Source: Draconibacterium orientale (GTDB taxonomy: Bacteria > Bacteroidota > Bacteroidia > Bacteroidales > Prolixibacteraceae). From it: 64,000 nucleotides of DNA. A model generated the notes under the pieces. The model saw only the letters and a program-made list of their open reading frames with translations, was not told the origin of the DNA and did not search any database. The DNA lies in contig NZ_CP007451.1 of the NCBI RefSeq assembly GCF_000626635.1, positions 1,922,001 to 1,986,000 of the forward strand. The letters run 5' to 3'. Position numbers and translations under genes: made by a program. This document shows, one piece after another, positions 1 to 64,000 of the stretch; within the stretch, counting starts at the first letter, position 1, and the number at the start of each line of letters is the position of its first letter.

Positions 1-572
1 CCTTCACATGGTCCTTTACAATTACCAATATGATATTCCAAACACACTTTATACTTTCCTGACGCAATATTTTCGGGTGATAAATTGTAATTACAGGTGC
101 GTAATTTATATTCCGACTTAAATAATTCCAGCAGTGTTCTAACGGTATAAATTGAGGTGTATGGACCAAAATATTTTGAACCATCGCGAACCAGATTTCT
201 GGTTTTAAAAACGCGTGGAAAAGCTTCGTTTTTGATACAAATCCACGGATAACTTTTATCGTCTTTTAAGCGGATATTGTAACGTGGCTGATATTTTTTA
301 ATCAGGTTGTTTTCCAACAGCAAAGCATCCTGCTCGCTTTCCACCACCATGTGCTTTATATCGGCGATATTGCGCACCAATAAAGCTGTTTTCCGGTGAT
401 CGTGATTCTTTGTAAAATACGAAGAAACCCGCTTTCGCAGGTTTTTCGCTTTTCCGATGTAGATTATAGTATTCGTTTGATCTAAATACTGATAAATACC
501 GGGCTTATTCGGCAACACCGATATAAGCGTTTTTAAGTGATCAATATTCTTATTTTCGGTCTTATATTTCAA
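1..572 (-). CDS. uvrC: UvrABC system protein C, N-terminal part (runs off the window)
   Basis: Excinuclease subunit that makes the dual incisions in nucleotide excision repair. About 190 residues are visible. The GIY-YIG nuclease motif is clear (PGIYQY near residue 24, IIYIGKAKNLRKRVSSYF near 36-53), then KYFGPYTS, and finally CLEYHIGNCKGPC at the window edge, a hallmark of UvrC. The reading frame has no ATG at the expected place. It most likely starts at TTG (complement of 570-572), directly after the TAA of apt, so translation is probably coupled. The C-terminal RNase H-like and HhH domains lie outside the window. Confidence 0.93.
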   Translation of the reverse strand, partial: MKYKTENKNIDHLKTLISVLPNKPGIYQYLDQTNTIIYIGKAKNLRKRVSSYFTKNHDHRKTALLVRNIADIKHMVVESEQDALLLENNLIKKYQPRYNIRLKDDKSYPWICIKNEAFPRVFKTRNLVRDGSKYFGPYTSIYTVRTLLELFKSEYKLRTCNYNLSPENIASGKYKVCLEYHIGNCKGPCE

Positions 573-1094
573 TTACTGATATTTTACCAATACCTGAGTT
601 TCGTATTCTTTAAGTATTGATTTATTAGGTGTATTAATAAATTCCAGATCGCAAATAAAGCTAAAGTAAATATTTTCAACACCACATCTTTTTGCCAGAT
701 TTAATGCCGCAACAGCAGTTCCCCCGGTTGCCAGCAAATCATCGTGAATCAAAACCACATCGTTTTTCTCCAACGCATCGCTGTGCATTTCTACACTGTC
801 AACACCATATTCCAGCTCGTAAGATTCACTTAAAACGGTACTTGGCAATTTTCCTTTTTTACGTATCGGAACAAAACCAGCATCGAGACGATCTGCAATT
901 GCTCCGCCAAAAACAAAACCACGGGCTTCAAGACCAACAACTTTTGTAATCCCTTTCTCTTTAAAATTCTCTACGATTGTATTAGTAACAAACCTTACCG
1001 CTTCTTTATTTTTAAAAAGCGTTGTCACATCTTTAAAACTTATCCCCTCTTTCGGATAATCTGGAATTTCGCGTATTTCTCTTTTTAAATCCAT
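573..1094 (-). CDS. apt: Adenine phosphoribosyltransferase
   Basis: Cytosolic purine salvage enzyme: adenine plus PRPP gives AMP. The protein shows IPDYPKEGISFKDVTTL, GLEARGFVFGGAIA and the PRPP-binding loop VVLIHDDLLATGGTA, all typical of Apt. I start it at ATG 1094 (MDLKREIREIPDYP, 173 aa, normal family length). The longer frame to 1121 adds MFHVEQFCK, and that stretch is the translation of a parS site, so it is probably not coding. It sits between mnmG and uvrC in the same orientation, likely one transcript. Confidence 0.95.
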   Translation of the reverse strand: MDLKREIREIPDYPKEGISFKDVTTLFKNKEAVRFVTNTIVENFKEKGITKVVGLEARGFVFGGAIADRLDAGFVPIRKKGKLPSTVLSESYELEYGVDSVEMHSDALEKNDVVLIHDDLLATGGTAVAALNLAKRCGVENIYFSFICDLEFINTPNKSILKEYETQVLVKYQ

Positions 1095-1104
1095 TTTACA
1101 AAAT

Positions 1105-1120
1105 TGTTCCACGTGAAACA
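1105..1120. other. parS centromere-like site (ParB binding)
   Basis: The 16 bases TGTTCCACGTGAAACA match the widely conserved chromosomal parS consensus (TGTTNCACGTGAAACA) at every position. It lies in the short gap between mnmG and the preferred apt start. ParB/Spo0J binds such sites near the origin to organise and segregate the chromosome. parA and parB are not in this window. The match is seen directly; function is inferred. Confidence 0.85.
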
Positions 1121-3001
1121 TTATCGCCCCAAAAGAACCAATAAAACGTTTATATCAGCTGGTGACACACCTGATATTCGTTTTGCCTGTCCTATTGTTT
1201 TTGGTTTTATTTTATCTAGCTTTTGACGTGCTTCTGTGGAAATTGATTTTAACTCGTTATAATTAAATTTATTTTCAATATTTATATTTTCAAATTTATC
1301 CAACTTTTCTGCCAGTTGCTTTTCGCGATTAATATATCCTTCGTATTTAATCACAATTTCGGCTCCTTCTATAATTTCTGTTTTTCTGGCCTCCGTAACC
1401 CGTTCCAGAAATGTTTTAAACGGGGTGATTACTTCAATCAAATCAAATATTGAAATCTGAGGGCGTAAAATAAGGTCGAATAATTTAACTCCCTGCTTTA
1501 ATTCAGAAGTACCTTTTTCTGTAAGTAATTGATTTACAAAGCGTGGCTTAACCGAAAAATCTTTTGCGTAAGCAATAATTTCCTGAATTAAGGCTGTTTT
1601 TTCCTGCAACAAATTAAGACGTTCTAGCGAAGCCAGACCCAATTTATACGATTTTTCGGTTAAACGGATGTCAGCATTGTCTTGACGGAGTAAAATTCTA
1701 AATTCTGCCCTACTGGTAAACATTCGGTAAGGTTCATCTACTCCTTTTGTTACAAGATCGTCAATCAATACTCCAATGTAGGCTTCGTTTCTTTTTAAAA
1801 CAAAAGTATCGTTATTTCCTGCCGATTTTAAATGCGCGTTTATACCGGCCATTATTCCTTGCGCCCCTGCTTCCTCATATCCGGTTGTTCCGTTAATTTG
1901 TCCTGCGAAAAACAAATTGTCGATAATTTTGGTTTCCAGGGTATGATTTAATTGAGTAGGATCGAAATAATCGTATTCAATTGCATAACCAGGACGGAAT
2001 ATCTTTGCCTTTTCCAAGCCGGCTATTTTATGTAAACCTTTTAACTGAACCTGCCAGGGAAGTGAGGAAGAAAAACCATTTAAATAATACTCGATTGTAT
2101 TTTCTCCTTCTGGCTCTAAAAACAACTGATGTTTTTCCTTTTCAGCAAAAGTTACCAGTTTGGATTCGATACTCGGACAATAACGTGGTCCGGTACTTTG
2201 GATAGTTCCATCGAACATTGGTGAATCCTCAAATCCTTCCTGTAGCTCGCTATGCACTTCGGAACTGGTATGTGTGATCCAGCACGAACGCTGTTTCAAT
2301 TTTGTTTCGGTACCAGGCAAATAGGAGAATTTATAGTGTCCGGTATCGCCCTTTTGTTCCGTAAGTTTCGAAAAATCAATGGTTCTGCCATCTATACGTA
2401 CGGGTGTCCCGGTTTTCATTCGGCCGGTTTTAAAACCAGCTTCCAGTAACTGTTCTGAAATGTTGTATGATGCGGCTTCTCCAATACGTCCACCGGCAAG
2501 CTTTTCCTGCCCTATATGCATTAAACCGTTTAAAAAAGTGCCATTGGTTAAAACAACCGTATTCGATTCAAACTCGATACCTATTTTGGTTTTTACACCT
2601 TTTACCTGTTTATCTTTAATTATTAGTTGAATAACAGCATCTTGCCATAAATCAAGATTATCAGTGTTTTCCACAATGTTCCTCCATTCTTCAACAAAGC
2701 GAAAGCGGTCGTTTTGTGCACGTGGACTCCACATTGCAGGTCCTTTCGACTTATTAAGCATACGGAACTGAATAGTAGTTTTATCGGCCAAAATACCTGA
2801 ATAACCACCCAATGCATCGATTTCGCGTACAATCTGACCTTTTGCAATTCCGCCCATAGCCGGATTACACGACATCTGACCATATTTGGTCATATCCATA
2901 GTGATCAGTAATGTTTTCGATCCAAGGTTTGCAGCTGCTGTTGCTGCTTCGCATCCGGCATGTCCTCCCCCAACAACAATTACATCATATTTCTCCATCA
3001 T
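1121..3001 (-). CDS. mnmG: tRNA uridine-5-carboxymethylaminomethyl(34) synthesis enzyme MnmG (GidA)
   Basis: FAD enzyme that works with MnmE to modify U34 in the wobble position of tRNAs. At 626 aa it has the usual length. The N-terminal dinucleotide fold VGGGHAGCEAATAAANLG is at residues 10-27, followed by SCNPAMGGIAKGQIVREIDALGG, GTFLNG, and the C-terminal helical domain ending ARRISG-like (AKRISGVSPADINVLL). Its stop overlaps the longer apt frame and its start overlaps the ybeY stop (2998-3001). gidA is a frequent neighbour of bacterial origins, which fits the parS site and the origin candidate nearby. Confidence 0.97.
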   Translation of the reverse strand: MMEKYDVIVVGGGHAGCEAATAAANLGSKTLLITMDMTKYGQMSCNPAMGGIAKGQIVREIDALGGYSGILADKTTIQFRMLNKSKGPAMWSPRAQNDRFRFVEEWRNIVENTDNLDLWQDAVIQLIIKDKQVKGVKTKIGIEFESNTVVLTNGTFLNGLMHIGQEKLAGGRIGEAASYNISEQLLEAGFKTGRMKTGTPVRIDGRTIDFSKLTEQKGDTGHYKFSYLPGTETKLKQRSCWITHTSSEVHSELQEGFEDSPMFDGTIQSTGPRYCPSIESKLVTFAEKEKHQLFLEPEGENTIEYYLNGFSSSLPWQVQLKGLHKIAGLEKAKIFRPGYAIEYDYFDPTQLNHTLETKIIDNLFFAGQINGTTGYEEAGAQGIMAGINAHLKSAGNNDTFVLKRNEAYIGVLIDDLVTKGVDEPYRMFTSRAEFRILLRQDNADIRLTEKSYKLGLASLERLNLLQEKTALIQEIIAYAKDFSVKPRFVNQLLTEKGTSELKQGVKLFDLILRPQISIFDLIEVITPFKTFLERVTEARKTEIIEGAEIVIKYEGYINREKQLAEKLDKFENINIENKFNYNELKSISTEARQKLDKIKPKTIGQAKRISGVSPADINVLLVLLGR

Positions 3002-3435
3002 ACCTTCAGTGCTTTAAAATCTATTTTTGCAAGATAAAACTCTTCCATTTTTGTCATCTCCTCTTGCTCTTCATCGGTTTTATCTTTATATCCTACTAAA
3101 TGCAGAACTCCATGCAGAACAACACGATACAATTCTTTTAATTGCGAAATACCGTAATTTTCTGCATTTTCGTTAACTCTGTCGAGACTTATAAATAAAT
3201 CGCCCGAAATTACATTTTTCTCTACGTAATCAAAAGTTATTATATCTGTATAATAGTCATGATTAAGATATTGTTTATTCATAGCGAGCAAAAACTCGTC
3301 GGAGCAATATACAATTGTAAGTTCTCCAAGTTCATACTTTTCATTGATGACAAGACTTTCAATCTGATTTTTTAGAAAATCTTCATGAAACGATATCGCT
3401 TTGATATCTTCAAAATAAAATTCTATTGATTTCAT
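2998..3435 (-). CDS. ybeY: rRNA maturation RNase YbeY
   Basis: Zinc-dependent single-strand endoribonuclease for rRNA processing and ribosome quality control. The 145-aa protein carries the family motif as HGVLHLVGYKDKTDEEQEEM. In the usual HGxLHLxGYDH motif the third metal ligand is histidine; here that position is aspartate (GYKD). I recall the same GYKDKT form in other Bacteroidota, so this is probably a lineage variant with an altered third ligand. The gene overlaps both mnmG and the upstream ATP-binding protein by about 4 bases, indicating translational coupling. Confidence 0.93.
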   Translation of the reverse strand: MKSIEFYFEDIKAISFHEDFLKNQIESLVINEKYELGELTIVYCSDEFLLAMNKQYLNHDYYTDIITFDYVEKNVISGDLFISLDRVNENAENYGISQLKELYRVVLHGVLHLVGYKDKTDEEQEEMTKMEEFYLAKIDFKALKV

Positions 3436-3842
3436 TCACAGACAATATGGAAACTTAGACTGTTTCCTTTTTTATTAAATACAACATTTTGGGCAATACT
3501 TTTAATAATATGTATTCCACGCCCTGTTTCGTTTAAAAGATTATCCTTATGAGTCGGATCCGGGATGTTTTCCACATCAAATCCCTCTCCTTCATCAGTA
3601 ACCCGAACATGAATAAGATGGCTTTTACAATCAATGGTAAGTTCTACAGTTTTTCTATAGTCTTCCTTATTACCATGAACTATAGAATTTGTAGTAGCTT
3701 CAGAAATACATAAAAATACGGAGTTAAAGCATTTTTCAGGCATATTATGAAAATTAAAATGTGCCCTTACAAATTCTTCCACCTTTTTTATTTCTTCACT
3801 TACCGACCTTATTACCAATATATTGGGTGGTTTATTTTTCAC
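3432..3842 (-). CDS. ATP-binding protein, anti-sigma regulatory kinase (RsbW/SpoIIAB-like HATPase)
   Basis: A 136-aa single-domain GHKL ATPase. The N box is ISEATTNSIVHGNK (about residues 48-61), followed by the G1 box DEGEGFDVENI and the lid NETGRGIHIIKSI. Such proteins in the RsbW/SpoIIAB group bind or phosphorylate anti-sigma antagonists; no STAS partner is visible in the window, so the target is unknown. It overlaps DUF4175 upstream by 11 bases and ybeY downstream by 4 bases, so it belongs to the same operon. Confidence 0.85.
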   Translation of the reverse strand: MKNKPPNILVIRSVSEEIKKVEEFVRAHFNFHNMPEKCFNSVFLCISEATTNSIVHGNKEDYRKTVELTIDCKSHLIHVRVTDEGEGFDVENIPDPTHKDNLLNETGRGIHIIKSIAQNVVFNKKGNSLSFHIVCE

Positions 3843-6800
3843 TCTGGTTTTGTATTTTATTTAAATAATCTTTGTATTTTTTGTTGTAAAAGTTATTTAA
3901 TGTATTTGAATTTCGGTTTAAATACTCAATGGTAAAATTCTCTTTTTCCTTATACTCAAAAAACTTAACAGGGTTACTGTAGAAATCGTCAGCACTTTCC
4001 GATTCACGCTTATCTTCGAATTCGCGTTCTGTTTCGGCCCTTTCAGCTTCGAGTAAGCGGGTGGTTATAAGGTTCTGACGGGCAATGGTTTCGGCGTTAA
4101 TTGATTTATTCATCAACTCCCTTCTGTTTTCTTCAAGCATCTGATCGATTTTTTTTAACGTTTCCTGTGCCTGGCTACCAACCTGGCCGTTATTCATTAA
4201 GTCGCGCAGCATTTGCTGCATCATCTCGTGCTGCATCAGGCTCTGCCCCATTTGTTTGCTTAATCCCTGCGAATTTCCGTTTTTCATTTGCTCAATCATC
4301 TTCTGCAACTGTTGTTTTATACTTTCCGATGATTCTTTAAGGTCCTGCATTCCGCTCCCCATACCTCCGGGATTTTCGCATTGTTGATCGCCCGGCTGTG
4401 CATTTGCCATCTGTTTTTCCAGCTGCTCTAACGATTCGTTTAATAAAAGCGCCAGATTATTTATGGCGGTAATTACAAATTGCTGACTACCTCTGGCTTG
4501 CGGAAACAAACCTTCCTCCAGTTGTTCGCCCGATTTTGTCAGGTTTAATTCCATGTTCACCAACTCATTGTTTATCATACTTGAGATTTGTGGTGTACGT
4601 TTCGCCAGAGCATACAACGAATCTCTTACAATTTTACTCTGGTCTTCAATGCGTTTTTGTTCTTTATTCAGTTCGGTTAACCGCGGATCTTTTGCACTAA
4701 TACTACTTAAGCCGTTTAATACATCTTCCTGATTAAACGACAAAAGCACGAGATTATCTAAAATTTGCCGTAGATTTTGTATGTTCTCCTGGTTTTGCTG
4801 CATGCTGTTCATGTCGAGCATTTGCTGCATGGCAAACGCGGCATTTTTCATTTGCTCCGAAGTTTTCTGAATACTTTGGCTCGACTTTTTACGGTTCTTT
4901 TTCTCCAGGTTTTGTTTACTTTCTTCCGAACTGTTTTGCATTTCCCTAAATTCCTCGTCAAAATCATCAAAACCAATTGGTTTCTCCAATTCTTTATTCA
5001 TTTCCAGCGTTTCACCTAACCGTTTTTCCAGCTCATTCAGTTTTTCCTGATGTTCGTTTACCTTTTCGCTTATTTCTTCAAAATTCTTCTCCTCGCTTAC
5101 CTCCCTGGCCATGTTCTCCTCTTCCCTGGCCAATTCATTCATCTCATCGGTAATCTCCTGCAGTTTTTGCTCTACCTTGAACTTCTTCAGCATCTCCAGG
5201 TTTCTATCCAGTTGTTTCTGCAAATCGTCCATGGTTACGTTCATATCCCGGCTAAGTTCGTTCAGCTTTTTACTGTCGAATTCTTCAGCCAGCTTATTGA
5301 ATTCATCCATTAATTCTTGCAACTCATCGGTAAAAACTTCTTTAAGCAATTCCTCTATTTGCTTTTGTTTTTCAATTATCTCTTCTGAGTTATCATTAAA
5401 CGAATTCAGGTAATTATTTAGCTTTTTATTATCCTGTTTTATTTTATCGTATAGTTTTTCCAGTTGATTTTGCTTTTGTACAATGTCGTTAACCATCTGC
5501 GATTTTTCCCAGTCAGAAGTGTTGGTATCCATATTTTTAATCTGCAGATTTTGCAAATTCTTCTGGATTTCTTTCGATAACTGCTGGCTTTCGGCAATCA
5601 TTTTTTCCAGGTTTTCGAACTGCTCTTTTTCGTTGGCTTCCAGCTCTTCTTTATCAGGAAATACAAAAGTATAACTATCAGAAGTAGTGGTTTTATAACC
5701 GTTTATTACATCGTTATCCGAAACCGAAAAGTAGTACGAAATAGCTCCTTCCGAACCGACATCGTTAAAATCGTAACTAAAATAAAACTCCTGATCGCTA
5801 ATATTCCCCGAAAATGGCAAAGCTATAGCGGTATCTTCGTTGGCCATATTGCAATGAAAATTTAGCCCTGAAAAACCATAGTCATCGCCAATTACACCTT
5901 TAAAAAAGAAACGTGTTAAACGTGTTGAATCTTCAATACGCATTACCTCAATATCCGGGTAAATATCCGGTATCACATCAATATTGTACGATAGCGCCAA
6001 TTCTTCGTCAGTAACTTTATTACGTATATAAACATTGTAATTACTTGATTTATAAACCGTTTTTTCTACTTCAAATAGTTCTTCGTTTTCAGTTGCAGTA
6101 ACCCGAATGGAGTCGTTAAACATCAAAGCCAGCGAGTCAACATCGATTCCTGTGAACTGCCATTTTAAAATTGTTCCACATGGAACCTGCACATCTCCGA
6201 TGTTCTCAAGCAGCTGCGATTCGCTTAATGTATAGCCTGGCGGATTTACATTAACGGTAAATGAATTAATACCCGGTTTAGGCAGTAATTGCAAGATATA
6301 AATATCTGATTTATAATTTAAATCGGTAAAATAAAATGAAACCGGATTGATCACTGAAGCCATTTCAAATTCATATTTTCCGGTTTCTGTTGTTTTCATC
6401 AGGTAATTATTACCTTCTATATTTATATATACTACTTGTGGAATTTCATCGCCTTCGGCAATAACTTTCACTGTATAGGGGTCTCCTTTTTTAACTTTTA
6501 AACTTCCGTTTGTTAAGTGAAAAGAAAAAGGAGCCGGTTTAACAAACTCCTGGTTGTAATGTACCAAACGATTTGTTGAATCTGTAAAAATGTTTTTATT
6601 GGCTAAGAATATTCCAGAGGCGATTAAAATACTAAATATCAGATAAATAGAAACAATTTTAACATTCTTATACTCAATGGCTTCGTTAAAATCGAACACT
6701 TTTAACTCATCAATTTTCTGATCGATACTGGCAATTAACAAATCGTTGGAATACTTTTTATCGTGCAAACTCGATAGTTCAATGATATTCAGTAACTTAT

Positions 6801-7119
6801 CTTTTATATCGCCAAAATGTTTTTGAATCAGTTGAGTGGATGATTTCAGATCGATAGGTTTTAAAATATGTAGTAAGCGGAATAGTGGAATGAGAATAAA
6901 CTGCGTACTTACCAAACCAGCAAAAATAAGGTAGCCGTAAAAGATGACCTTACGTGTTAACGATGAAAGGTAAATATAGTATTCAACTACTGAAAATACT
7001 GTGTATAAGGTAATTAACAAAACAAAAACCAAAGCTGTCCCTCTAACCAACCTATACAAGCCATATTTAAACCTGAATGCGTTTAGTTTATTAACAAGTA
7101 TGTTGAAATTTTCTGTCAT
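3832..7119 (-). CDS. DUF4175 family large membrane-anchored coiled-coil protein
   Basis: A 1095-aa protein. Two or three hydrophobic segments lie near the N terminus (about residues 25-45, 60-80 and 150-170). A long beta-rich, presumably periplasmic region follows (about 190-480). From about 490 to 1050 comes a very long Glu/Lys/Gln/Asn-rich alpha-helical coiled coil. This layout is that of Bacteroidota DUF4175 proteins, whose function is unknown. It is the first gene of the leftward operon and starts at the edge of the putative origin. A structural envelope role is plausible but unproven. Confidence 0.85.
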   Translation of the reverse strand: MTENFNILVNKLNAFRFKYGLYRLVRGTALVFVLLITLYTVFSVVEYYIYLSSLTRKVIFYGYLIFAGLVSTQFILIPLFRLLHILKPIDLKSSTQLIQKHFGDIKDKLLNIIELSSLHDKKYSNDLLIASIDQKIDELKVFDFNEAIEYKNVKIVSIYLIFSILIASGIFLANKNIFTDSTNRLVHYNQEFVKPAPFSFHLTNGSLKVKKGDPYTVKVIAEGDEIPQVVYINIEGNNYLMKTTETGKYEFEMASVINPVSFYFTDLNYKSDIYILQLLPKPGINSFTVNVNPPGYTLSESQLLENIGDVQVPCGTILKWQFTGIDVDSLALMFNDSIRVTATENEELFEVEKTVYKSSNYNVYIRNKVTDEELALSYNIDVIPDIYPDIEVMRIEDSTRLTRFFFKGVIGDDYGFSGLNFHCNMANEDTAIALPFSGNISDQEFYFSYDFNDVGSEGAISYYFSVSDNDVINGYKTTTSDSYTFVFPDKEELEANEKEQFENLEKMIAESQQLSKEIQKNLQNLQIKNMDTNTSDWEKSQMVNDIVQKQNQLEKLYDKIKQDNKKLNNYLNSFNDNSEEIIEKQKQIEELLKEVFTDELQELMDEFNKLAEEFDSKKLNELSRDMNVTMDDLQKQLDRNLEMLKKFKVEQKLQEITDEMNELAREEENMAREVSEEKNFEEISEKVNEHQEKLNELEKRLGETLEMNKELEKPIGFDDFDEEFREMQNSSEESKQNLEKKNRKKSSQSIQKTSEQMKNAAFAMQQMLDMNSMQQNQENIQNLRQILDNLVLLSFNQEDVLNGLSSISAKDPRLTELNKEQKRIEDQSKIVRDSLYALAKRTPQISSMINNELVNMELNLTKSGEQLEEGLFPQARGSQQFVITAINNLALLLNESLEQLEKQMANAQPGDQQCENPGGMGSGMQDLKESSESIKQQLQKMIEQMKNGNSQGLSKQMGQSLMQHEMMQQMLRDLMNNGQVGSQAQETLKKIDQMLEENRRELMNKSINAETIARQNLITTRLLEAERAETEREFEDKRESESADDFYSNPVKFFEYKEKENFTIEYLNRNSNTLNNFYNKKYKDYLNKIQNQSEK

Positions 7120-7130
7120 TCTGCTTAAAG

Positions 7131-7556
7131 TTCTTATTTCTCAAACGTTTATTATTTTCACCAATTGTTAATAATTGTGGATAAACATGTCAAAAAAACA
7201 AAAGTAATCTTTTAAACTAATTTTTGTATTCTTCAGTTTTTTCATCATATAATTTCGCATTTCAAAAACCGTCGTTAATCTTACAGAATTTTGATGCCCG
7301 TTTATTCACAACAAATACACCTGTTAAAAACGTCAGTTCTCTTTCCACTTTTACTATTAACAGTTGTTAAAAAGAAAAGTTATATAGTTACCAAAGAACA
7401 AATTAACCTGTGAAATAGTTGTTGAAAACAGTAGGGCAAACATGTTTACAGTTTCTGCATAATTGGTAAAAAATAGTAATTAACAATTACCAACAGGATA
7501 TAATAACTAGTATTAATTTTTAAATTTGTTTAATTATTAATAATAATAGAAGAAGA
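7131..7556. other. Candidate chromosomal replication origin (oriC)
   Basis: This is a 426-bp gene-free gap between two divergent gene sets. It holds two perfect DnaA boxes (TTATNCACA) on opposite strands: TGTGGATAA at 7176-7184 and TTATTCACA at 7302-7310. The right part (about 7480-7555) is almost pure A/T with runs of TAAT/TTAA, suitable as an unwinding element. Genes leave the gap on both sides, as expected for leading-strand orientation. A consensus parS is 6 kb to the left. dnaA is not adjacent, and no origin function is proven by sequence alone. Confidence 0.6.
7521..7528 (+). promoter_or_regulatory. Putative -7 box (TAAATTTG) for the response regulator gene
   Basis: TAAATTTG fits the Bacteroidota -7 consensus TAnnTTTG. 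It is 28 bases upstream of the TTG start at 7557, inside the AT-rich right half of the origin candidate. No clear -33 element was identified, so support is moderate. Confidence 0.4.
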
Positions 7557-7931
7557 TTGGACATACTACTTGTAGAAGACAACCTATTAAATCAAAAGGT
7601 GGTTATATTTAATTTGAAGAAATATAACTACAACGTTACTGCAGTTACCAACGGACCCGAAGCAATTGAGCAGGTAAAGCAGCACGCCTACGATCTGGTG
7701 TTAATGGATATTATGCTTCCCGAAATGGACGGCTACGAAATTACCGCGGCTATTCGCGATTACGAAACCGCAAACGCCATTGAAAACCCTGTTCCCATTA
7801 TTGCTATAACGGCTAACACGCTCGACAATGATCGTGAGCGCTGTTTTAACGTAGGAATGAACGAGTATTTATCAAAACCCTTTACAGCTGCCCAGCTTAT
7901 TGAAAAAATACGCATCTTTATTCCCGAATAA
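7557..7931 (+). CDS. Stand-alone response regulator (CheY-like receiver)
   Basis: A single 124-aa receiver domain without an output domain. Acidic pair E7-D8 (LLVEDN), phospho-acceptor D51 (LVLMDIMLPEMDG), the switch threonine in AITANT (near residue 86) and K107 in YLSKPF are all present, so it should be phosphorylatable. The start is TTG at 7557; no in-frame ATG exists before the conserved first strand. The sequence resembles receivers of hybrid histidine kinases (DIMLPEMDGYE, CFNVGMNEYLSKP). ruvB follows after about 12 bases. No partner kinase is in the window. Confidence 0.9.
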   Translation: MDILLVEDNLLNQKVVIFNLKKYNYNVTAVTNGPEAIEQVKQHAYDLVLMDIMLPEMDGYEITAAIRDYETANAIENPVPIIAITANTLDNDRERCFNVGMNEYLSKPFTAAQLIEKIRIFIPE

Positions 7932-7943
7932 GAGTTAGTGCTG

Positions 7944-8963
7944 ATGGATGGATTAGATATTAGAGGAAATTCATATACGGATACCGAAAGAGAGCTGGAT
8001 AAGCGGTTACGCCCTTTACAATTTGATGATTTTAGCGGACAAAAACAAATTGTTGAAAACCTTGAAATTTTTGTAAAGGCAGCGCTTTTACGTGGCGAAG
8101 CTCTGGATCATGTTTTACTGCACGGACCTCCGGGACTGGGTAAAACAACCTTGTCGAATATTATTGCCAACGAACTGGGAGTCGGGATAAAAATCACTTC
8201 CGGACCAGTATTGGATAAACCAGGCGATTTGGCGGGCTTATTGACCAACCTTGAAGAAAACGATGTGTTGTTCATCGACGAAATTCACCGCCTCTCCCCT
8301 GTTGTTGAAGAATATTTGTATTCGGCCATGGAAGATTTCCGTATCGATATAATGATCGACAAAGGACCGAGTGCACGTTCGGTACAAATAGAGCTGAATT
8401 CGTTTACGCTGATTGGAGCCACTACCCGGTCGGGATTATTAACGTCGCCTTTGCGCGCACGTTTTGGTATCAATTCTCACCTGGAGTATTATGATGGCGA
8501 TATTTTAACGCAAATCGTTAAAAGGTCCGCAGGTATACTAAATGTGGAGATAAGCGACGAGGCGGCTCATGAGATAGCTTTCCGGAGCCGTGGCACTCCG
8601 CGTATCGTAAATTCATTGCTGCGTCGTGTTCGCGACTTTGCACAGGTAAAAGGTAATGGTACCATTGATATGGATATTACGCGTCATGCTTTGTCGGCTT
8701 TAAACATCGATAAATACGGCCTGGACGAAATGGATAACCGAATTTTAAAAGCTATCATCAATAAATTTAAAGGCGGACCGGTGGGAATTACAACCATTGC
8801 AACAGCCGTTGGCGAAGATGCCGGAACCATTGAAGAGGTGTACGAACCGTTTTTAATAAAAGAAGGTTTTATAAAACGAACACCTCGCGGAAGAGAAGTT
8901 ACTGATTTGGCCTATAAACATTTAGGTCGCGTTCGGTACGGCGACTCCCCTAGCCTTTTTTAA
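7944..8963 (+). CDS. ruvB: Holliday junction branch migration DNA helicase RuvB
   Basis: AAA+ motor that with RuvA drives branch migration of Holliday junctions. Walker [10 protein letters not shown], Walker B FIDEIHRL, sensor-type [18 protein letters not shown] with the arginine finger region, and the C-terminal winged helix ([15 protein letters not shown], then RTPRGREVT) are all in place. Length (about 339 aa) is normal. A GTG at 7938 would add two residues; I prefer ATG 7944 (MDGLDIRG). The stop lies within a short AGCCTTTTTTAAGGCT hairpin. Confidence 0.96.
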
Positions 8964-8968
8964 GGCTG

Positions 8969-9072
8969 GAATGACGAATTTCGATTAACGATTTTAGATT
9001 TATGATCGGAAAAGAAGTAGACAGTTTCAATTGAAGGATACTTCTAAAATCTACATTCGTTAATCATCATTC
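8969..9072. repeat. Dispersed inverted-repeat element, copy A
   Basis: About 104 bp between ruvB and the glutaminyl cyclase gene. The ends are imperfect inverted repeats built from GATTAACGA and GATTTTAGA words. The reverse complement matches the element at 20281-20391 almost exactly over about 30 bp at each end, while the middle differs. This looks like a small non-autonomous mobile or hairpin element. The strands could fold into one long stem. Confidence 0.65.
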
Positions 9073-9080
9073 GAAATTCT

Positions 9081-10154
9081 TTATTTTTCTATGAATTTTA
9101 CTTCGAATAACATTGGCCACAGTTTTCCGGTAACAAACATGCGGTCGTTTTCGGCATCGTAGGCAATTCCGTTTAACACATCAATGCGGTCGCTCGCCTG
9201 GTGATACATATCGATTAAACCTTCCATGTTTATTTCTTCCAGAACTTTACCGGTTTTGGCATCAATTTTAACAATAAAGTTGGTGGTATAAATGTTGGCG
9301 TAAATAATTCCGTCAATGTATTCCAGCTCATTCAGAACATTCATATTTCCGCGGTTATTGGCCACTTGAACGGTTTTTACAATTGAAAAATCATCCGGAT
9401 TCAACCATGTTAAAACATTGGTTCCATCACTCATAATCAGGTTGGTTCCATCGTTTGTCAATCCCCATCCCTGCTCCGATTTGTAAGTAAAACTGTCGAT
9501 TACGGCAAAGGTTTCCAGGTCGTAAACAAAACCTTTTTTGGCATGGTAAGTAAGCTGGTAAATTTTACCGTTTAACAGGGTTATTCCTTCGCCAAAATAC
9601 TTGTCTTCCATGTCAACAGATTGAAGAGGCTTACCGGTTTTAATGTCAATTTTCATTAATTTCGAATGGCCGGTTTCACCTGTTCCTTCGTACAAATAAC
9701 CATTGTAATATTCCAATCCCTGGGTGTAGGAAGTTTTTAAATGCGGATACTTTTCAATTACCTGGTAAGTGAGTTGTTTTGGGGCAATATCCGAGATTAC
9801 ATTAATCGTTTTTGTTCGGCTGTTTTTTAATCCGTCGTTTTTTTCAGCATCTACTTTAAAACTGGTGTTTCCAACCTGATCCAGTTCCACACCGGCAATT
9901 TCAAAATTCAGCTCGTTGCTTTCTTTCAGTAATTCGCCTTCGTAGTAAACTTTTACCGATTTTAGCTCGCCGTCGCGCAGTTTGGTTTTAATCTCTAAAG
10001 TTACTTTATCGCCTGAGGTGTATAGTTGTTTACCCGGTTTTATACTAATGCTACTCACCGGTTTTCGCGGGCGTTTGTTCGATTTATTCGAGCACGAAAA
10101 AAAACTCACAAGCAAACAAAATATAAGTACTATCGGGAAAAGATTTCGCTTCAT
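9081..10154 (-). CDS. Glutaminyl-peptide cyclotransferase, lipoprotein (PF05096 type)
   Basis: 357 aa. Signal peptide with lipobox LLVSFFSC (Cys about residue 21) predicts a lipoprotein. Residues 40-120 look like an Ig-like or PKD-type domain; residues 130-357 form a beta-propeller with the glutamine cyclotransferase signature SYTQGLEYYNGYLYEGTGETGHSKL and NELEYIDGIIYANIY. The family converts N-terminal glutamine to pyroglutamate. It is transcribed alone, towards ruvB, with the repeat element between them. Confidence 0.88.
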   Translation of the reverse strand: MKRNLFPIVLIFCLLVSFFSCSNKSNKRPRKPVSSISIKPGKQLYTSGDKVTLEIKTKLRDGELKSVKVYYEGELLKESNELNFEIAGVELDQVGNTSFKVDAEKNDGLKNSRTKTINVISDIAPKQLTYQVIEKYPHLKTSYTQGLEYYNGYLYEGTGETGHSKLMKIDIKTGKPLQSVDMEDKYFGEGITLLNGKIYQLTYHAKKGFVYDLETFAVIDSFTYKSEQGWGLTNDGTNLIMSDGTNVLTWLNPDDFSIVKTVQVANNRGNMNVLNELEYIDGIIYANIYTTNFIVKIDAKTGKVLEEINMEGLIDMYHQASDRIDVLNGIAYDAENDRMFVTGKLWPMLFEVKFIEK

Positions 10155-10233
10155 TACACAGTAATTTTTGATTTCAAAGATAAAACATATTGTAAAAGAT
10201 TCTTTTGTAGAAAAGCATCAACGCAAATGATTT

Positions 10234-10241
10234 TATCTTTG
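10234..10241 (+). promoter_or_regulatory. Putative -7 box (TATCTTTG) for the flippase gene
   Basis: TATCTTTG matches the Bacteroidota -7 consensus TAnnTTTG and lies 16 bases before the TTG start at 10258, giving a short leader. A -33 element was not clear. Confidence 0.4.
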
Positions 10242-10257
10242 CCTAAAAATTCAACAA

Positions 10258-11742
10258 TTGAATCCTTTTAAGAAATTAGCAAGCGATACAGCTATTTACG
10301 GGGTAAGCAGCATTGTGGGCCGCTTTTTAAACTGGTGGCTTGTCCCCTATTATTCGTTTATGTTTTTGCCGGGCGAGTATGGCGTGGTAACCAACATGTA
10401 CGCTTATGTGGCATTTTTACTGGTGTTACTCACCTACGGAATGGAAACCTCGTATTTCCGTTTTGCCTCGAAAAGCGACGAACCCGAAAAAGTGTATTCC
10501 ACATCGATGGTATCCTTGTTTTTTACCACTTTTTCGTTTGTGTTGCTGGCGGCAGCTTTTCGAAATGAAATAGCTGCCTGGATTCAATATCCCGATCACC
10601 CGGAGTACATTTTGTGGTTTGCCATAATTTTAGGTGTCGATGCGTTTACAGCCATTCCTTTTGCACGGCTCCGTTTAAAGAACCGGCCTATAAAATTTGC
10701 CTTTATTAAACTCGTTAACATTGGTTTTAATATTGGTTTTAACCTGTTCTTTATTTCGTTGTGCCCAAGGATTTTAGCTAATAATCCCGATTCAATAATT
10801 TCAACTATTTATTCAGCCGATATCGGTGTGGGTTATGTCTTTATTTCCAATTTGCTGGCTTCGCTGATTACCTTGGTTTTACTGCTTCCCGAAATCTTCA
10901 GAATCTCCTTTCAGTTTGACAAGAAGCTGCTAAAACAAATGTTGAGTTATGGTTTCCCGATTTTGATAGTTGGATTGACCGGAATGGTGAATCAGAATAT
11001 CGATAAAGTGCTGATTCCGTTTTTGGTGCCTGAGAATCAGGATCCGATGTTTCAACTTGGTATTTACGGTGCCAACTACAAACTGGCGGTGCTGATGAAT
11101 ATGTTTATTCAGGCGTTCCGATATGCATTCGAACCTTTCTTTTTTGCCCGCGAAGGATCAAAAGACGACCCAAAAATATATGCCGTTGTAATGAAATACT
11201 TTGTCATTTTCGGACTAATCATTTTCATCGGAATGGTATTGTTTATCGATGTGCTAAAAGGTATTGTCGATGCGCAGTACCACGAGGGATTAAAAGTGGT
11301 GCCCATTGTATTAATGGCCAACCTTTTTTACGGTATGTATTTTACGCTATCGTTATGGTATAAACTAACCGACAAAACGCGATACGGTGCTTATATGGCT
11401 CTAATTGGTGCCACAATTACGCTGGTTTTAAACTTTGCCTTGATTCCGGTAATGGGTTATATGGGATCGGCAATTGCAGTGTTTGTCTGCTTTTTGGTTA
11501 TGCTGGTCATCTCCTATTTTCTGGGGCAAAAACATTTTCCGGTGCCTTACGATCTCAAACGCATAGGCAGCTATTTTTTGGCGGCCATGGTAATTGTGAG
11601 TATCGCTCAATTTACGCTCGATTTACAGGTAATACTTAAATATTCAATCAATTTAGTGTTAGCACTGGCTTTTATTGTGCTGGTTTTTAAATGGGAAATA
11701 AACGAATTAAAGCGATTTATACCCTTTATAAATAAGTCGTAA
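10258..11742 (+). CDS. Polysaccharide/lipid-linked oligosaccharide flippase (Wzx/MurJ-like MOP family)
   Basis: 494 aa with about 12-14 hydrophobic segments across the whole length. The N terminus MNPFKKLASDTAIYGVSSIVGRFLNWWLVP and the inner repeat LLKQMLSYGFPILIVGLTGMVNQNIDKVLIP are typical of the Bacteroidota oligosaccharide flippase family. Such proteins move lipid-linked sugars across the inner membrane. The substrate cannot be told from sequence, and no glycosyltransferase genes are adjacent. The start is TTG; no earlier in-frame ATG fits. Confidence 0.85.
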   Translation: MNPFKKLASDTAIYGVSSIVGRFLNWWLVPYYSFMFLPGEYGVVTNMYAYVAFLLVLLTYGMETSYFRFASKSDEPEKVYSTSMVSLFFTTFSFVLLAAAFRNEIAAWIQYPDHPEYILWFAIILGVDAFTAIPFARLRLKNRPIKFAFIKLVNIGFNIGFNLFFISLCPRILANNPDSIISTIYSADIGVGYVFISNLLASLITLVLLLPEIFRISFQFDKKLLKQMLSYGFPILIVGLTGMVNQNIDKVLIPFLVPENQDPMFQLGIYGANYKLAVLMNMFIQAFRYAFEPFFFAREGSKDDPKIYAVVMKYFVIFGLIIFIGMVLFIDVLKGIVDAQYHEGLKVVPIVLMANLFYGMYFTLSLWYKLTDKTRYGAYMALIGATITLVLNFALIPVMGYMGSAIAVFVCFLVMLVISYFLGQKHFPVPYDLKRIGSYFLAAMVIVSIAQFTLDLQVILKYSINLVLALAFIVLVFKWEINELKRFIPFINKS

Positions 11743-11854
11743 TAGGAAGAATATTAATTGGTTACAACTGGTTTTATTCGCTGTTGTTTTCTCCTCATTC
11801 AACAAATATTAGGAATAAATGAAATAAATATCAAAAAGTATTAATTTTGCACAA

Positions 11855-12307
11855 ATGAAGAATTTAGAGGGAAAAGTAATAGCGTTGGCAAGCGACCATG
11901 CCGGATTTGCAAAAAAACAGGTAATTATCAAATTTTTGAGTGATAACAATATCGCTTTCAAAGATTTTGGATGTTACACCGACGAAAGCGTGGACTACCC
12001 TGTTTATGCTCATAAAATGGGTGAAGCCATTGAAAGCGGTGAATACGAAATTGGTATAACTTTTTGTGGAAGTGGCCAGGGAATTAGTATTGCTGCAAAC
12101 AAACATCAGGGCGTACGTTCGGCGGTTTGCTGGAAAGAAGAAATTGCTGCATTGGCGCGTCAGCACAACAATGCAAATGTGTGTGCAGTGCCCGGTCGTT
12201 TTGTAAGCGATGAAGAAGCCATTGCTATTGTTTCAACTTTTCTGAACGAAGATTTTGAAGGCGGACGACATGCCCGCAGAGTAGATATGATTCCTCTTGA
12301 GAAATAA
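11855..12307 (+). CDS. rpiB: Ribose 5-phosphate isomerase B
   Basis: Interconverts ribose 5-phosphate and ribulose 5-phosphate in the pentose phosphate pathway. The 150-aa protein has ASDHAGFAKK near the N terminus, GCYTDESVDYP, the catalytic-region CGSGQGISIAANKHQGVRSA and the NNANV stretch. A TAATTTTG box at 11842-11849 just before the ATG could be a -7 element for a nearly leaderless mRNA. Its stop abuts the ATG of the next gene (TAAATG), so lutB is co-transcribed. Confidence 0.95.
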   Translation: MKNLEGKVIALASDHAGFAKKQVIIKFLSDNNIAFKDFGCYTDESVDYPVYAHKMGEAIESGEYEIGITFCGSGQGISIAANKHQGVRSAVCWKEEIAALARQHNNANVCAVPGRFVSDEEAIAIVSTFLNEDFEGGRHARRVDMIPLEK

Positions 12308-13675
12308 ATGACAGCGCATAAAAAAATATTTCTGAAGGATTCGAAAATTGCTTTTGATAAAAAACACCGGAAGACCTTAAATTTTAATATTTCGAAATAC
12401 GACGAAGCCGTTGCCAAAGGCAAACTTCGTTACCGGAATATGGATTTGGCCAAACACCGTGCTTCTTATCTCAAAAAGAAAGTAGTTTCCAATCTTGCGC
12501 ATTATCTCGAAACATTTGAAACCAATGCCAAAAACAATGGAATTGAGGTCGTTTGGGCACGCAACGGCAACGAAGCTTTTTCGGAAATCATAAAAATTCT
12601 GACCGAAAATGAGGCAAAGCTTTTGGTGAAAAGCAAGTCGATGATTTCGGAAGAAATTGAACTGAACGAAAATCTGGAGAAAGCTGGTTTCGAGCCGGTT
12701 GAAACCGATCTGGGAGAATTTATCGTTCAGGTGGCCGGTGAAAAACCGTATCATATTTTAACGCCGGCAATGCATAAATCGAAAGAAGATGTTGCCGAGC
12801 TTTTTCACGAAAAATTTCAAACTCCCGAGGATTCAACACCAACAGAATTAACCAATTTTGTTCGAAAAGTATTGCGCGAAAAATTCACTTCGGCAGAAGT
12901 TGGAGTAACGGGTGCTAATTTTTTGGTGGCCGATGTTGGTGGAGTGGCACTTACCGAAAACGAAGGCAACGGTTTTATGTCGGTAGCCTTCCCGAAAGTG
13001 CATATTGTAATTGCCGGAATTGAAAAACTGATTCCGTCGATTGGCGATTTGCAGCTGATGTTTCCCTTGCTTTCAGCCTTGGGAACCGGACAACAGGTTA
13101 CAGTGTACAATTCGCTGATAACCGGCCCAAAACGCGCTAATGAAGCCAACGGACCGGAGAAAATGGTGGTGGTTTTGCTCGATAATAACCGCACAAAAAT
13201 TGCTGCAGAGCCAAAACATGTCGACGCGCTGAAATGTATTCGCTGCGGTGCTTGTTTAAACGCCTGCCCTATTTATAAAAATGTGGGTGGATACACTTAC
13301 AACACCACTTACAGCGGCCCCATCGGATCGGTAATAACGCCTTTTATGAAAGGCTTTGATAAATACAATCATTTAAGTTTTGCCTGCACGGTTTGCGGGG
13401 CTTGCACCAATGTTTGCCCGGTAAAAATTCCGCTGCACGACTTGTTGCTTTTAAACCGAAAAATTGCGGTTGACGAAAACCACGGAACTTTCGCCTGGAA
13501 TAAGGGAATGAAAGCATACGAATGGGCATTTAAAAAACGAAAAAACCTCGATCGGGTAAACGGGAAAGTAAAAAATACGCTGCTAAAAGCCAACAAAAAT
13601 GTATTGGGAAAACAAAAGAAGTTTCCTGCTTTTGCAGAGCAATCATACAGTAAAACAATCTTAAAGTTAAAATAG
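12308..13675 (+). CDS. lutB: LutB-like lactate utilisation iron-sulfur protein
   Basis: 455 aa. An N-terminal LUD domain (about 70-300) is followed by two ferredoxin-type motifs, CIRCGACLNACPIY and CTVCGACTNVCPV, and a C-terminal tail as in LutB/YkgF. LutABC oxidises L-lactate to pyruvate. LutA and LutC are not in the flanking sequence, so they must be elsewhere or this protein acts alone. It starts directly after rpiB and ends directly before an Rrf2 regulator, so the three genes look like one unit. Confidence 0.88.
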   Translation: MTAHKKIFLKDSKIAFDKKHRKTLNFNISKYDEAVAKGKLRYRNMDLAKHRASYLKKKVVSNLAHYLETFETNAKNNGIEVVWARNGNEAFSEIIKILTENEAKLLVKSKSMISEEIELNENLEKAGFEPVETDLGEFIVQVAGEKPYHILTPAMHKSKEDVAELFHEKFQTPEDSTPTELTNFVRKVLREKFTSAEVGVTGANFLVADVGGVALTENEGNGFMSVAFPKVHIVIAGIEKLIPSIGDLQLMFPLLSALGTGQQVTVYNSLITGPKRANEANGPEKMVVVLLDNNRTKIAAEPKHVDALKCIRCGACLNACPIYKNVGGYTYNTTYSGPIGSVITPFMKGFDKYNHLSFACTVCGACTNVCPVKIPLHDLLLLNRKIAVDENHGTFAWNKGMKAYEWAFKKRKNLDRVNGKVKNTLLKANKNVLGKQKKFPAFAEQSYSKTILKLK

Positions 13676-14119
13676 ATGCTATCGAATACATGCAAATATG
13701 CACTCAGAGCGTTGATTTATCTCGGTAAATTTTCGAAAGAAGACAAGCGCGTTGGAATCAAAAAAATCTCGGAAGATTTGGGTTTATCGTCACCGTTTTT
13801 AGGAAAAATCCTGCAAAACCTGGTAAAACAAAAATTGCTGGTTTCAACAAAGGGACCGAATGGCGGTTTTTCACTTTCGCGCGATGCGTCTGAAATTTCG
13901 TTGTGGGACATTGTAATTAAAGTTGATGGCGAAGAGTTTTTCACCAACTGCCTGATCAGTTTAGAGCCGTGTAAAACACACGATCCGTCGAAACCACTTT
14001 GTCCGGTACACGCACAATACGAAAAGTTACGTCAGGATATTTCGCATTTTTACAAAACCACTTCGTTGGAAACGATTGGAAAAGACATCGACAAATACGA
14101 AGATCTGGTAAAACTATAG
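13676..14119 (+). CDS. Rrf2 family transcriptional regulator
   Basis: 147 aa. An N-terminal winged helix (CKYALRALIYLGK, then KKISEDLGLSSPFLGKILQNLVKQKLL and KGPNGGFSLSR) is characteristic of Rrf2/IscR/NsrR. Three cysteines (C942-region motif NCLISLEPC...LCPVH) lie where these regulators often bind an Fe-S cluster. It abuts lutB (TAGATG), so it may control that operon in response to iron-sulfur or redox state. The target is inferred from position only. Confidence 0.9.
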   Translation: MLSNTCKYALRALIYLGKFSKEDKRVGIKKISEDLGLSSPFLGKILQNLVKQKLLVSTKGPNGGFSLSRDASEISLWDIVIKVDGEEFFTNCLISLEPCKTHDPSKPLCPVHAQYEKLRQDISHFYKTTSLETIGKDIDKYEDLVKL

Positions 14120-14146
14120 TGCAGGAGAAACTCTAATCGCGGAAGA

Positions 14147-14524
14147 TTAAAAAAAGCGTTCCAGCCACTTTTTATTTACAAAGAGGGCATAAAAAAAGGT
14201 GGCAAACGATAAACCGGCGGCATTGGCCCAAAGGTCGTAAACATCGCTGTGGCGGCTTGGCGATATTTTTTGCTGAACGTATTCAAGCACAATGGCAGCA
14301 ACAAATGTCAACAGCGGTGTCCAGAAATAAAAGTTTGGAGTAAACTGTTTTACCGGCCTGAAGCTGAGCATACAAAGGATAAAAAACATCCCGAAATGAA
14401 CGATTTTATCGAAATTCGGAATTTGTAAAAATGGTTTGCTTGGTAGTTGGCTTGCCGGCACAAAAAGCAGGTAAAGCATTATAATAAACCAAATTGCAAG
14501 TCTCCAGTAGGGATCTATCTTCAT
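14147..14524 (-). CDS. VanZ-like family membrane protein
   Basis: 125 aa with about four hydrophobic helices. The pattern PFLQIPNFDKIVHFGMFFILCML followed by LEYVQQKISPSRHSDVYDLWANAAGLSFA is that of VanZ-like proteins (D-K-x-x-H and the R-x-x-x-x-x-D-x-x-N-x-x-G motif). The biochemical role of stand-alone VanZ proteins is not established. It is convergent with the Rrf2 gene and divergent from hemW. Confidence 0.8.
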   Translation of the reverse strand: MKIDPYWRLAIWFIIMLYLLFVPASQLPSKPFLQIPNFDKIVHFGMFFILCMLSFRPVKQFTPNFYFWTPLLTFVAAIVLEYVQQKISPSRHSDVYDLWANAAGLSFATFFYALFVNKKWLERFF

Positions 14525-14563
14525 GTTTTCAATTGTTTAAATCTAAATTTTTCAGGTCTCGTA

Positions 14564-15691
14564 ATGGCAGGTATTTACATTCATATTCCTTTCTGTCGTC
14601 AGAAATGTTATTACTGCGATTTCTACAAAACGGTAAATACTTCGTTGCAGCACGATTTTATCAGCGCCCTGAAAAACGAGGCTAAAGTACGTAAAAACTA
14701 CTTGAACGACGAAACGGTTGAAACCATATATTTTGGCGGTGGTACTCCGTCGGTGCTTACGGCGCCCGAAATAGCCGAAATACTGGCCGTGCTGAATGAT
14801 GAATTTAAAGTTAATTCGGATGCCGAAATAACTTTTGAAGCCAACCCCGACGACTTGAGTAACGATTACCTGAAAGCCTTAAAACGAGAAGGAATAAATC
14901 GATTAAGTATCGGAATTCAGGCTTTTCAAAACCGGCATTTGGAAAAAATGAACCGCCGCCACAATGTTGCGCAGGCTGTTGAAGCCATTGAAAATGCAGC
15001 AAAAAACGGCTTCACGAATTTAAGTGCCGATTTGATTTACGGTCTCCCCGATTTAACGCCAAAAGAATGGGAAGAAAGTTTGAACCAGATGTTCAGGCTC
15101 CCGGTAAAACACCTGTCGGCCTATCATTTAACCTATCACGAAGGAACCGCCTTTTACACCTGGCTAAAAAAAGGAACATTAAAAGAGCTGAAAGAAGCTG
15201 AAAGTGTTGCGCAGTTTAACACACTGGTAGATCTGTCGATTGCCAATGGTTTCGAGCATTACGAAATTTCAAACCTGGCAAAAGACCAACTTTATTCGCG
15301 CCACAACACAGCCTACTGGATGGGCACCAAATACCTGGGACTGGGACCATCGGCACATTCGTTCGATGGTGTTTCGCGGCGCTGGAACGACTCCAGCGTT
15401 GAGGCTTACATAAAAGCACAGGCCAACAATCAAACCTATTTCGAGGAAGAAAAACTGAGCGAAAACGATCAGTACAACGAGTACATTTTAACGCGCATTC
15501 GCACCAAATGGGGCGTATCGGAAAGGGAGTTGGAGAAACGTTTTGGCTCTGAAAAGGCCAACTACTTTTCCCGTCAGTTGGCCAGATACAACAATACCGG
15601 TGTACTGCAAATCAACAACGAAACTATTACACTCACCCGAAAAGGGCTTTTTGTTTCCGACGAGATCATGGCTGATCTCATGATTATATAG
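14564..15691 (+). CDS. hemW: Radical SAM haem chaperone HemW
   Basis: 375 aa. The radical SAM motif PFCRQKCYYCDFY (CxxxCxxC) is near the N terminus, then FGGGTPSVL, FEANPDD, RLSIGIQAFQ and the HemW C-terminal domain. HemW-type proteins resemble HemN but lack its full substrate pocket and are thought to insert haem. Start chosen at ATG 14564 (MAGIYIHIPFC). An upstream in-frame ATG at 14447 would add 39 residues lying inside the VanZ gene, with no family support. Confidence 0.93.
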   Translation: MAGIYIHIPFCRQKCYYCDFYKTVNTSLQHDFISALKNEAKVRKNYLNDETVETIYFGGGTPSVLTAPEIAEILAVLNDEFKVNSDAEITFEANPDDLSNDYLKALKREGINRLSIGIQAFQNRHLEKMNRRHNVAQAVEAIENAAKNGFTNLSADLIYGLPDLTPKEWEESLNQMFRLPVKHLSAYHLTYHEGTAFYTWLKKGTLKELKEAESVAQFNTLVDLSIANGFEHYEISNLAKDQLYSRHNTAYWMGTKYLGLGPSAHSFDGVSRRWNDSSVEAYIKAQANNQTYFEEEKLSENDQYNEYILTRIRTKWGVSERELEKRFGSEKANYFSRQLARYNNTGVLQINNETITLTRKGLFVSDEIMADLMII

Positions 15692-15698
15692 TCTTTGC

Positions 15699-15804
15699 AA
15701 GAAAGCGCCAAATGCTGCGTTACTCTCGGTTTGAAAACGGTCGATTACGAAAGTAAACTCCCTGATTTCCAAACCTTCGAAAGCCTTGCCTTTGACGCTT
15801 TCTT
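15699..15804. repeat. Inverted repeat pair downstream of hemW
   Basis: AAGAAAGCGCCAAA (15699-15712) and TTTGACGCTTTCTT (15791-15804) pair with one mismatch over 14 bases, 78 bases apart. The enclosed DNA has no ORF. The rest of the 264-bp gap up to dut shows nothing else I can assign. It may be a small hairpin element or a weak transcription end. Confidence 0.45.
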
Positions 15805-15958
15805 ATCAAAGCCAAAGAAATAGCTGAGTTTTCTGGTAGGCACTATATAATTGTTATCCAAATAGTTGATTCAGTTCTTCACAATCATAAATCTTGTTAA
15901 ACCTACTGAATGGACGCATTATTTATCTATCTTAGCGGTTCTTTAAAAAAACAGATTG

Positions 15959-16393
15959 ATGCAGGTTAAAATCGTTAATAAATCAAAGAATGAACTACCG
16001 GCCTACAGTACCGCGTTTTCGGCCGGAATGGACTTACGCGCAAATCTTGATGAACCGGTGGTTTTAAAACCGCTTGAGCGGAAACTGATACCCACCGGAT
16101 TATTTATTGAATTGCCACAGGGTTACGAAGCCCAGGTACGTCCGCGTAGTGGTTTGGCTTTGAAAAAAGGAATTACGGTTTTAAATACGCCCGGAACAAT
16201 TGATGCCGATTATCGCGGAGAAATTGGCGTTATTCTCATCAACCTGTCACAAGAGGATTTTGTTATAGAGAACGGAGAACGCATTTGCCAAATGGTTATT
16301 GCCGCACACGAAACTGTGGAATGGGATTTGGTAGAAGTGTTGGAAGAAACAGAAAGAGGAGCAGGTGGCTTTGGCCACACCGGAAAACATTAA
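15959..16393 (+). CDS. dut: dUTP diphosphatase
   Basis: Trimeric dUTPase; hydrolyses dUTP to dUMP and PPi. All five motifs are visible in the 144-aa protein: AGMDLRA (1), PRSGLALK (2), [13 protein letters not shown] (3), GERICQMVI (4), and the C-terminal [10 protein letters not shown] (5). ATG at 15959 is preferred; a TTG at 15956 would add one residue. The stop is one base from the start of the TPR lipoprotein, so this is the first gene of a four-gene operon. Confidence 0.96.
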
Positions 16394-16394
16394 C

Positions 16395-18158
16395 ATGAAG
16401 AGAATTTTTATAAAGGGACTTGGTATTGCAGCATTTTCGCTGGCTTTGGTGTCTTGTTCAGGACCCAAACAGCTTACCGAACAGGAAGTGGCTAAAGCTG
16501 CAATTGATACACCCACTACCGAATTGGTAGATCAAAAACAGATGGAATTTGAGTACCTTTTTGTGGAGGCGCTAAAACAGAAAATGTTTGGCAACGCACA
16601 AAAAGCTATTCAGTTGTTGTCGAGTTGTTTGGAGATTGATCCGAACGCTTCGTCAGCCATGTACGAGTTGGCAAATATTCACGCTGCAAATAACGATTTT
16701 ACCAGTGCTTCGTTGCTGCTGGAAAAAGCCATCAGCATAAACCCTGATAACAAGTGGTACAAACTGTTGCTGGCACAAATTTATCAGCAAACACGAAAGT
16801 ATTCTGAAGCCGCCGATCTTTATGCCGAGCTGGTGCAAAAAGAGCCGGAAAACCTGGAATACATTTACATGAATGCTGCGCTGCTGGCCACTGCACAACG
16901 TTACGATGAAGCTATTGCGGCTTACGAACGCATGGAAAAAGAAACAGGCATTAACGAGCAGATTTCGGTGGCCAAACAACAGATTTATGTATCGATAGGG
17001 AAGGTTGACAAAGCCTTTGAAGAGATTTATAAACTGATTGAAAACGATCCGAACGAAGCAAAATATTACGGCTTGCTGGCCGATTTGTATCAGAGCCAGG
17101 GCGATGCGGAAAATGCTTTGGCCAACTACAAAAAGATTCAGGAAATGGATCCTGAAAATGGTTTTGTACACTTTTCGCTGGCCAATTATTACCTCGAAAA
17201 TGGTGACGCTGAAAAATCGTTCGAAGAAACAAAAGCCGGTTTTGAAAGCGATGCAGTTGATATTCAAACAAAAATGCAGCTGTATATGATGTTAACAGCC
17301 AATCCGGCACAGTCGCATCTTAACGAACAACAGCGCGATGAATTGATTGCCATTTTGCTTGAAAAACATGCTGATGAATCCTTGGTTCACACCATCCAAG
17401 CCGAATCGTTACTGAAAGAAAATAAATTGGCTGAGGGACGCGTAGCCTTGCTAAAAGCCATTGAAATAGAACCCAACGATTATATGGTTTGGGAACGGAT
17501 AATGTACATCGACAACGACTTGCAACAGTGGGATAAATTGTATGAACATACCGGGCAGATCATCGAATTATTTCCGAATCAGCCGCAGGGATATTTCTTT
17601 AAAGCCATTGCCTGTGTTCAGTTGGAAAAATTCGACGAAACCATTGAACTAAGCGAAGAAGGAATGGATTACGTGGTTGAAAATCCACAACTGGAAGCCA
17701 ATTTCTTAATGCTCAAAGGCGAGGCCGTTTACAAAAACGGAAATAAAACCGAAGCCTTCAAAATATTTGATAAAGCGGTTCAGATCGATCCGGATAACTA
17801 TCTTACGCTAAACAATTACGCGTACTATTTATCAGTTGACGGCATTGAGCTCGACAAAGCCGAACGTATGAGTGGCAGAGTGGTTGAACGTTTCCCGGAT
17901 AATGCAACGTATCTGGATACACATGCCTGGGTGCTGTTTAAAAAGGGCGAATATACACTGGCCAAATTTTACATGGATTCGGCGATAAAAAACAGCGAGG
18001 ATGAAAGTGATACTTTGCTGGAACATTACGGCGATATTTTGTACAAAACCGGCAAAGTTGACAAGGCTGTAGAGTACTGGAAAAAGGCAAAAGAGAGTGG
18101 TAGCGAGTCGGAAACTCTGGATCGCAAAATTGCAGAGAAAAAATACATTGAAGAGTAG
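16395..18158 (+). CDS. Tetratricopeptide repeat lipoprotein
   Basis: 587 aa from ATG 16395 (MKRIFIKGLGIAAF). The lipobox LALVSCSG puts Cys near residue 20. The remainder is a chain of about a dozen TPR-like helical pairs (for example AMYELANIHAANNDFTSAS, AKYYGLLADLYQSQGDAE, YLTLNNYAYYLSVDG). It sits in dut-TPR-DUF4292-EnvC, an arrangement I recognise from other Bacteroidota, so an envelope assembly role with the next two genes is likely. The longer frame from 16365 overlaps dut and lacks a signal peptide start. Confidence 0.85.
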   Translation: MKRIFIKGLGIAAFSLALVSCSGPKQLTEQEVAKAAIDTPTTELVDQKQMEFEYLFVEALKQKMFGNAQKAIQLLSSCLEIDPNASSAMYELANIHAANNDFTSASLLLEKAISINPDNKWYKLLLAQIYQQTRKYSEAADLYAELVQKEPENLEYIYMNAALLATAQRYDEAIAAYERMEKETGINEQISVAKQQIYVSIGKVDKAFEEIYKLIENDPNEAKYYGLLADLYQSQGDAENALANYKKIQEMDPENGFVHFSLANYYLENGDAEKSFEETKAGFESDAVDIQTKMQLYMMLTANPAQSHLNEQQRDELIAILLEKHADESLVHTIQAESLLKENKLAEGRVALLKAIEIEPNDYMVWERIMYIDNDLQQWDKLYEHTGQIIELFPNQPQGYFFKAIACVQLEKFDETIELSEEGMDYVVENPQLEANFLMLKGEAVYKNGNKTEAFKIFDKAVQIDPDNYLTLNNYAYYLSVDGIELDKAERMSGRVVERFPDNATYLDTHAWVLFKKGEYTLAKFYMDSAIKNSEDESDTLLEHYGDILYKTGKVDKAVEYWKKAKESGSESETLDRKIAEKKYIEE

Positions 18159-18164
18159 TAGGCG

Positions 18165-19040
18165 ATGAAGTTTCTAAAATATTTCAGGATTTCCCTGTTT
18201 ATGGCAGCTGTTCTGCTTGCCGTTTCGTCCTGTAAAGCACCATCGGAATTGGCTGTTGTTGAAGCCCGTCCGATAAGTACCAATAAATTACTGAAACGTA
18301 TCGAGCAAAACGCATTCGATTACGACTACCTTACCATAAAACGTATCAATTGTAATTTTTCAAGCAGCCAGTCGAAAGCGGCTTTTAAAATCAATCTGAA
18401 GGCCAAAAAAGACGATCGTATCCTGGTATCGATAAGCAAACTGAATATTCCTGTTGGCCGTGTTTTATTGACGCCTGACAGCGTGAAATATGTGAATTAC
18501 ATCGATCGAAATTTCTTTATCGACGACTATTCCTACCTCAGCAGTTTTCTGAATATCGACCTTGATTTTGCCACTATACAAAGCATCATTTCAAACAATG
18601 CCTTCTCGTACCGCAATGATCCGCGCGACAAGGATTTCAAAACTTTCGATGCTTTAATTGAAGACAATCAGTATGTGTTGCAGTCGGAAAAAACACGAAA
18701 GCTCAGCAAACTGGAAGAGAAAGAAAACAAAGCCGAACGTCGTTTAAAACGGCTTAACGACCAGGCGCTTATTCTACAAAAAATGTTTTTTAACCCTGCT
18801 AGTTTTGCTTTGAATCGCCTGTTGATCAGTGATAAAACCAACGACCGGAATATGAATCTGGTTTTCGACGATTATACCAAAGTGGAAAACAAAGAGTATC
18901 CGGGAACCATTGAAATGAACTTTCATTCGCCTGAAGAAGAAATTGAAATGAAAATCAGAATGAGTGGATTTTCAACCGAAAAGATCACGTCTTTCAGCAT
19001 TAAAATTCCTGAAAAATACGAGGAGATTCGTGTAAACTAA
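18165..19040 (+). CDS. DUF4292 domain lipoprotein
   Basis: 291 aa with signal peptide and lipobox (LLAVSSCKA, Cys about 23). The body (about 45-285) has the DUF4292 pattern, with RINCNFSSSQSKAAFKINLKAKKDDRILVSISKLNIPVGRVLLTPDSV-like strands recalling LolA/LolB-type beta sheets. Function not established. It follows the TPR gene by 6 bases and precedes the EnvC-like gene by 25, so the three are likely a co-expressed envelope unit. Confidence 0.83.
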   Translation: MKFLKYFRISLFMAAVLLAVSSCKAPSELAVVEARPISTNKLLKRIEQNAFDYDYLTIKRINCNFSSSQSKAAFKINLKAKKDDRILVSISKLNIPVGRVLLTPDSVKYVNYIDRNFFIDDYSYLSSFLNIDLDFATIQSIISNNAFSYRNDPRDKDFKTFDALIEDNQYVLQSEKTRKLSKLEEKENKAERRLKRLNDQALILQKMFFNPASFALNRLLISDKTNDRNMNLVFDDYTKVENKEYPGTIEMNFHSPEEEIEMKIRMSGFSTEKITSFSIKIPEKYEEIRVN

Positions 19041-19065
19041 TTTCTAAATCAATACATTCGTAAAC

Positions 19066-20268
19066 ATGATTTTACGAATAAAAATACTATTCGTCACACT
19101 GGCAATATCGCTGGTGAGTTTTTCTGTGTTTGCACAGTCCATCGAGGAGTTGCAAAAGCAAAAGGCTGATGCTGAAAAGGAAATCGAATACACCACCCGC
19201 TTGCTCAACGAAACGCAACAAAACGAACGTTCGTCGTTAGGTAAGCTGCGGCTCATAAACACAAAGATTAACTCCCGAAACACGCTTATCTCGAATATAA
19301 AGCACGAAATCGGAATTTATGAGCAATGTATTGCCAACAACGATTTGGCCGTAGAAATGCTTAAAAACGACGCTCAGCAATTAAAGGATGAATATGCCGA
19401 GATGATAAGGATGGCCTATAAAAATCTGAATTCGTACGATGAAGTGTTGTTTCTACTGTCGGCCGAAAATGTAAATCAGGCTTACCGGCGTTTGCTGTAT
19501 TTCCGGCGCTATAAAACCTACCGCGAAAATCAGGCTCAAATGATTGGTGCCGTGCAGGAAGTGCTTGATAAAAGTATTAAAAAGCTGGAGCAGCAAACAG
19601 TAGCAAAACAAGCGCTGATAGAACAGACTGAAAAGGAAATGATAATCCTGAACCACGAAAAAAGCACACAAAGCAGCGAATTGCAAGAGCTGCAAATACA
19701 GAAAAGCAGCCTGCAAAAAACCTTGCAACAACAACGACGGGTGGAGCAGCAACTGGAGCGCGAAATTCAGGCTATAATTGAAGAGGAAGCCAGCAAAAAC
19801 CGCGAAGCCGGTGGTTCAGGTTTTGCCCTAACGCCCGAGCAAAAATTAATAGGCGACAATTTCGAGCAAAACAAAAGGCGCCTGCCCTGGCCGCTGGAAC
19901 GAGGCGTGATTGTGGAGCATTTTGGCGTTCACCAGCATCCGGTTTTAACCAATGTGCAGGTACAAAATAACGGTATAAATATAGCCACCGATGTGGGGGC
20001 CGAAGTGCGTGCTGTTTTTAATGGCGAAGTTAGCCGCGTATTCGGTATTTCAGGTGGTAATACAGCGGTTATAATCCGCCACGGAACCTACCTGAGTGTT
20101 TATTCCAACCTTCGCGAGGTAGTGGTTAAAAAGGGCGATAAAGTATCGACCAAACAAGCCATAGGCACCGTTTTTACCGATACAAAAGACGGCAATAAAT
20201 CGATTCTGAAATTTCAGATTTGGAAAGAAAGCACCAAACTCGATCCGGAAGACTGGATCGGACGGTAG
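19066..20268 (+). CDS. EnvC-like murein hydrolase activator with degenerate LytM domain
   Basis: 400 aa: signal peptide (to SVFAQS), two long coiled coils (about 25-115 and 160-245), and a C-terminal M23/LytM domain (about 275-400). In active M23 enzymes zinc is held by HxxxD and HxH; here the matching segment reads NNGINIA rather than HxGIDIA, and the later site reads YSNL rather than YAHL. The metal ligands are therefore missing, as in EnvC, which activates amidases rather than cutting peptidoglycan itself. Last gene of the dut operon. Confidence 0.87.
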   Translation: MILRIKILFVTLAISLVSFSVFAQSIEELQKQKADAEKEIEYTTRLLNETQQNERSSLGKLRLINTKINSRNTLISNIKHEIGIYEQCIANNDLAVEMLKNDAQQLKDEYAEMIRMAYKNLNSYDEVLFLLSAENVNQAYRRLLYFRRYKTYRENQAQMIGAVQEVLDKSIKKLEQQTVAKQALIEQTEKEMIILNHEKSTQSSELQELQIQKSSLQKTLQQQRRVEQQLEREIQAIIEEEASKNREAGGSGFALTPEQKLIGDNFEQNKRRLPWPLERGVIVEHFGVHQHPVLTNVQVQNNGINIATDVGAEVRAVFNGEVSRVFGISGGNTAVIIRHGTYLSVYSNLREVVVKKGDKVSTKQAIGTVFTDTKDGNKSILKFQIWKESTKLDPEDWIGR

Positions 20269-20280
20269 AAAATGATTTAA

Positions 20281-20391
20281 GAATGATGATTAACGAATGC
20301 AGATTTTAGAAGTGCGTTCTAACAACGTTGCATGCTCGTTAAAGCAAAAATCCATCTAAAATCGTTAATCGAAATTCATCGTTTGTCATTC
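20281..20391. repeat. Dispersed inverted-repeat element, copy B
   Basis: About 111 bp, in inverted orientation to the element at 8969-9072. The first about 33 bases and the last about 30 match the reverse complement of copy A nearly perfectly; the centre (TGCGTTCTAACAACGTTGC region) is different. It overlaps the last codons of the membrane protein gene at 20376. Confidence 0.65.
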
Positions 20392-20726
20392 AACTTCTGC
20401 TTAATTTCCTTAATATTTTGCAGTATTTCCATTGTAACCGGGTTTTCGCTGGCGGCGTTGCGCATTTCTTCTTTTCGTAGGCCCAGCTTGGTATCCAGTC
20501 GCCCAAGGATCAACGAAAATACCATAAACAAAACCATCATTACCGGGTAGGTGATCAGCTTGTTTTCATCCAGAAAAGTACGGATCGTTTCGTCCTTAAA
20601 ATCGTTTAAGAACATAAAGGCGATCATTACAAAACTAATGTAGCCAATGTACATCCGGGCACGGTCAACGTATATCTTCCATCGGATAAATGTGCGCCGG
20701 TTTTGTTGAATACCAAAGAGTTTCAT
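20376..20726 (-). CDS. Small hypothetical membrane protein
   Basis: 116 aa from ATG 20726 (MKLFGIQQNRRTF); a further upstream ATG at 20750 would fall in the terminator hairpin. Two transmembrane helices are visible (YIGYISFVMIAFMFL and YPVMMVLFMVFSLILG) with charged ends and a short C-terminal helix. I do not recognise a family. It lies just beyond the terminator of the Crp/Fnr gene. Its last codons overlap repeat copy B. Confidence 0.6.
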   Translation of the reverse strand: MKLFGIQQNRRTFIRWKIYVDRARMYIGYISFVMIAFMFLNDFKDETIRTFLDENKLITYPVMMVLFMVFSLILGRLDTKLGLRKEEMRNAASENPVTMEILQNIKEIKQKLNDKR

Positions 20727-20745
20727 CGTATTAAAGTTTGAGTAA

Positions 20746-20773
20746 AACAAAAAAACCGGCCATTAGCCGGTTT
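20746..20773 (-). terminator. Rho-independent terminator of the Crp/Fnr gene
   Basis: AAACCGGC and GCCGGTTT pair over 8 bases around a CATTA loop, and on the minus strand the hairpin is followed by a run of seven T. It is 20 bases past the stop of the regulator gene. Confidence 0.8.
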
Positions 20774-20792
20774 CAGTAAATATGTAGCAAGC

Positions 20793-21494
20793 TTATAAAT
20801 TAGCCACTCGAATTAATGCAGGAATATCTAAAAATTTAATTTTACGTCCCTGCAATTCAATCAGTTTGTCGTTCTTGAATTCTGATAATAAGCGAATTAC
20901 CGATTCAGTTGCTGTGCCAACCATATTGGCCAGCTCTTCGCGTGTTAACGAAATTTGAAGCGTGTTTTGGTTATCCAGCTCAAAGTTTTCTTTCAGCAAT
21001 AAAAGCACTTCGGCCAGTCGCTCGCGCACTGTTTTTTGCGCAATGTCGGTAATGTAATCGTTGGCTTCGCGCAATTCGCGACATACAATTTGCAGCATGT
21101 GGTGTGAAAACTGCCAGTTACTCTGAATCAGGTACAACAATGTTTGATAAGGAACATGACACAAAGCGGCATCGTCGATTACTTTGGCGGTGGTACATGC
21201 CAGCTCCTGGCTTAGCAACGAACGATAGGCAATAATTTCGCCTTTTTTGGCAAAACGAATAATTTGCTCTTTACCATCGATACCCGTTTTAAAAATCTTT
21301 ACAATACCCCGTGTAACACAAAAGAAACCGGTTAGCCGGCTACCCTCGCGATAAATGATGGTGCCCTTTTTATACAGCGAACAAGTTTTTTCATAATTCA
21401 GCCGGGTAAATTCATCGTCGGTTAACTTCTTAAAAAGTTGAAAACCATTCAAATTTGTTTCTTCGTCCGACGGCCTTTTAATTGCGCTTCTCAT
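20793..21494 (-). CDS. Crp/Fnr family transcriptional regulator
   Basis: 233 aa. A cyclic-nucleotide-binding-like beta barrel occupies about 20-140 (KKGTIIYREGSRLTGFFCVTRGIVKIF, FAKKGEIIAYRSLL). The C-terminal winged helix has LTREELANMVGTATESVIRLLSEFK, a typical recognition helix. There is no N-terminal Fnr-type cysteine cluster, so direct oxygen sensing is unlikely. Divergent from an OsmC-like gene across a 160-bp gap, which may be a target. Confidence 0.9.
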   Translation of the reverse strand: MRSAIKRPSDEETNLNGFQLFKKLTDDEFTRLNYEKTCSLYKKGTIIYREGSRLTGFFCVTRGIVKIFKTGIDGKEQIIRFAKKGEIIAYRSLLSQELACTTAKVIDDAALCHVPYQTLLYLIQSNWQFSHHMLQIVCRELREANDYITDIAQKTVRERLAEVLLLLKENFELDNQNTLQISLTREELANMVGTATESVIRLLSEFKNDKLIELQGRKIKFLDIPALIRVANL

Positions 21495-21607
21495 TTCCTG
21501 ATTTTGATTATACGTTTAATACTGGAATAACCTTTATTTAATTTTGCCTTAAAAATACAATTATCTGCATTATTCGAAAAACTATTTATATAGATAGTTA
21601 GATGTTG

Positions 21608-21615
21608 TATATTTG
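21608..21615 (+). promoter_or_regulatory. Putative -7 box (TATATTTG) for the OsmC-like gene
   Basis: TATATTTG matches TAnnTTTG and lies 40 bases upstream of the ATG at 21656, in the gap shared with the divergent Crp/Fnr gene. Confidence 0.45.
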
Positions 21616-21655
21616 TGTGTAAATTTAATGTAAAGTATTTTAAAATAAGGATGTT

Positions 21656-22072
21656 ATGAAGCATGTAGTAGATATGGCCTGGACCGACAAGCTGGCTTTC
21701 GAAGCAGATATGGATGGACACAAAGTAGTAATCGATGCCTCGGAAGAAGTTGGCGGCAGCGATTTAGGACCACGTCCGAAGAAATTAATGTTAACTGCAC
21801 TGGCCGGTTGTACGGGTATTGATGTGGTAATGATTCTGAAAAAAATGAAGGTGGAACTGGAAGCTTTTAATGTAATTGTTGAGGGTGAACTAACAGAAGA
21901 ACATCCGAAATATTATAACAAAATGACGATCGTTTACCAGTTTAAAGGAAAAAATCTTCCGATGGATAAACTGGAAAAAGCGGTTAAACTATCGGAAGAA
22001 AAATACTGTGGTGTTAGTGCTGTTTACCGTCAGGCAATGGAAATGAAAACAGAGATCAGGATAGTGGAATAA
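21656..22072 (+). CDS. OsmC/Ohr family peroxiredoxin-like protein
   Basis: 138 aa. The two expected cysteines are present: one in TALAGCTGIDVVMILKK (about residue 52) and one in EEKYCGVSAVYR (about residue 117). This YhfA/OsmC-type pattern belongs to thiol-dependent peroxidases that reduce organic hydroperoxides. The gene is monocistronic and divergent from the Crp/Fnr regulator. The exact substrate is unknown. Confidence 0.9.
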   Translation: MKHVVDMAWTDKLAFEADMDGHKVVIDASEEVGGSDLGPRPKKLMLTALAGCTGIDVVMILKKMKVELEAFNVIVEGELTEEHPKYYNKMTIVYQFKGKNLPMDKLEKAVKLSEEKYCGVSAVYRQAMEMKTEIRIVE

Positions 22073-22192
22073 AGAATGACACGCATTTTTCGTTCGGAAA
22101 TTCGGTTAAACTTTGTTTTACTGTGCCTGGCAAACGATTTCTTTCTGGTTAGTTAGGCATCATAAAGCTTATTATCAAAGTTGAAAATGAAA

Positions 22193-22240
22193 AGGATCCG
22201 ATCCGTATTTGTTAAAAATTATACGGATCGGATCCTTTAT
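22193..22240. repeat. Perfect 18-bp inverted repeat in a 335-bp gap
   Basis: Left arm 22193-22210 (AAAGGATCCGATCCGTAT) and right arm 22223-22240 are exact reverse complements with a 12-base AT-rich loop. The arms contain nested GGATCC and CGATCC words, and the following DNA (22268-22300) has more GATCC-rich sequence. A weaker CCCCATTTA/TTAAGTGGGG hairpin is at 22305-22329. The gap between OsmC and the dehydrogenase has no ORF. A bidirectional terminator or mobile-element remnant would both fit. Confidence 0.7.
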
Positions 22241-22407
22241 TGCAATTACCTGTTTCAAGAGAAGCTCTCCGATCCGCGATGGATCCCCCGGATGGAGATC
22301 TTTCCTCCCCATTTAGGTGGTTAAGTGGGGTCTAAAAACTTGGCAATTGCTCAAAAATTACTAAATGTTTTTTGTACTTTTAAAAGTTTCAAACAAAGAA
22401 CCTCACT

Positions 22408-23772
22408 ATGTTAAAATCGATAAATCCGGTAACAAACGAAATAGTAAAAACCTATCAAAAACACTCGGAAGAAGGCGTTGAAAAGATCATCAACTCGGTA
22501 GATAAAATCTGGCACCACTGGCGAAGTACTTCTTTTCATCACCGGGGGCAGCTGATGCAAAATGCAGCCAGTATTTTACGCAGCAAAAAGGAGGAATTGG
22601 CTTTGCTTATGGCCCAGGAAATGGGGAAAGTAAAAAGCGAAGGAATTGCCGAAATTGAAAAGTGTGCCTGGGTTTGCGAGTATTATGCGGCAAATGCCGA
22701 ATCATTTCTTGAAAATGAAATTATAGCTACACAGGCCAGCAAATCGTACGTTTCGTATCAGCCACTGGGAGCTATTTTAGCTGTTATGCCCTGGAATTTC
22801 CCGTTTTGGCAGGTGTTTCGTTTTGCCGCTCCAACGCTAATGGCGGGCAACACAGCCGTGCTAAAACATGCCAGCAATGTGCCGGGCTGTTCTATGGCCA
22901 TCGAAGAGATTTTCCGCGAGGCGGGTTTCCCTGAAAACGTATTTCGCTCGCTGATGATTGGCAGCCCGATGGTTGAAAAAGTGATTAAACACAAGGCCAT
23001 AAAAGCAGTAAGCCTTACCGGAAGTACACCGGCCGGAAAAAGTGTTGCTGCGTTGGCAGGTGCTGAACTAAAAAAATGTGTGCTGGAATTGGGTGGCAGC
23101 GATCCGTACCTGATTTTAAAAGATGCCGATCTGGAGCTGGCCGCAAAAAAATGTGCTGCAGGCCGTTTGTTAAATGCCGGACAAAGTTGTATCGGTGCCA
23201 AACGTTTTATCGTTGAGGAAGAGGTTTACGCGCATTTCCTCGAACTTTTTACCCACGAAATGAATGCAGCCCACTTTGGCGATCCTTTCGACGAGGAAAG
23301 CACAATGGGACCAATGGCGCGCGAAGATTTGCGTGACGAATTACACCAGCAGGTTGTTGATTCGGTGAATAAAGGCGCTGAAGTGATACTGGGAGGCGAA
23401 ATTCCACATCGTAAAGGAGCTTTTTACCCGCCAACCATTTTGGAGAATGTACAACCGGGAATGCCGGCTTACGATGAAGAACTTTTTGGTCCGGTGGCGT
23501 CGGTTATAAAAGTAAAAGACCAGGAAGAAGCCATTCGGGTGGCCAACGATACCGATTTTGGACTGGGAGCAGCCGTGTTTACCAATAACCTGAAAAAAGG
23601 CGAACACATAGCCGAAATAGAGCTGGAAGCCGGTGCCTGTTTTGTAAACGATTTTGTGAAATCGGATCCGCGTTTACCATTTGGCGGAATTAAAACCAGC
23701 GGTTTTGGTCGCGAACTTTCGGTGCACGGTATCAAAGAATTTATGAATGTAAAAACGGTTTTTGTAAAGTAG
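22408..23772 (+). CDS. NAD(P)-dependent succinate-semialdehyde/aldehyde dehydrogenase
   Basis: 454 aa. NAD-binding and catalytic signatures: PWNFPFWQVFRFAAPTLMAGN, SLTGSTPAGKSVA, ELGGSDPYLIL (general base Glu) and GQSCIGAKRF (catalytic Cys). The C-terminal PFGGIKTSGFGRELS is typical. The overall sequence fits the GabD1/Sad group, which oxidises succinate semialdehyde to succinate. GABA aminotransferase is not adjacent, so the substrate is a family-based guess. Confidence 0.88.
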   Translation: MLKSINPVTNEIVKTYQKHSEEGVEKIINSVDKIWHHWRSTSFHHRGQLMQNAASILRSKKEELALLMAQEMGKVKSEGIAEIEKCAWVCEYYAANAESFLENEIIATQASKSYVSYQPLGAILAVMPWNFPFWQVFRFAAPTLMAGNTAVLKHASNVPGCSMAIEEIFREAGFPENVFRSLMIGSPMVEKVIKHKAIKAVSLTGSTPAGKSVAALAGAELKKCVLELGGSDPYLILKDADLELAAKKCAAGRLLNAGQSCIGAKRFIVEEEVYAHFLELFTHEMNAAHFGDPFDEESTMGPMAREDLRDELHQQVVDSVNKGAEVILGGEIPHRKGAFYPPTILENVQPGMPAYDEELFGPVASVIKVKDQEEAIRVANDTDFGLGAAVFTNNLKKGEHIAEIELEAGACFVNDFVKSDPRLPFGGIKTSGFGRELSVHGIKEFMNVKTVFVK

Positions 23773-23776
23773 CCGG

Positions 23777-24055
23777 TTAGTCTACTTCTTTCTTTCGCCA
23801 GGGCTTTAACGCGTATATTTTCCGGCCAACAAACTGGCCAAGGAAAAAACTTCCGAAAAGAAAGGGCGCAAGACTCCAGATTAATTGTATGTCGAAAAAT
23901 TTACGGATTAGAATAATCAACGGAACCGGTGCGTGAATGGCCACAAACCACCAAAACGACAGTTTACGGAAACCACCGCGCAGGTAGCCAAACGGCAGGT
24001 TAACCACAAAAGTAGCTAGGCAGGTATAAAAAAGATACCATTCGTAAGTGTGCAT
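23777..24055 (-). CDS. Small hypothetical membrane protein downstream of hemH
   Basis: 92 aa, three hydrophobic helices (YLFYTCLATFVVNLPFGYL, FVAIHAPVPLIILI, SLAPFLFGSFFLGQFVG). It follows hemH by 11 bases in the same direction, so it is probably the last gene of the haem operon. I recognise no named family; a haem- or porphyrin-related membrane role is only a positional guess. Confidence 0.7.
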   Translation of the reverse strand: MHTYEWYLFYTCLATFVVNLPFGYLRGGFRKLSFWWFVAIHAPVPLIILIRKFFDIQLIWSLAPFLFGSFFLGQFVGRKIYALKPWRKKEVD

Positions 24056-24066
24056 GGTTTCTAATT

Positions 24067-25083
24067 TTATGAAATGCTTTTGCGCAACAGATAAGCAAGC
24101 GTTTCTACCCAGCTTTTTTCGGTGTTTAAACTATCAACCAATTGCAGTTTTTCGCCTCCTTTTTCCAGGAATTCTTCGCCGTATTCAACGCCAAGTTCCA
24201 GTGTTGTTTCCAGACAATCGGTAACAAACGACGGTGCGGCTATCAGTATTTTCTTTTTGCCTTCTGTCAGCTTTTGTGCCAGTAATTCATCGGTAAACGG
24301 TGTTAACCAGTTTTTTGATAAGCGCGACTGAAAACCAACGGAATATTGTTCGGGTTGCAGGTTTAATTTAGCTGCCAGCAAACGCGATGTTTCATAAACC
24401 GTAGCGCGATAGCACATTGCACCGTGTTCCGGCATTGCATTTTGGCAGCTGCAATTTTCTACTTTAATTCCCGGATGGCACTTTTCCAAATGCCGGTTGG
24501 GTAAACCGTGATATGAGAAAATAATGTGGTCGTAATCCTGCAGGTTGTATTGTTGAATTCGTTCGGCAAAAGCATCAATAAATTTTGGATCGTGGTAGAA
24601 TTGTCCAACCTCAAAAACTTCTGATTTTATTCCCAGCTTTTTTATTTCTTTTTGGGCAGCAACCAGCGATGTTTCAGTGGTTGACATGGCATGATGCGGA
24701 AACAGTGGCAGCAAAACCAACTTCTCAAAACCTTTCTTTTTTATCTCGGCCAAAGCTGCTTTGTAACCGGGGTTTCCGTAGCGCATTCCCATAAACACTT
24801 CGTAATCGTTACCTAGTTCTTCCTGCAATTTTTGCTTTAATTCATCGGAAATATAAATCAGCGGCGATCCTTTTTCAGTCCACAACTGCCGGTATAATTG
24901 GGTTGAGTTTTTCACCCTGAAAGGAATGATAATCGCGTTTACCAAAAATTTCCGAAGCAAATACGGCAGATCGATCACCCGTTCATCGTTTAAAAACTCG
25001 GTCAGGTATTTCCGAACCGCCGGAACGGTTGGTTTGTCGGGACTACCAACGTTCATCAATAAAACAGCTGTTTTCTCCATCAT
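24067..25083 (-). CDS. hemH: Ferrochelatase
   Basis: Inserts Fe2+ into protoporphyrin IX, the last step of protohaem synthesis. 338 aa with the catalytic-region IIFSYHGLPNRHLEK (active-site His), LLNVGSPDKPTV at the N terminus and FVTDCLETTLELGVEY near the C terminus. Cysteines in NCSCQNAM and MCYRAT may bind an Fe-S cluster, as in some ferrochelatases. The start overlaps the hemG stop (25080-25083). Confidence 0.96.
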   Translation of the reverse strand: MMEKTAVLLMNVGSPDKPTVPAVRKYLTEFLNDERVIDLPYLLRKFLVNAIIIPFRVKNSTQLYRQLWTEKGSPLIYISDELKQKLQEELGNDYEVFMGMRYGNPGYKAALAEIKKKGFEKLVLLPLFPHHAMSTTETSLVAAQKEIKKLGIKSEVFEVGQFYHDPKFIDAFAERIQQYNLQDYDHIIFSYHGLPNRHLEKCHPGIKVENCSCQNAMPEHGAMCYRATVYETSRLLAAKLNLQPEQYSVGFQSRLSKNWLTPFTDELLAQKLTEGKKKILIAAPSFVTDCLETTLELGVEYGEEFLEKGGEKLQLVDSLNTEKSWVETLAYLLRKSIS

Positions 25084-26438
25084 TTATAATCTTCTGCAAA
25101 TTGGTTAGCAATTGTTCTTCCTTGTTTCATGCGGTCGGCCATTCCAATACCGTCACGCATGTTTCCGGCCAGTGTAAGCCCTTTAAATTCGGTCTCCAAA
25201 TCGCTTATAGCCTGTACTTTTTCTTCACTTTCGAAACTGTATTGCGGAATAGCATGCGGATAGCGGAAAATCTCCATCAGATCGGGTTCAAAACTGTCGA
25301 GACCCATCATTTCACGGACTTCACGCTCAGCAATTTCTTTTATTTTTTCGTCGGAATATTCAAACATTTCGGGCTTTTTAATACCTCCCATAAATACCGA
25401 AAGCAAAGCTCCGTTTTCAGGCGCGCGGTTTTTCAGGAACGATCCCGGCAACAGAATACCCAGCACATCGCGTTTTTCAGCCGAAGGAACCAGTCCTCCA
25501 AATGCCTTGATTGGGATACCTTTCCAGTTGTTAAAACCCAGTACCACCTGGGTAACTTTGGCGTATTTCATTTTATTAATGGTCTGCATTTTTTCCTTTG
25601 GTAAGAAAGGGAAAAGGTTTTCCAAAGCATGCGATCCAACCGTTGAAATTACATGAGTAAATGATTCTCCGTCAACGGAAAACTCCTGATCTCCTGTGTT
25701 TTTAATTTCCAGCTGTTTACAGTCCAGTTTTATATTTTCGTCACCGATATTTTTTACCAGTGCCTTAATAAGGTTATCCAGCCCGTTTTCAACCGAAAAT
25801 ACCTGTCGGTTGGCTTTTCGTGGCGGTTCCTTTTTGCGGGCTTTCTTCTGCTTTATACTTCCGCCTATAAAACTGCCGTAATCTTGTTCCAGCCAGTACA
25901 GTTTGGGCAAAGCAAAGCGTGTTACCAGGGTTTCCGGATCGCCGGCATAAACACCCGACAGAAACGGATCGATCGCATTTCGCAGAAAGCTTTTTCCCAT
26001 TCGGCGGCGCACCATTTGGGCTATTGTTTCGTTCGGATCGGTTCCCGGTTTACGAAAGGGCTCGCCCAGAATCCTGAACTTGTCGTGCCAGGTAAAAAGG
26101 GGAGTGGTGATGGCTTTAACGCCGCCCATTTCCATTTCGTGCCACTTGCCGTTTAGCCAAATCCAGCGCGCTTCGGCACTTTTGTTGGCGTATTCAAGCG
26201 TACAATCATCTGCCAAATCTTCAAAAAGCTCAGCAGCTTCTTCCTGTCCCATCGAGCCGGTATTTGGTCCCGATTCGAAAACAAAACCATTTTTCCGGTG
26301 TGTTTGAATCACACCACCTGCATGATTGTTCTTTTCAAAAACCTGTACCTTAAAACCAAATTTTTTAAGGTAATAAGCTGTTGTAAGTCCGGTTAGTCCT
26401 GCCCCAATTACGGCAATGTTTAGTTGGTTTTTTTGCAT
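25080..26438 (-). CDS. hemG: Protoporphyrinogen oxidase (FAD, HemG/HemY type)
   Basis: Oxygen-dependent type oxidase for the penultimate haem step. 452 aa with Rossmann fold VIGAGLTGLTTAYYLKKFGFKVQVFEKNNHAGG, then FESGPNTGS, and the C-terminal FAD segment GLTLAGNMRDGIGMADRM. The family is sometimes named HemY (PPOX). Some members of Gram-positive bacteria instead oxidise coproporphyrinogen; the presence of hemN upstream favours the protoporphyrin route. Lies between hemN and hemH in one operon. Confidence 0.92.
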   Translation of the reverse strand: MQKNQLNIAVIGAGLTGLTTAYYLKKFGFKVQVFEKNNHAGGVIQTHRKNGFVFESGPNTGSMGQEEAAELFEDLADDCTLEYANKSAEARWIWLNGKWHEMEMGGVKAITTPLFTWHDKFRILGEPFRKPGTDPNETIAQMVRRRMGKSFLRNAIDPFLSGVYAGDPETLVTRFALPKLYWLEQDYGSFIGGSIKQKKARKKEPPRKANRQVFSVENGLDNLIKALVKNIGDENIKLDCKQLEIKNTGDQEFSVDGESFTHVISTVGSHALENLFPFLPKEKMQTINKMKYAKVTQVVLGFNNWKGIPIKAFGGLVPSAEKRDVLGILLPGSFLKNRAPENGALLSVFMGGIKKPEMFEYSDEKIKEIAEREVREMMGLDSFEPDLMEIFRYPHAIPQYSFESEEKVQAISDLETEFKGLTLAGNMRDGIGMADRMKQGRTIANQFAEDYK

Positions 26439-26443
26439 GGTTT

Positions 26444-27820
26444 TTATAGTGCTTTTGAGAATTTTAAGGTTGCATTCCGCATGTTCGGATCAAGGCTGGC
26501 CGCAATGTTTCGCACAAAAAACCGTCCTTGTTCGCTAACATGCATTTCGTCTTTCGACAGCGACAAAAGGCCCTCTTCAACAAAACCGGCAAGGAACGAC
26601 TCATCGTAAACAATGCTTTGTTTGATTACATCGGGAGAAGTTTTCAGCATTTGCGCTGCTTCCTCCCACGAAATATAATAGTTGCACATCACTTCGTTGA
26701 TGACGTGGCGAATGATCTTCTCCGTTTCATTCAGCTGATAACCCTTTTCAATGGTGAATTTTCCGGCATTGATTTGGTCAACGTAGGTATTCGTATCCTT
26801 GGCGTTTTGTGCGTAAGCATTTTCCAGCTGGCTGATTCCGGTAGCTCCAAATGCGTAAACCTGACCGGTTGTTTCGCGGGTGCAATAGCCCTGGAAATTA
26901 CGGTGCAGCGTTTTGTTTTTAAAGGCAATACTCAGCTCGTCATCCGGGCGGGCAAAGTGGTCGAGACCAATGGCATCGTAACCGTTTTCAGTCAACAAAC
27001 GATAACCAACTTCAAACATGGCTAACTTTTTGGTTGCCGATGGCAAACCGCGTGCATCCAGTATTTTTTGAGCCTTTTTCACCCATGGCACGTGCGCGTA
27101 GGAGAACGTAACCAAACGATCGGGCGACAGACTGATGGCGCGTTCGATGGTTTTAGCAAATGATTCTTCATCCTGAAACGGAAGTCCGTAGATAAAATCG
27201 AAATTAACGCTGGTACCTTTGTGGCTGCGGATCATGGCAACCAAATCTTCCTCGGGAAGTATCGAAGGATCGCGGTTTACATTGTCCAGCACTTCTTTAT
27301 TAAAATCCTGAATTCCCAAACTAAAGCGGTTAAATTTCAGCGCTACCAGTCGGTCGATATAATCTCTATCGAGCATGGCCGGGTGACATTCCATGGCAAT
27401 TTCCGGTTTTGGAATAAACTCGAAAAGCTCGTGAATCATATTCATAATGTCTTCTACCAACTCAATCGATAACGAGTTTGGTGTTCCGCCTCCCCAGTGC
27501 ACCTGCGACACTTTACGGTCGTCGCTCAGCAGCTTTTTCACCATGCGGATCTCTTTTTTCAGCGCATCAACATAAACTTCCATTTTGTTTTTGTCGCGCG
27601 TAAGGTGCGTGTTACATCCGCAGAAATAGCAGATCTTCGGGCAAAACGGAATATGGATATAAATGGAAATATTTTGCGGATTCTCTGAATTGGATTGTTC
27701 CAATACTTTCACGTATTGTTCCGGCGTAAATTCCGGTGAAAAAAAGTTGGCCGGCGGATAACTGGTGTATCGCGGTACCGGAGTGTTGTATTTTTCTATT
27801 AGCTTTTGTGATACTTTCAT
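26444..27820 (-). CDS. hemN: Oxygen-independent coproporphyrinogen III oxidase
   Basis: Radical SAM enzyme converting coproporphyrinogen III to protoporphyrinogen IX. 458 aa, normal HemN length. FCPKICYFCGCNTH gives the CxxxCxxC cluster motif plus the extra Cys of true HemN; the N-terminal substrate segment PRYTSYPPA is present, which HemW lacks. Starts the biosynthetic part of the haem operon and precedes hemG by 5 bases. Confidence 0.95.
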   Translation of the reverse strand: MKVSQKLIEKYNTPVPRYTSYPPANFFSPEFTPEQYVKVLEQSNSENPQNISIYIHIPFCPKICYFCGCNTHLTRDKNKMEVYVDALKKEIRMVKKLLSDDRKVSQVHWGGGTPNSLSIELVEDIMNMIHELFEFIPKPEIAMECHPAMLDRDYIDRLVALKFNRFSLGIQDFNKEVLDNVNRDPSILPEEDLVAMIRSHKGTSVNFDFIYGLPFQDEESFAKTIERAISLSPDRLVTFSYAHVPWVKKAQKILDARGLPSATKKLAMFEVGYRLLTENGYDAIGLDHFARPDDELSIAFKNKTLHRNFQGYCTRETTGQVYAFGATGISQLENAYAQNAKDTNTYVDQINAGKFTIEKGYQLNETEKIIRHVINEVMCNYYISWEEAAQMLKTSPDVIKQSIVYDESFLAGFVEEGLLSLSKDEMHVSEQGRFFVRNIAASLDPNMRNATLKFSKAL

Positions 27821-27839
27821 GGTACTAAATTAAATAGTC

Positions 27840-29063
27840 TTAATTGGTTTCTTGTTCATACTTCAGGTAAAAACTTTTTCTGAAGATAAATGGTAACAGG
27901 GCAAGAATTAGTATTCCGAGCCCAATTTCTATGGCAAACAGCCCGCGGTAGGTAAGTGCATCGGCCACTTTTCCGCTCATTATTGCAATAATTAGGCCGC
28001 TGAGGTGTGTAATTACTATCTGAATGGTAAAATCGGTTCCTTCGCGCCCTTTTCGAACCACATGCATGCTCATGGTATAAACAAATACCGACGACATGGC
28101 GTAGGCTCCCCAAAGTAGCGAAACACCTAAATAAACCAGCCACAAGGCATGATTGGTATAGGTTAACCCGAAAAAGAAAGTGGCCACCAGCACATTGATT
28201 ACCGGAAAGATCCACACCGCCTTGGTAATTCCTTTTTTGCGGAGTAGAAAACCTGCAGGCACGGTCATTATCACACCGCAGGCGGTTCCGAATATTCCGG
28301 AGATAATTCCAATTTCTTTAATGTCGTAACCCAAATCAACAAAGTAGGGTTTTATCATGGTTAAAATCCCGATTATTCCTGAATAAAACAGGAAGAGCAA
28401 CAAAAGGTGAGCGCCAATTTTTTTCTGCCTGAAAAAGTAGATAAACTCCAGCGGCGATACATTTTTTGTTGAACGATCGGGTTCTTTTCCGTTGCGTGCG
28501 TTGTACAGCGACACCGGAATGAGTGCAAACAACACAAACAAACCCAGCGAGCGCAACAACCATAACCAACCAAAATAATGGTAGATAATGAGTAAAACAC
28601 CGCTGCCCATCATGGTTCCGATAAAACTACCGGCCGATTGCATGCTGTTTCCCAGGCTGCGTTCGTTTTTGTTCAGAATAAGAATGGCAAATGCATCGGT
28701 GGCAATATCCTGTGTTGCCGATGCAGTAAATGCAATCACCATCAGAATAATAATGGTGGTAAAATCGGTTTGCAGGTTTAAGTACCCGATGCTCATAATT
28801 ATCAGCGCATAAAACGCCTCCGACATGATGATCCAGCGGCGGTAGTGCCGTTTGTTTTTACTGGTTTTATCCACCAGCGGCGCCCACAGCATTTTCAGAA
28901 TCCACGGCAGTTTTATCAACTGAATATAACCAATGGATTCCAGCGAGTAGTTTTCCATTCGCATGATCACGGGGATTACCGTAGAGAAAAAACTCATCGG
29001 GATCGACTGCGCCAGGTAGAGGCTCAGCAGCGTATAATATTTTTTTATCTCGGTATTTTTCAT
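27840..29063 (-). CDS. MFS transporter (AmpG-like), in haem operon
   Basis: 407 aa with about 12 hydrophobic helices. SIPMSFFSTVIPVIMRMENYSLESIGYIQLIKLPWILKMLWAPLVD at the N terminus resembles the AmpG/SLC33 group of the major facilitator superfamily. It is directly between a TonB receptor gene (2 bases away) and hemN (20 bases away). This context suggests the cargo is a haem precursor or haem rather than the muropeptides carried by AmpG. Substrate not provable from sequence. Confidence 0.8.
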   Translation of the reverse strand: MKNTEIKKYYTLLSLYLAQSIPMSFFSTVIPVIMRMENYSLESIGYIQLIKLPWILKMLWAPLVDKTSKNKRHYRRWIIMSEAFYALIIMSIGYLNLQTDFTTIIILMVIAFTASATQDIATDAFAILILNKNERSLGNSMQSAGSFIGTMMGSGVLLIIYHYFGWLWLLRSLGLFVLFALIPVSLYNARNGKEPDRSTKNVSPLEFIYFFRQKKIGAHLLLLFLFYSGIIGILTMIKPYFVDLGYDIKEIGIISGIFGTACGVIMTVPAGFLLRKKGITKAVWIFPVINVLVATFFFGLTYTNHALWLVYLGVSLLWGAYAMSSVFVYTMSMHVVRKGREGTDFTIQIVITHLSGLIIAIMSGKVADALTYRGLFAIEIGLGILILALLPFIFRKSFYLKYEQETN

Positions 29064-29064
29064 T

Positions 29065-31158
29065 TTAGAAGTTTACCTTCACGTTAACGCCCATTGTGGC
29101 TGGTTTTCCCGCCTGAGCATACGAGTTTCCAACGGCCTGAAAATAGAACGAATTGTACTCGGCATCAAGGATATTTTTTCCCCAGAAAGATAACTGAATA
29201 TTTTTGGTATCGAAACTGATACGCGAATTCAGTAGTCCGTAATAATCCTGGTAAGCAATATTCGTTTCTTTCCAGTAATGTTTTCCAAAGCCATTATAAG
29301 TCAGGTGCAGGCGAATTTGTTCAAGCCAGCCTGAATTAACGGCAATGGTATAGTTTCCGCCCATGTTAAACGAAAAGCGGGGAACGTAAGGCAGGTAGTT
29401 TCCGTTGTAAATTTCGTTTTCGTTTTTTTCGTATTCCACAAATTTTGCATCGTTGTAACCAAAGGCCAACCAGGTTTCAAGATTTTGTACCGGCAATGCT
29501 TTAATTTCAAACTCAACACCTTTACTTTCCGATTTTCCGGCGTTGGTTAGCATCGATCCGGTTCCACTGGGTACGGTTTGGTAAATTTGCTGATTATCCC
29601 AGTCGATATAAAACAGGGCGAGATTGGCGTAAATGCGCTGTTTCAGCCACTTTGTTTTTATTCCGGCTTCGTAGTTCCACGATTGCTCAGGATCGAACGA
29701 ACGGTCTTCCTCGCGTTCAAAAGTTGAGTTAAAACCTCCGGAGTTGTAACCTTTTGCAATGGTTGCATAAGGAACCAGATATTCTGAAATGCTGTATTTT
29801 ACAGCCAGTTTCGGAAGAATTTCGAAGAAATCCATGTCGCTTTCAAAAGCTTCCTCATTCTTAAGGTTTCCGTTTAACGACCGATCGTAAACATAGTCGA
29901 GTGTTGCTTTTTCGTAATCGGCACGAATTCCGGCAGTTAGCGAAAACGCTCCGAATTTAAGCGTTGACTGGTGGAAAAAGGCAAGGCCTGAATTGCTGTT
30001 GTCGTAATATTTGGTGTACGAATATTCGGTAAAAGGCATGCTGGCCAATTGATCTTCACCCATTTCCATGTGCACTTCTTTGTCAAGCCCCTGGTGAAAA
30101 GCAAAGGCACCAAAAAGCCATTCGTAGGTTTCGTTTTCATACGACTGGATATTTATCTCCTGCGAGAACATATCAATATCCTGATCCTGGGTTACAAAAT
30201 ACCTATCGGAAGCTGAAAAATCCTGGTCAATTCCCTGTCCGTCGTTTACCGATTGAAAGCTGCTTACAGCGCGGATTTGAAAGTTATCGGCAGCATAAGC
30301 CAGGTTTAATCCTGATGATAAAAGCTTACGATCGTAACCACTTTCGCGGTTGTAATTTACTTCGCTGATTTCGTTGGTTTCGTCGTTATAAATGGCGTAG
30401 GGATAACCACTTTGGCGGCTGTCTTCGTATTGCACATTTCCTGTTGCTTTAAACCGGTCTCCCGGAGTAAAAAGTAGTTTTAAACGCCCTGAATAAGAGT
30501 TGAGTTCGTCAGCTTTTTTGTTGTTGTATTGGTTGGTAAAAAAACCATCGTTATGGCGAATTCCCAGGTTTCCTAAAACGGCAAATGATTTGCTTATGGG
30601 TTGATTGTGAGAAATTTGTGCATTCAACTGGTTGTAATTACCGTAACCGGTTGAAATTTCGGTTTGGCGCTCATCATTTGGTTGGCGCGAAATGATGTTG
30701 ATCAGTCCGCCCATTGCATTTCTGCCGTACAACGTTCCCTGGGGGCCACGTAAAACTTCAATTTGCTGAATATCAAAAAAATCGAAATTAAAAGCAGCTT
30801 TTTCAAAGTAGGGAATGCCATCGACATACAAACCTACCGATGGCGTATTTATACGGTTTCCAACGCCGCGAATATATACCGGCGAAGTTAGTTTCGATCC
30901 GTAATCGGGCATAAAAAAGTTGGGAACAATAGCCGATACGCCGGTCAGGTCTTCTACACCGTTGTTTTCAATAAGCCGTTCGGGAACCATTGTTGCCGCT
31001 GCCGGAATATTAAAAATGTTGCGGTTGTATTTTGGCGATTTTATTTCGATATCCTCTAACTGATAGTGTTTTATGGAGTCGGTTTTTACATCTTGCTGGG
31101 CATTTACTGTGTTGTTTATCAGTAATGCCATGAAGATTAAGGCAAAAATATTTTTCAT
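29065..31158 (-). CDS. TonB-dependent outer membrane receptor, in haem operon
   Basis: 697 aa with signal peptide (to VNAQQ), plug domain (about 35-150; PVYIRGVGNRINTPSVGLYVDG, VLRGPQGTLYGRNAMGGLIN) and a 22-strand-type barrel ending in a C-terminal Phe (VNVKVNF). No N-terminal carboxypeptidase-like domain is present. Followed by an MFS carrier and hemN-hemG-hemH, so porphyrin or iron-complex import is the likely job. No histidine-rich haem motif stands out. Confidence 0.9.
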   Translation of the reverse strand: MKNIFALIFMALLINNTVNAQQDVKTDSIKHYQLEDIEIKSPKYNRNIFNIPAAATMVPERLIENNGVEDLTGVSAIVPNFFMPDYGSKLTSPVYIRGVGNRINTPSVGLYVDGIPYFEKAAFNFDFFDIQQIEVLRGPQGTLYGRNAMGGLINIISRQPNDERQTEISTGYGNYNQLNAQISHNQPISKSFAVLGNLGIRHNDGFFTNQYNNKKADELNSYSGRLKLLFTPGDRFKATGNVQYEDSRQSGYPYAIYNDETNEISEVNYNRESGYDRKLLSSGLNLAYAADNFQIRAVSSFQSVNDGQGIDQDFSASDRYFVTQDQDIDMFSQEINIQSYENETYEWLFGAFAFHQGLDKEVHMEMGEDQLASMPFTEYSYTKYYDNSNSGLAFFHQSTLKFGAFSLTAGIRADYEKATLDYVYDRSLNGNLKNEEAFESDMDFFEILPKLAVKYSISEYLVPYATIAKGYNSGGFNSTFEREEDRSFDPEQSWNYEAGIKTKWLKQRIYANLALFYIDWDNQQIYQTVPSGTGSMLTNAGKSESKGVEFEIKALPVQNLETWLAFGYNDAKFVEYEKNENEIYNGNYLPYVPRFSFNMGGNYTIAVNSGWLEQIRLHLTYNGFGKHYWKETNIAYQDYYGLLNSRISFDTKNIQLSFWGKNILDAEYNSFYFQAVGNSYAQAGKPATMGVNVKVNF

Positions 31159-31236
31159 GGTTTTTCTTTAACAGAATAAATATGATTTGCTTGCAATAAG
31201 CAAAGCTTAATGGTATAAATAATAGGTTGAAAGTGT

Positions 31237-31572
31237 TTAGGATATTGCCGGCGGGGGACGACAAAAAGAACCTTCTAAAAAACAATCCTGACTGGCAAAA
31301 GGAGTGAAGTAGGTTCTCCACTTTTGTTTGATTATTAGGTTGTTGTAGTTTTTTAAGCCCGTGGAAGCATAATTTTCGGGCTGTAAAAAATGATATACAT
31401 TCACTGATGAAGCTTTTGCATGATTTACATGGTACCCGATCTGTTCCGATTTTTCGGCAATCTTAATTTTTCCTTCCTGAACCTGATCAACACCAAAAAG
31501 CAAAAACCAGGCATAACAGGCAATAAACACCAAATAGGGGATATGTGTTGTAAATATGCCGACTGTAAACAT
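31237..31572 (-). CDS. Small hypothetical protein with one membrane helix, upstream of TonB receptor
   Basis: 111 aa. The N-terminal segment GIFTTHIPYLVFIACYAWFLLFGV is a membrane helix or uncleaved signal. The rest is short, with HVNHAKASSVNVYHFLQ and two cysteines in CFLEGSFCRPPPAIS at the C terminus. Proteins with such a CRPPP-like tail recur next to TonB receptors in Bacteroidota, as I recall. It is probably the first gene of the haem operon. Role unknown. Confidence 0.6.
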   Translation of the reverse strand: MFTVGIFTTHIPYLVFIACYAWFLLFGVDQVQEGKIKIAEKSEQIGYHVNHAKASSVNVYHFLQPENYASTGLKNYNNLIIKQKWRTYFTPFASQDCFLEGSFCRPPPAIS

Positions 31573-31600
31573 TTTTGCTTTTAAGTTTCTGTAACTCGCG

Positions 31601-31608
31601 CAAATATA
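31601..31608 (-). promoter_or_regulatory. Putative -7 box for the leftward haem operon
   Basis: On the minus strand this reads TATATTTG, matching TAnnTTTG. It lies 29 bases upstream of the small protein start at 31572. A leftward start here would serve the small protein, the receptor, the MFS and the hem genes. Confidence 0.45.
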
Positions 31609-31667
31609 ATAATATATCGTTGTAAAAGCCCGTAGGTTTAGCTATTATTAAATATGCCATAAAAGGC

Positions 31668-31675
31668 TAAATTTG
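31668..31675 (+). promoter_or_regulatory. Putative -7 box (TAAATTTG) for the amidohydrolase gene
   Basis: TAAATTTG matches TAnnTTTG, 22 bases before the ATG at 31697, divergent from the haem operon promoter. Confidence 0.45.
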
Positions 31676-31696
31676 TGGTTAATAAAAAAATGAATT

Positions 31697-33325
31697 ATGA
31701 ATTTTTTTCAGGCATTAATTCTATTATTGGTAATGGCATCGTGTACACAAAAAGAAAAAGTTGACCTGATTGTTTCAGGGGCAATGGTTTATACCGTTGA
31801 TAAAGAATTCTCAGTTGCTGAGGCGTTTGCAGTTAATAACGGGAAGATCGTAGCAATTGGTACTTCGCAGGAAATCAGTGATAAATACGATGCGGATACG
31901 AGATTTGATGCTGAAGGGAAATTTATTTACCCGGGATTTAACGACGCACACTGTCATTTTAACGGCTATGCTGTAAACCTGCTGCAATATGCCGATTTAC
32001 GCGGAACAAAAAGTCAGGAAGAGATTTACGAGCTGTTAAAAGAACACCACGATAAATTTGGTGGCGAATGGATTTTGGGCCGCAGCTGGGATCAGAACGA
32101 TTGGGAAGACACCGGTTTTCCCGACAAAACAAAACTGGATGAGTTGTTTCCCGATATTCCGGTTTACCTGGTTCGTGTTGACGGACACGCCGGATGGTGT
32201 AATTCGAAAGCGATGGAGTTAGCAGGGATTTCTGAAGACACAAAAGTTCAGGGTGGGGAAGTGCTGCTGAAAAACGGTGAACCTACAGGAGTACTGATCG
32301 ACAATGCTATGGGATTTGTTGGGAAACTGATTCCGGAAATTACTCCCGAGCAGCAGGAAAAAGCTTTGCTGGAAGCGCAGAAAAACTGTTTTGCTGCCGG
32401 CCTGACATCGGTTACCGATTGCGGGCTGGATAAAGCTACCATTTTACTGATGGATGAAATGCAGGAAGCCGGCAACTTAAAAATGCGCGTGAATGCCATG
32501 CTGAATCCTACACAGGAGAATTTCGATTATTTTGTGAAAAAAGGAGAAGCTTACAAAACCGATCGTTTGTTGGTGAATACCATAAAAATTTATGCCGACG
32601 GTGCGCTGGGATCAAGAGGTGCACTGCTGATGGCCGATTATTCGGATCACAAAGGAAACAGTGGCGTGCAAATTGAAACGCAGGATTATTACGATATGAT
32701 TTGCCAATTGGCTTACGACAATAATTTTGTGGTAGCCACACATGCCATTGGCGACGGCGGAAACCGTTTAATGCTCGATACTTATGGCAGGTTTCTGAAA
32801 GGGAAAAACGACCGACGTTGGCGGATCGAACATTCGCAAATCATTAATTCGGATGATTTTAAAAAGTTTGCCGAGTTTTCAATTGTGCCATCCATTCAGC
32901 CAACACACTGCACCAGCGATATGCCCTGGGCTGAAGATCGTTTGGGATCAGAGCGAATTAAAGGTGCTTATGCCTACCAAACCTTATTGCAGCAAAATGG
33001 ATGGTTGCCCGTAGGAACTGATTTTCCGGTGGAAAATATTTATCCGCTTTACACTTTCTATTCAGCTGTATTCCGCACCGATCATGAAGGTTGGCCTGAA
33101 GGCGGCTGGCACAAAGACGAAGGGCTTACACGCGAACAAACACTGCGTGCCATGACAAGCTGGGCAGCGAAATCATCGTTCGAAGAAGATGAAAAAGGAC
33201 AACTTGTTCCGGGAATGTGGGCCGATTTTGTGGTGTTGGATACCGATTTGATGAAAGCAGAACCAAAAGAAGTTTTAAACACGAAAATACTAAGTACCTG
33301 GAGTGCCGGGGAAAGGGTATTCTAG
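31697..33325 (+). CDS. YtcJ-like amidohydrolase lipoprotein (Amidohydrolase_3)
   Basis: 542 aa. Short signal peptide with lipobox LLVMASCT (Cys about residue 16), so probably an envelope lipoprotein. Metal-binding signs of the amidohydrolase superfamily: DAHCHFNG (HxH), YADGALGSRGALL, THAIGDGGNR and RIEHSQI, then TDFPVE. The YtcJ subgroup hydrolyses exocyclic amides and has no firmly known substrate. Its stop overlaps the end of the convergent methyltransferase gene. Confidence 0.88.
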   Translation: MNFFQALILLLVMASCTQKEKVDLIVSGAMVYTVDKEFSVAEAFAVNNGKIVAIGTSQEISDKYDADTRFDAEGKFIYPGFNDAHCHFNGYAVNLLQYADLRGTKSQEEIYELLKEHHDKFGGEWILGRSWDQNDWEDTGFPDKTKLDELFPDIPVYLVRVDGHAGWCNSKAMELAGISEDTKVQGGEVLLKNGEPTGVLIDNAMGFVGKLIPEITPEQQEKALLEAQKNCFAAGLTSVTDCGLDKATILLMDEMQEAGNLKMRVNAMLNPTQENFDYFVKKGEAYKTDRLLVNTIKIYADGALGSRGALLMADYSDHKGNSGVQIETQDYYDMICQLAYDNNFVVATHAIGDGGNRLMLDTYGRFLKGKNDRRWRIEHSQIINSDDFKKFAEFSIVPSIQPTHCTSDMPWAEDRLGSERIKGAYAYQTLLQQNGWLPVGTDFPVENIYPLYTFYSAVFRTDHEGWPEGGWHKDEGLTREQTLRAMTSWAAKSSFEEDEKGQLVPGMWADFVVLDTDLMKAEPKEVLNTKILSTWSAGERVF

Positions 33326-33966
33326 AAATAGCGTCTCACCGTTTTTGCGTAGTTTTTGTATTCTTCCCCGTAGTTTTTATGCATAAAACGCTCTTCTTTT
33401 AAAATAAAAAGGTGGATGGAAACAAGCGTCAATAAACTAATTGTTATAAAAAATGGTGTAGGAAACACCAACGAAATTCCTACAAACAAGCAATTAATAG
33501 CCAAAAAAAACGGGTTACGCGACCATGCATAAATTCCGGAAGTTACCAGTTTGCCCAGATTTTCTTTGTTTAATCCAAAACGCAGCGATTGTTTTAATGC
33601 GCGCAGAGTGAGCAGCATGAACAGATTACTCAGTAAAATCAATACTATTCCGCTTATTGTAAGAATAATTTTTCCGGTAAGTAATGGCCGCAATACCTCA
33701 GGAAGGATGGAAATGTGAATGAGACCGGCTTTATAGACCAGTTCGTTTGTAAATACCAGGAAGAAAGCGATGAGTAAAACCGTTGAAATTCCTTTTGAAG
33801 AGTGCTTTTTCCGCGCAGATAACCGTGTTCCTTTTCGTTGCAAAACGAAAGCACGGATGCCAATCTGCAAACAGAAAAGCAAAAAGCCAACCAGCGGTAT
33901 TAAACGAATGATTTCCACGAAATAAAAGTAAGTGAAGCAATTCTGAAAGCAAAAAATCCCCGGCAA
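33322..33966 (-). CDS. Isoprenylcysteine/phospholipid methyltransferase-family membrane protein
   Basis: 214 aa from the first ATG; a GTG within FVEIIRLIPLV about 16 codons in may be the true start. About five hydrophobic helices. The C-terminal LVTSGIYAWSRNPFFLAINC and KEERFMHKNYGEEYKNYAKTVRRYF are the signature of the ICMT/PEMT-like S-adenosylmethionine methyltransferases. Bacterial members have few known substrates. Convergent with the amidohydrolase gene; overlaps its stop by 4 bases. Confidence 0.82.
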   Translation of the reverse strand: MPGIFCFQNCFTYFYFVEIIRLIPLVGFLLFCLQIGIRAFVLQRKGTRLSARKKHSSKGISTVLLIAFFLVFTNELVYKAGLIHISILPEVLRPLLTGKIILTISGIVLILLSNLFMLLTLRALKQSLRFGLNKENLGKLVTSGIYAWSRNPFFLAINCLFVGISLVFPTPFFITISLLTLVSIHLFILKEERFMHKNYGEEYKNYAKTVRRYF

Positions 33967-33979
33967 AAATTACCGGGGA
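33951..33979 (-). terminator. Rho-independent terminator after the outer membrane barrel gene
   Basis: TCCCCGG and CCGGGGA pair over 7 bases (33957-33979), and on the minus strand six T follow. It is about 70 bases beyond the stop of the gene at 34052, ending the sigma-factor operon. The DNA between (33990-34040) carries a TTTGTGTCTTAGCGTCTTTGTG-like low-complexity stretch. Confidence 0.65.
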
Positions 33980-34051
33980 CATTTATTGTTTTTTCACTAT
34001 TTCTGCAACAATTTCTTTGTGTCTTAGCGTCTTTGTGTTTTGTTTATGAAT

Positions 34052-34987
34052 TTAAATATTCGGGAACGAAACACCGATCATCAATGGATAAGCCTCAGGG
34101 CCTTTGCCATCTTTAAATAACGATGTCATGCTGTAGTTGGCAAAAACACAAAAATCGCCAAAACCAATACGTCCGGTAAGTTCGTATTTCCACTGGTTAA
34201 TGTTGTAACCACTTTTCGATTTTTCTTTACCGCCCTTGTAATACTTGTATTTGGTGTGCGAACCCAGGTAAAGACTGCCAATAACACCACCGGCCAGATA
34301 CATGCGCGAACTGCCCATACGAAGCGGGGTTTTCACCTCAAGCAATAATGGTGCGGTAATGTAATTTACGTGTAATTTCGATTTTTTAATGCCACGGCCT
34401 TCGCTGTCGTTTGGCAAATAAACAGGAACTGTCATTCCGCCACCATCCAGTTTTTCAATGCTTACAGGATCGTTAAACGTATAGTCGTTAAAACTTATCC
34501 CAAGACCGGTTACCACGCCAAAAGTTTTGCTTTCGTTTTTGAATGCGAACTCGGCAAAATTCAGGTTCCACGATAAAGATTTACCCGGATTCAGGTCGAG
34601 AAAATCGCCAAAGTCATCGTAATCGCCATTGTAGATTGAATAATCTGTTCCGGTCATTATGTTTACACCAACTTCTAAACCAGCCCAGTGCGGGTTAAAC
34701 CGTCCTGACCATTTTGGGCGATTTTTGTCCTTTTCTACTCTAACGTAGGTTCCGTTGTGGCCATCAATAACTTTAAAAGTACGGCGACCGATGCGAACAT
34801 GCGTGGTGTCGCCCCAGTCGTCGGTAATTACTTCAACGCCGTCGCCAACTACCACTTGAACTTTATCGTCGTTTTCAACAACGGTAACCACATTCTTTTT
34901 TAATACATTAACTTTTGTTGTATCGTTTTGCGCGAATAGGTTTGTGGTTAACACGCAACACAAAATTAAAATCAATAATTGTTTCAT
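34052..34987 (-). CDS. Outer membrane beta-barrel protein of an ECF sigma operon
   Basis: 311 aa. Signal peptide (to LFAQND), then a short acidic/valine-rich part with VVVGDGVEVITDDWGDTTHVRIG, then alternating hydrophobic strands with aromatic belts (WAGLEVGVNIM, WNLNFAEFAF, LLLEVKTPLRMG, WKYELTGRIGFGDFCVFANYSM) ending FPNI. This fits an OmpA-barrel-like or PorT-like small barrel. Third gene after an ECF sigma factor and a membrane protein. Function unknown; an envelope-stress output is plausible. Confidence 0.75.
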   Translation of the reverse strand: MKQLLILILCCVLTTNLFAQNDTTKVNVLKKNVVTVVENDDKVQVVVGDGVEVITDDWGDTTHVRIGRRTFKVIDGHNGTYVRVEKDKNRPKWSGRFNPHWAGLEVGVNIMTGTDYSIYNGDYDDFGDFLDLNPGKSLSWNLNFAEFAFKNESKTFGVVTGLGISFNDYTFNDPVSIEKLDGGGMTVPVYLPNDSEGRGIKKSKLHVNYITAPLLLEVKTPLRMGSSRMYLAGGVIGSLYLGSHTKYKYYKGGKEKSKSGYNINQWKYELTGRIGFGDFCVFANYSMTSLFKDGKGPEAYPLMIGVSFPNI

Positions 34988-35058
34988 CGTTCTTTGTTTA
35001 AATGTTTCTGATGCTGTGACGGACGGGTTGTTTTAAAAGTTACAGGGAAATGTAAAAT

Positions 35059-36105
35059 TTATTCACTGGCTTCTCCTTTTCCCGGAATAGAAAAGGCCAG
35101 TAAACGCGATTCGTAGGTGTAATTTACCACTTTGCCGTTGTTGTTGGTTTCGTATTCGAAACGATCGTCGGAAATGCTTGCAATTAAGTCGAGACCGGCT
35201 TTCGAGAGGCTTCGTAAATTGATTTTTTCTTTCACGCGGTCGGCCAAAAGCATTTCATCATCGTAAGTTTCGGCCGGGTAAATAATGTACATGGTAGCAA
35301 GTGTTGCCGCTGGTTGTTCGACATCGATTGACGCGGTGATGGAATTCAGTTTCTCAGGAACGATAAGTGTTTCGCGCATGGCCAGTAATGCTTCAGGAGC
35401 CTCCGTCGTAGAATTTTTCTCAAAGATGTCTTTAACGACCGGATTTTTCGGACTGATTTTTTCTATCGGAGTAGGTTCTTCCATTTCGATCTTTTCGGCA
35501 ATATTAGTTTTTATATCATTATCCGGAACGATCACAGGTGTTTCTTCAATTGTTTGCTGTGGAGTCTTTTCCACTTCTGCGATTTGTTGAGATAAGTTTT
35601 CCTGAACGGCGTTGTTGCGGTTTACAAGATTAAAAACAACAAAGCCAAGTATTAAAACAGCTGCCACACGGCTTGTCCATAGTAGAATTGTTTTGCCCGG
35701 CGCTTTTTTGTACAGCTTTTTCTTATCAGCAAAAACAATGCTTTCATCAGCCTTCAATTTGGTATTTTGGAAAGCTGTTGCCTCTTTTTCCTTTTCCGGA
35801 TGACTAGCCAGGTAAGTTTCAAACTCCTGTTTTTCGGGCTCGTTTAAGTCGCCTTCAAGCAATGCAATGGCAGCGTTATCAAATGCTTCGTTATTATCGA
35901 ATTTACTTTTGTAAAGCTCTGATTTTTTATTGAATGAAACTTTTTCGGGCTCCAGCGAAATGGGCTCGTAAAGTTCCAGTTCTTGTTTCAGGTCGGGGTT
36001 CGCTTTCAGAAACGCAATAAAGCTATCGATCATCCCTTCAGCCAGGTTGCCCTCCAGGTAATCGATAAAATAAGCTTCGTAATTTGTTCTGTTAATCTCT
36101 TTCAT
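35059..36105 (-). CDS. Membrane-anchored anti-sigma-like protein
   Basis: 348 aa. The N-terminal cytosolic part (1-145) has repeated ...YLEGNL.../LLEGDLNEPEKQEFETYLASHPE motifs typical of zinc-finger-less anti-sigma domains in Bacteroidota. One transmembrane helix follows (ILLWTSRVAAVLILGFVVFNL, about 145-165), then a Pro/Glu-rich periplasmic part. Position directly after an ECF sigma gene supports an anti-sigma role. No classic HxxxCxxC motif is present. Confidence 0.7.
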   Translation of the reverse strand: MKEINRTNYEAYFIDYLEGNLAEGMIDSFIAFLKANPDLKQELELYEPISLEPEKVSFNKKSELYKSKFDNNEAFDNAAIALLEGDLNEPEKQEFETYLASHPEKEKEATAFQNTKLKADESIVFADKKKLYKKAPGKTILLWTSRVAAVLILGFVVFNLVNRNNAVQENLSQQIAEVEKTPQQTIEETPVIVPDNDIKTNIAEKIEMEEPTPIEKISPKNPVVKDIFEKNSTTEAPEALLAMRETLIVPEKLNSITASIDVEQPAATLATMYIIYPAETYDDEMLLADRVKEKINLRSLSKAGLDLIASISDDRFEYETNNNGKVVNYTYESRLLAFSIPGKGEASE

Positions 36106-36149
36106 TTTCCGCCCTTTCTCCTTTTTTCCCTTTAGGGGAGTTTGAGGGG

Positions 36150-36635
36150 TTATGCTACTGCCTCAATGCTGCCAATATATTTTTTCAGAAACAACCTTGC
36201 CCGGTAAATGTAAACCTTCACCTGCGATTCGCTTAAGTTCGTCAGTTCGCCAATTTCCTGGTAGTTGTATCCCTCGTAATCGCGCAACAACACTACCATT
36301 CGTTGTATTTCAGGTAGTTTGTTAACGGCCTCGTTCAGTATTTCGCTTAAGTCGGAATAATTGCTTTCGTGTCCTTCTTCCGGTAAGCTCAAATCTTCAG
36401 CAAACGCCGAACGTTTTTCCTTGCGTATGCGGTCGATCATGGTGTGGTAGGCCGTTGTAAAAAGGTACGATTTTACTTTCGTGCCATCCACATTATCGCG
36501 GTTCTTCCACAATTTCTCGTAGCTGTCCTGCACAATATCCTGCGCGGCATGCATATCTTTTATACTTTTTAGTACAAAGCGGTACAGACGATCTGAGTAA
36601 TTGTCAACTGCAAGGTTATATTCGGTAATTGTCAT
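36150..36635 (-). CDS. ECF RNA polymerase sigma factor
   Basis: 161 aa. Region 2 is seen as YRFVLKSIKDMHAAQDIVQDSYEKLWKNRDNVDG and LFTTAYHTMIDRIRKEKR; region 4 as LPEIQRMVVLLRDYEGYNYQEIGELTNLSESQVKVYIYRARLFLKKY, a helix-turn-helix for -35 recognition. Followed by a membrane anti-sigma-like protein and an outer membrane barrel in the same direction, suggesting a self-contained surface-signalling unit. Confidence 0.93.
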   Translation of the reverse strand: MTITEYNLAVDNYSDRLYRFVLKSIKDMHAAQDIVQDSYEKLWKNRDNVDGTKVKSYLFTTAYHTMIDRIRKEKRSAFAEDLSLPEEGHESNYSDLSEILNEAVNKLPEIQRMVVLLRDYEGYNYQEIGELTNLSESQVKVYIYRARLFLKKYIGSIEAVA

Positions 36636-36728
36636 TTGTTTCTGAACCTCGTTCGTAACATACGACGGATAAGTTTGGGGATAGTTACAGTAGAAATAAA
36701 AAAAGCTACGAATTTTATTGGTAATGAA

Positions 36729-37438
36729 ATAAGGTTTGGGTAGATTTTCAAATTATTTCTACTAAGGTTGAGGTTGAAGAATAAGGTTTCTAATTTGCAA
36801 CGTAAGAATTAACAGTGTCTAATCTTTGAATTTGAATGTGCTCCGAAAAACCACATTTTAAGAGAATAAACCTTAGTAGCGCTATAAAATAAGGTTAATA
36901 AGGTTGGGGTAGGTGGCAGGAAGGATTTCTACTAAGGTTTCGGTTGAAGAATAAGGTTTTTTTTGAGACGTATAAACCGAACAGGTGTAAATTTTTCAAC
37001 TTAAATGTACTCCGAAAAACCTTATTTTAAAAGAATAAACCTTAATGGCGCTATGAAATAAGGTTAATAAGGTTGGGGTAGGTGGCTGGAAGGATTTCTA
37101 CTAAGGTTGAGGATGAAGAATGATAAGGTTTTTTATTTACAGCCTATGAATTAGCAGGTTTTATAGTTTTTCAACTTAAATGTGCTCTATAAGAACCTTA
37201 TTTTAAAAGAATAAACCTTAGTAGCCGAGAATCACAAATAGTAAAAAACCTTATTAACCTTATCTGTTTGGAAAAAACGTTTCTTCAAAAAAGTTCTGCT
37301 AAGGTTATTTGTTGAAATATGAAACGAACAGGCGAATATCTTTTAAATTTGATTATAACCCATAAAAGCCTTATTTTTAGGGGATAAACCTTACTAGTAC
37401 TAAATTTATAATAAACAAAAACCTTATTAACCTTATCC
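36729..37438. repeat. Array of four AAGGTT-rich palindromic elements upstream of a RAYT
   Basis: Four related units follow one another: about 36729-36888, 36889-37057, 37058-37263 and 37264-37438. A full unit (37058-37263, 206 bp) begins ATAAGGTTAATAAGGTT and ends with its exact reverse complement, a 17-bp terminal inverted repeat, with an inner CTAAGGTT...AACCTTAG pair. Units 1 and 2 share the head but run into the next head; unit 4 has only the tail, which ends three bases before the transposase ATG. Shared words include TAGGTGGCTGGAAGGATT and AGAATAAACCTTAGTAG. Confidence 0.88.
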
Positions 37439-37441
37439 AAC

Positions 37442-37882
37442 ATGAAAATTGAATACAATAACCTTTACACGCATTTTATTCTGACCACTTACAAGCGAAT
37501 GGCATTTATTTCAGAAAAAAGCAGAGAGCGGATTGAAAAGTATATTACAGGAATTGTTTCGCATCAGAATTCAAAACTATATGCCATTTATGCCAATCCT
37601 GAACATGTTCATTTTTTGGTTTCTCGTTCGCCTTATATTTCTGAAGAAGAACTACTTGAAATCGTTGCCGGCAGTACTGAGCGATTTATTAACTCGAATA
37701 AATTGGTTGCAGGAAAATTTGCCTGGCAACAAGCTGCTTCGGCATTTTCAATTTCGAAATCGGATGTTGACCGGGTGTGCAAATACATTTTGAATCAACC
37801 GGGACATCACAAGAAAACTACTTTTGAGGAAGAATATCAAAAGTTTATTGAACATTATCAAACGGGGAATAAAAATCATTAA
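37442..37882 (+). CDS. REP-associated tyrosine transposase (RAYT, IS200/IS605 TnpA-like)
   Basis: 146 aa, HUH single-strand DNA transposase. HVHFLV gives the HUH pair (H55, H57); Y115 in CKYILNQPGHHKK is the likely nucleophile. RAYTs are thought to cut and move REP-type palindromes in trans. This copy sits inside an array of AAGGTT elements, one directly upstream of its ATG and a full 206-bp unit 20 bases downstream, so these are the probable substrate. It has no flanking IS-type ends of its own. Confidence 0.88.
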   Translation: MKIEYNNLYTHFILTTYKRMAFISEKSRERIEKYITGIVSHQNSKLYAIYANPEHVHFLVSRSPYISEEELLEIVAGSTERFINSNKLVAGKFAWQQAASAFSISKSDVDRVCKYILNQPGHHKKTTFEEEYQKFIEHYQTGNKNH

Positions 37883-37902
37883 GATTTTATTTCGATAAAA
37901 AA

Positions 37903-38108
37903 ATAAGGTTAATAAGGTTTGGCTAGGTGGCTGGAAGGATTTCTACTAAGGTTGAGGATGAAGAATGATAAGGTTTTTTATTTACAGCCTATGAATTAGC
38001 AGGTTTTATAATCTTTAAATTTGAATGTACTCCGTAAAAATCTTCTTTTAAAAGAATAAACCTTAGTAGCCGGGAATCACAAATAGTAAATAACCTTATT
38101 AACCTTAT
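37903..38108. repeat. AAGGTT-rich palindromic element, downstream unit
   Basis: 206 bp, the same length and nearly the same sequence as the unit at 37058-37263, in the same orientation. It has the same 17-bp terminal inverted repeat (37903-37919 and 38092-38108). The two copies bracket the RAYT gene and differ at only a few places, in the middle and near GCTAGGTGG. Confidence 0.9.
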
Positions 38109-38121
38109 CGATTTAGAACAT

Positions 38122-38153
38122 AAAAAAACCGTTCCTTCAAAAAGAAACGGTTT
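38122..38153 (-). terminator. Rho-independent terminator of ilvE
   Basis: AAACCGTT (38126-38133) pairs with AACGGTTT (38146-38153); the minus-strand transcript has a T run of seven after the stem. Lies 24 bases past the ilvE stop. Confidence 0.8.
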
Positions 38154-38176
38154 CATATGTACTTTTCAAAATACTT

Positions 38177-39196
38177 TTACTCAATTATCTTCACCCAACC
38201 ATGTGTGTCGGGCTCGTCGCCATACTGAATAGCGCGCAGTTTATTGTACAGTTTTGTTGACCATTCACCGGCTTCTTCCTGGTTGCCATACTTAAACCAC
38301 TTGTCGTTGTCGTTGTCGTAAATACCTTTAATGGGCGAAATTACTGCAGCAGTTCCGCAGGCTCCAACTTCGTCAAACCCGGCCAGTTCTTCGTAAGGCA
38401 CTTTACGGCGCTCAACATTCAATCCCATTTCTTCGGCCAAAACAATTAGGCTTTTGTTGGTAATTGACGGAAGAATCGAATCCGATTCCGGCGTAATGTA
38501 AGTATTGTTTTTTATGCCAAAGAAGTTGGCGGGTCCACATTCGTCGATGTATTTTTTCTCTTTACTGTCGAGGTAAAGCACAGCCGAGAAACCGTTTTTC
38601 TTGGCTTTTTTTCCTTCGTACATGCTGGCAGCATAGTTTCCGCCAACTTTATATTTTCCGGTTCCCTGCGGGGCAGCGCGGTCGAATTCGCGGTAAATTA
38701 CCAGGTTGGTAGGTTTAAATCCTTCAGGGAAATAAGGACCAACAGGCATTACAAATACCACAAACAGGTACTCTTCGGCCGGAGCCACACCAATTTGTGG
38801 CCCGGTACCGATTAACAGCGGACGAATGTACAATGCAGCACCCGATTCGTATGGCGGAATAAAGCGCTCATTCATTTTTACAGCCATTCGAACAGCCTCC
38901 TGAAATTTCTCAACCGGAAGTTTCTGCATCAGAATACCGTCGGCAGAATTCTGCATACGTTTGGCATTTTCGTCCATGCGGAAAACGCGGACTTTGCCAT
39001 CTTTTCCTTTAAAGGCTTTTAGCCCTTCAAAAGCTTCCTGCCCATAGTGCAATGCCGTTGCCGACATGTGAATGTTGATGCTGCTTGATGAACTGATTTC
39101 CAATTCGCCCCACTTGCCGTTGCGATAGTAGCAACGAACGTTATAGTCTGTGTCACGGTATCCAAACCCTAGTTTTTGCCAATCGAGATTTTCCAT
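38177..39196 (-). CDS. ilvE: Branched-chain amino acid aminotransferase
   Basis: PLP fold-type IV transaminase for Val, Leu and Ile synthesis or breakdown. 339 aa with HYGQEAFEGLKAFKGKDGKVRVFR, RPLLIGTGPQIGVAPA, the PLP lysine in GTGKYKVGGNYAAS, and EVGACGTAAVISPI. Class II BCAT length. Encoded alone on the minus strand with its own terminator; no ilv biosynthetic genes are nearby. Confidence 0.95.
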   Translation of the reverse strand: MENLDWQKLGFGYRDTDYNVRCYYRNGKWGELEISSSSSINIHMSATALHYGQEAFEGLKAFKGKDGKVRVFRMDENAKRMQNSADGILMQKLPVEKFQEAVRMAVKMNERFIPPYESGAALYIRPLLIGTGPQIGVAPAEEYLFVVFVMPVGPYFPEGFKPTNLVIYREFDRAAPQGTGKYKVGGNYAASMYEGKKAKKNGFSAVLYLDSKEKKYIDECGPANFFGIKNNTYITPESDSILPSITNKSLIVLAEEMGLNVERRKVPYEELAGFDEVGACGTAAVISPIKGIYDNDNDKWFKYGNQEEAGEWSTKLYNKLRAIQYGDEPDTHGWVKIIE

Positions 39197-39416
39197 TTCT
39201 TACAATTAATGTTTTGGAATTTTTAAAACCGAAAAGCTGCTGTATGCCTTTCAAAAAACAAAATAAAGAAATTTTATTTATTCGTGATACGATATATGTC
39301 AAGGAAACTTACTCGTGATAAATGTTTTATAGCTGCTTAATATTTGAGCAAAATGACGGATTAACAGAACGAGTGTTTAATTTTTGTTGGATTGTAAAAA
39401 GGATGATATTGAATCT

Positions 39417-39758
39417 TTAATATTGAAGTTTTTCGTTGTTTTTATGCCGGTCACTGTCGCGTTTGGTTTTTTTCTCCATGTTTTTCTGAAACGCTTCGTT
39501 CAAATCAACACCGGTTTGATTGGCCAGGCAGATCAATACCCAAAGTACATCAGCCATTTCATCGGCAAGGTTATATTCTTCATCCGACTTTTTAAACGAC
39601 TGGTCGCCGTATCTCCGGGCAATAATGCGCGCCAGTTCACCCACTTCTTCGGTAAGTACGGCCATGTTTGTTAATTCGCTGAAATAGCGTACACCCACGG
39701 TTTTTATCCACTCGTCAACCTGTTTTTGGGCTTCGGGTATTGTTAGTTCGTTTTTCAT
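39417..39758 (-). CDS. MazG-like nucleotide pyrophosphohydrolase
   Basis: 113 aa, single MazG domain: LAVLTEEVGELARIIARR carries the ExxE pair, and YNLADEMADVLWVLICLANQTGVDL carries the ExxD pair for Mg2+. All-alpha NTP pyrophosphatase fold; such proteins hydrolyse non-canonical or excess nucleoside triphosphates. Followed downstream on the same strand by nothing for 220 bases; dtd lies upstream in the same direction, a pairing common in Bacteroidota. Confidence 0.87.
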   Translation of the reverse strand: MKNELTIPEAQKQVDEWIKTVGVRYFSELTNMAVLTEEVGELARIIARRYGDQSFKKSDEEYNLADEMADVLWVLICLANQTGVDLNEAFQKNMEKKTKRDSDRHKNNEKLQY

Positions 39759-39786
39759 CTTAAATCTTTTAATTTTCAGGGAAAAC

Positions 39787-39818
39787 TCTCAAATTCTCAC
39801 AGTCTCAAATTCTCACAG
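39787..39818. repeat. Short tandem repeat between mazG-like gene and dtd
   Basis: TCTCAAATTCTCACAG occurs twice head to tail (39787-39802, 39803-39818), followed by a partial TCTCGTCTCTCAAA. Non-coding. Confidence 0.8.
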
Positions 39819-39827
39819 TCTCGTCTC

Positions 39828-40283
39828 TCAAAACTCCTTCTGTTTCGAATCGATAATAATGGTTACCGGACCATCGTTAATCAGCGCCACATCCATCATG
39901 GCACCAAATTTTCCGGTTCCCACGTTTTTACCGAGAGCGGTTTCCATGGCAGCAACAAATTTTTCGTACTTCGGGATGGAAATATCAGGTTTGGCAGCCC
40001 GGATGTACGATGGGCGGTTACCTTTTTTGGTGTTCGCTTGCAGTGTAAACTGGCTCACCACAATAATATCACCATCAACGTCGGTTACAGAGCGGTTCAT
40101 CACACCGTTTTCGTCGTCGAAAATTCGCAACTGAATCGACTTTTTTACCAGGTAATCAATGTCTTCTTGTGTGTCTTCGTTTTCGATGCCAACCAAAATC
40201 AGCAGTCCATTTTTTATGGCCGATATTTTTTCGCCTTCAACCGTTACCGAAGCTTCCTTTACTTTTTGAATGACAACACGCAT
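39828..40283 (-). CDS. dtd: D-aminoacyl-tRNA deacylase
   Basis: Removes D-amino acids and mis-attached glycine from tRNA. 151 aa of normal length, with VQKVKEASVTVEGE, the catalytic-threonine motif SQFTLQANTKKGNRPSY and the C-terminal cross-subunit motif NDGPVTIII. Encoded upstream of the MazG-like protein on the same strand. Confidence 0.95.
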   Translation of the reverse strand: MRVVIQKVKEASVTVEGEKISAIKNGLLILVGIENEDTQEDIDYLVKKSIQLRIFDDENGVMNRSVTDVDGDIIVVSQFTLQANTKKGNRPSYIRAAKPDISIPKYEKFVAAMETALGKNVGTGKFGAMMDVALINDGPVTIIIDSKQKEF

Positions 40284-40347
40284 CTGCTTTTCAATTTTTC
40301 GATGGCTAATTTATAAAAACAATAAACCTTTCTCAACTTTTATTAGT

Positions 40348-40355
40348 TAGTTTTG
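40348..40355 (+). promoter_or_regulatory. Putative -7 box (TAGTTTTG) for the TonB receptor gene
   Basis: TAGTTTTG fits TAnnTTTG, 35 bases before the ATG at 40390. Confidence 0.35.
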
Positions 40356-40389
40356 TTTGGAATTTTGACATAAATATTAAACAAAACCA

Positions 40390-42771
40390 ATGATAAGACT
40401 CGGATTAATTTTTCTTTTATTCGGATTGCCGGTTTGCCTAATTGCACAAAACGCTGCAGTAACCGGAAAAGTTGTAGATGCCGTTAGTAACGAGCCCTTA
40501 CCTTTTGTTAATGTGCTGGTTTCGGGAACTTCGGTGGGAACGGTAACTGACGAGGCAGGCCATTTCGAGTTTAGAAACCTGACACCGGGTTTTATCCGGA
40601 TTGAGGCTAGTTTTGTTGGGTACAAAAAAGCTGTTTCTTCAGAGGTTGAGGTCAATAATTCGAGCACTGCTTTTGTTGAAATATTGTTGCAAAAATCGGT
40701 ATCGAAACTGGATGAAGTTACAGTTACGGCTTCTCCTTTCCGAAAAACTATTGAAAGCCCGGTTTCGTTGCGTAGCATTGGCATTGGCGAAATTGAAAAA
40801 AGCCCCGGCGCCAACCGCGATATTTCAAAAATCATTCAATCCTTCCCCGGTGTGCAGTCAACGCCGGCTTTCCGAAATGATATTATCATTCGTGGCGGTG
40901 GTCCGTCGGAAAGTCGTTTTTACCTCGATGGTGTTGAGGTGCCGTTTATCAATCATTTTGCCACACAAGGCGCTTCCGGAGGGCCGGTGGGTATTTTAAA
41001 TGCCGATTTTATCCGCGAAGTAAATTATTTCTCGGGCGCTTTTCCGGCCAATCGCGGAAATGCCTTGAGCGGAGTAATGGAGTTTTACCAGATTGATGGA
41101 AACGAAGAGAAACTGAATTTTCACGGAACACTTGGTGCATCGGAAGTGGCCGCTACGCTCGACGGACCTTTGGGTGAAAAAACCAACTTTGTTTTTTCAG
41201 TGCGCAAATCGTACCTGCAGCTGTTGTTTAGTGTGCTCGAGCTGCCCTTTTTACCCGAATTTACCGATACGCAGTTTAAAATACGTACCCGTTTCAATAA
41301 AAAAAATGAATTAATACTGACGGGGCTGGCGGCCAACGATATTTCTGAACTGAACGACAATATTGATGACCCCGACGAAGAGCAAAAGTACATTTTAAGC
41401 GAGATTCCGGTTTACAAACAACAAACTTACACCCTGGGTGCGGTTTATAAACACTACCGCGACAACAGCTACCAAACGTTTGTGGCGAGCCGCAGTTATT
41501 TAAATAATAGCGCCTACAAATACCTCGATAACGACGAGAGTTCGGAGGCGAACAAAATTCTGGATTACGATTCGCAGGAGGCCGAAAACAAGTTTCGTTT
41601 CGAGAACACTTCGCGGATGGATGGTTTTAAACTGAATTTTGGTGCCAACCTTGATTTTGTGAGCTACAAAAACAGCTCACAATTCCGCCGGTTTTACAAC
41701 AATCAACCGGTTAATGTGAGTTACAATACCGATCTTAACCTGGTAAAATATGGTTTGTTCGCACAGTTGAGCAAATCGGTTTTTAGCGAACGTTTGGCAT
41801 TGTCGGTGGGCGTGCGCGCCGATGCAAATAATTACTCGTCGGGCATGAAGAATTTGTTGGATCAGTTTTCGCCGCGCTTTTCAGCATCGTATTCGTTAAC
41901 CGAACGGTGGAGCCTGAATTTTAACACCGGACGTTATTACCAGTTGCCGGCTTATACTTCGCTGGGATACAAGGAGAACGATGTTTTTGTAAACAAAAAC
42001 AATAACCTGAAATACATTGCGGTAAATCATTTTATCGGCGGTTTGGAGTATCGACCAAAACCTACCGTACAGTTATCGGCCGAGGCATTTTGGAAAGGTT
42101 ATTCCCAGTATCCGTTTTCGGTGAACGATCAGGTAAGCCTGGCAAATTTAGGAGCCGATTATGGTGTGATTGGCGACGAAGAAGTAACTTCAACTTCAGA
42201 GGGAAGAGCCTACGGAGCCGAGTTTCAGGCACGTATTAACGCTACTGACGGATTTAATTTCAACCTGTCGTACACCTTGGTGCGCAGCGAATTTAATGAC
42301 GGAGAAGGTTCGTATATCCCATCAAGTTGGGATGCAAAACATCTGCTTACTGTCACCACCACAAAAGACCTGAAACGCAACTGGCGCATAGGTGCACGCT
42401 GGCGATTTGTGGGTGGTTTGCCATACACTCCGTGGGATATCGAAAAATCGTCGCTGGTAGAAGCCTGGAACCTGCAGGGCGGTCCATATGCCGATTACAG
42501 CCGCTTGAATGCCGAACGTTTCGACCCTTTTCATCAGCTCGATATCCGTGTAGATAAATCCTATTATTTCGAAAAACTCACTGCCAAATTTTATATCGAC
42601 ATTCAGAACTTCTACAATTTTCAGGCACAGCAAAACGATATTATCGTGAGGGCCGAAGATGCCGCCGGTAATTTTATTCTTACGGATAATGGTAACCGTT
42701 ATGTGCTGAATGAAATTAAAAACACATCGGGTACGGTGTTGCCAACCATCGGAATTATTGTTGAATTTTAA
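40390..42771 (+). CDS. TonB-dependent receptor with N-terminal carboxypeptidase-like domain
   Basis: 793 aa. Signal peptide (to CLIAQN), CarboxypepD_reg-like domain (about 20-110: GKVVDAVSNEPLPFVNVLVSGTSVGTVTDEAGHFEF), plug (about 115-230: DISKIIQSFPGVQSTPAFRNDIIIRGGGPSESRFYLDGVEVP) and barrel ending with VEF. No SusD partner follows, so this is not a SusCD pair. The adjacent oxidoreductase/isomerase genes hint at a carbohydrate ligand, but a 250-bp gap separates them. Confidence 0.9.
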   Translation: MIRLGLIFLLFGLPVCLIAQNAAVTGKVVDAVSNEPLPFVNVLVSGTSVGTVTDEAGHFEFRNLTPGFIRIEASFVGYKKAVSSEVEVNNSSTAFVEILLQKSVSKLDEVTVTASPFRKTIESPVSLRSIGIGEIEKSPGANRDISKIIQSFPGVQSTPAFRNDIIIRGGGPSESRFYLDGVEVPFINHFATQGASGGPVGILNADFIREVNYFSGAFPANRGNALSGVMEFYQIDGNEEKLNFHGTLGASEVAATLDGPLGEKTNFVFSVRKSYLQLLFSVLELPFLPEFTDTQFKIRTRFNKKNELILTGLAANDISELNDNIDDPDEEQKYILSEIPVYKQQTYTLGAVYKHYRDNSYQTFVASRSYLNNSAYKYLDNDESSEANKILDYDSQEAENKFRFENTSRMDGFKLNFGANLDFVSYKNSSQFRRFYNNQPVNVSYNTDLNLVKYGLFAQLSKSVFSERLALSVGVRADANNYSSGMKNLLDQFSPRFSASYSLTERWSLNFNTGRYYQLPAYTSLGYKENDVFVNKNNNLKYIAVNHFIGGLEYRPKPTVQLSAEAFWKGYSQYPFSVNDQVSLANLGADYGVIGDEEVTSTSEGRAYGAEFQARINATDGFNFNLSYTLVRSEFNDGEGSYIPSSWDAKHLLTVTTTKDLKRNWRIGARWRFVGGLPYTPWDIEKSSLVEAWNLQGGPYADYSRLNAERFDPFHQLDIRVDKSYYFEKLTAKFYIDIQNFYNFQAQQNDIIVRAEDAAGNFILTDNGNRYVLNEIKNTSGTVLPTIGIIVEF

Positions 42772-43024
42772 AACAGCAAAGCGGTTGATTCGTATAAAAT
42801 AAATCAATACGAATAGGTATAAAACCGTTTTTACTAATCCTTATACTAACGAAGTGCGTAACTATGGAATTTCCTTAGGGCAGCTTTTGTTTGCATGGAG
42901 CAAAATCGGTTAACCAGGGCACAAAACAGAATAGAACAGAAAGAAGTGCTGGTTACTTTTGTTTCCTTAAAAAGAGTTCTTAATTTTATAAACGCATACT
43001 GAATCAATATAAACTAAATAAATC

Positions 43025-44197
43025 ATGATGAATCGAAAACTTCGTATGGGAATGGTTGGTGGCGGAACCGACGCATTTATTGGAGCAATACACCGCCTGG
43101 CAGCTTTAATGGATAATCAAATTGAACTGGTTTGCGGCTGTTTTAGTGTGAACCCTGAAATATCAAAACAATCGGGGAAATTATACTATTTACCAGACCA
43201 CAGAGTTTATGAAACCTACCAGGAAATGTTTGAAAAAGAAGCCAAACTTCCGGAGGGCGAACGAATGGATTTTGTTTCGATAGTAACACCCAATTTTGTG
43301 CATTTTGCACCGGCTATAATGGCGCTCGAAAACGGATTTCATGTGGTACTGGATAAGCCAATGACCTTTACACTCGACGAGGCATTGAAACTAAAAGAAA
43401 AACTCGATGAAACCGGCTTAACTTTCGCTCTGACACACACGTATTCGGGCTACCCGGCGGTAAAACAGGCGAAACAAATGGTGGCCGAAGGTCGTTTCGG
43501 AAAAATCCGTAAAATATTGGTCGAATATCCGCAAGGCTGGCTTTCATCGAAAGTAGAAGATGCCGGAAATGTGCAGGCAAGTTGGCGTACCGACCCCAAA
43601 AAATCGGGGAAAGCCGGCTGTATGGGCGATATTGGAACGCATGTACATCACCTGGCTGAGTACATTACGGGATTAAAAGTTACCGAAGTTTGCGCCGACT
43701 TAAATGTTTTTGTACCCAACCGCCTTTTAGACGACGATGGTGCTGCATTCCTGCGTTTTAACAACGGAGCACATGGTGTATTAACTGCCACTCAAATTGC
43801 CGTTGGAGAAGAGAATTCAATACGTATTCGCGTTTATGGCGAGAAAGGTGGCCTCGATTGGGAACAAATGGAACCCAATACCTTAACCCTGAAATGGCCC
43901 GATCAGCCAATACAAAAAATGCGTGTGGGAACCAGTATGGATACAGGCATCGCGGCCTATAACACACGCACACCCGGTGGTCACCCCGAAGGTTACCTGG
44001 AAGCCTTTGCCAATATCTACCGCAATTTTGCACTTACTGTTCGTGCAAAAGCCAACGGCGAAGAACCAACACCTGAAATGCTCGATTTTCCGGGTGTTGA
44101 CGACGGTATTCGAGGAATGCAGTTTATCGATACGGTAGTTAGTGCCGGTTACAACGACGAGGTGAAATGGGTAAAATTTGGCGAAACCATCGATTAA
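43025..44197 (+). CDS. Gfo/Idh/MocA family oxidoreductase
   Basis: 390 aa. N-terminal Rossmann fold (MGMVGGGTDAFIGAIHRLA) for NAD(P), DFVSIVTPNFVHFAPAIMAL, the DKPMTFTLDEA lysine-proline motif, and the C-terminal alpha/beta domain with CMGDIGTHVHHLAEY. The subgroup acts on sugars, inositols or keto-glycosides. Followed by a sugar-phosphate-isomerase-like gene 82 bases on and by a second, exported oxidoreductase, suggesting a shared sugar pathway. Confidence 0.88.
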   Translation: MMNRKLRMGMVGGGTDAFIGAIHRLAALMDNQIELVCGCFSVNPEISKQSGKLYYLPDHRVYETYQEMFEKEAKLPEGERMDFVSIVTPNFVHFAPAIMALENGFHVVLDKPMTFTLDEALKLKEKLDETGLTFALTHTYSGYPAVKQAKQMVAEGRFGKIRKILVEYPQGWLSSKVEDAGNVQASWRTDPKKSGKAGCMGDIGTHVHHLAEYITGLKVTEVCADLNVFVPNRLLDDDGAAFLRFNNGAHGVLTATQIAVGEENSIRIRVYGEKGGLDWEQMEPNTLTLKWPDQPIQKMRVGTSMDTGIAAYNTRTPGGHPEGYLEAFANIYRNFALTVRAKANGEEPTPEMLDFPGVDDGIRGMQFIDTVVSAGYNDEVKWVKFGETID

Positions 44198-44210
44198 TTT
44201 TAAAACGATT

Positions 44211-44237
44211 GAGCAGGTGAATCAGAGTCACCTGCTC
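44211..44237. terminator. Strong hairpin between oxidoreductase and isomerase genes
   Basis: GAGCAGGTGA and TCACCTGCTC pair over 10 bases with a 7-base loop. No T run follows on the plus strand (A-rich instead), so it may be an mRNA stabiliser or partial terminator inside the operon, or terminate minus-strand transcripts. Confidence 0.55.
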
Positions 44238-44279
44238 AAAAAATAACTACGAAAATCTAAACTTAAAACTACAACAATA

Positions 44280-45275
44280 ATGGCCAGACCAGTATCAATT
44301 TTTACCGGACAATGGGCCGATCTTCCCATTGAAACCATGTGCCAGAAAGCCAAACAATTTGGTTACGACGGACTCGAGCTCTGTACCTGGGGCGATCACA
44401 TGGAAGTTGCAAAAGCCGATCAGGCATACTGTGACAGCAGAAAAGAATTACTCAATAAATACGATCTGGAATTGAATACGATCTCCACACATTTGGATGG
44501 CCAGTGTGTTTGCGATCCTATCGATCGGCGGCATAAAAGCATTGCCAGTCCGCATGTTTGGGCCGATGGCGATCCGGAAGGCGTACGTCAGCGGGCTGCC
44601 GAAGAAATGGTAAAAACAGCCGAAGTGGCCAAGCGCCTTGGAGTAGATACTGTAGCTGGATTTACCGGAAGCCCGATTTGGCACCTGTTGTATTCGTTTC
44701 CGGCGGTTCCGCCCGAAATGATTGAAGAAGGTTATGCCGAATTTGCGCGACGCTGGAAACCGATTCTTGATGAATACCAAAGCCTTGGGGTAAAATTCGC
44801 ACTGGAAGCACATCCTACCGAAATAGCTTTTGATATTCACACCGCACACCTCACTCTTAAAGCCCTGGATTATCATCCGGCGTTTGGCTTTAACTACGAT
44901 CCCAGCCATTTTGGCTATCAGCATGTTGATTATGTGCGCTTTATTTACGAGTTTGCCGATCGTATTTTCCGTGTGCACATGAAAGATGTGTACTGGAGCG
45001 ATGTGCCAACCGGAGTTGGTGTTTTTGGCGGCCACATGGAATTTGGCGACAACCGCCGTTACTGGAATTTCCGGAGTGTGGGACGCGGTAAAATAAATTT
45101 CGAAAATATAATTCGCGGATTAAACGATATTGGTTACACCGGGCCGCTTTCCGTAGAGTGGGAAGACAGCGGAATGAACCGTGAAGCCGGGGCTGCAGAG
45201 TCCTGCGAATTTGTTAAAAGGATTGATTTTGCACCGTCGGATGTAGCGTTTGATGATGCCATGCAAAAAGAATAA
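44280..45275 (+). CDS. Sugar phosphate isomerase/epimerase (xylose-isomerase-like TIM barrel)
   Basis: 331 aa, AP endonuclease 2-type TIM barrel: [44 protein letters not shown] (metal Glu), [24 protein letters not shown] and [11 protein letters not shown] supply the usual metal ligands E, D, H and E. Members isomerise or epimerise sugars or act in 3-keto-sugar breakdown. It lies between two Gfo/Idh/MocA oxidoreductase genes, the common arrangement for such pathways. Confidence 0.88.
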
Positions 45276-45293
45276 AATGATGATAACTTAGGT

Positions 45294-45312
45294 CGGAAAC
45301 AATTTGTTTCCG
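45294..45312 (+). terminator. Terminator-like hairpin after the isomerase gene
   Basis: CGGAAAC and GTTTCCG pair over 7 bases with a 5-base loop, followed by GGCTTTCTTTATAT. About 20 bases past the stop. The rest of the 321-bp gap up to 45597 holds only a possible 34-codon ORF. Confidence 0.6.
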
Positions 45313-45484
45313 GCTTTCTTTATATGGAACCATACCGAAAAAGTAACAAGCTGGAATTTGAATAATCAGCCTGTTTTAAGCGAATGTTTAATGAAAAAGG
45401 TGGAGTTTTAAGCCTGATATCCTAAAAATCTGTTGTAAAATACATTAACAGTAAGCGTTAAAAGCTAAAAAACCGGCATTAAAA

Positions 45485-45589
45485 ATGGATAACTTAAAAT
45501 TATTCTACAAATTTGAAGTTGTTTACGTGAGAGAAGATCTTCTTGAGCTACTTACAAATGAACTAAGATTTATTTTCAATACCAACTAA
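45485..45589 (+). CDS. Possible 34-aa leader peptide
   Basis: ATG at 45485 opens a 34-codon frame (MDNLKLFYKFEVVYVRED...IFNTN) that closes 8 bases before the ATG of the exported oxidoreductase. Rich in Leu and Phe. No homologue is recognised and the AT-rich gap could produce it by chance; position just before the gene is the only support. Confidence 0.2.
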   Translation: MDNLKLFYKFEVVYVREDLLELLTNELRFIFNTN

Positions 45590-45596
45590 ATAAAAA

Positions 45597-46910
45597 ATGA
45601 CTAATAGAAGAGACTTTATTAAAACATCAGCAATGGCAACAGCTGGCGTAGGGATTGCGTCGGGTATGCCTTTAGCCATGGAATCGTGCTCGGGAGCAAA
45701 CGATAAACTGGTTTGTGGATTGATTGGCGCAAAAGGAATGGGATTTGCCGACTTACAAGCCTTTCTTGGCCAGAAAAACACCGAGTGTGCTGCCATTTGC
45801 GATGTAGATGAAAACGTTTTGAATCAACGTATTGCAGACGTTGAAAAGATTCAGGGAACCAAACCAAAGGGATTTAAGGATTTCAGAAAATTGCTGGAAG
45901 AACCCGGTATTGATGTGATCATTATTGGTACGCCCGACCACTGGCACTGTTTGCCCTTTGTTTATGCTGCGCAGGAAGGAAAACACATTTACTGTGAAAA
46001 ACCACTGGCGAACTACATCGAAGAGATCAACATCATGGAACGTGCGTGGAAACGCTACGGAACAATTGCCCAGGTAGGGCAGTGGCAGCGTAGCGACAAG
46101 CACTGGAAAGATGCGGTTGATTTTGTTTACACCGGCGCGCTGGGAAAAATTCGTACGGTGCGTTGCTGGTCGTACCAGGGCTGGATGAAATCGATTCCGG
46201 TAATGCCCGACGGACCGGTTCCGGAAGGAGTTGACTACGATATGTGGTTAGGACCCGCAAAAGCCCGTCCGTTTAACCCCAACCGTTTTCATTTTAATTT
46301 CCGCTGGTTTTGGGATTATGCCGGTGGCCTGATGACCGACTGGGGCGTGCACATCATCGACTACGGTTTATTCGGAATGAAAGCCAAAGCGCCTAAATCG
46401 ATTATGGCAATGGGAGGCAAGTTTGCCTATCCTGATGATGCTTGCGAAACTCCCGACAGTATGCAGGCTTTATACGAATTCGACGATTATACCTTACTTT
46501 GGGATCATGGTTTGGGAATCGACGGTGGTTACTACGGCCGCAGCCATGGTGTAGGTTTTGTTGGTAACAACGGAACTTTGGTGGTTGACCGCAATGGCTG
46601 GGAAGTTATTCCGGAAGGTGGCAGAAATCCAAAAATGGATCGCGTAGAATTGAAAAAAGGCGACGGACAGGGATTGAACAACCACATGGCTAACTTTATC
46701 GAGCACATTAAGAAAGGCGATCAGAATACGAACTGTAACGTTGGTATTGCTGCCAATACCGCTCGTGTGGCTCATTTGGGTAACCTGGCTTTAAAAACCG
46801 GTCAGCGCCTGTACTGGGATGCCGAGAACAGCAAATTTATCGGTAACGATTCGGCCAACGAACTATTGGTGCCAACCTACCGCGCACCATGGGAGTTGCC
46901 AAAAGTATAG
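45597..46910 (+). CDS. Exported Gfo/Idh/MocA family oxidoreductase (Tat signal)
   Basis: 437 aa. Twin-arginine signal MTNRRDFIKTSAMATAGVGIASG then the lipobox-like CSG, so it is probably folded before export and acts in the periplasm with tightly bound NAD. VCGLIGAKGMGFADL, IIGTPDHWHCLPFV, CEKPLANYI and DWGVHIIDYGLFG are the domain motifs. Periplasmic members oxidise or cleave glycosides through 3-keto intermediates. Downstream of a cytosolic relative and a TIM-barrel isomerase. Confidence 0.9.
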   Translation: MTNRRDFIKTSAMATAGVGIASGMPLAMESCSGANDKLVCGLIGAKGMGFADLQAFLGQKNTECAAICDVDENVLNQRIADVEKIQGTKPKGFKDFRKLLEEPGIDVIIIGTPDHWHCLPFVYAAQEGKHIYCEKPLANYIEEINIMERAWKRYGTIAQVGQWQRSDKHWKDAVDFVYTGALGKIRTVRCWSYQGWMKSIPVMPDGPVPEGVDYDMWLGPAKARPFNPNRFHFNFRWFWDYAGGLMTDWGVHIIDYGLFGMKAKAPKSIMAMGGKFAYPDDACETPDSMQALYEFDDYTLLWDHGLGIDGGYYGRSHGVGFVGNNGTLVVDRNGWEVIPEGGRNPKMDRVELKKGDGQGLNNHMANFIEHIKKGDQNTNCNVGIAANTARVAHLGNLALKTGQRLYWDAENSKFIGNDSANELLVPTYRAPWELPKV

Positions 46911-46934
46911 AAAGACAATACCAGATATTTTGAA

Positions 46935-46967
46935 AAAGCAGACTCGTTTGGGGTCTGCTTTTTTTTT
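46935..46967 (+). terminator. Rho-independent terminator of the oxidoreductase operon
   Basis: AAAGCAGAC (46935-46943) pairs with GTCTGCTTT (46953-46961), then a run of T. The next bases (46990-47080) hold a loose CACAGAGTTACACGGAG / CTCTGTG inverted motif of the kind scattered in Bacteroidota genomes. Confidence 0.88.
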
Positions 46968-47120
46968 GCCTTAAACAGCCTTTAACCTGTTACACAGAGT
47001 TACACGGAGAATTCACAAAGTTTCACAACGGCAATTATTGTCTCGGTGGTTCTCTGTGTTTTCTTTGAGAAGCTTTGTGGAATAACATATCTTCATTTGT
47101 AAAATAGTAATCTCTATTCT

Positions 47121-47128
47121 TATCTTTG
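47121..47128 (+). promoter_or_regulatory. Putative -7 box (TATCTTTG) for the deaminase gene
   Basis: TATCTTTG matches TAnnTTTG, 17 bases before the ATG at 47145. Confidence 0.45.
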
Positions 47129-47144
47129 AAATAAAGATTAAAGT

Positions 47145-48161
47145 ATGAGCAACAGAGAACAAGTTGAGTTGATAAATTCGATTCCCAAAGCCGAATTGCA
47201 TGTGCACATTGAAGGTACTTTTGAACCGGAACTGATGTTTACCATTGCCGAACGAAACGACATTCGGTTAAAATACAAGTCGGTTGATGATTTGCGGGCA
47301 GCCTATCAATTCAATAACCTTCAGGAATTTTTGGATCTTTATTATGCCGGAGCCTACGTTCTGCTTTACGAGCAGGATTTTTACGACCTCACTATGGCCT
47401 ATCTGAAGAAGTGTCACGAAGAAAAAGTGGTTCACACCGAAATCTTTTTCGATCCGCAAACACATACCCAGCGTGGCGTTCCGTTTAAAAATGTAATTAA
47501 CGGCATTTTGCAGGCTTGTATCGATGCCCGCAATGAATGGGGCATAACTTACCGGCTTATTCCAAATTTTTTGCGTCACCTGAGCGAGGAGGATGCCATT
47601 AAAACCTTTAAAGAATCGTTGCAGTATGGCGAGTTATTTACGGCATATGGTCTCGATTCAAGCGAAAAAGGCCATCCACCGGCCAAGTTTAAAAAGGTGT
47701 TTGAAATGGTGCGTACCGAAGGTTTTTTAACCGTAGCTCATGCCGGCGAAGAAGGACCGGCACAAAACGTTTGGGATGCCATCGAACTACTGAAAGTTGC
47801 CCGTATCGACCATGGAGTGCGCTCCATCGACGATGCAGAATTACTTGATAAACTGGCGCGTATTGAAATGCCGTTAACAGTTTGTCCGTTGTCGAATCTT
47901 AAGCTGAAAGTGGTGAATGATATGGCAGATCATCCGTTGAAAAAGCTACTGGATCACAACATTGTTGCTACCATAAATTCCGACGATCCTGCCTATTTTG
48001 GTGGTTACATGAACGCCAATTTCCAATCGGTTACCGAGGCACTTGATTTAACTAACGATGATATCGTAACGCTGGCAGTCAATTCGTTTAAAGCCAGTTT
48101 CCTCTCGGATGAGGAGAAACAAAAGTGGTTCAGGGAGCTTGCTTTGCAGCCCTTACTTTAA
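47145..48161 (+). CDS. Adenine deaminase of the adenosine deaminase family
   Basis: 338 aa, zinc-dependent TIM barrel. PKAELHVHIEGTFEPELMF, HAGEEG, RIDHGVR and NSDDPAYFGGY carry the metal and catalytic residues. The stretch FNNLQEFLDLYYAGAYVL with QDFYDLTMAYLKKC and FFDPQTHTQRGV is close to what I remember of the bacterial/fungal adenine deaminases (Aah1 type), not of adenosine deaminases, which usually read HLDGS. So adenine to hypoxanthine is more likely. The family assignment is firm; the substrate call is from memory. Confidence 0.88.
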   Translation: MSNREQVELINSIPKAELHVHIEGTFEPELMFTIAERNDIRLKYKSVDDLRAAYQFNNLQEFLDLYYAGAYVLLYEQDFYDLTMAYLKKCHEEKVVHTEIFFDPQTHTQRGVPFKNVINGILQACIDARNEWGITYRLIPNFLRHLSEEDAIKTFKESLQYGELFTAYGLDSSEKGHPPAKFKKVFEMVRTEGFLTVAHAGEEGPAQNVWDAIELLKVARIDHGVRSIDDAELLDKLARIEMPLTVCPLSNLKLKVVNDMADHPLKKLLDHNIVATINSDDPAYFGGYMNANFQSVTEALDLTNDDIVTLAVNSFKASFLSDEEKQKWFRELALQPLL

Positions 48162-48301
48162 GGCTATCAGCCTCGCTTTGCCGAACAACAGCCATTTTTT
48201 CATAAAGAACAAGTATAAACATAAAAACTGATTATTTGTACGGGTAAGTTGAACCAAACACTTTGTTTAGTGTTTTTGGATATATGGTTAAACAAAATGA
48301 A

Positions 48302-48874
48302 ATGCATAAAAAAACAATAGTTCAACACAGCTGGTCTTTTTCACTAATTCTGCTTAGCTTTATCATTAGTGGTTTATTTACGGGCTGTTCAGGGCAAAAG
48401 CATATGATAGATAACAGTGTAGTTAAGGAATTGGATCTGCAAAAATACCTGGGAACGTGGTACGAAATTGCGCGTTACGATCATCGTTTTGAGCAGGGAA
48501 TGGTGGGTGTAAAAGCCAATTATTCTTTGCGCGACGATGGAAAAATAAGGGTGGTAAACAGCGGTTATAAAAACACCCTCGACGGTGAATATTCTGAAGC
48601 GATCGGGAAAGCAAAAATTCCTGATCCGGAAAATGAACCGGCCAAACTAAAGGTCTCCTTTTTCTGGATATTTTATGGCGATTATTACGTGTTGGAACTG
48701 GACAAGGATTACCAGTGGGCAGTAATTGGCAGCAGTTCCGATAAATACCTCTGGATATTAAGCCGCTCACCACAAATGTCTCCCGAAATTTATAACGATT
48801 TGCTCAAGCGGATTACAGATCGGGGGTACGATACTTCAGCATTGATAAAAGTGAAACAAAAAGAAAACAGTTAG
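48302..48874 (+). CDS. Lipocalin (Blc-like outer membrane lipoprotein)
   Basis: About 190 aa from ATG 48302 (MHKKTIVQHSW). Signal peptide with lipobox SGLFTGCSG. The lipocalin motif YLGTWYEIARYDHRFEQGM is followed by NYSLRDDGKIRVVNSG, the YYVLELDKDYQWAVIGSS strands and YLWILSRSP. Blc-type lipocalins bind fatty acids or lysophospholipids at the outer membrane. Earlier in-frame starts (48263 TTG, 48284 ATG) only extend the signal region. The SRPBCC gene begins 2 bases after the stop. Confidence 0.92.
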   Translation: MHKKTIVQHSWSFSLILLSFIISGLFTGCSGQKHMIDNSVVKELDLQKYLGTWYEIARYDHRFEQGMVGVKANYSLRDDGKIRVVNSGYKNTLDGEYSEAIGKAKIPDPENEPAKLKVSFFWIFYGDYYVLELDKDYQWAVIGSSSDKYLWILSRSPQMSPEIYNDLLKRITDRGYDTSALIKVKQKENS

Positions 48875-48876
48875 CA

Positions 48877-49338
48877 ATGGCATTCTATCAGTTTAAACGC
48901 GAACAGCTTATTAACAGTACGATAAGCGAGGTGTGGGATTTTATTTCCAGACCGCAAAACCTGAAACGTATTACACCCAATTACATGGGTTTTGATATTC
49001 GTACGCCTGATTTGCCCGATGCGGCATACGAAGGAATGATAATTGCCTACACGGTGCGACCATTGTTGGCAATTCCTACCACCTGGGTAACCGAAATAAC
49101 ACATGTGGTGCCGCAAAAATATTTTGTTGATGAGCAGCGCGTAGGGCCGTATCAGCTTTGGCACCACGAGCATCACATCGAGGCGGTGGAGAATGGTGTG
49201 TTAATGAAAGATATTGTGAGTTACAGTCCGCCGCTGGGTTTCCTGGGGCGAATAGCAAACACCCTGATCATCCGCCGAAAACTGGAGGAGATTTTTGATT
49301 ACCGTACCAAGGCTTTTGAGGAGATCTTTCCGGGATAG
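48877..49338 (+). CDS. SRPBCC family protein (START-like ligand-binding fold)
   Basis: 153 aa. LINSTISEVWDFISRPQNLKRITPNYMGFDI opens the helix-grip fold; the rest alternates strands (WVTEITHVVPQKYFVDEQRVGPYQLWHHEHHIEAVENGV) and ends in a long helix (LIIRRKLEEIFDYRTKAFEEIF). This layout fits the polyketide-cyclase/CDP-paratose-epimerase-associated SRPBCC group. Ligand unknown. It directly follows the lipocalin gene and is likely co-translated. Confidence 0.85.
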   Translation: MAFYQFKREQLINSTISEVWDFISRPQNLKRITPNYMGFDIRTPDLPDAAYEGMIIAYTVRPLLAIPTTWVTEITHVVPQKYFVDEQRVGPYQLWHHEHHIEAVENGVLMKDIVSYSPPLGFLGRIANTLIIRRKLEEIFDYRTKAFEEIFPG

Positions 49339-49425
49339 TGGGTGTAAGTATCAGGAAGCATCCAGAAATATTTCGTTTTGCACTCCGCCAATAATTCCTT
49401 AAATTATTCATCAGAAAACGATTTG

Positions 49426-50616
49426 ATGATGCCGAAATATTACATGCTTATCTTTTTGATTTTTCCGCTTTTTATAACACCGTTGGCTACCGATGCGGCA
49501 TTTGTACAACAGGATACTACAAGCACTGATAGCACTTTAGTCAATCAGTTTTTGGGCTTGTTTCAGGAAAGCGACCTCGACCAAATCCCGGAGATTAAGC
49601 GTTCGCGGAGGCAGCAGGTAGATGCACTGTTAAAATCCATTCTGGAAGAACCCGGCAAACTGCAGTTTAGTGGAGTGGCAACAGCGTCGTTGCAGGCACC
49701 GCTTGAAAATGAAACCATTTGGAAGGGGGTTGGCTCGTTTGATATTTTTGCTTTTGTAAGTTTTGGGCCATCGGCGCTGTTGTTTTTCGACCTGGAAGCC
49801 GGAGGAGGCGGTGGACCTGATTTATTGATCCCAAATGTTTCGGTGTTGAATGCCGATGCCGGCGGGGGCGACGGAAAGGGCGAGAACCTCACCGTTTTGG
49901 AGGCCTGGACAGAGTTTAAAATGTTGAAGGATATTTTTACGGTAACCTTTGGAAAGCTGGATCTTACCAACTATTTCGATAATAACCTGCATGCCAACGA
50001 CGAAACCTCGCAATTTATCAGCGGCGTGTTTGTGAATAACCCGGTTTTGCCGGTGGGTGTTAACAGCCCGGGGATTCGTTTTCGTACCACTTTTGTAAAC
50101 CGCTTTTATGTTCAGTACGGGCACTTTATGGCCAATCCGCAGGAGGAGAACCTGATGAAAAACCACCTGAAGCTGCTGGAAACGGGAATTAAACTATTAC
50201 CTGAAAGTGGTTGGGAAGCCAATCTCCGGGTATTTGCCCATGAACAGCCGCTGGCTGGCGACAGTCGCGGATTTGGTATTTCTTTCGATCAGCTGATTGC
50301 CAACCATTTTACCATTTTTGGGCGTTATGGTGCCAACAGTAACGAACTGGCCGAATGGTTGGGTATAAAAAATGCGTGGAGCGGCGGTATTGGTTTCCGG
50401 CAATTTGTACTGAATCGTGAGCTAAAAGTGGGATTAGCTTATGCCGAAACCGAAACTACAGCTTACGAGCATCCCGAGCAACTGGCCGAATTCTATTTTA
50501 GCACGCAGCTTAATCAGTGGGTGTTTATTTCACCTCATTTGCAGTGGCTAAAAACCACACAAGTCGGTGAAGATGAGCATTTCCTGGCCGGTTTGCGAAT
50601 TAATTTGAGCTATTAG
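49426..50616 (+). CDS. Outer membrane porin, OprB/carbohydrate-porin-like
   Basis: 396 aa from ATG 49426 (MMPKYYMLIFLIFPLF); the frame continues upstream to 49378 but lacks a signal there. After a signal peptide and a helical linker, the body is a repeated-strand barrel: LEAGGGGGPDLL, FTVTFGKLDLTNYFDNN, FVNNPVLPVGVNSPGIRFRT, WSGGIGFRQF, LKVGLAYAETETT, ending LRINLSY. KLDLTNYFD and the layout recall carbohydrate-selective OprB porins, but the match is judged by eye. Confidence 0.65.
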   Translation: MMPKYYMLIFLIFPLFITPLATDAAFVQQDTTSTDSTLVNQFLGLFQESDLDQIPEIKRSRRQQVDALLKSILEEPGKLQFSGVATASLQAPLENETIWKGVGSFDIFAFVSFGPSALLFFDLEAGGGGGPDLLIPNVSVLNADAGGGDGKGENLTVLEAWTEFKMLKDIFTVTFGKLDLTNYFDNNLHANDETSQFISGVFVNNPVLPVGVNSPGIRFRTTFVNRFYVQYGHFMANPQEENLMKNHLKLLETGIKLLPESGWEANLRVFAHEQPLAGDSRGFGISFDQLIANHFTIFGRYGANSNELAEWLGIKNAWSGGIGFRQFVLNRELKVGLAYAETETTAYEHPEQLAEFYFSTQLNQWVFISPHLQWLKTTQVGEDEHFLAGLRINLSY

Positions 50617-50620
50617 CTGA

Positions 50621-50671
50621 AAGGCCGGGGCTGTATTTTCATAGTAGATGCAGCCCCGGCCTTTATTTTAT
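50621..50671 (+). terminator. Strong bidirectional terminator
   Basis: AAGGCCGGGGCTG (50621-50633) and its exact complement (50651-50663) form a 13-bp GC-rich stem, then TTATTTTATT. It separates the convergent porin gene and the secreted protein gene at 50698. Confidence 0.88.
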
Positions 50672-50697
50672 TACTTTGGTGGAGGATTAACAGCAAC

Positions 50698-51465
50698 TTA
50701 TTCTTGTTCAAAATTCAACGACCACTTGGGCTGGAACCAACCCGTTACCACTTCCATTTTGCGGAGGTGTGGTTGTATATTTCCCCATAACTCGTTTAGT
50801 TTTTCCGAATAATTCTCCTGAAGTGATGCTTCCAGTTTGCGCATCGACAAAGGACTTTCTGAACGATCCATAACGATCCAGCATGGCGAATCGTAGCCCA
50901 TGGAAACGGTATACAGATCCCAACCCCAGTTTTCCTCTACGTTCTCGCTAAATTCAATGTATTTTTTCACAGCCTCTGCCATTTCTTTATCGTGGCCGGC
51001 TTTTAAATAGAAAAAGGTCCATTCGCAATACCTGTTATCTCTTGTTTGACCGGCATAATCGGCGGTATGGTACGACAGGTCTTTATTCCAGTGGATAATC
51101 GTTTGGCGGACGGTAGAAAGGTCACGGAATTTGGCATCGGCATCGTAACCTTCTTCTTTCACTTTTTTAGAAAACTCGTCCATTTTTGCAAACATCTGGT
51201 CCAGGGCGGCAAAATTCTCGAAGGGCACTACCCAGTAGAACGAACTAACATCGGTTGAGTAGGCAAATACCGGCAAATCGAAGTTTAACTTTTTCCAGAG
51301 GTCGATCGCCTCTTGTTGTACTTTTTTAAACTCAGGTAAATCGGCCGGTTGTACAAACTCTTCAATAACTAAAAAATTCTCGGGCATGGCAGGTGTTTCC
51401 TGCGCTTGTAGCGATACCATTCCCATAAAGAGGAAGATAAAAATAATAATTCCTGTTGTTTTCAT
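50698..51465 (-). CDS. Secreted protein of unknown function
   Basis: 255 aa. Signal peptide (MKTTGIIIFIFLFMGMVSLQAQE). The mature part looks like two similar alpha/beta halves (ENFLVIEEFVQPADLPEFKKVQQEAIDLWKK and YCEWTFFYLKAGHDKEMAEAVKKYIEFSE), each with a Trp-rich segment, as in dimeric ferredoxin-like folds. I do not recognise a named family. Single gene on the minus strand. Confidence 0.75.
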   Translation of the reverse strand: MKTTGIIIFIFLFMGMVSLQAQETPAMPENFLVIEEFVQPADLPEFKKVQQEAIDLWKKLNFDLPVFAYSTDVSSFYWVVPFENFAALDQMFAKMDEFSKKVKEEGYDADAKFRDLSTVRQTIIHWNKDLSYHTADYAGQTRDNRYCEWTFFYLKAGHDKEMAEAVKKYIEFSENVEENWGWDLYTVSMGYDSPCWIVMDRSESPLSMRKLEASLQENYSEKLNELWGNIQPHLRKMEVVTGWFQPKWSLNFEQE

Positions 51466-51591
51466 TTGGTTAATTTTTTGAATTACTCTTCTCTTTACGA
51501 AATCAGATTGAATTGGTTATCAATGTGTTTTAGAGTATAAAATCTCCGTTCTTAGATAGGACTTAGATTGCTTCTCCGTCAGTCGACGGAT

Positions 51592-51704
51592 CGCAATGAC
51601 CGGTGTGGTGGGGTGTACTGGGCCGCGGACGGAGACCATCGTGCCGGGACTACAATTGTTGTCGTCCGCGGCTTTCTTTTCACTTCGAATCTTGTCATTG
51701 CGAG
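51592..51704. repeat. Nested hairpin repeat, copy A
   Basis: Outer arms TCGCAATGAC (51592-51601) and GTCATTGCGA (51695-51704); inner arms GCCGCGGACG (51623-51632) and CGTCCGCGGC (51664-51673) around a 31-base loop with CGTGCCGGGACTA. All arms are perfect. The flanks carry CCGTCAGTCGACGG and GAAGCAAACT words also found near the other copies. No ORF with homology lies in 51466-52123. Confidence 0.88.
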
Positions 51705-51773
51705 GGAGCTTGCTACCGAAGCAAACTATGTTTCTAGCAATGTCTTATTACAGTTAGTTTGCTTCGCTACGCT

Positions 51774-51885
51774 CGCAATGACCGGCATAGTTGGGTATAC
51801 AGCACCGCGGACGGAGACCATCGTGCCGGGACTACGATTGTTGTCGTCCGCGGCAAATCACGTTTAAACTGCGAGTCTTTGCGAA
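51774..51885. repeat. Nested hairpin repeat, copy B
   Basis: Outer arm TCGCAATGAC (51774-51783) with partner at 51876-51885 (one mismatch); inner arms CCGCGGACG and CGTCCGCGG (51806-51854, 9 bp). Loop has CATCGTGCCGGGACTACGATT, close to copy A. Followed by the perfect palindrome CCGTCAGCTGACGG. Confidence 0.88.
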
Positions 51886-51951
51886 GGATCCGTCAGCTGA
51901 CGGAGACTGAAACAATCTGTTTTAATACAAGCAATTTGCTTTGCTGCGCTG

Positions 51952-51991
51952 TCAATGACTGGAATAGTGGGGGTATACAACGCCGCAGACT
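51952..51991. repeat. Degenerate hairpin repeat remnant, copy C
   Basis: GTCAATGACTGGAATAGTGG-type left half and ACGCCGCAGACT resemble the left arms of copies A and B, but the right half is lost. Decayed copy of the same family. Confidence 0.6.
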
Positions 51992-52090
51992 AAAGCAATC
52001 TTTCTCATTTCCCTCTTTACAACCGAGGGGCTGATCGGTTGCTTAACAAGCCATTAACCTCAGGCTCTGTCTCTCCAACTTCTTTTTTGT

Positions 52091-52098
52091 TATTTTTG
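52091..52098 (+). promoter_or_regulatory. Putative -7 box (TATTTTTG) for the PQQ-propeller gene
   Basis: TATTTTTG matches TAnnTTTG, 26 bases before the ATG at 52124. Confidence 0.4.
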
Positions 52099-52123
52099 AG
52101 AAAAACCATTTTACAATCTCATT

Positions 52124-53413
52124 ATGAACAATCGACTAATTCTAGCCGTATTTACATTTATTTTAGTAAGCTGTTCGCAGCAAAAAAGTAGCAACTGGCC
52201 ACAATACCATGGCCCCGACAGAAATGCCACAATTACCGACGCAGGAATACTGCGCCAGTGGCCCGAAACCGGCCCCGAAAAAGCCTGGGAGTTCCCGCTG
52301 GGACCTGGCTTTGGCGGAGCTGCAGTATACAACAACGAGGTGTTTGTCCTCGATCGTATTAAAGGTGAAAGCGATGTGTTACGCTGCATCGACCTGGAAA
52401 CCGGAACCGAAAAATGGAACTACACCTACAAAGCAGAGGGCGAACTGCCTTACCCGGGTTCGCGCGCAGTGCCGGTGGTCGACGATAACCATGTGTGGTG
52501 TGTTGGGCCGCACGGGCACTTTCATTGTATCGACAAAAATACCCACCAGCCGGTTTGGTCGCATAACCTGCTGGCCGACTATGGTGGCGAACCCGACAAC
52601 TGGGGCTTTTCGGTATCGCCCATTGTTACCGGCGATTTGGTAATTGTAGCTCCGCAAGGCGAAAAAGCCGGAGTGGTTGCCTACAATAAACACAGTGGCG
52701 ATGTGGTTTGGGAAAGCCGCCGCTTAACAGGTTATCGTTTTCACGTGTCGCCGATATTGGGTAATTATGGCGGTGTGGAGCAGGTGATTATGACCAGCTC
52801 GTGTGTTAAAGGCGACGGATTTACCACCGACGAAGTTGTGGCTTTCGAAGTACAAACCGGCAAAGAACTGTGGAGTTACAAAGGCTTCGATTCTTTTGCC
52901 TGTATTGCGCCACCGGTAGCGGTCGACGATACACATTTGCTGCTTACCTCCTGTGCCTACAAAGACGTGTACGAACCGGTTACCATTCTGCTGGAAGTAA
53001 ATAAGGCAAACGAAACATTCAGTCTGAACGAACTTTTCCGCACCGAAGAGGCCGGCTGCAAAATGCATCCTCCGGTGGTGATCGATCAGCATATTTACCT
53101 GAACAACAACCACCGTGTAAACGAAATGGCCTGTTTAAACTGGCAGGGCGAAAACTGCTGGCCGAAAAAATCGGCACCGGGTTTCGAGCTGGGTGCCATT
53201 ATTATGATCGACGGAATGATCATCAACCAAAACGGTAAAAACGGCGATCTGCACCTGATTGAGCCCACACCCGAAGGCTACAAGGAAGTGGGTAAAGCCT
53301 CGTTTTTTACCATGAAAGGGTCGCAAGCCTGGTCGCCAATGGCCTATGCCAACGGCAAACTACTGGCTCGCGACAACGAGAAGCTGGTTTGTGTGGAGTT
53401 GACGGAAATCTAG
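52124..53413 (+). CDS. PQQ-like beta-propeller lipoprotein
   Basis: 429 aa. Lipobox ILVSCSQQ (Cys about 16). The mature part is an eight-bladed propeller-like repeat with the recurrent TGTEKWNYTYKAEGE, HQPVWSHNL, SGDVVWESRRL and GKELWSYKGF motifs of quinoprotein-type repeats. PQQ-enzyme catalytic residues are not evident, so a scaffold or binding role is as likely as dehydrogenase activity. Its last 45 bp and the 32 bp beyond are duplicated at 54287-54363 on the other side of a RAYT. Confidence 0.85.
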   Translation: MNNRLILAVFTFILVSCSQQKSSNWPQYHGPDRNATITDAGILRQWPETGPEKAWEFPLGPGFGGAAVYNNEVFVLDRIKGESDVLRCIDLETGTEKWNYTYKAEGELPYPGSRAVPVVDDNHVWCVGPHGHFHCIDKNTHQPVWSHNLLADYGGEPDNWGFSVSPIVTGDLVIVAPQGEKAGVVAYNKHSGDVVWESRRLTGYRFHVSPILGNYGGVEQVIMTSSCVKGDGFTTDEVVAFEVQTGKELWSYKGFDSFACIAPPVAVDDTHLLLTSCAYKDVYEPVTILLEVNKANETFSLNELFRTEEAGCKMHPPVVIDQHIYLNNNHRVNEMACLNWQGENCWPKKSAPGFELGAIIMIDGMIINQNGKNGDLHLIEPTPEGYKEVGKASFFTMKGSQAWSPMAYANGKLLARDNEKLVCVELTEI

Positions 53414-53430
53414 GAGACGATTGCAATAGC

Positions 53431-53552
53431 AAATCCGGAGGATTTAAATGTTTATAGACTACCTGGAAGAAGACAAAGGTTCGACTCCGGCCGGAGTCGC
53501 ACCTTTATTCCTAAGATATTTTCTATAAACATTTGATGCCGCTTGCATCAAT
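53431..53552. repeat. REPIN-like palindromic element 1, at the RAYT 3' side
   Basis: AAATCCGGAGGATTT hairpin, then AAATGTTTATAG, then a central 16-bp perfect palindrome GACTCCGGCCGGAGTC (53483-53498), then CTATAAACATTTGATGCCGCTTGCATC, where CTATAAACATTT mirrors the left word. An outer pair of REPs and an inner hairpin is the REPIN layout. The central palindrome with its flanking AAAGGT/ACCTTT pairs over about 15 bp. Confidence 0.8.
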
Positions 53553-54012
53553 CCTCCAACCATTCGAATAAATATTCATTTTTAAATTCAATGTCGAAGG
53601 CGTTCAAAAAGGCCAGATATTCTTCTTGAAAGGACTTCTTTCTATGGTGTTCTTTTTGGTTTTCTATGTACCGAATAATATCGTTCAATTGAGATTGCCC
53701 GTACGAGAATGCTCCAAATCCTTGCTGCCAGCGAAATTGAAATTTCGAAAATTGTTTCTCTTTAATAAACGAATCAGATGATTTTTTTATCTCTCTAACC
53801 AGGTCTGAAAGGCAACAGGTCGGTTTCATCCCGATTAAAAAATGAATATGATTGGAGGTGCCATTAATGGCTAACATTTTTTGCCCCTTATTCTGCACAA
53901 TTCCCGTTATGTATTTGTTTAATTCCTCTTCCCAATGAGGCTGTATAAGAGCGGTTCGGTTTTGTACTGCAAATATCACCTGGATATAGATTTGAGAATA
54001 GGTATCGGCCAT
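53548..54012 (-). CDS. REP-associated tyrosine transposase (RAYT), second family
   Basis: 154 aa. HUH pair in NHIHFLI (H55, H57) and catalytic Y115 in IIRYIENQKEHHRK, at the same positions as in the other RAYT of this window, though the proteins are clearly different families. It lies between REPIN-like elements with the GACTCCGGCCGGAGTC palindrome, presumably its substrate. It may have arrived with the 77-bp duplication of the neighbouring gene tail. Confidence 0.9.
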   Translation of the reverse strand: MADTYSQIYIQVIFAVQNRTALIQPHWEEELNKYITGIVQNKGQKMLAINGTSNHIHFLIGMKPTCCLSDLVREIKKSSDSFIKEKQFSKFQFRWQQGFGAFSYGQSQLNDIIRYIENQKEHHRKKSFQEEYLAFLNAFDIEFKNEYLFEWLED

Positions 54013-54097
54013 AACTGTATGTTTTAGTTGATGATTAAAGATACATCATTTTCAAGGGAAATCCGAACGGTTAAAATGGGTTTGGAAATTATGTTTT

Positions 54098-54172
54098 GAA
54101 GACAAAGGTTCGACTCCGGCCGGAGTCGTATATTCTTCGCCATGGAAATTTCTATAAGCATCTGATACCTCC
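54098..54172. repeat. REPIN-like palindromic element 2, at the RAYT 5' side
   Basis: Bases 54098-54128 repeat 53469-53499 exactly (31 bp, same orientation), including GACTCCGGCCGGAGTC. Then TTTCTATAAGCATCTGATACCTCCGGTATC, a variant of the right REP with a different hairpin loop. A third fragment (AAATCCGGCGGATTTAAATG) is at 54234-54254. Confidence 0.8.
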
Positions 54173-54286
54173 GGTATCTGGGTTTCGTTTTCTTTACGAC
54201 GATTGTGTAGCCTCACAACCTCACCGTTTGTTCAAATCCGGCGGATTTAAATGTTTATAGAAAATATCCAGGAGAAGCGAATGTCC

Positions 54287-54363
54287 CGCGACAACTAGAA
54301 GCTGGTTTGGGTGGAGTTGACGGAAATCTAGGAGACGATTGCAATAGCAAATCCGGCGGATTT
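54287..54363 (+). repeat. Duplicated tail of the PQQ-propeller gene
   Basis: This 77-bp stretch copies 53369-53445, which holds the last 15 codons and stop of the propeller gene plus the start of REPIN 1. Three or so base changes are present (for example GACAACGAG to GACAACTAG, which creates a stop). The DNA from 54364 to 54664 has no convincing gene. Confidence 0.85.
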
Positions 54364-54664
54364 GTATCTTTTTGGATCGCAACGACCATTTGGGACGGTA
54401 AGAACGACCCTTTCTACCCCACGTTTGCACCTTCAATCAACATGCGGATTTAAGGTGCAAACAAGGGGCTAAGGGGTTTATGAATTTTTAGCGCTGATGC
54501 AAAAACCCCAATGGATTTAGTGCTTTACAGAAAACTTCCGCTAAAACAAAACCATGCGTGGCTATTTATCGTAATGCTAGCTGATAAATAAAACATTTCA
54601 TCTCATTCATTAATATTCACATTGCAAAACTACTGAAGGGTACCTATAAATTAGCGGCAAGCAA

Positions 54665-56466
54665 ATGAAAAGTATAAACGAAATCAAGCTCAATCAGCTT
54701 ACAAAAAACAGAACGTACTTTGCTTCTCCCGATTCGTGGGAAGACCAGGTACTTTACTTCCTGATGACCGACAGATTTTCAGATGGCAAAGAAAAAAGGA
54801 AAACTTGTTTAATCGCGCGCAGGATTTTGAAAATGCCATGAACAATCCAAAACGAAAAGAAAAGTGGTTTTTCCATAGCGACAAATGGAATGGAGGAACC
54901 CTGAAAGGCATAAAGAGCAAATTAAACTACCTGAAAGAACTCGGTATTACAGCCATCTGGATAAGTCCGGTTTTTAAACAGGTAGCTTTCGAACCAACCT
55001 ACCACGGTTATGGCATCCAGAATTTTCTGGAAATAGATCCGAATTTTGGCAGCCGCGAAGACCTGCAGGAGCTAACACGCGAAGCCCACAAAAACGGAAT
55101 GTATATTTTGCTCGATATTATTCTTAATCATGCCGGTAATGTATTTGCTTATACCGATACCGACCGCATTTACCAAAACATTTGTTACCCCGTAAAAGGT
55201 TTTCGCAACCACAAAGGCGAGGCGGTATTGCCCACCGAAAATATCGATTTCAGCACCATTGGCCCCGATGATGGTGTTTACCCCACTGAACTAATGCACC
55301 ACGATACCTTTACCCGAAAAGGCCGCATTATTAACTGGGATAACTACCCCGAATATATCGAAGGCGATTTTCTTTTGCTTAAAAACATTAACCTGGGACA
55401 GGGCGATTATACCAACTTTCAACCCTCCGAAGCCCTGCGTATACTGTGCCAGTGCTACAAATACTGGATTGCCTGTGCCGACATCGACGGCTTCCGTCTC
55501 GATACGGTGAAACACCTCGAACCCGGAGCTACCCGCTTTTTTGTAAACGAAATTCACGAATTTGCCTATACCCTGGGAAAAAACAATTTTTATATTCTGG
55601 GCGAAATTACCGGTGGACTAAACTTCGCCGTCGATACCCTGAAAAAAACCGGACTTGATGCTGCTCTGGGGATCAATCAAATTTCCGATAAACTGGAAGA
55701 AACAGCAAAAGGTTATGCCGACCCAACGGAGTTTTTTAAGCTCTTTAAAAACTCGGAACTATTGGGTGAAGACGAATACCGCTGGTACAAGGATAATATC
55801 GTTACCATGTTCGACGATCACGATATGGTGAGCCAGCAGGCAATAAAAAGCAGGTTTTGCGGCGATACAAACACCGGAAAACTGCTGCTTAATGCCTTGT
55901 TCTTAAATTTAATGACTCCCGGAATTCCTTGTATTTATTACGGCTCGGAACAGTGCTTCGATGGTAGCGGAAACATCGATAATATGGTTCGGGAAGCAAT
56001 GTTTGCCTGCAACTTTGGTGCGTTTAGAAGTCAGGGGAAACATTTTTTCGATACCGACCATTTTGTATACCGCGAGTTGAAAAAAATTATTGCACTCCGA
56101 AAAAACAATATTACCCTAACGCAGGGCCGTATTTTTGTGCGCGAACTCTCCAACGATGGCAAGCGGTTTTATATACCCGCTAAAAATAACGAAGAACGTT
56201 TTCAAGGTGTAATTGCCTGGTCGAGGGTGTTTAGCAGCGACGAAATTGTACTGCTAATAAATTGTAGTATCGAAACAGCACAAACCGTTTATGTAACCAT
56301 CGATGCGCATTTAAACAGCACCACCGATGTGTTCGAAATTATTTATTCTTCCGATGAGAATGACCTGCTTGCCGCTTGTTCAGTTTATAAGCACGATAAG
56401 CGAAAATCGATAAAAGTTACGGTGCCTCAACACGGCAGTATTGCGTTGCGCCGAAGGACAGCTTAG
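54665..56466 (+). CDS. Alpha-amylase family glycoside hydrolase (GH13), frameshifted near the N terminus
   Basis: Start ATG 54665 gives MKSINEIKLNQLTKNRTYF...DQVLYFLMTDRFSDGKEK, the usual GH13 opening, but the frame then shifts by one at the A6 tract 54792-54797. The continuing frame (to 56466) has the rest: DIILNHAGN, DGFRLDTVKH (nucleophile Asp), ILGEITGG (acid Glu) and TMFDDHDM (third Asp). One missing A would restore a single about 600-aa protein. So the gene is either inactive, or the sequence has an indel error at the homopolymer. No signal peptide, so cytoplasmic. Confidence 0.85.
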
Positions 56467-56672
56467 CTTGCCGTTGCGGACAAAAACCAGTAAGGGAAGT
56501 AAGCGATTCACCCGGCACCCTGATATCCTTTATTTCGGCAGCCCGGCAACAAGGGCTAAGGGCGCTGCCTTGTTGTGGCTTTGGCAACCTGACTCTCTAC
56601 TTTTAAGGCGGCCAACATCCGGCTAGCTTTTTTTTCCTTTAATCCTTCATCGTTCATCGCTAAACCTTAAAA

Positions 56673-56780
56673 ATGGATGTTCACAACAAAACAACCCGCT
56701 CGTACAACATGAGCCGCATTAAGGGCAAAAACACCAGGCCCGAGGTGTTGGTGCGGAAGTTTGCTCTATGTTACTTATAG
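56673..56780 (+). pseudogene. vsr: Truncated very-short-patch repair endonuclease (Vsr)
   Basis: 36 codons from ATG: MDVHNKTTRSYNMSRIKGKN, then TRPEVLVRKF. This is the start of Vsr, which cuts beside T:G mismatches made by cytosine methylation. After VRKF (about 56762) the family sequence stops and unrelated AT-rich DNA follows. The nuclease core is gone. A Vsr normally goes with a cytosine methyltransferase, and none is seen here. Confidence 0.82.
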
Positions 56781-56821
56781 TCCGTTGATAGGAGAACTTT
56801 ATTTACGTTGTTTTGTGGTTT

Positions 56822-57082
56822 ATGAAACACAGAATTATCATTGAATATCTTTATCGAGATGCTGCGAATTATAAACTCTATGAACAAGCAGAAATAGATA
56901 ACCCGAATAATTTATCGCTGCAAGAATTTGAGAAGTGGTTCAGAACTCAACTTATTGATGATTTGTATTTCGTTCCTCACGACTTTGGTTTAATAAAGCC
57001 CCAGTTTTCCGTTTATAACCCAAAGCTTGATCATGAGTGGTGTGAATTAATAGAATTGAGATTAAAAAAAATAGCTCGTTAG
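56822..57082 (+). CDS. Small hypothetical protein at the start of a putative defence module
   Basis: 86 aa from ATG 56822 (MKHRIIIEYLYRDAANYKLY); an ATG 9 bases earlier is possible. Charged, no membrane helix, with Trp-rich EFEKWFRTQLIDDLYFVPHDFGL. I do not recognise a named domain. It is 57 bases upstream of the DUF2075 gene in the same direction, just after the vsr remnant, and shares the AT-rich composition of the module. Confidence 0.7.
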   Translation: MKHRIIIEYLYRDAANYKLYEQAEIDNPNNLSLQEFEKWFRTQLIDDLYFVPHDFGLIKPQFSVYNPKLDHEWCELIELRLKKIAR

Positions 57083-57139
57083 AATTTGTTTTATGTTCAT
57101 TTCTATTAGTTTTATGGTTGATATTTTCAACATAAGCTA

Positions 57140-59119
57140 ATGAACCGAGCCTATTACTCAGATTCCATCATATCGTTCTCACAAAAGTCTTATACTCAAA
57201 TTTTGGGAGAGTTAGCAGATAATAATGAATTTGCCACTGAACAAACCCAAAAGGATGCATGGAAATTTCAAATCGAATATTTGCAGAATCTTCTCGCCGG
57301 ACAAACTGGTTCAATTTATTTCGAGTATGCTATACCAAGGATGGGTAAACGTATTGATGTTCTTCTGATTATCAAATCGATTATTTTCGTTGTTGAATTT
57401 AAAGTTGGAGAAAAGGAATATCCAGCATATGCCATCGATCAAGTATGGGATTATGCTTTGGACTTAAAAAACTTCCACGAAACTAGTCACGATAAAGTAA
57501 TAGTTCCTGTTTTATTAGCGACTAAAGCCAAACAATCTGATTTCTTCTTAACAACATCGAAACAAGACGATAACCTTTTTGATCCGGTTAAATCAAATAC
57601 TGAAAGTTTGAGTAGTATCATAGCTCATGCTTTGCAGTTTTACGATGGACATGCACAAGTTAATATCGAAGATTGGGAAAGTGGACGTTATCAACCAACA
57701 CCAACAATTATTGAAGCTGCAACTTCCCTGTACGCGAATCATTCAGTTGAAGATATTTCGAGAAGTGATGCCAGCGCGATTAATTTGAGTCAAACTTCGG
57801 ATGAGGTTGCAGCGATTATAAAAAAGTCGAGGGATAATTCCGAAAAGGCAATTTGTTTTGTCACCGGAGTGCCCGGGGCAGGAAAAACTTTGGTCGGTCT
57901 CAATATTGCAACTACCCATTTCGACAAAGACAGCGAATTATATAGCGTATTCCTATCTGGTAATGGACCTTTAGTAAAAATATTACAAGAAGCCTTAGCG
58001 CGCGACAAGGTTAAAAGAGCTAAAACAAACGGGGAGAGGTTAACTAAAAAAGTTGCACGTAGTGAAGTGCAAGCATTCATTCAAAATGTACATCATTTTA
58101 GAGATGAAGGGTTACGCGACAGCAATCCTCCCATCGAACACGTTACCTTGTTTGACGAAGCTCAACGGGCTTGGACGATGGAACAAACCACCAATTTTAT
58201 GCGACAGAAGAAAGGTGTTCCAGATTTTAATAAGTCAGAACCCGAATTTCTTATCTCTTGTCTCGACAGACACCCTGATTGGGCGGTGGTAGTTTGTTTA
58301 GTTGGTGGCGGACAAGAAATAAATATTGGAGAGGCTGGTATTTCTGAATGGATAGAAGCTCTTGAGCGTTCTTTTCCTGATTGGAATATTTACATGTCAA
58401 CTAAATTGACGGATAGTGAGTATAACGCCGAACAAATTCTTCAGCAAATAAAACATCGAAGAAACGTAATACATTCAGATTCACTACACCTTGCTGTTTC
58501 TATGCGCTCATTCCGTGCCGAGAATGTTTCATTGTTGGTAAAACAAATTTTGGATTTAGACAAAATTGGAGCACAATTGACATTGGCAGAGTTAAGCGAA
58601 AAATATCCTATTGTTTTAACACGAAACTTTAAAATGGCAAAACAATGGTTAAAAGATAAAGCACGAGGTTCTGAACGATATGGCATTGTCGTTTCGTCTC
58701 AGGCACAACGTTTAAAACCTTATTGTATCGATGTAAAATCGCCGATTGATCCCGTGCATTGGTTTTTAGATGAGAAAGACGATATCCGCTCTTCCTACTA
58801 TTTAGAAGATGTCGCGACAGAATTTCATGTTCAAGGGCTTGAACTCGATTGGGCATGTGTAGCATGGGATGGAGATTTTAGATTTACAGAAGAAGGATGG
58901 GATTACAAATCTTTTAAAGGCAGCAAGTGGCAAAATATAAATAAAGCGGATCGAAAGCTATATCTAAAAAATGCCTATCGAGTGCTTCTTACGCGAGCTC
59001 GTCAAGGAATGGTGATTGTTGTGCCCGAAGGTGATGCCGGAGATCACACACGGCTTCCTGAGTTTTATGATGATACTTTCGAGTATCTGAAATCGATTGG
59101 TTTCGAAGTACTTATTTAA
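57140..59119 (+). CDS. DUF2075 superfamily 1-like helicase with N-terminal nuclease-like domain
   Basis: 659 aa. Residues 60-90 show a PD-(D/E)xK-like core ([10 protein letters not shown] with D73, then VVEFKVG with E86 and K88), suggesting a nuclease fold. Walker [11 protein letters not shown] is at 241-250, Walker B-like [10 protein letters not shown] at 336-345, and a C-terminal motif VI-like [20 protein letters not shown] ends the helicase core. DUF2075 proteins are found in restriction and other defence loci. The next gene is an HNH nuclease 30 bases on. Lower GC than the flanks points to horizontal transfer. Confidence 0.85.
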
Positions 59120-59149
59120 ATAATAGATTGTCAAATCAATTATAATAGA

Positions 59150-60100
59150 ATGTCAGATTTGCTTACCTTAAATCAAGGAGTTACCAAATACGGCAAAGCG
59201 CCTCATAAGCCTATTTTGCTTTTAGCCGTAATTGAATCATTCGAAAATGAGGAGATTGTTGAGAATTGGATTGAGGTTAACGATAGTTTGGTGCAACACT
59301 TTCTCGACATCTGGAATTTACTGGTTAAAACACCTCATGTCCCCACCTTTGCACTTCCTTTTTTTCATCTCAAAAACGAAAAAGGTCAGTTCTGGAAACT
59401 GATTACATATCCCGGCAGGGAAATTCCTACAACAAAAAGTAAATCGATAAAAAGTTATCGGGCATTAACGGAAGCCGTTTGCGCTGCCACACTTTCAGAT
59501 GAATTGTACATTGCTTTATCCGATCCGATACAACGTGAGGCGTTGAAGGCTGCAATACTTGACAGATATTTTGGTATTCATAAAGTAGCACAATACCCAA
59601 AACAAGAGCCGTATTCCATAAAAATTAAGCAACAGATTCTTTACGATCCAGAACAAAACTATGCTCGAAAAGTAAAACAAACCATTAATGAGCAACCTAA
59701 AGAAGTTCGCGATGAATTTGTGGCTGCCCGAAGTGCCGTTTTCCGTAAAGCTATTCTGGAGATTTACGATAATCAATGTGCAATAACAGGTTTAAAAGTT
59801 GCCGATGAAAAAAATCGTTCTCTGCTTGATGCCTGTCATATTACGCCTTTTGCAGAAAGTTATAACGATTCAATACGAAATGGTTTAGCGCTTTCTCCTA
59901 CTTTTCACCGTGCTTTCGACCGTGGTTTGATTACTATTTCTGATAAGTATAAAATTTTAGTTCATCCTAAATTAAAAGATTACAGCCTCAAATCCGGCAT
60001 CCGGCAATACGAAAAACAAACACTTTTTCTACCTCAGGGGTCACGGTTTCACCCCGCAATAAAATGCTTACAACAGCACCGTCAGCGGTTTGGCTATTAA
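59150..60100 (+). CDS. HNH endonuclease with N-terminal sensor-like domain
   Basis: 316 aa. C-terminal HNH motif: C210 (NQCAITG), H230 (DACHITPF), N244 (RNGLALSP) and H253 (FHRAFDRGL), a full ββα-metal nuclease site. The N-terminal 200 residues (KYGKAPHKPILLLAVIESF, FWKLITYPG) resemble the leading part of McrA-like/type IV restriction HNH enzymes. Located 30 bases after the DUF2075 helicase, so a joint DNA-restriction function is a good guess. Confidence 0.88.
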   Translation: MSDLLTLNQGVTKYGKAPHKPILLLAVIESFENEEIVENWIEVNDSLVQHFLDIWNLLVKTPHVPTFALPFFHLKNEKGQFWKLITYPGREIPTTKSKSIKSYRALTEAVCAATLSDELYIALSDPIQREALKAAILDRYFGIHKVAQYPKQEPYSIKIKQQILYDPEQNYARKVKQTINEQPKEVRDEFVAARSAVFRKAILEIYDNQCAITGLKVADEKNRSLLDACHITPFAESYNDSIRNGLALSPTFHRAFDRGLITISDKYKILVHPKLKDYSLKSGIRQYEKQTLFLPQGSRFHPAIKCLQQHRQRFGY

Positions 60101-60138
60101 TAGTTTTAAGGCATACACTTTAAGGTCGCCCCATAAAA

Positions 60139-60168
60139 AAAACCTTACCAAATAAATGATAAGGTTTT
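60139..60168. terminator. Terminator-like hairpin after the HNH gene
   Basis: AAAACCTTA and TAAGGTTTT pair over 9 bases with a 12-base loop, 40 bases past the stop. A T run of eight lies on the minus-strand side. The remaining gap (60169-60423) shows no gene or RNA I can name. Confidence 0.7.
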
Positions 60169-60423
60169 AAACTAATTAGAGCAGGTGGAAGCCAAGCCCT
60201 AAAAAGCAGGGCAAAAGTATTCTTTTCTATCAGAATTCGCTTATACTTTGAGATAAAAGTTTAATTCTACCAAAAGACCCACCGCTGCAAGGCTTATAGC
60301 AACTCTCAGATTTATTTATAACAACTACTCCTATTTTGCCCCGATCCGCTTTGCAACCATTTCGACCGGGGTGACGTAGGCTGTATTTACATGACGGACT
60401 CTAGTGTCTTAAATCGAAATACT

Positions 60424-60756
60424 ATGGCAAAGTACCTGGTTTGCGGAAAATACATCGGTGAAGGAGTACAGGGCTTACTCAGCGAGGGAGGCTCGGGCAG
60501 GCGTTCGGAGATTCATGAACTGGTCGGTTCGCTCGGCGGAAGAGTGGAAAGTGTTTATTATGCCTTTGGGGATTACGATATTTACGGCATTTTCGATATG
60601 CCCGACAACAACAGCATGGCGGCCTTTTCGTTACGGGCATCGGCCAGTGGTATGCTAAGCGTTACCTGTATCCCGCTGATGCAACCCGAAGACATCGACG
60701 AAGCGGCTAAAAAAACAAGTAGGTACCGCCCTCCGGGTGTCGACTGGCTGCCCTGA
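60424..60756 (+). CDS. GYD domain protein
   Basis: 110 aa from ATG 60424 (MAKYLVCGKYIGEGVQGL). ESVYYAFGDYDIYGIFDMPDNNSMAAF carries the G-x-Y-D signature of the GYD family (ferredoxin-like fold, function unknown). Conserved small protein, alone between the defence module and the phased TCCTGC array. Upstream in-frame ATG at 60391 adds 11 residues with no support. Confidence 0.88.
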   Translation: MAKYLVCGKYIGEGVQGLLSEGGSGRRSEIHELVGSLGGRVESVYYAFGDYDIYGIFDMPDNNSMAAFSLRASASGMLSVTCIPLMQPEDIDEAAKKTSRYRPPGVDWLP

Positions 60757-60786
60757 AAGGAGTAAAAGAGTCCTGTTATTCCCTTG

Positions 60787-61006
60787 TCCTGATCACCGAT
60801 TTAGGCGCCCTGCATAAAGATTTTGCTTTCCTGCGGCCTTTTTTATTGTCCTGCGTGGTTTTTACTCAATCCTGCAGCCTTTTTACCCGTCCTGCACTAC
60901 TTTTTTGTAATCCTGCAGCGCAGGAAAGCCTAAAACCCCTGCAGGGAGGGGTAAAATAAAGCAGGGCGCCCTACAAGCTTGCAGGGCGCCCCAAAATGGC
61001 GCAGGA
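60787..61006. repeat. Two-fold symmetric phased array of TCCTGC/GCAGGA cores
   Basis: Forward cores (TCCTGC or close) start at 60787, 60808, 60829, 60849, 60870, 60890 and 60911; reversed cores (GCAGGA/GCAGGG) start at 60920, 60941, 60961, 60981 and 61001. Steps are 20-21 bp throughout. The last forward and first reverse core form TCCTGCAGCGCAGGA, the symmetry centre. Between cores the sequence varies, with T runs on the left and A runs on the right. It fills the gap between two convergent genes. Confidence 0.85.
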
Positions 61007-61008
61007 CG

Positions 61009-61752
61009 CTATGAGTCAGCATCTTCGTCGTTGTTCTTTTGCTTTCGGTGTATTTTCCGCCAGTAATCGCTGCTATACCCTTTTAAACGTTTCGGATCTT
61101 TGCGGAATACATATTTTCCGGCTTCGCGAATTTCATCTACCAGCTCTTTCATATGCAAATAGGCCTTGTCGCGAACGATCTTCGATTCGTTCGGATCGGC
61201 TTTATCGCCGTTGGCTTCGGCCAGCAGGTCGGCCAGTGTATCGGCTAATGTTGCCGCCTCATCTAATTGTGCAAGATCGAAACTAATGGCTGTAAGCGGA
61301 TCGGGATTTTCGCGGCCTAAAACAGCAATGTCATTCAAATCCTGAATCATATCGGCATGTCCGCTGCCATCGGCAATAGCACTTACGCGGCTGAGTAGTG
61401 CATCGTTTTTACGGTAAGCAAAGCGCATCGAAGCCAGCAAATCAGTTTTAAATTCGTAAGCCAGAGGTGCCTGTTCGGCCCATTCCTCCTGCGCTTGCTG
61501 CTGCGACCGGAAATCTTTGTTCCAAATGGATTGCGCCTCGCGGCAGGCACCTGCACGTACGGGGAGATCTTCAATCTGAGTGCGGCGAATTCCAACCACA
61601 CCCAGTTTTTCGGTATCATCTAAACTCCAGTGATACAGGTTTTCGGCTTCCTGCAACGCAACGTCAACAGGCATACCGGGATCTTTTACTTCCTCATTGG
61701 GAATAGCCTCAATTTCGGCTAATTTGGCATTGTAATCTTCTGTGTTTGCCAT
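61009..61752 (-). CDS. Hypothetical protein, all-alpha
   Basis: 247 aa, soluble and acidic, mostly helical by composition (AQEEWAEQAPLAYEFKTDLLASMRFAYRKND, LAQLDEAATLADTLADLLAEANGDK). No signal peptide or motif I can name. It ends right beside the phased TCCTGC array, convergent with the GYD gene. Possibly a Bacteroidota-specific family; function unknown. Confidence 0.7.
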   Translation of the reverse strand: MANTEDYNAKLAEIEAIPNEEVKDPGMPVDVALQEAENLYHWSLDDTEKLGVVGIRRTQIEDLPVRAGACREAQSIWNKDFRSQQQAQEEWAEQAPLAYEFKTDLLASMRFAYRKNDALLSRVSAIADGSGHADMIQDLNDIAVLGRENPDPLTAISFDLAQLDEAATLADTLADLLAEANGDKADPNESKIVRDKAYLHMKELVDEIREAGKYVFRKDPKRLKGYSSDYWRKIHRKQKNNDEDADS

Positions 61753-62035
61753 TTTTGTTAATTTTAAAAAATTTTTAATTGAAAAATTATTAATTCGGGG
61801 CCACCTGTTTGCTTGCCGGCGCAGGTGGCCTTTTTCGTATGCACGCCAGCGTTCTATACTGGCGTGTACATGCTATCCGTTTAGCATGTGATCGGTAGGT
61901 GTTAAAATTTTACGGTAATTTCAGAGGTACTGGGTTAACCGTGATTTTGGTTTTTAACGTGTATAAAATTATGCAAAACGGCGTTAATTATCAATATGTT
62001 ATGTAGCAGAAGATTGCTTCACCTCCTGCGTCGGA
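61753..62035. other. Non-coding stretch upstream of the IS110 element
   Basis: GCCTTTTTCG and a GGGGCCACC/GGTGGCC pair near 61798-61830, and a CACGCCAGCG...CGCTGGCGTG-like inverted pair at 61843-61866 (ACGCCAGCGTT and ATACTGGCGTGTAC). No ORF. These are hairpins without obvious assignment. Confidence 0.4.
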
Positions 62036-62148
62036 TCGCAATAACACCTATTTTAGGGTTATCGAGCAGCGGACAGGAGAGAATCTTGCCGGGACTACTA
62101 TTATTGTTGTCCGCTGCCTTCTTTCCACTTCAAATCTTGTCATTGCGA
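62036..62148. repeat. Nested hairpin repeat, copy D (with compensated stem)
   Basis: Outer arms TCGCAATAAC (62036-62045) and GTCATTGCGA (62139-62148), one mismatch. Inner arms GCAGCGGACA (62066-62075) and TGTCCGCTGC (62108-62117), perfect, with a 32-base loop holding CTTGCCGGGACTA. Relative to copies A and E the inner stem has two base-pair changes (C:G to A:T and G:C to A:T) in both arms. The IS110 element begins just past the right outer arm. Confidence 0.88.
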
Positions 62149-62152
62149 GAGT

Positions 62153-62398
62153 CCACCCATTTTTAATGGGCATAATGAGGTAATGACAGTAGATATACCG
62201 AACTTAGCAGCAAGCCTGCACAGTTTGACCGTTCTTTGTATAGTGTTTTAAACCTGTTTGCGAGTTTGGTTCCAAAAGATTGAGGCATAATGAGTGGTAC
62301 TGTTTGATTTTTCAAATATGTCCGAATGGCAGCCTGCCGACATATAGTCAATTTGCTCTTTTGGGTGTGGGCATTAGTAAAATTAAGATTTAAAAAAG
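62153..62398 (+). ncRNA. Candidate bridge RNA region of the IS110 element
   Basis: In IS110-group elements the left non-coding end is transcribed into a structured bridge RNA that pairs with target and donor. This 246-base region has no ORF and several hairpins: CCCAT/ATGGG at 62156-62170, and ATATGTC...GACATAT at 62316-62345 enclosing GGCAG/CTGCC. GGCATAATGAG occurs twice (near 62168 and 62284). TGCGAGT near 62252 matches the target TGCGAGAGT. The RNA itself is inferred; boundaries are unknown. Confidence 0.45.
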
Positions 62399-63163
62399 AT
62401 GGAAAAAATCAGGACTAATGCAGCGGGCATCGATATTGGTGCCAAAAAAGTTTTTACAGCCGTAGAGGGGCAGCCGGTAGTAAGCCATTTAACTTTTACC
62501 GAAGATTTTTACAAATTACGGGACTATTTGGTCGGACATAAAGTTGAAACAGTTGCGATGGAAGCCACCGGTGTTTACTGGGTGATTTTATACGACATTC
62601 TGGAAGAAGCCGGTATCGATGTTTGGCTGGTGGATGGTCGCCAAACCAAACAAGTTCCAGGCCGAAAAACCGACGTAAAAGATTGTCAGTGGATCCTACA
62701 ACTACATAGCCATGGCTTGTTAAACCGGTGCCTTGTTGTTGATGCTGACATAAAAGAGTTAAGAAGCTATCTGCGATTACGGGAAGACCACATCAACTCT
62801 TCGGCGATGTACATCAATCAGATGCAAAAGGCATTAACGTTAATGAATATCAGGCTTAAAGAAGTTTTGAGCCAGATACACGGGGCAAGTGGGCTGGCAA
62901 TAATAGAAGCAATCCTAAATGGAGAACGGGACAAGCAGGTACTGGTTAGCTTGTGTCACCGTAGTGTTCTCAGTAAGAAAAAGGATTTGGTTATAAAAGC
63001 TCTGCAAGGCAAGTATACCGATGCCGGATTATTTGCGCTAAAACAGGCTTATGATGGATATAATTTTTGTTTGCAACAAATTAATGAATGCGACAGCAAA
63101 ATAAATGTTGTAATCAACAGGCTCGGTGAATCAGGCGAAGGTCAGGATCTAAAAAAAACGTAA
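62399..63163 (+). CDS. IS110 family transposase, N-terminal part
   Basis: 254 aa. RuvC-like DEDD domain: GIDIGAKKVFTAV (D), VAMEATGVYW (E) and PGRKTDVKDCQWILQLHSHGLL (D, D). The frame ends at TAA after an A8 tract (63151-63158); shifting by one base continues straight into the C-terminal part. So the protein is broken, made by slippage, or the base count is wrong. Confidence 0.88.
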   Translation: MEKIRTNAAGIDIGAKKVFTAVEGQPVVSHLTFTEDFYKLRDYLVGHKVETVAMEATGVYWVILYDILEEAGIDVWLVDGRQTKQVPGRKTDVKDCQWILQLHSHGLLNRCLVVDADIKELRSYLRLREDHINSSAMYINQMQKALTLMNIRLKEVLSQIHGASGLAIIEAILNGERDKQVLVSLCHRSVLSKKKDLVIKALQGKYTDAGLFALKQAYDGYNFCLQQINECDSKINVVINRLGESGEGQDLKKT

Positions 63164-63212
63164 AGCAGTACGTCACCACAAACCAAACGTTGAAAGGCTT
63201 GGCCCAAACCTG

Positions 63213-63704
63213 TTGAATATTTTTAATGGCAACGATGCAACCTTAATATCAGGTATTACCGATTATACATGGATGCAATTATTGGCAGAAACCGGTCCTG
63301 ATTTAACAAGGTGGCCAAGTGAAAAACATTTTACAAGCTGGTTGGGACTGTCTCCGGGGCAGCATAGCTCTGGAAAAATGCGACGAAATGTAAAGAAAAA
63401 AGGCAAACCAAAAGCAGGGCAGATTTTTAGGGTAATTGCTCAGGGACTTATAAACAGTAAAGACATTGCAATAGGCTCATTTGGAAGACGATTACGTGGG
63501 CGAAAAGGCCCAAGAATAGCAATAAAGGCCATGGCCCGAAAACTGGCAGTCCTTTACTGGCGCGTAATGGTAAAAGGGCTTGACTATGCAGAACAAGGAG
63601 TACAACTATATGAAGAACAAATAATGATAAATAAAATGAGAACAGTAAACAAATTGGCAAAAGAACTAAACATGGAAGTAGTAAATTGTCAAAATGTAAA
63701 TTAA
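63213..63704 (+). CDS. IS110 family transposase, C-terminal part
   Basis: 163 aa in the next frame. It has the Transposase_20 domain: LISGITDYTWMQLLAETGPDLTRWPSEKHFTSWLGLSPGQHSSGKM, with the Ser of the SSGK stretch a likely nucleophile. The open frame actually reaches back to about 63162 (KAVRHHKPNVERLG), giving a continuous fusion with the N-terminal part if one A is removed. Together about 434 aa. Confidence 0.85.
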   Translation: MNIFNGNDATLISGITDYTWMQLLAETGPDLTRWPSEKHFTSWLGLSPGQHSSGKMRRNVKKKGKPKAGQIFRVIAQGLINSKDIAIGSFGRRLRGRKGPRIAIKAMARKLAVLYWRVMVKGLDYAEQGVQLYEEQIMINKMRTVNKLAKELNMEVVNCQNVN

Positions 63705-63790
63705 TTCTGTCATTGGCAGGAGTGAAACGACTGAAGCAAACTATTCAGCGTAACAATTTTTCAGATAGGACTTAGATTGCTTCGCTACGC

Positions 63791-63903
63791 TGCCAATGAC
63801 CGGCATAGGGGGGATATTGGGCCGCGGACGGGCGTGAATCGTGCCGGGATAAACCGGTTGGTCGTCCGCGGCAGGTCAGAATTAAAACTACGAGTCATTG
63901 CGA
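63791..63903. repeat. Nested hairpin repeat, copy E
   Basis: Outer arms TGCCAATGAC (63791-63800) and GTCATTGCGA (63894-63903), one mismatch. Inner arms GCCGCGGACG (63821-63830) and CGTCCGCGGC (63863-63872), perfect, 32-base loop with ATCGTGCCGGGATAAA. Preceded by AGGACTTAGATTGCTTCGCTACGCT, as before copies A and D, and followed by CCGTCAGCCGACGG and GAAGCAAACT. It lies just right of the IS110 element. Confidence 0.88.
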
Positions 63904-64000
63904 TGGATCCGTCAGCCGACGGAGACTGAAGCAAACTCACCATTTATGGTCAGAAGTGGTTGTTAATTACCACCTCACCAGCTTCGCTGGTCCCCTCCTC

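Follow-up and report, generated by a model that had tools for sequence, protein, structure and literature searches.

Array and Genes at the Window Locus

The window, a 64-kb stretch of the single-contig genome (5.13 Mb) of the marine bacterium Draconibacterium orientale, contains at 60391–60756 (plus strand) a gene for a GYD protein and at 61009–61752 (minus strand) a gene, hereafter of family A, for a 247-aa all-helical protein with the tail motif GYSSDYWRK, which includes W231. An array of short cores lies between them. Its forward arm (60787–60916, plus strand) consists of seven cores in steps of 20 or 21 bp, most of them preceded by a T-rich tract. The reverse arm (60920–61006, minus strand) consists of five GCAGGR cores in 20- or 21-bp steps, with 2 bp between its end and the stop codon of the family A gene. 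The arms meet at a centre (60911–60925) made up of the last forward core, 3 bp and the first reversed core, 9 bp from start to start.

Twelve TCCTGC/GCAGGA cores had been listed in the first-pass annotation of this DNA, and all twelve were recovered at their positions. The exact word is found at seven of them (60829, 60849, 60870, 60890, 60911, 60920 and 61001); 60808 reads CCCTGC, 60941, 60961 and 60981 read GCAGGG, and 60787 is degenerate (TCCTGA), so that YCCTGC/GCAGGR fits 11 of the 12. The 20- or 21-bp spacing claimed for the array was reproduced (21, 21, 20, 21, 20, 21, then 9 at the centre, then 21, 20, 20, 20), as was the mirror symmetry of five core pairs to within one base (start-position sums 121831, 121831, 121831, 121830 and 121830). 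The longest phased chain of exact YCCTGY/RCAGGR cores numbered 11. Shuffled sequences, named in the annotation as a way in which the regularity could fail, gave chains of at most 3 in 5000 dinucleotide-preserving shuffles of 60701–61080 and never more than 2 in 40 shuffles of the whole window, and no second phased chain of at least four cores was found in the 64 kb. The earlier observation of the array is confirmed as real. Since the period is not a multiple of three, the array was not taken for coding sequence.

The word TCCTGC was frequent across the whole window: 18.6 matches were expected and 48 found, including 7 inside the array. A gene for a Schlafen-group-3 helicase and, behind it, one for an HNH endonuclease occupy 57140–60100 and form a defence-like pair; the pair also stands beside the window locus in genome G009, and in part in G004, G017 and G020. 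On the other side, roughly 0.4 kb past the left end of the unit formed by gene and array, an IS110-type transposase gene (62399–63704) is split over two frames (62399–63163 and 63213–63704), and this copy looks interrupted. A 169-bp tandem repeat of 2.7 copies at 36755–37225 contains AATAAGGTT words.

Anatomy of the Arrays in the Genus

At least five CCTGY arrays are present in the D. orientale genome, at C1:42449, 222081, 1982787 (the window array), 4072556 and 4792866. A search of related genomes, proposed earlier as a check, was run on 37 genomes of the genus, and the two-armed pattern was found at 52 places in 22 of them (0 to 8 arrays per genome), against none for a control consisting of the same pattern read backwards. 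A loose three-core pattern gave 441 matches in 31 genomes against 60 in 24 for the backward control; with control matches this frequent, single loose matches mean little. In a pattern search of 295 genomes at the level of the order, the matches listed were mainly other repeats; three genomes outside the genus (G046, G155 and G230) showed many phased CCTGY cores with few or no control matches.

Loci of the source genus and other genera provided 62 distinct two-armed arrays that contained six or more exact cores, the number of cores ranging from 6 to 14. Same-direction steps were of 20 bp (303), 21 bp (189), 22 bp (7) and 19 bp (1), the remaining steps being of about 41 and 61 bp where a core is missing, and the period was 20.41 bp (SD 0.22) over 86 arms. 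In 55 of the 62 arrays the arms met at a 9-bp centre. An ORF of at least 100 aa was overlapped by nine arrays. The filling of a gap between convergent genes, as described for the window array, holds at that locus and not as a general rule: around the 56 arrays that were classified, gene orientation was tandem in 30, convergent in 20 and divergent in 6.

The sequence between cores had been called unconserved. Spacers do vary more than cores, and they hold a T-tract at a fixed distance ahead of the next core, which qualifies that description. The centre of the tract lies 8 bp ahead of the next core in 20- and 21-bp units alike, so that the tract belongs to that core. The expected conservation of cores during spacer drift was borne out by the gene-proximal arm of the window locus in ten species: in pairwise comparison of species, differences were 2.6 times as frequent among spacer bases (962 of 2740 aligned pairs) as among core bases (213 of 1557).

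The order of the steps was also constrained. Over 94 arms, neighbouring 21–21 steps numbered 18 against 41.3 (SD 3.3) expected, a value not reached in any of 5000 within-arm permutations; when the count was restricted to 35 distinct arms, 17 were observed against 28.4 (SD 2.5). Such compensation would be expected if rotational phase were held over many units, and expansion by 41-bp pairs could be an alternative origin of the 20/21 alternation.

A neutral minisatellite or a chance pattern with no function would find some backing in the nearly identical units of two distant arrays (L092 and L116), as slippage would give. Such an origin is nevertheless highly improbable in view of the shuffles, which never reach the window array, the slower change of cores than of spacers, the reversal of polarity about a fixed 9-bp centre and the phase compensation between 20- and 21-bp steps.

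Predicted RNA Structure

A structured transcript end had been suggested as one function of the window array, with prediction of both transcript folds as its check. Both strands of the window array gave better folds than shuffles (z −3.5 and −3.4), which its inverted cores would bring about, whereas the one-directional arrays of two homologs (L092 and L122, one strand each) folded worse than shuffles (z +2.7 and +1.3). Pairing was no better between mirrored spacers (0.483, n = 75) than between unmirrored ones (0.493, n = 419). At core position 1, a C–A mismatch (52) was as common as a T–G wobble (43). Core position 6 showed a weak agreement between mirror partners (91 of 115 against 82.8, SD 3.3, p = 0.009), which a hairpin would equally give and which is inseparable from a centre-to-edge trend. 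One terminator-like hairpin lies inside the window array on the minus strand (60993–60962); terminator-like sites numbered 3 against 2.1 (SD 1.7) in shuffles. No Rfam match above the gathering score was obtained.

On these results the structured transcript end was not upheld. More broadly, an array acting as RNA, either as the structured 3′ end or terminator of convergent genes or as a precursor to guide-like small RNAs, as in TIGR arrays, is unlikely. The good fold of the window array, its terminator-like hairpin, the agreement at position 6 and the location directly 3′ of a gene agree with such a role; spacers that fail to pair with their mirror partners, C–A mismatches as common as T–G wobbles, poorly folding one-directional arrays, terminator-like sites at the level of shuffles, the lack of an Rfam match above the gathering score and a convergent setting in only 20 of 56 arrays speak against it, and the strict 20/21-bp phasing is not expected of RNA.

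The Family A Protein and Its Gene

Searches with the 247-aa protein gave no match in Pfam at E 0.001 or, at E 1, in PADLOC and the PDB sequences; PHROG yielded weak matches only. The NCBIfam family PQLLE (NF052641) matched 39 of 47 family A members at E 0.1 or better (best E 2.1e-7); the window protein itself scored 20.5 bits, below the cut-off of 80, and a distant relationship of family A to PQLLE is possible. The AlphaFold2 model was confident and helical (pLDDT 91.5, pTM 0.71). At E 0.001 the model matched nothing in Foldseek, it contains no recognised DNA-binding fold, and the structure matches obtained with VIA were all within the range of helical bundles, the best being the S23-family protein 2rld (BT_0352; S23/IVS four-helix bundle). 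Comparison with four orthologs over 225 codons gave dN/dS values of 0.09, 0.15, 0.11 and 0.08, indicating strong purifying selection. A phage, plasmid or viral origin was rejected, as the window gene had no match in plasmid (72,556 records), phage and viral collections.

Upstream of the gene, a region at 61753–62009 (minus strand) is alignable in six relatives and ends abruptly at 61991–62009 (CTGCTACATAACATATTGA, minus strand); it is also present at the unit of one relative that contains a different gene, gene B (see below). The 19-bp motif CTGCTACATAACATATTGA lies at the edge of similarity in six relatives (five with gene A, one of them a remnant, and one with gene B) and occurs with at most two mismatches at 6 of the 45 gene loci examined. 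The edge was rejected as a transposon end because the motif is found nowhere else in the genome at up to three mismatches. Given this lack of other copies and its presence at 6 of 45 loci, the motif may reflect promoter conservation beside a hypervariable flank. A hairpin at 61805–61828, between the promoter region and the partner gene, has a T-run, which is on the opposite strand to the gene. Alignment of seven sequences showed conservation of both the downstream arm and the T-run, and similar hairpins were seen by eye ahead of many homologs. In G024 and G030, REP-like palindromes, likewise recognised by eye, come after the left edge of the unit.

Homologs and Their Downstream Arrays

A scan of 84,980 species genomes yielded 56 loci homologous to the 247-aa gene, assigned in the records, many of them of metagenome-assembled genomes, to Bacteroidota, KSB1, Aminicenantes, Neomarinimicrobiota, Gamma- and Deltaproteobacteria and others. 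An array was accepted when the strongest downstream repeat lag was 19–22 or 40–42 bp and at most 2% of 60 shuffles were as strong. By this rule 43 of the 55 homologs with enough sequence have a downstream array; the other twelve are L090, L093, L096, L104, L107, L111, L115, L123, L125, L126, L128 and L131, although L090 contains an 11-core CCTGY array. Upstream of the gene, only 5 of 52 passed the same test (L081, L089, L092, L111 and L126), with a clear array in L111 and L126. Under a looser rule 79 of 87 gene loci were positive, some places being counted twice.

The core word varies with lineage and paralog, and includes GCAGGA, ACAGGA, TACCCG, GATGGGG, TATCCGG, TGAGAA, GTAGGAAG, CCGCGGGA, TGCAAAGG, GTGATAAC and others. 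The three paralogs of the D. orientale genome have three different cores (CCTGC, GTGATAAC and GCGAGG), and the core of one paralog (GCGAGGGA, C1:3608419) is likewise arranged as a two-armed array. Within the flanks examined, no neighbouring gene family was seen at more than 6 of the 72 loci, so that the unit stands alone.

Within the genus, array and gene were both present in 20 of the 37 genomes, array only in 2, gene only in 3 and neither in 12 (Fisher p = 1.8e-5); the p-value was 9.6e-5 without a gene fragment in G004 and 4.8e-4 when broken copies in G017 were also left uncounted. The gene was not detected at E 0.001 in 14 genomes. Two arrays and no gene were found in G005 (99% complete), eight arrays and a gene fragment of only 49 residues in G004, and a gene with no two-armed CCTGY array in G029, G012 and G001.

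Covariation of Residue 231 with the Core Word

Array-bearing proteins were clustered at 70% identity, both members being kept where the core class differed; 8 proteins with no clear array were left out. Of the 43 representatives that remained, 15 had a CAGG core and 28 had other cores. Among the 247 columns, residue 231 in the C-terminal tail was the one most strongly associated with core class (z 7.1, not equalled in 300 permutations); residues 41 (z 4.9) and 179 (z 3.5) came next. This residue is W, Y or F in 13 of the 15 CAGG representatives and in 5 of the 28 others (Fisher p = 1.7e-5, kinship ignored), a p-value that is optimistic owing to shared ancestry and to the retention of pairs more than 70% identical when their core class differed.

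L081 shares 79% identity with the window protein and combines R at position 231 with the core GGAAAG; the more distant L087 and L088, about 60% identical, have R and cores of the CTGGAAAG/CTGGAAGA type. Counterexamples exist both for W, found with non-CAGG cores, and for N, found with two CAGG cores, so residue 231 is not the only determinant. In the gene-proximal arm at the window locus of ten species, intact cores were uniformly CCTGC (six) or CCTGT (four), apart from one degenerate unit each in G031 and G033. CCTGC and CCTGT were mixed in 31 of the 56 arrays with a clean centre; the switch is therefore not coherent in every array.

A Second Protein Family

At the window locus of G017 (L235:4600–5900), the GYD gene and the upstream region (88% identity over 87 bp) are both present, and what they enclose is not gene A but a 119-aa gene, termed gene B, with its own TTACC array. 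The window protein had no match at this locus at E 1. The product of gene B appears helical by eye and had no Pfam or NCBIfam match over cut-off. Homologs of gene B were found in 21 of the 37 genomes of the genus, and 20 of the 24 homologs tested (loci L263–L287) have a downstream array of 20–22 or 41–43 bp, with palindromic words such as TTACC-GGTAA or CCCC-GGGG. The D. orientale copy contains an in-frame stop and lacks an array. Where D. orientale has its array at 42 kb, CCCC-GGGG units occur in G030 and G012, and no array in G024 and G007. From the gene B arrays and the shared loci, the plan of the arrays, and even their sites, are common to two protein families.

Dispersal of the Arrays

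Only one of the five D. orientale arrays has a gene copy beside it. At the C1:222081 site, the flanking similarities are separated by 263–277 bp in D. orientale and by at most 10 bp in six relatives, which represents an empty site, and a seventh relative has a shortened array; no target-site duplication was seen by eye. A search for the empty site of the array at 4.79 Mb matched one flank only. Five of the eight arrays of G004, two of G032 and one of G000, all at non-orthologous loci, are about 72–89% alike, and the five of G004 are 74–89% alike among themselves. One end of this similarity often stops within 5 bp of the array end, and the other usually lies one or two units inside the array; in the pair L185/L186 the similarity extends 134 bp past the array. 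Other arrays have positions common to two or three species: L184/L191 and L186/L190 are collinear over 4.5 and 7 kb, and L177/L189/L194 were judged by common neighbours. The neighbours of 20 arrays examined showed no common function by eye.

Remnants of gene A comprising its last 30–50 residues, with the array still behind, were noted at L243:2546–2686, L244:2568–2690 and L245:2582–2662. These 5′-truncated copies suggested retrotransposition, which was set aside since the breakpoints cluster near residues 189–204. Of the earlier proposal of a decayed mobile element, mobility agrees with dispersed arrays, one with empty sites, and decay does not agree with a partner gene under purifying selection (dN/dS 0.08–0.15).

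Twelve Y1_Tnp (IS200/RAYT-type) matches are present in the D. orientale genome, two of them in the window (37457–37798 and 53656–54000). REPs and REPINs are short, dispersed intergenic repeats, often opposed and of family-specific sequence, whose cognate RAYT gene is itself flanked by repeats; the REP unit is defined as a palindrome tagged GTAG or CGTC with a cognate Y1 transposase (PMC3733652). The phased arrays are likewise dispersed and intergenic, lying mainly between tandem and convergent genes (30 + 20 of 56). They differ in having no GTAG/CGTC tag, a non-palindromic core (YCCTGY followed by a T-tract), 6–14 exact cores and a partner protein with no Y1/HUH match. That RAYT transposases move the arrays as REP- or MITE-type repeats, the 247-aa gene being a bystander, is quite unlikely. 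Y1_Tnp genes do occur in 35 of the 37 genomes, and some lie 2.5 kb from arrays (L186 and L190); what we take by eye, from its motif, to be a RAYT-type Y1 gene stands directly behind the Sunxiuqinia array (L079). Their presence is, however, independent of the arrays (21 of 22 genomes with and 14 of 15 without, p = 1), on which ground RAYT was rejected as the driver, and neither the untagged, non-palindromic units nor an association of gene and array that spans several phyla, with the core tracking the protein, fits this origin.

Relation to Other Repeat Systems

CRISPR arrays consist of long, near-identical repeats with unique spacers, whereas the conserved core of the phased arrays is 6 nt. 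In plasmid iteron and centromere arrays (Rep/iteron, ParR/parC and pSK1 Par), sites about two helical turns apart lie near the gene of the binder. The arrays described here resemble them in that the spacing of the sites is close to a whole number of helical turns and a candidate gene for the binder lies alongside, and differ in being chromosomal, with solo copies elsewhere, opposed polar arms and no conserved partner gene; no conserved replication or NTPase partner was found within the flanks, and there was no plasmid match.

In TIGR-Tas systems the Tas protein has a Nop domain, and the 36-nt unit combines edge and loop repeats with two variable spacers (PMC12045711). Shared with the phased arrays are the location beside a protein gene, a repeat that differs between loci and, in some homologs, a two-unit period of 40–42 bp; the 20.4-bp unit, the fixed T-tract in the spacers and the mid-array reversal of polarity set the phased arrays apart from these systems. 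The Nop family was absent from a Pfam scan of 47 family A members (up to E 0.1, 17 families matched), a comparison by sequence profile only. TAACTGA direct repeats, recorded in Beggiatoaceae, Cyanobacteria and Bacteroidetes, are also intergenic arrays of a short word in distant phyla; they differ in being one fixed heptamer found mostly just upstream of start codons in the genome studied, and the abstract mentions no linked protein gene (PMC4679880). Among the titles and beginnings of abstracts listed in literature searches that covered few subscription papers, no description of the phased arrays appeared.

Proposed Role of the Gene–Array Unit

Anatomy, phasing, association, covariation of core and residue, dispersed copies and empty sites were all computed from genomes. 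Their probable explanation is a polar, helically phased DNA platform bound by the neighbouring protein, within a two-part unit that disperses. The array would serve as the platform for the small helical protein encoded alongside. Each unit would be a bipartite site of a 6-bp core and an A/T tract about one turn off, the core being read in part by the C-terminal tail around residue 231. Neighbouring copies of the protein would line one face of the DNA at two-turn intervals, and in the D. orientale clade two rows of protein would run head to head and meet at the 15-bp inverted repeat. Gene and 3′ array would form a two-part unit, from which arrays alone may be copied to other intergenic sites. 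Cooperative protein binding, raised in the first-pass annotation, is the reading best supported, by the two-turn phasing, the step compensation, the tracking of core class by one residue and the paralog-specific cores; binding itself, cooperativity, the one-face arrangement and the mode of array movement are what we infer from them. Most likely the unit is a spreading element of selfish or semi-selfish kind, with a protein that marks the element's copies.

The main rival is a housekeeping role of the same complex, as a nucleoid organiser, in partition or as a transcription insulator, with ordinary duplication and selection for useful copies; it has a lower probability. In its favour are purifying selection on the partner gene, some arrays kept at one site in two or three species and a two-turn phasing that resembles iteron and centromere arrays. 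It is less easily reconciled with empty sites in six relatives, with arrays that vary from 0 to 8 per genome in one genus, with a gene missing at E 0.001 from 14 of 37 genomes and with array neighbours of no common function by eye; nor was a conserved partner such as a ParA-like NTPase present within the flanks examined.

The dispersing platform points, as far as genome comparison goes, to a hitherto undescribed pairing of a protein with its own DNA address. Whether it amounts to a new class of two-part DNA system is evenly balanced in our judgement: such a class would extend over several phyla and comprise small helical proteins with no known fold relative, each with its own word every two turns, the word being set in part by one tail residue and distinct between paralogs, and at least two unrelated-looking protein families would use the same plan and sites, providing a natural recognition code on a dispersing element. 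If so, a widespread genetic system would have been missed, its protein having no domain annotation and its DNA part being hidden from repeat finders by a constant portion of just some 6 bp and a word that changes from lineage to lineage. Many natural protein–word pairs would become available, together with a specificity residue open to testing, and binding and deletion experiments could directly test what a conserved orphan family does.
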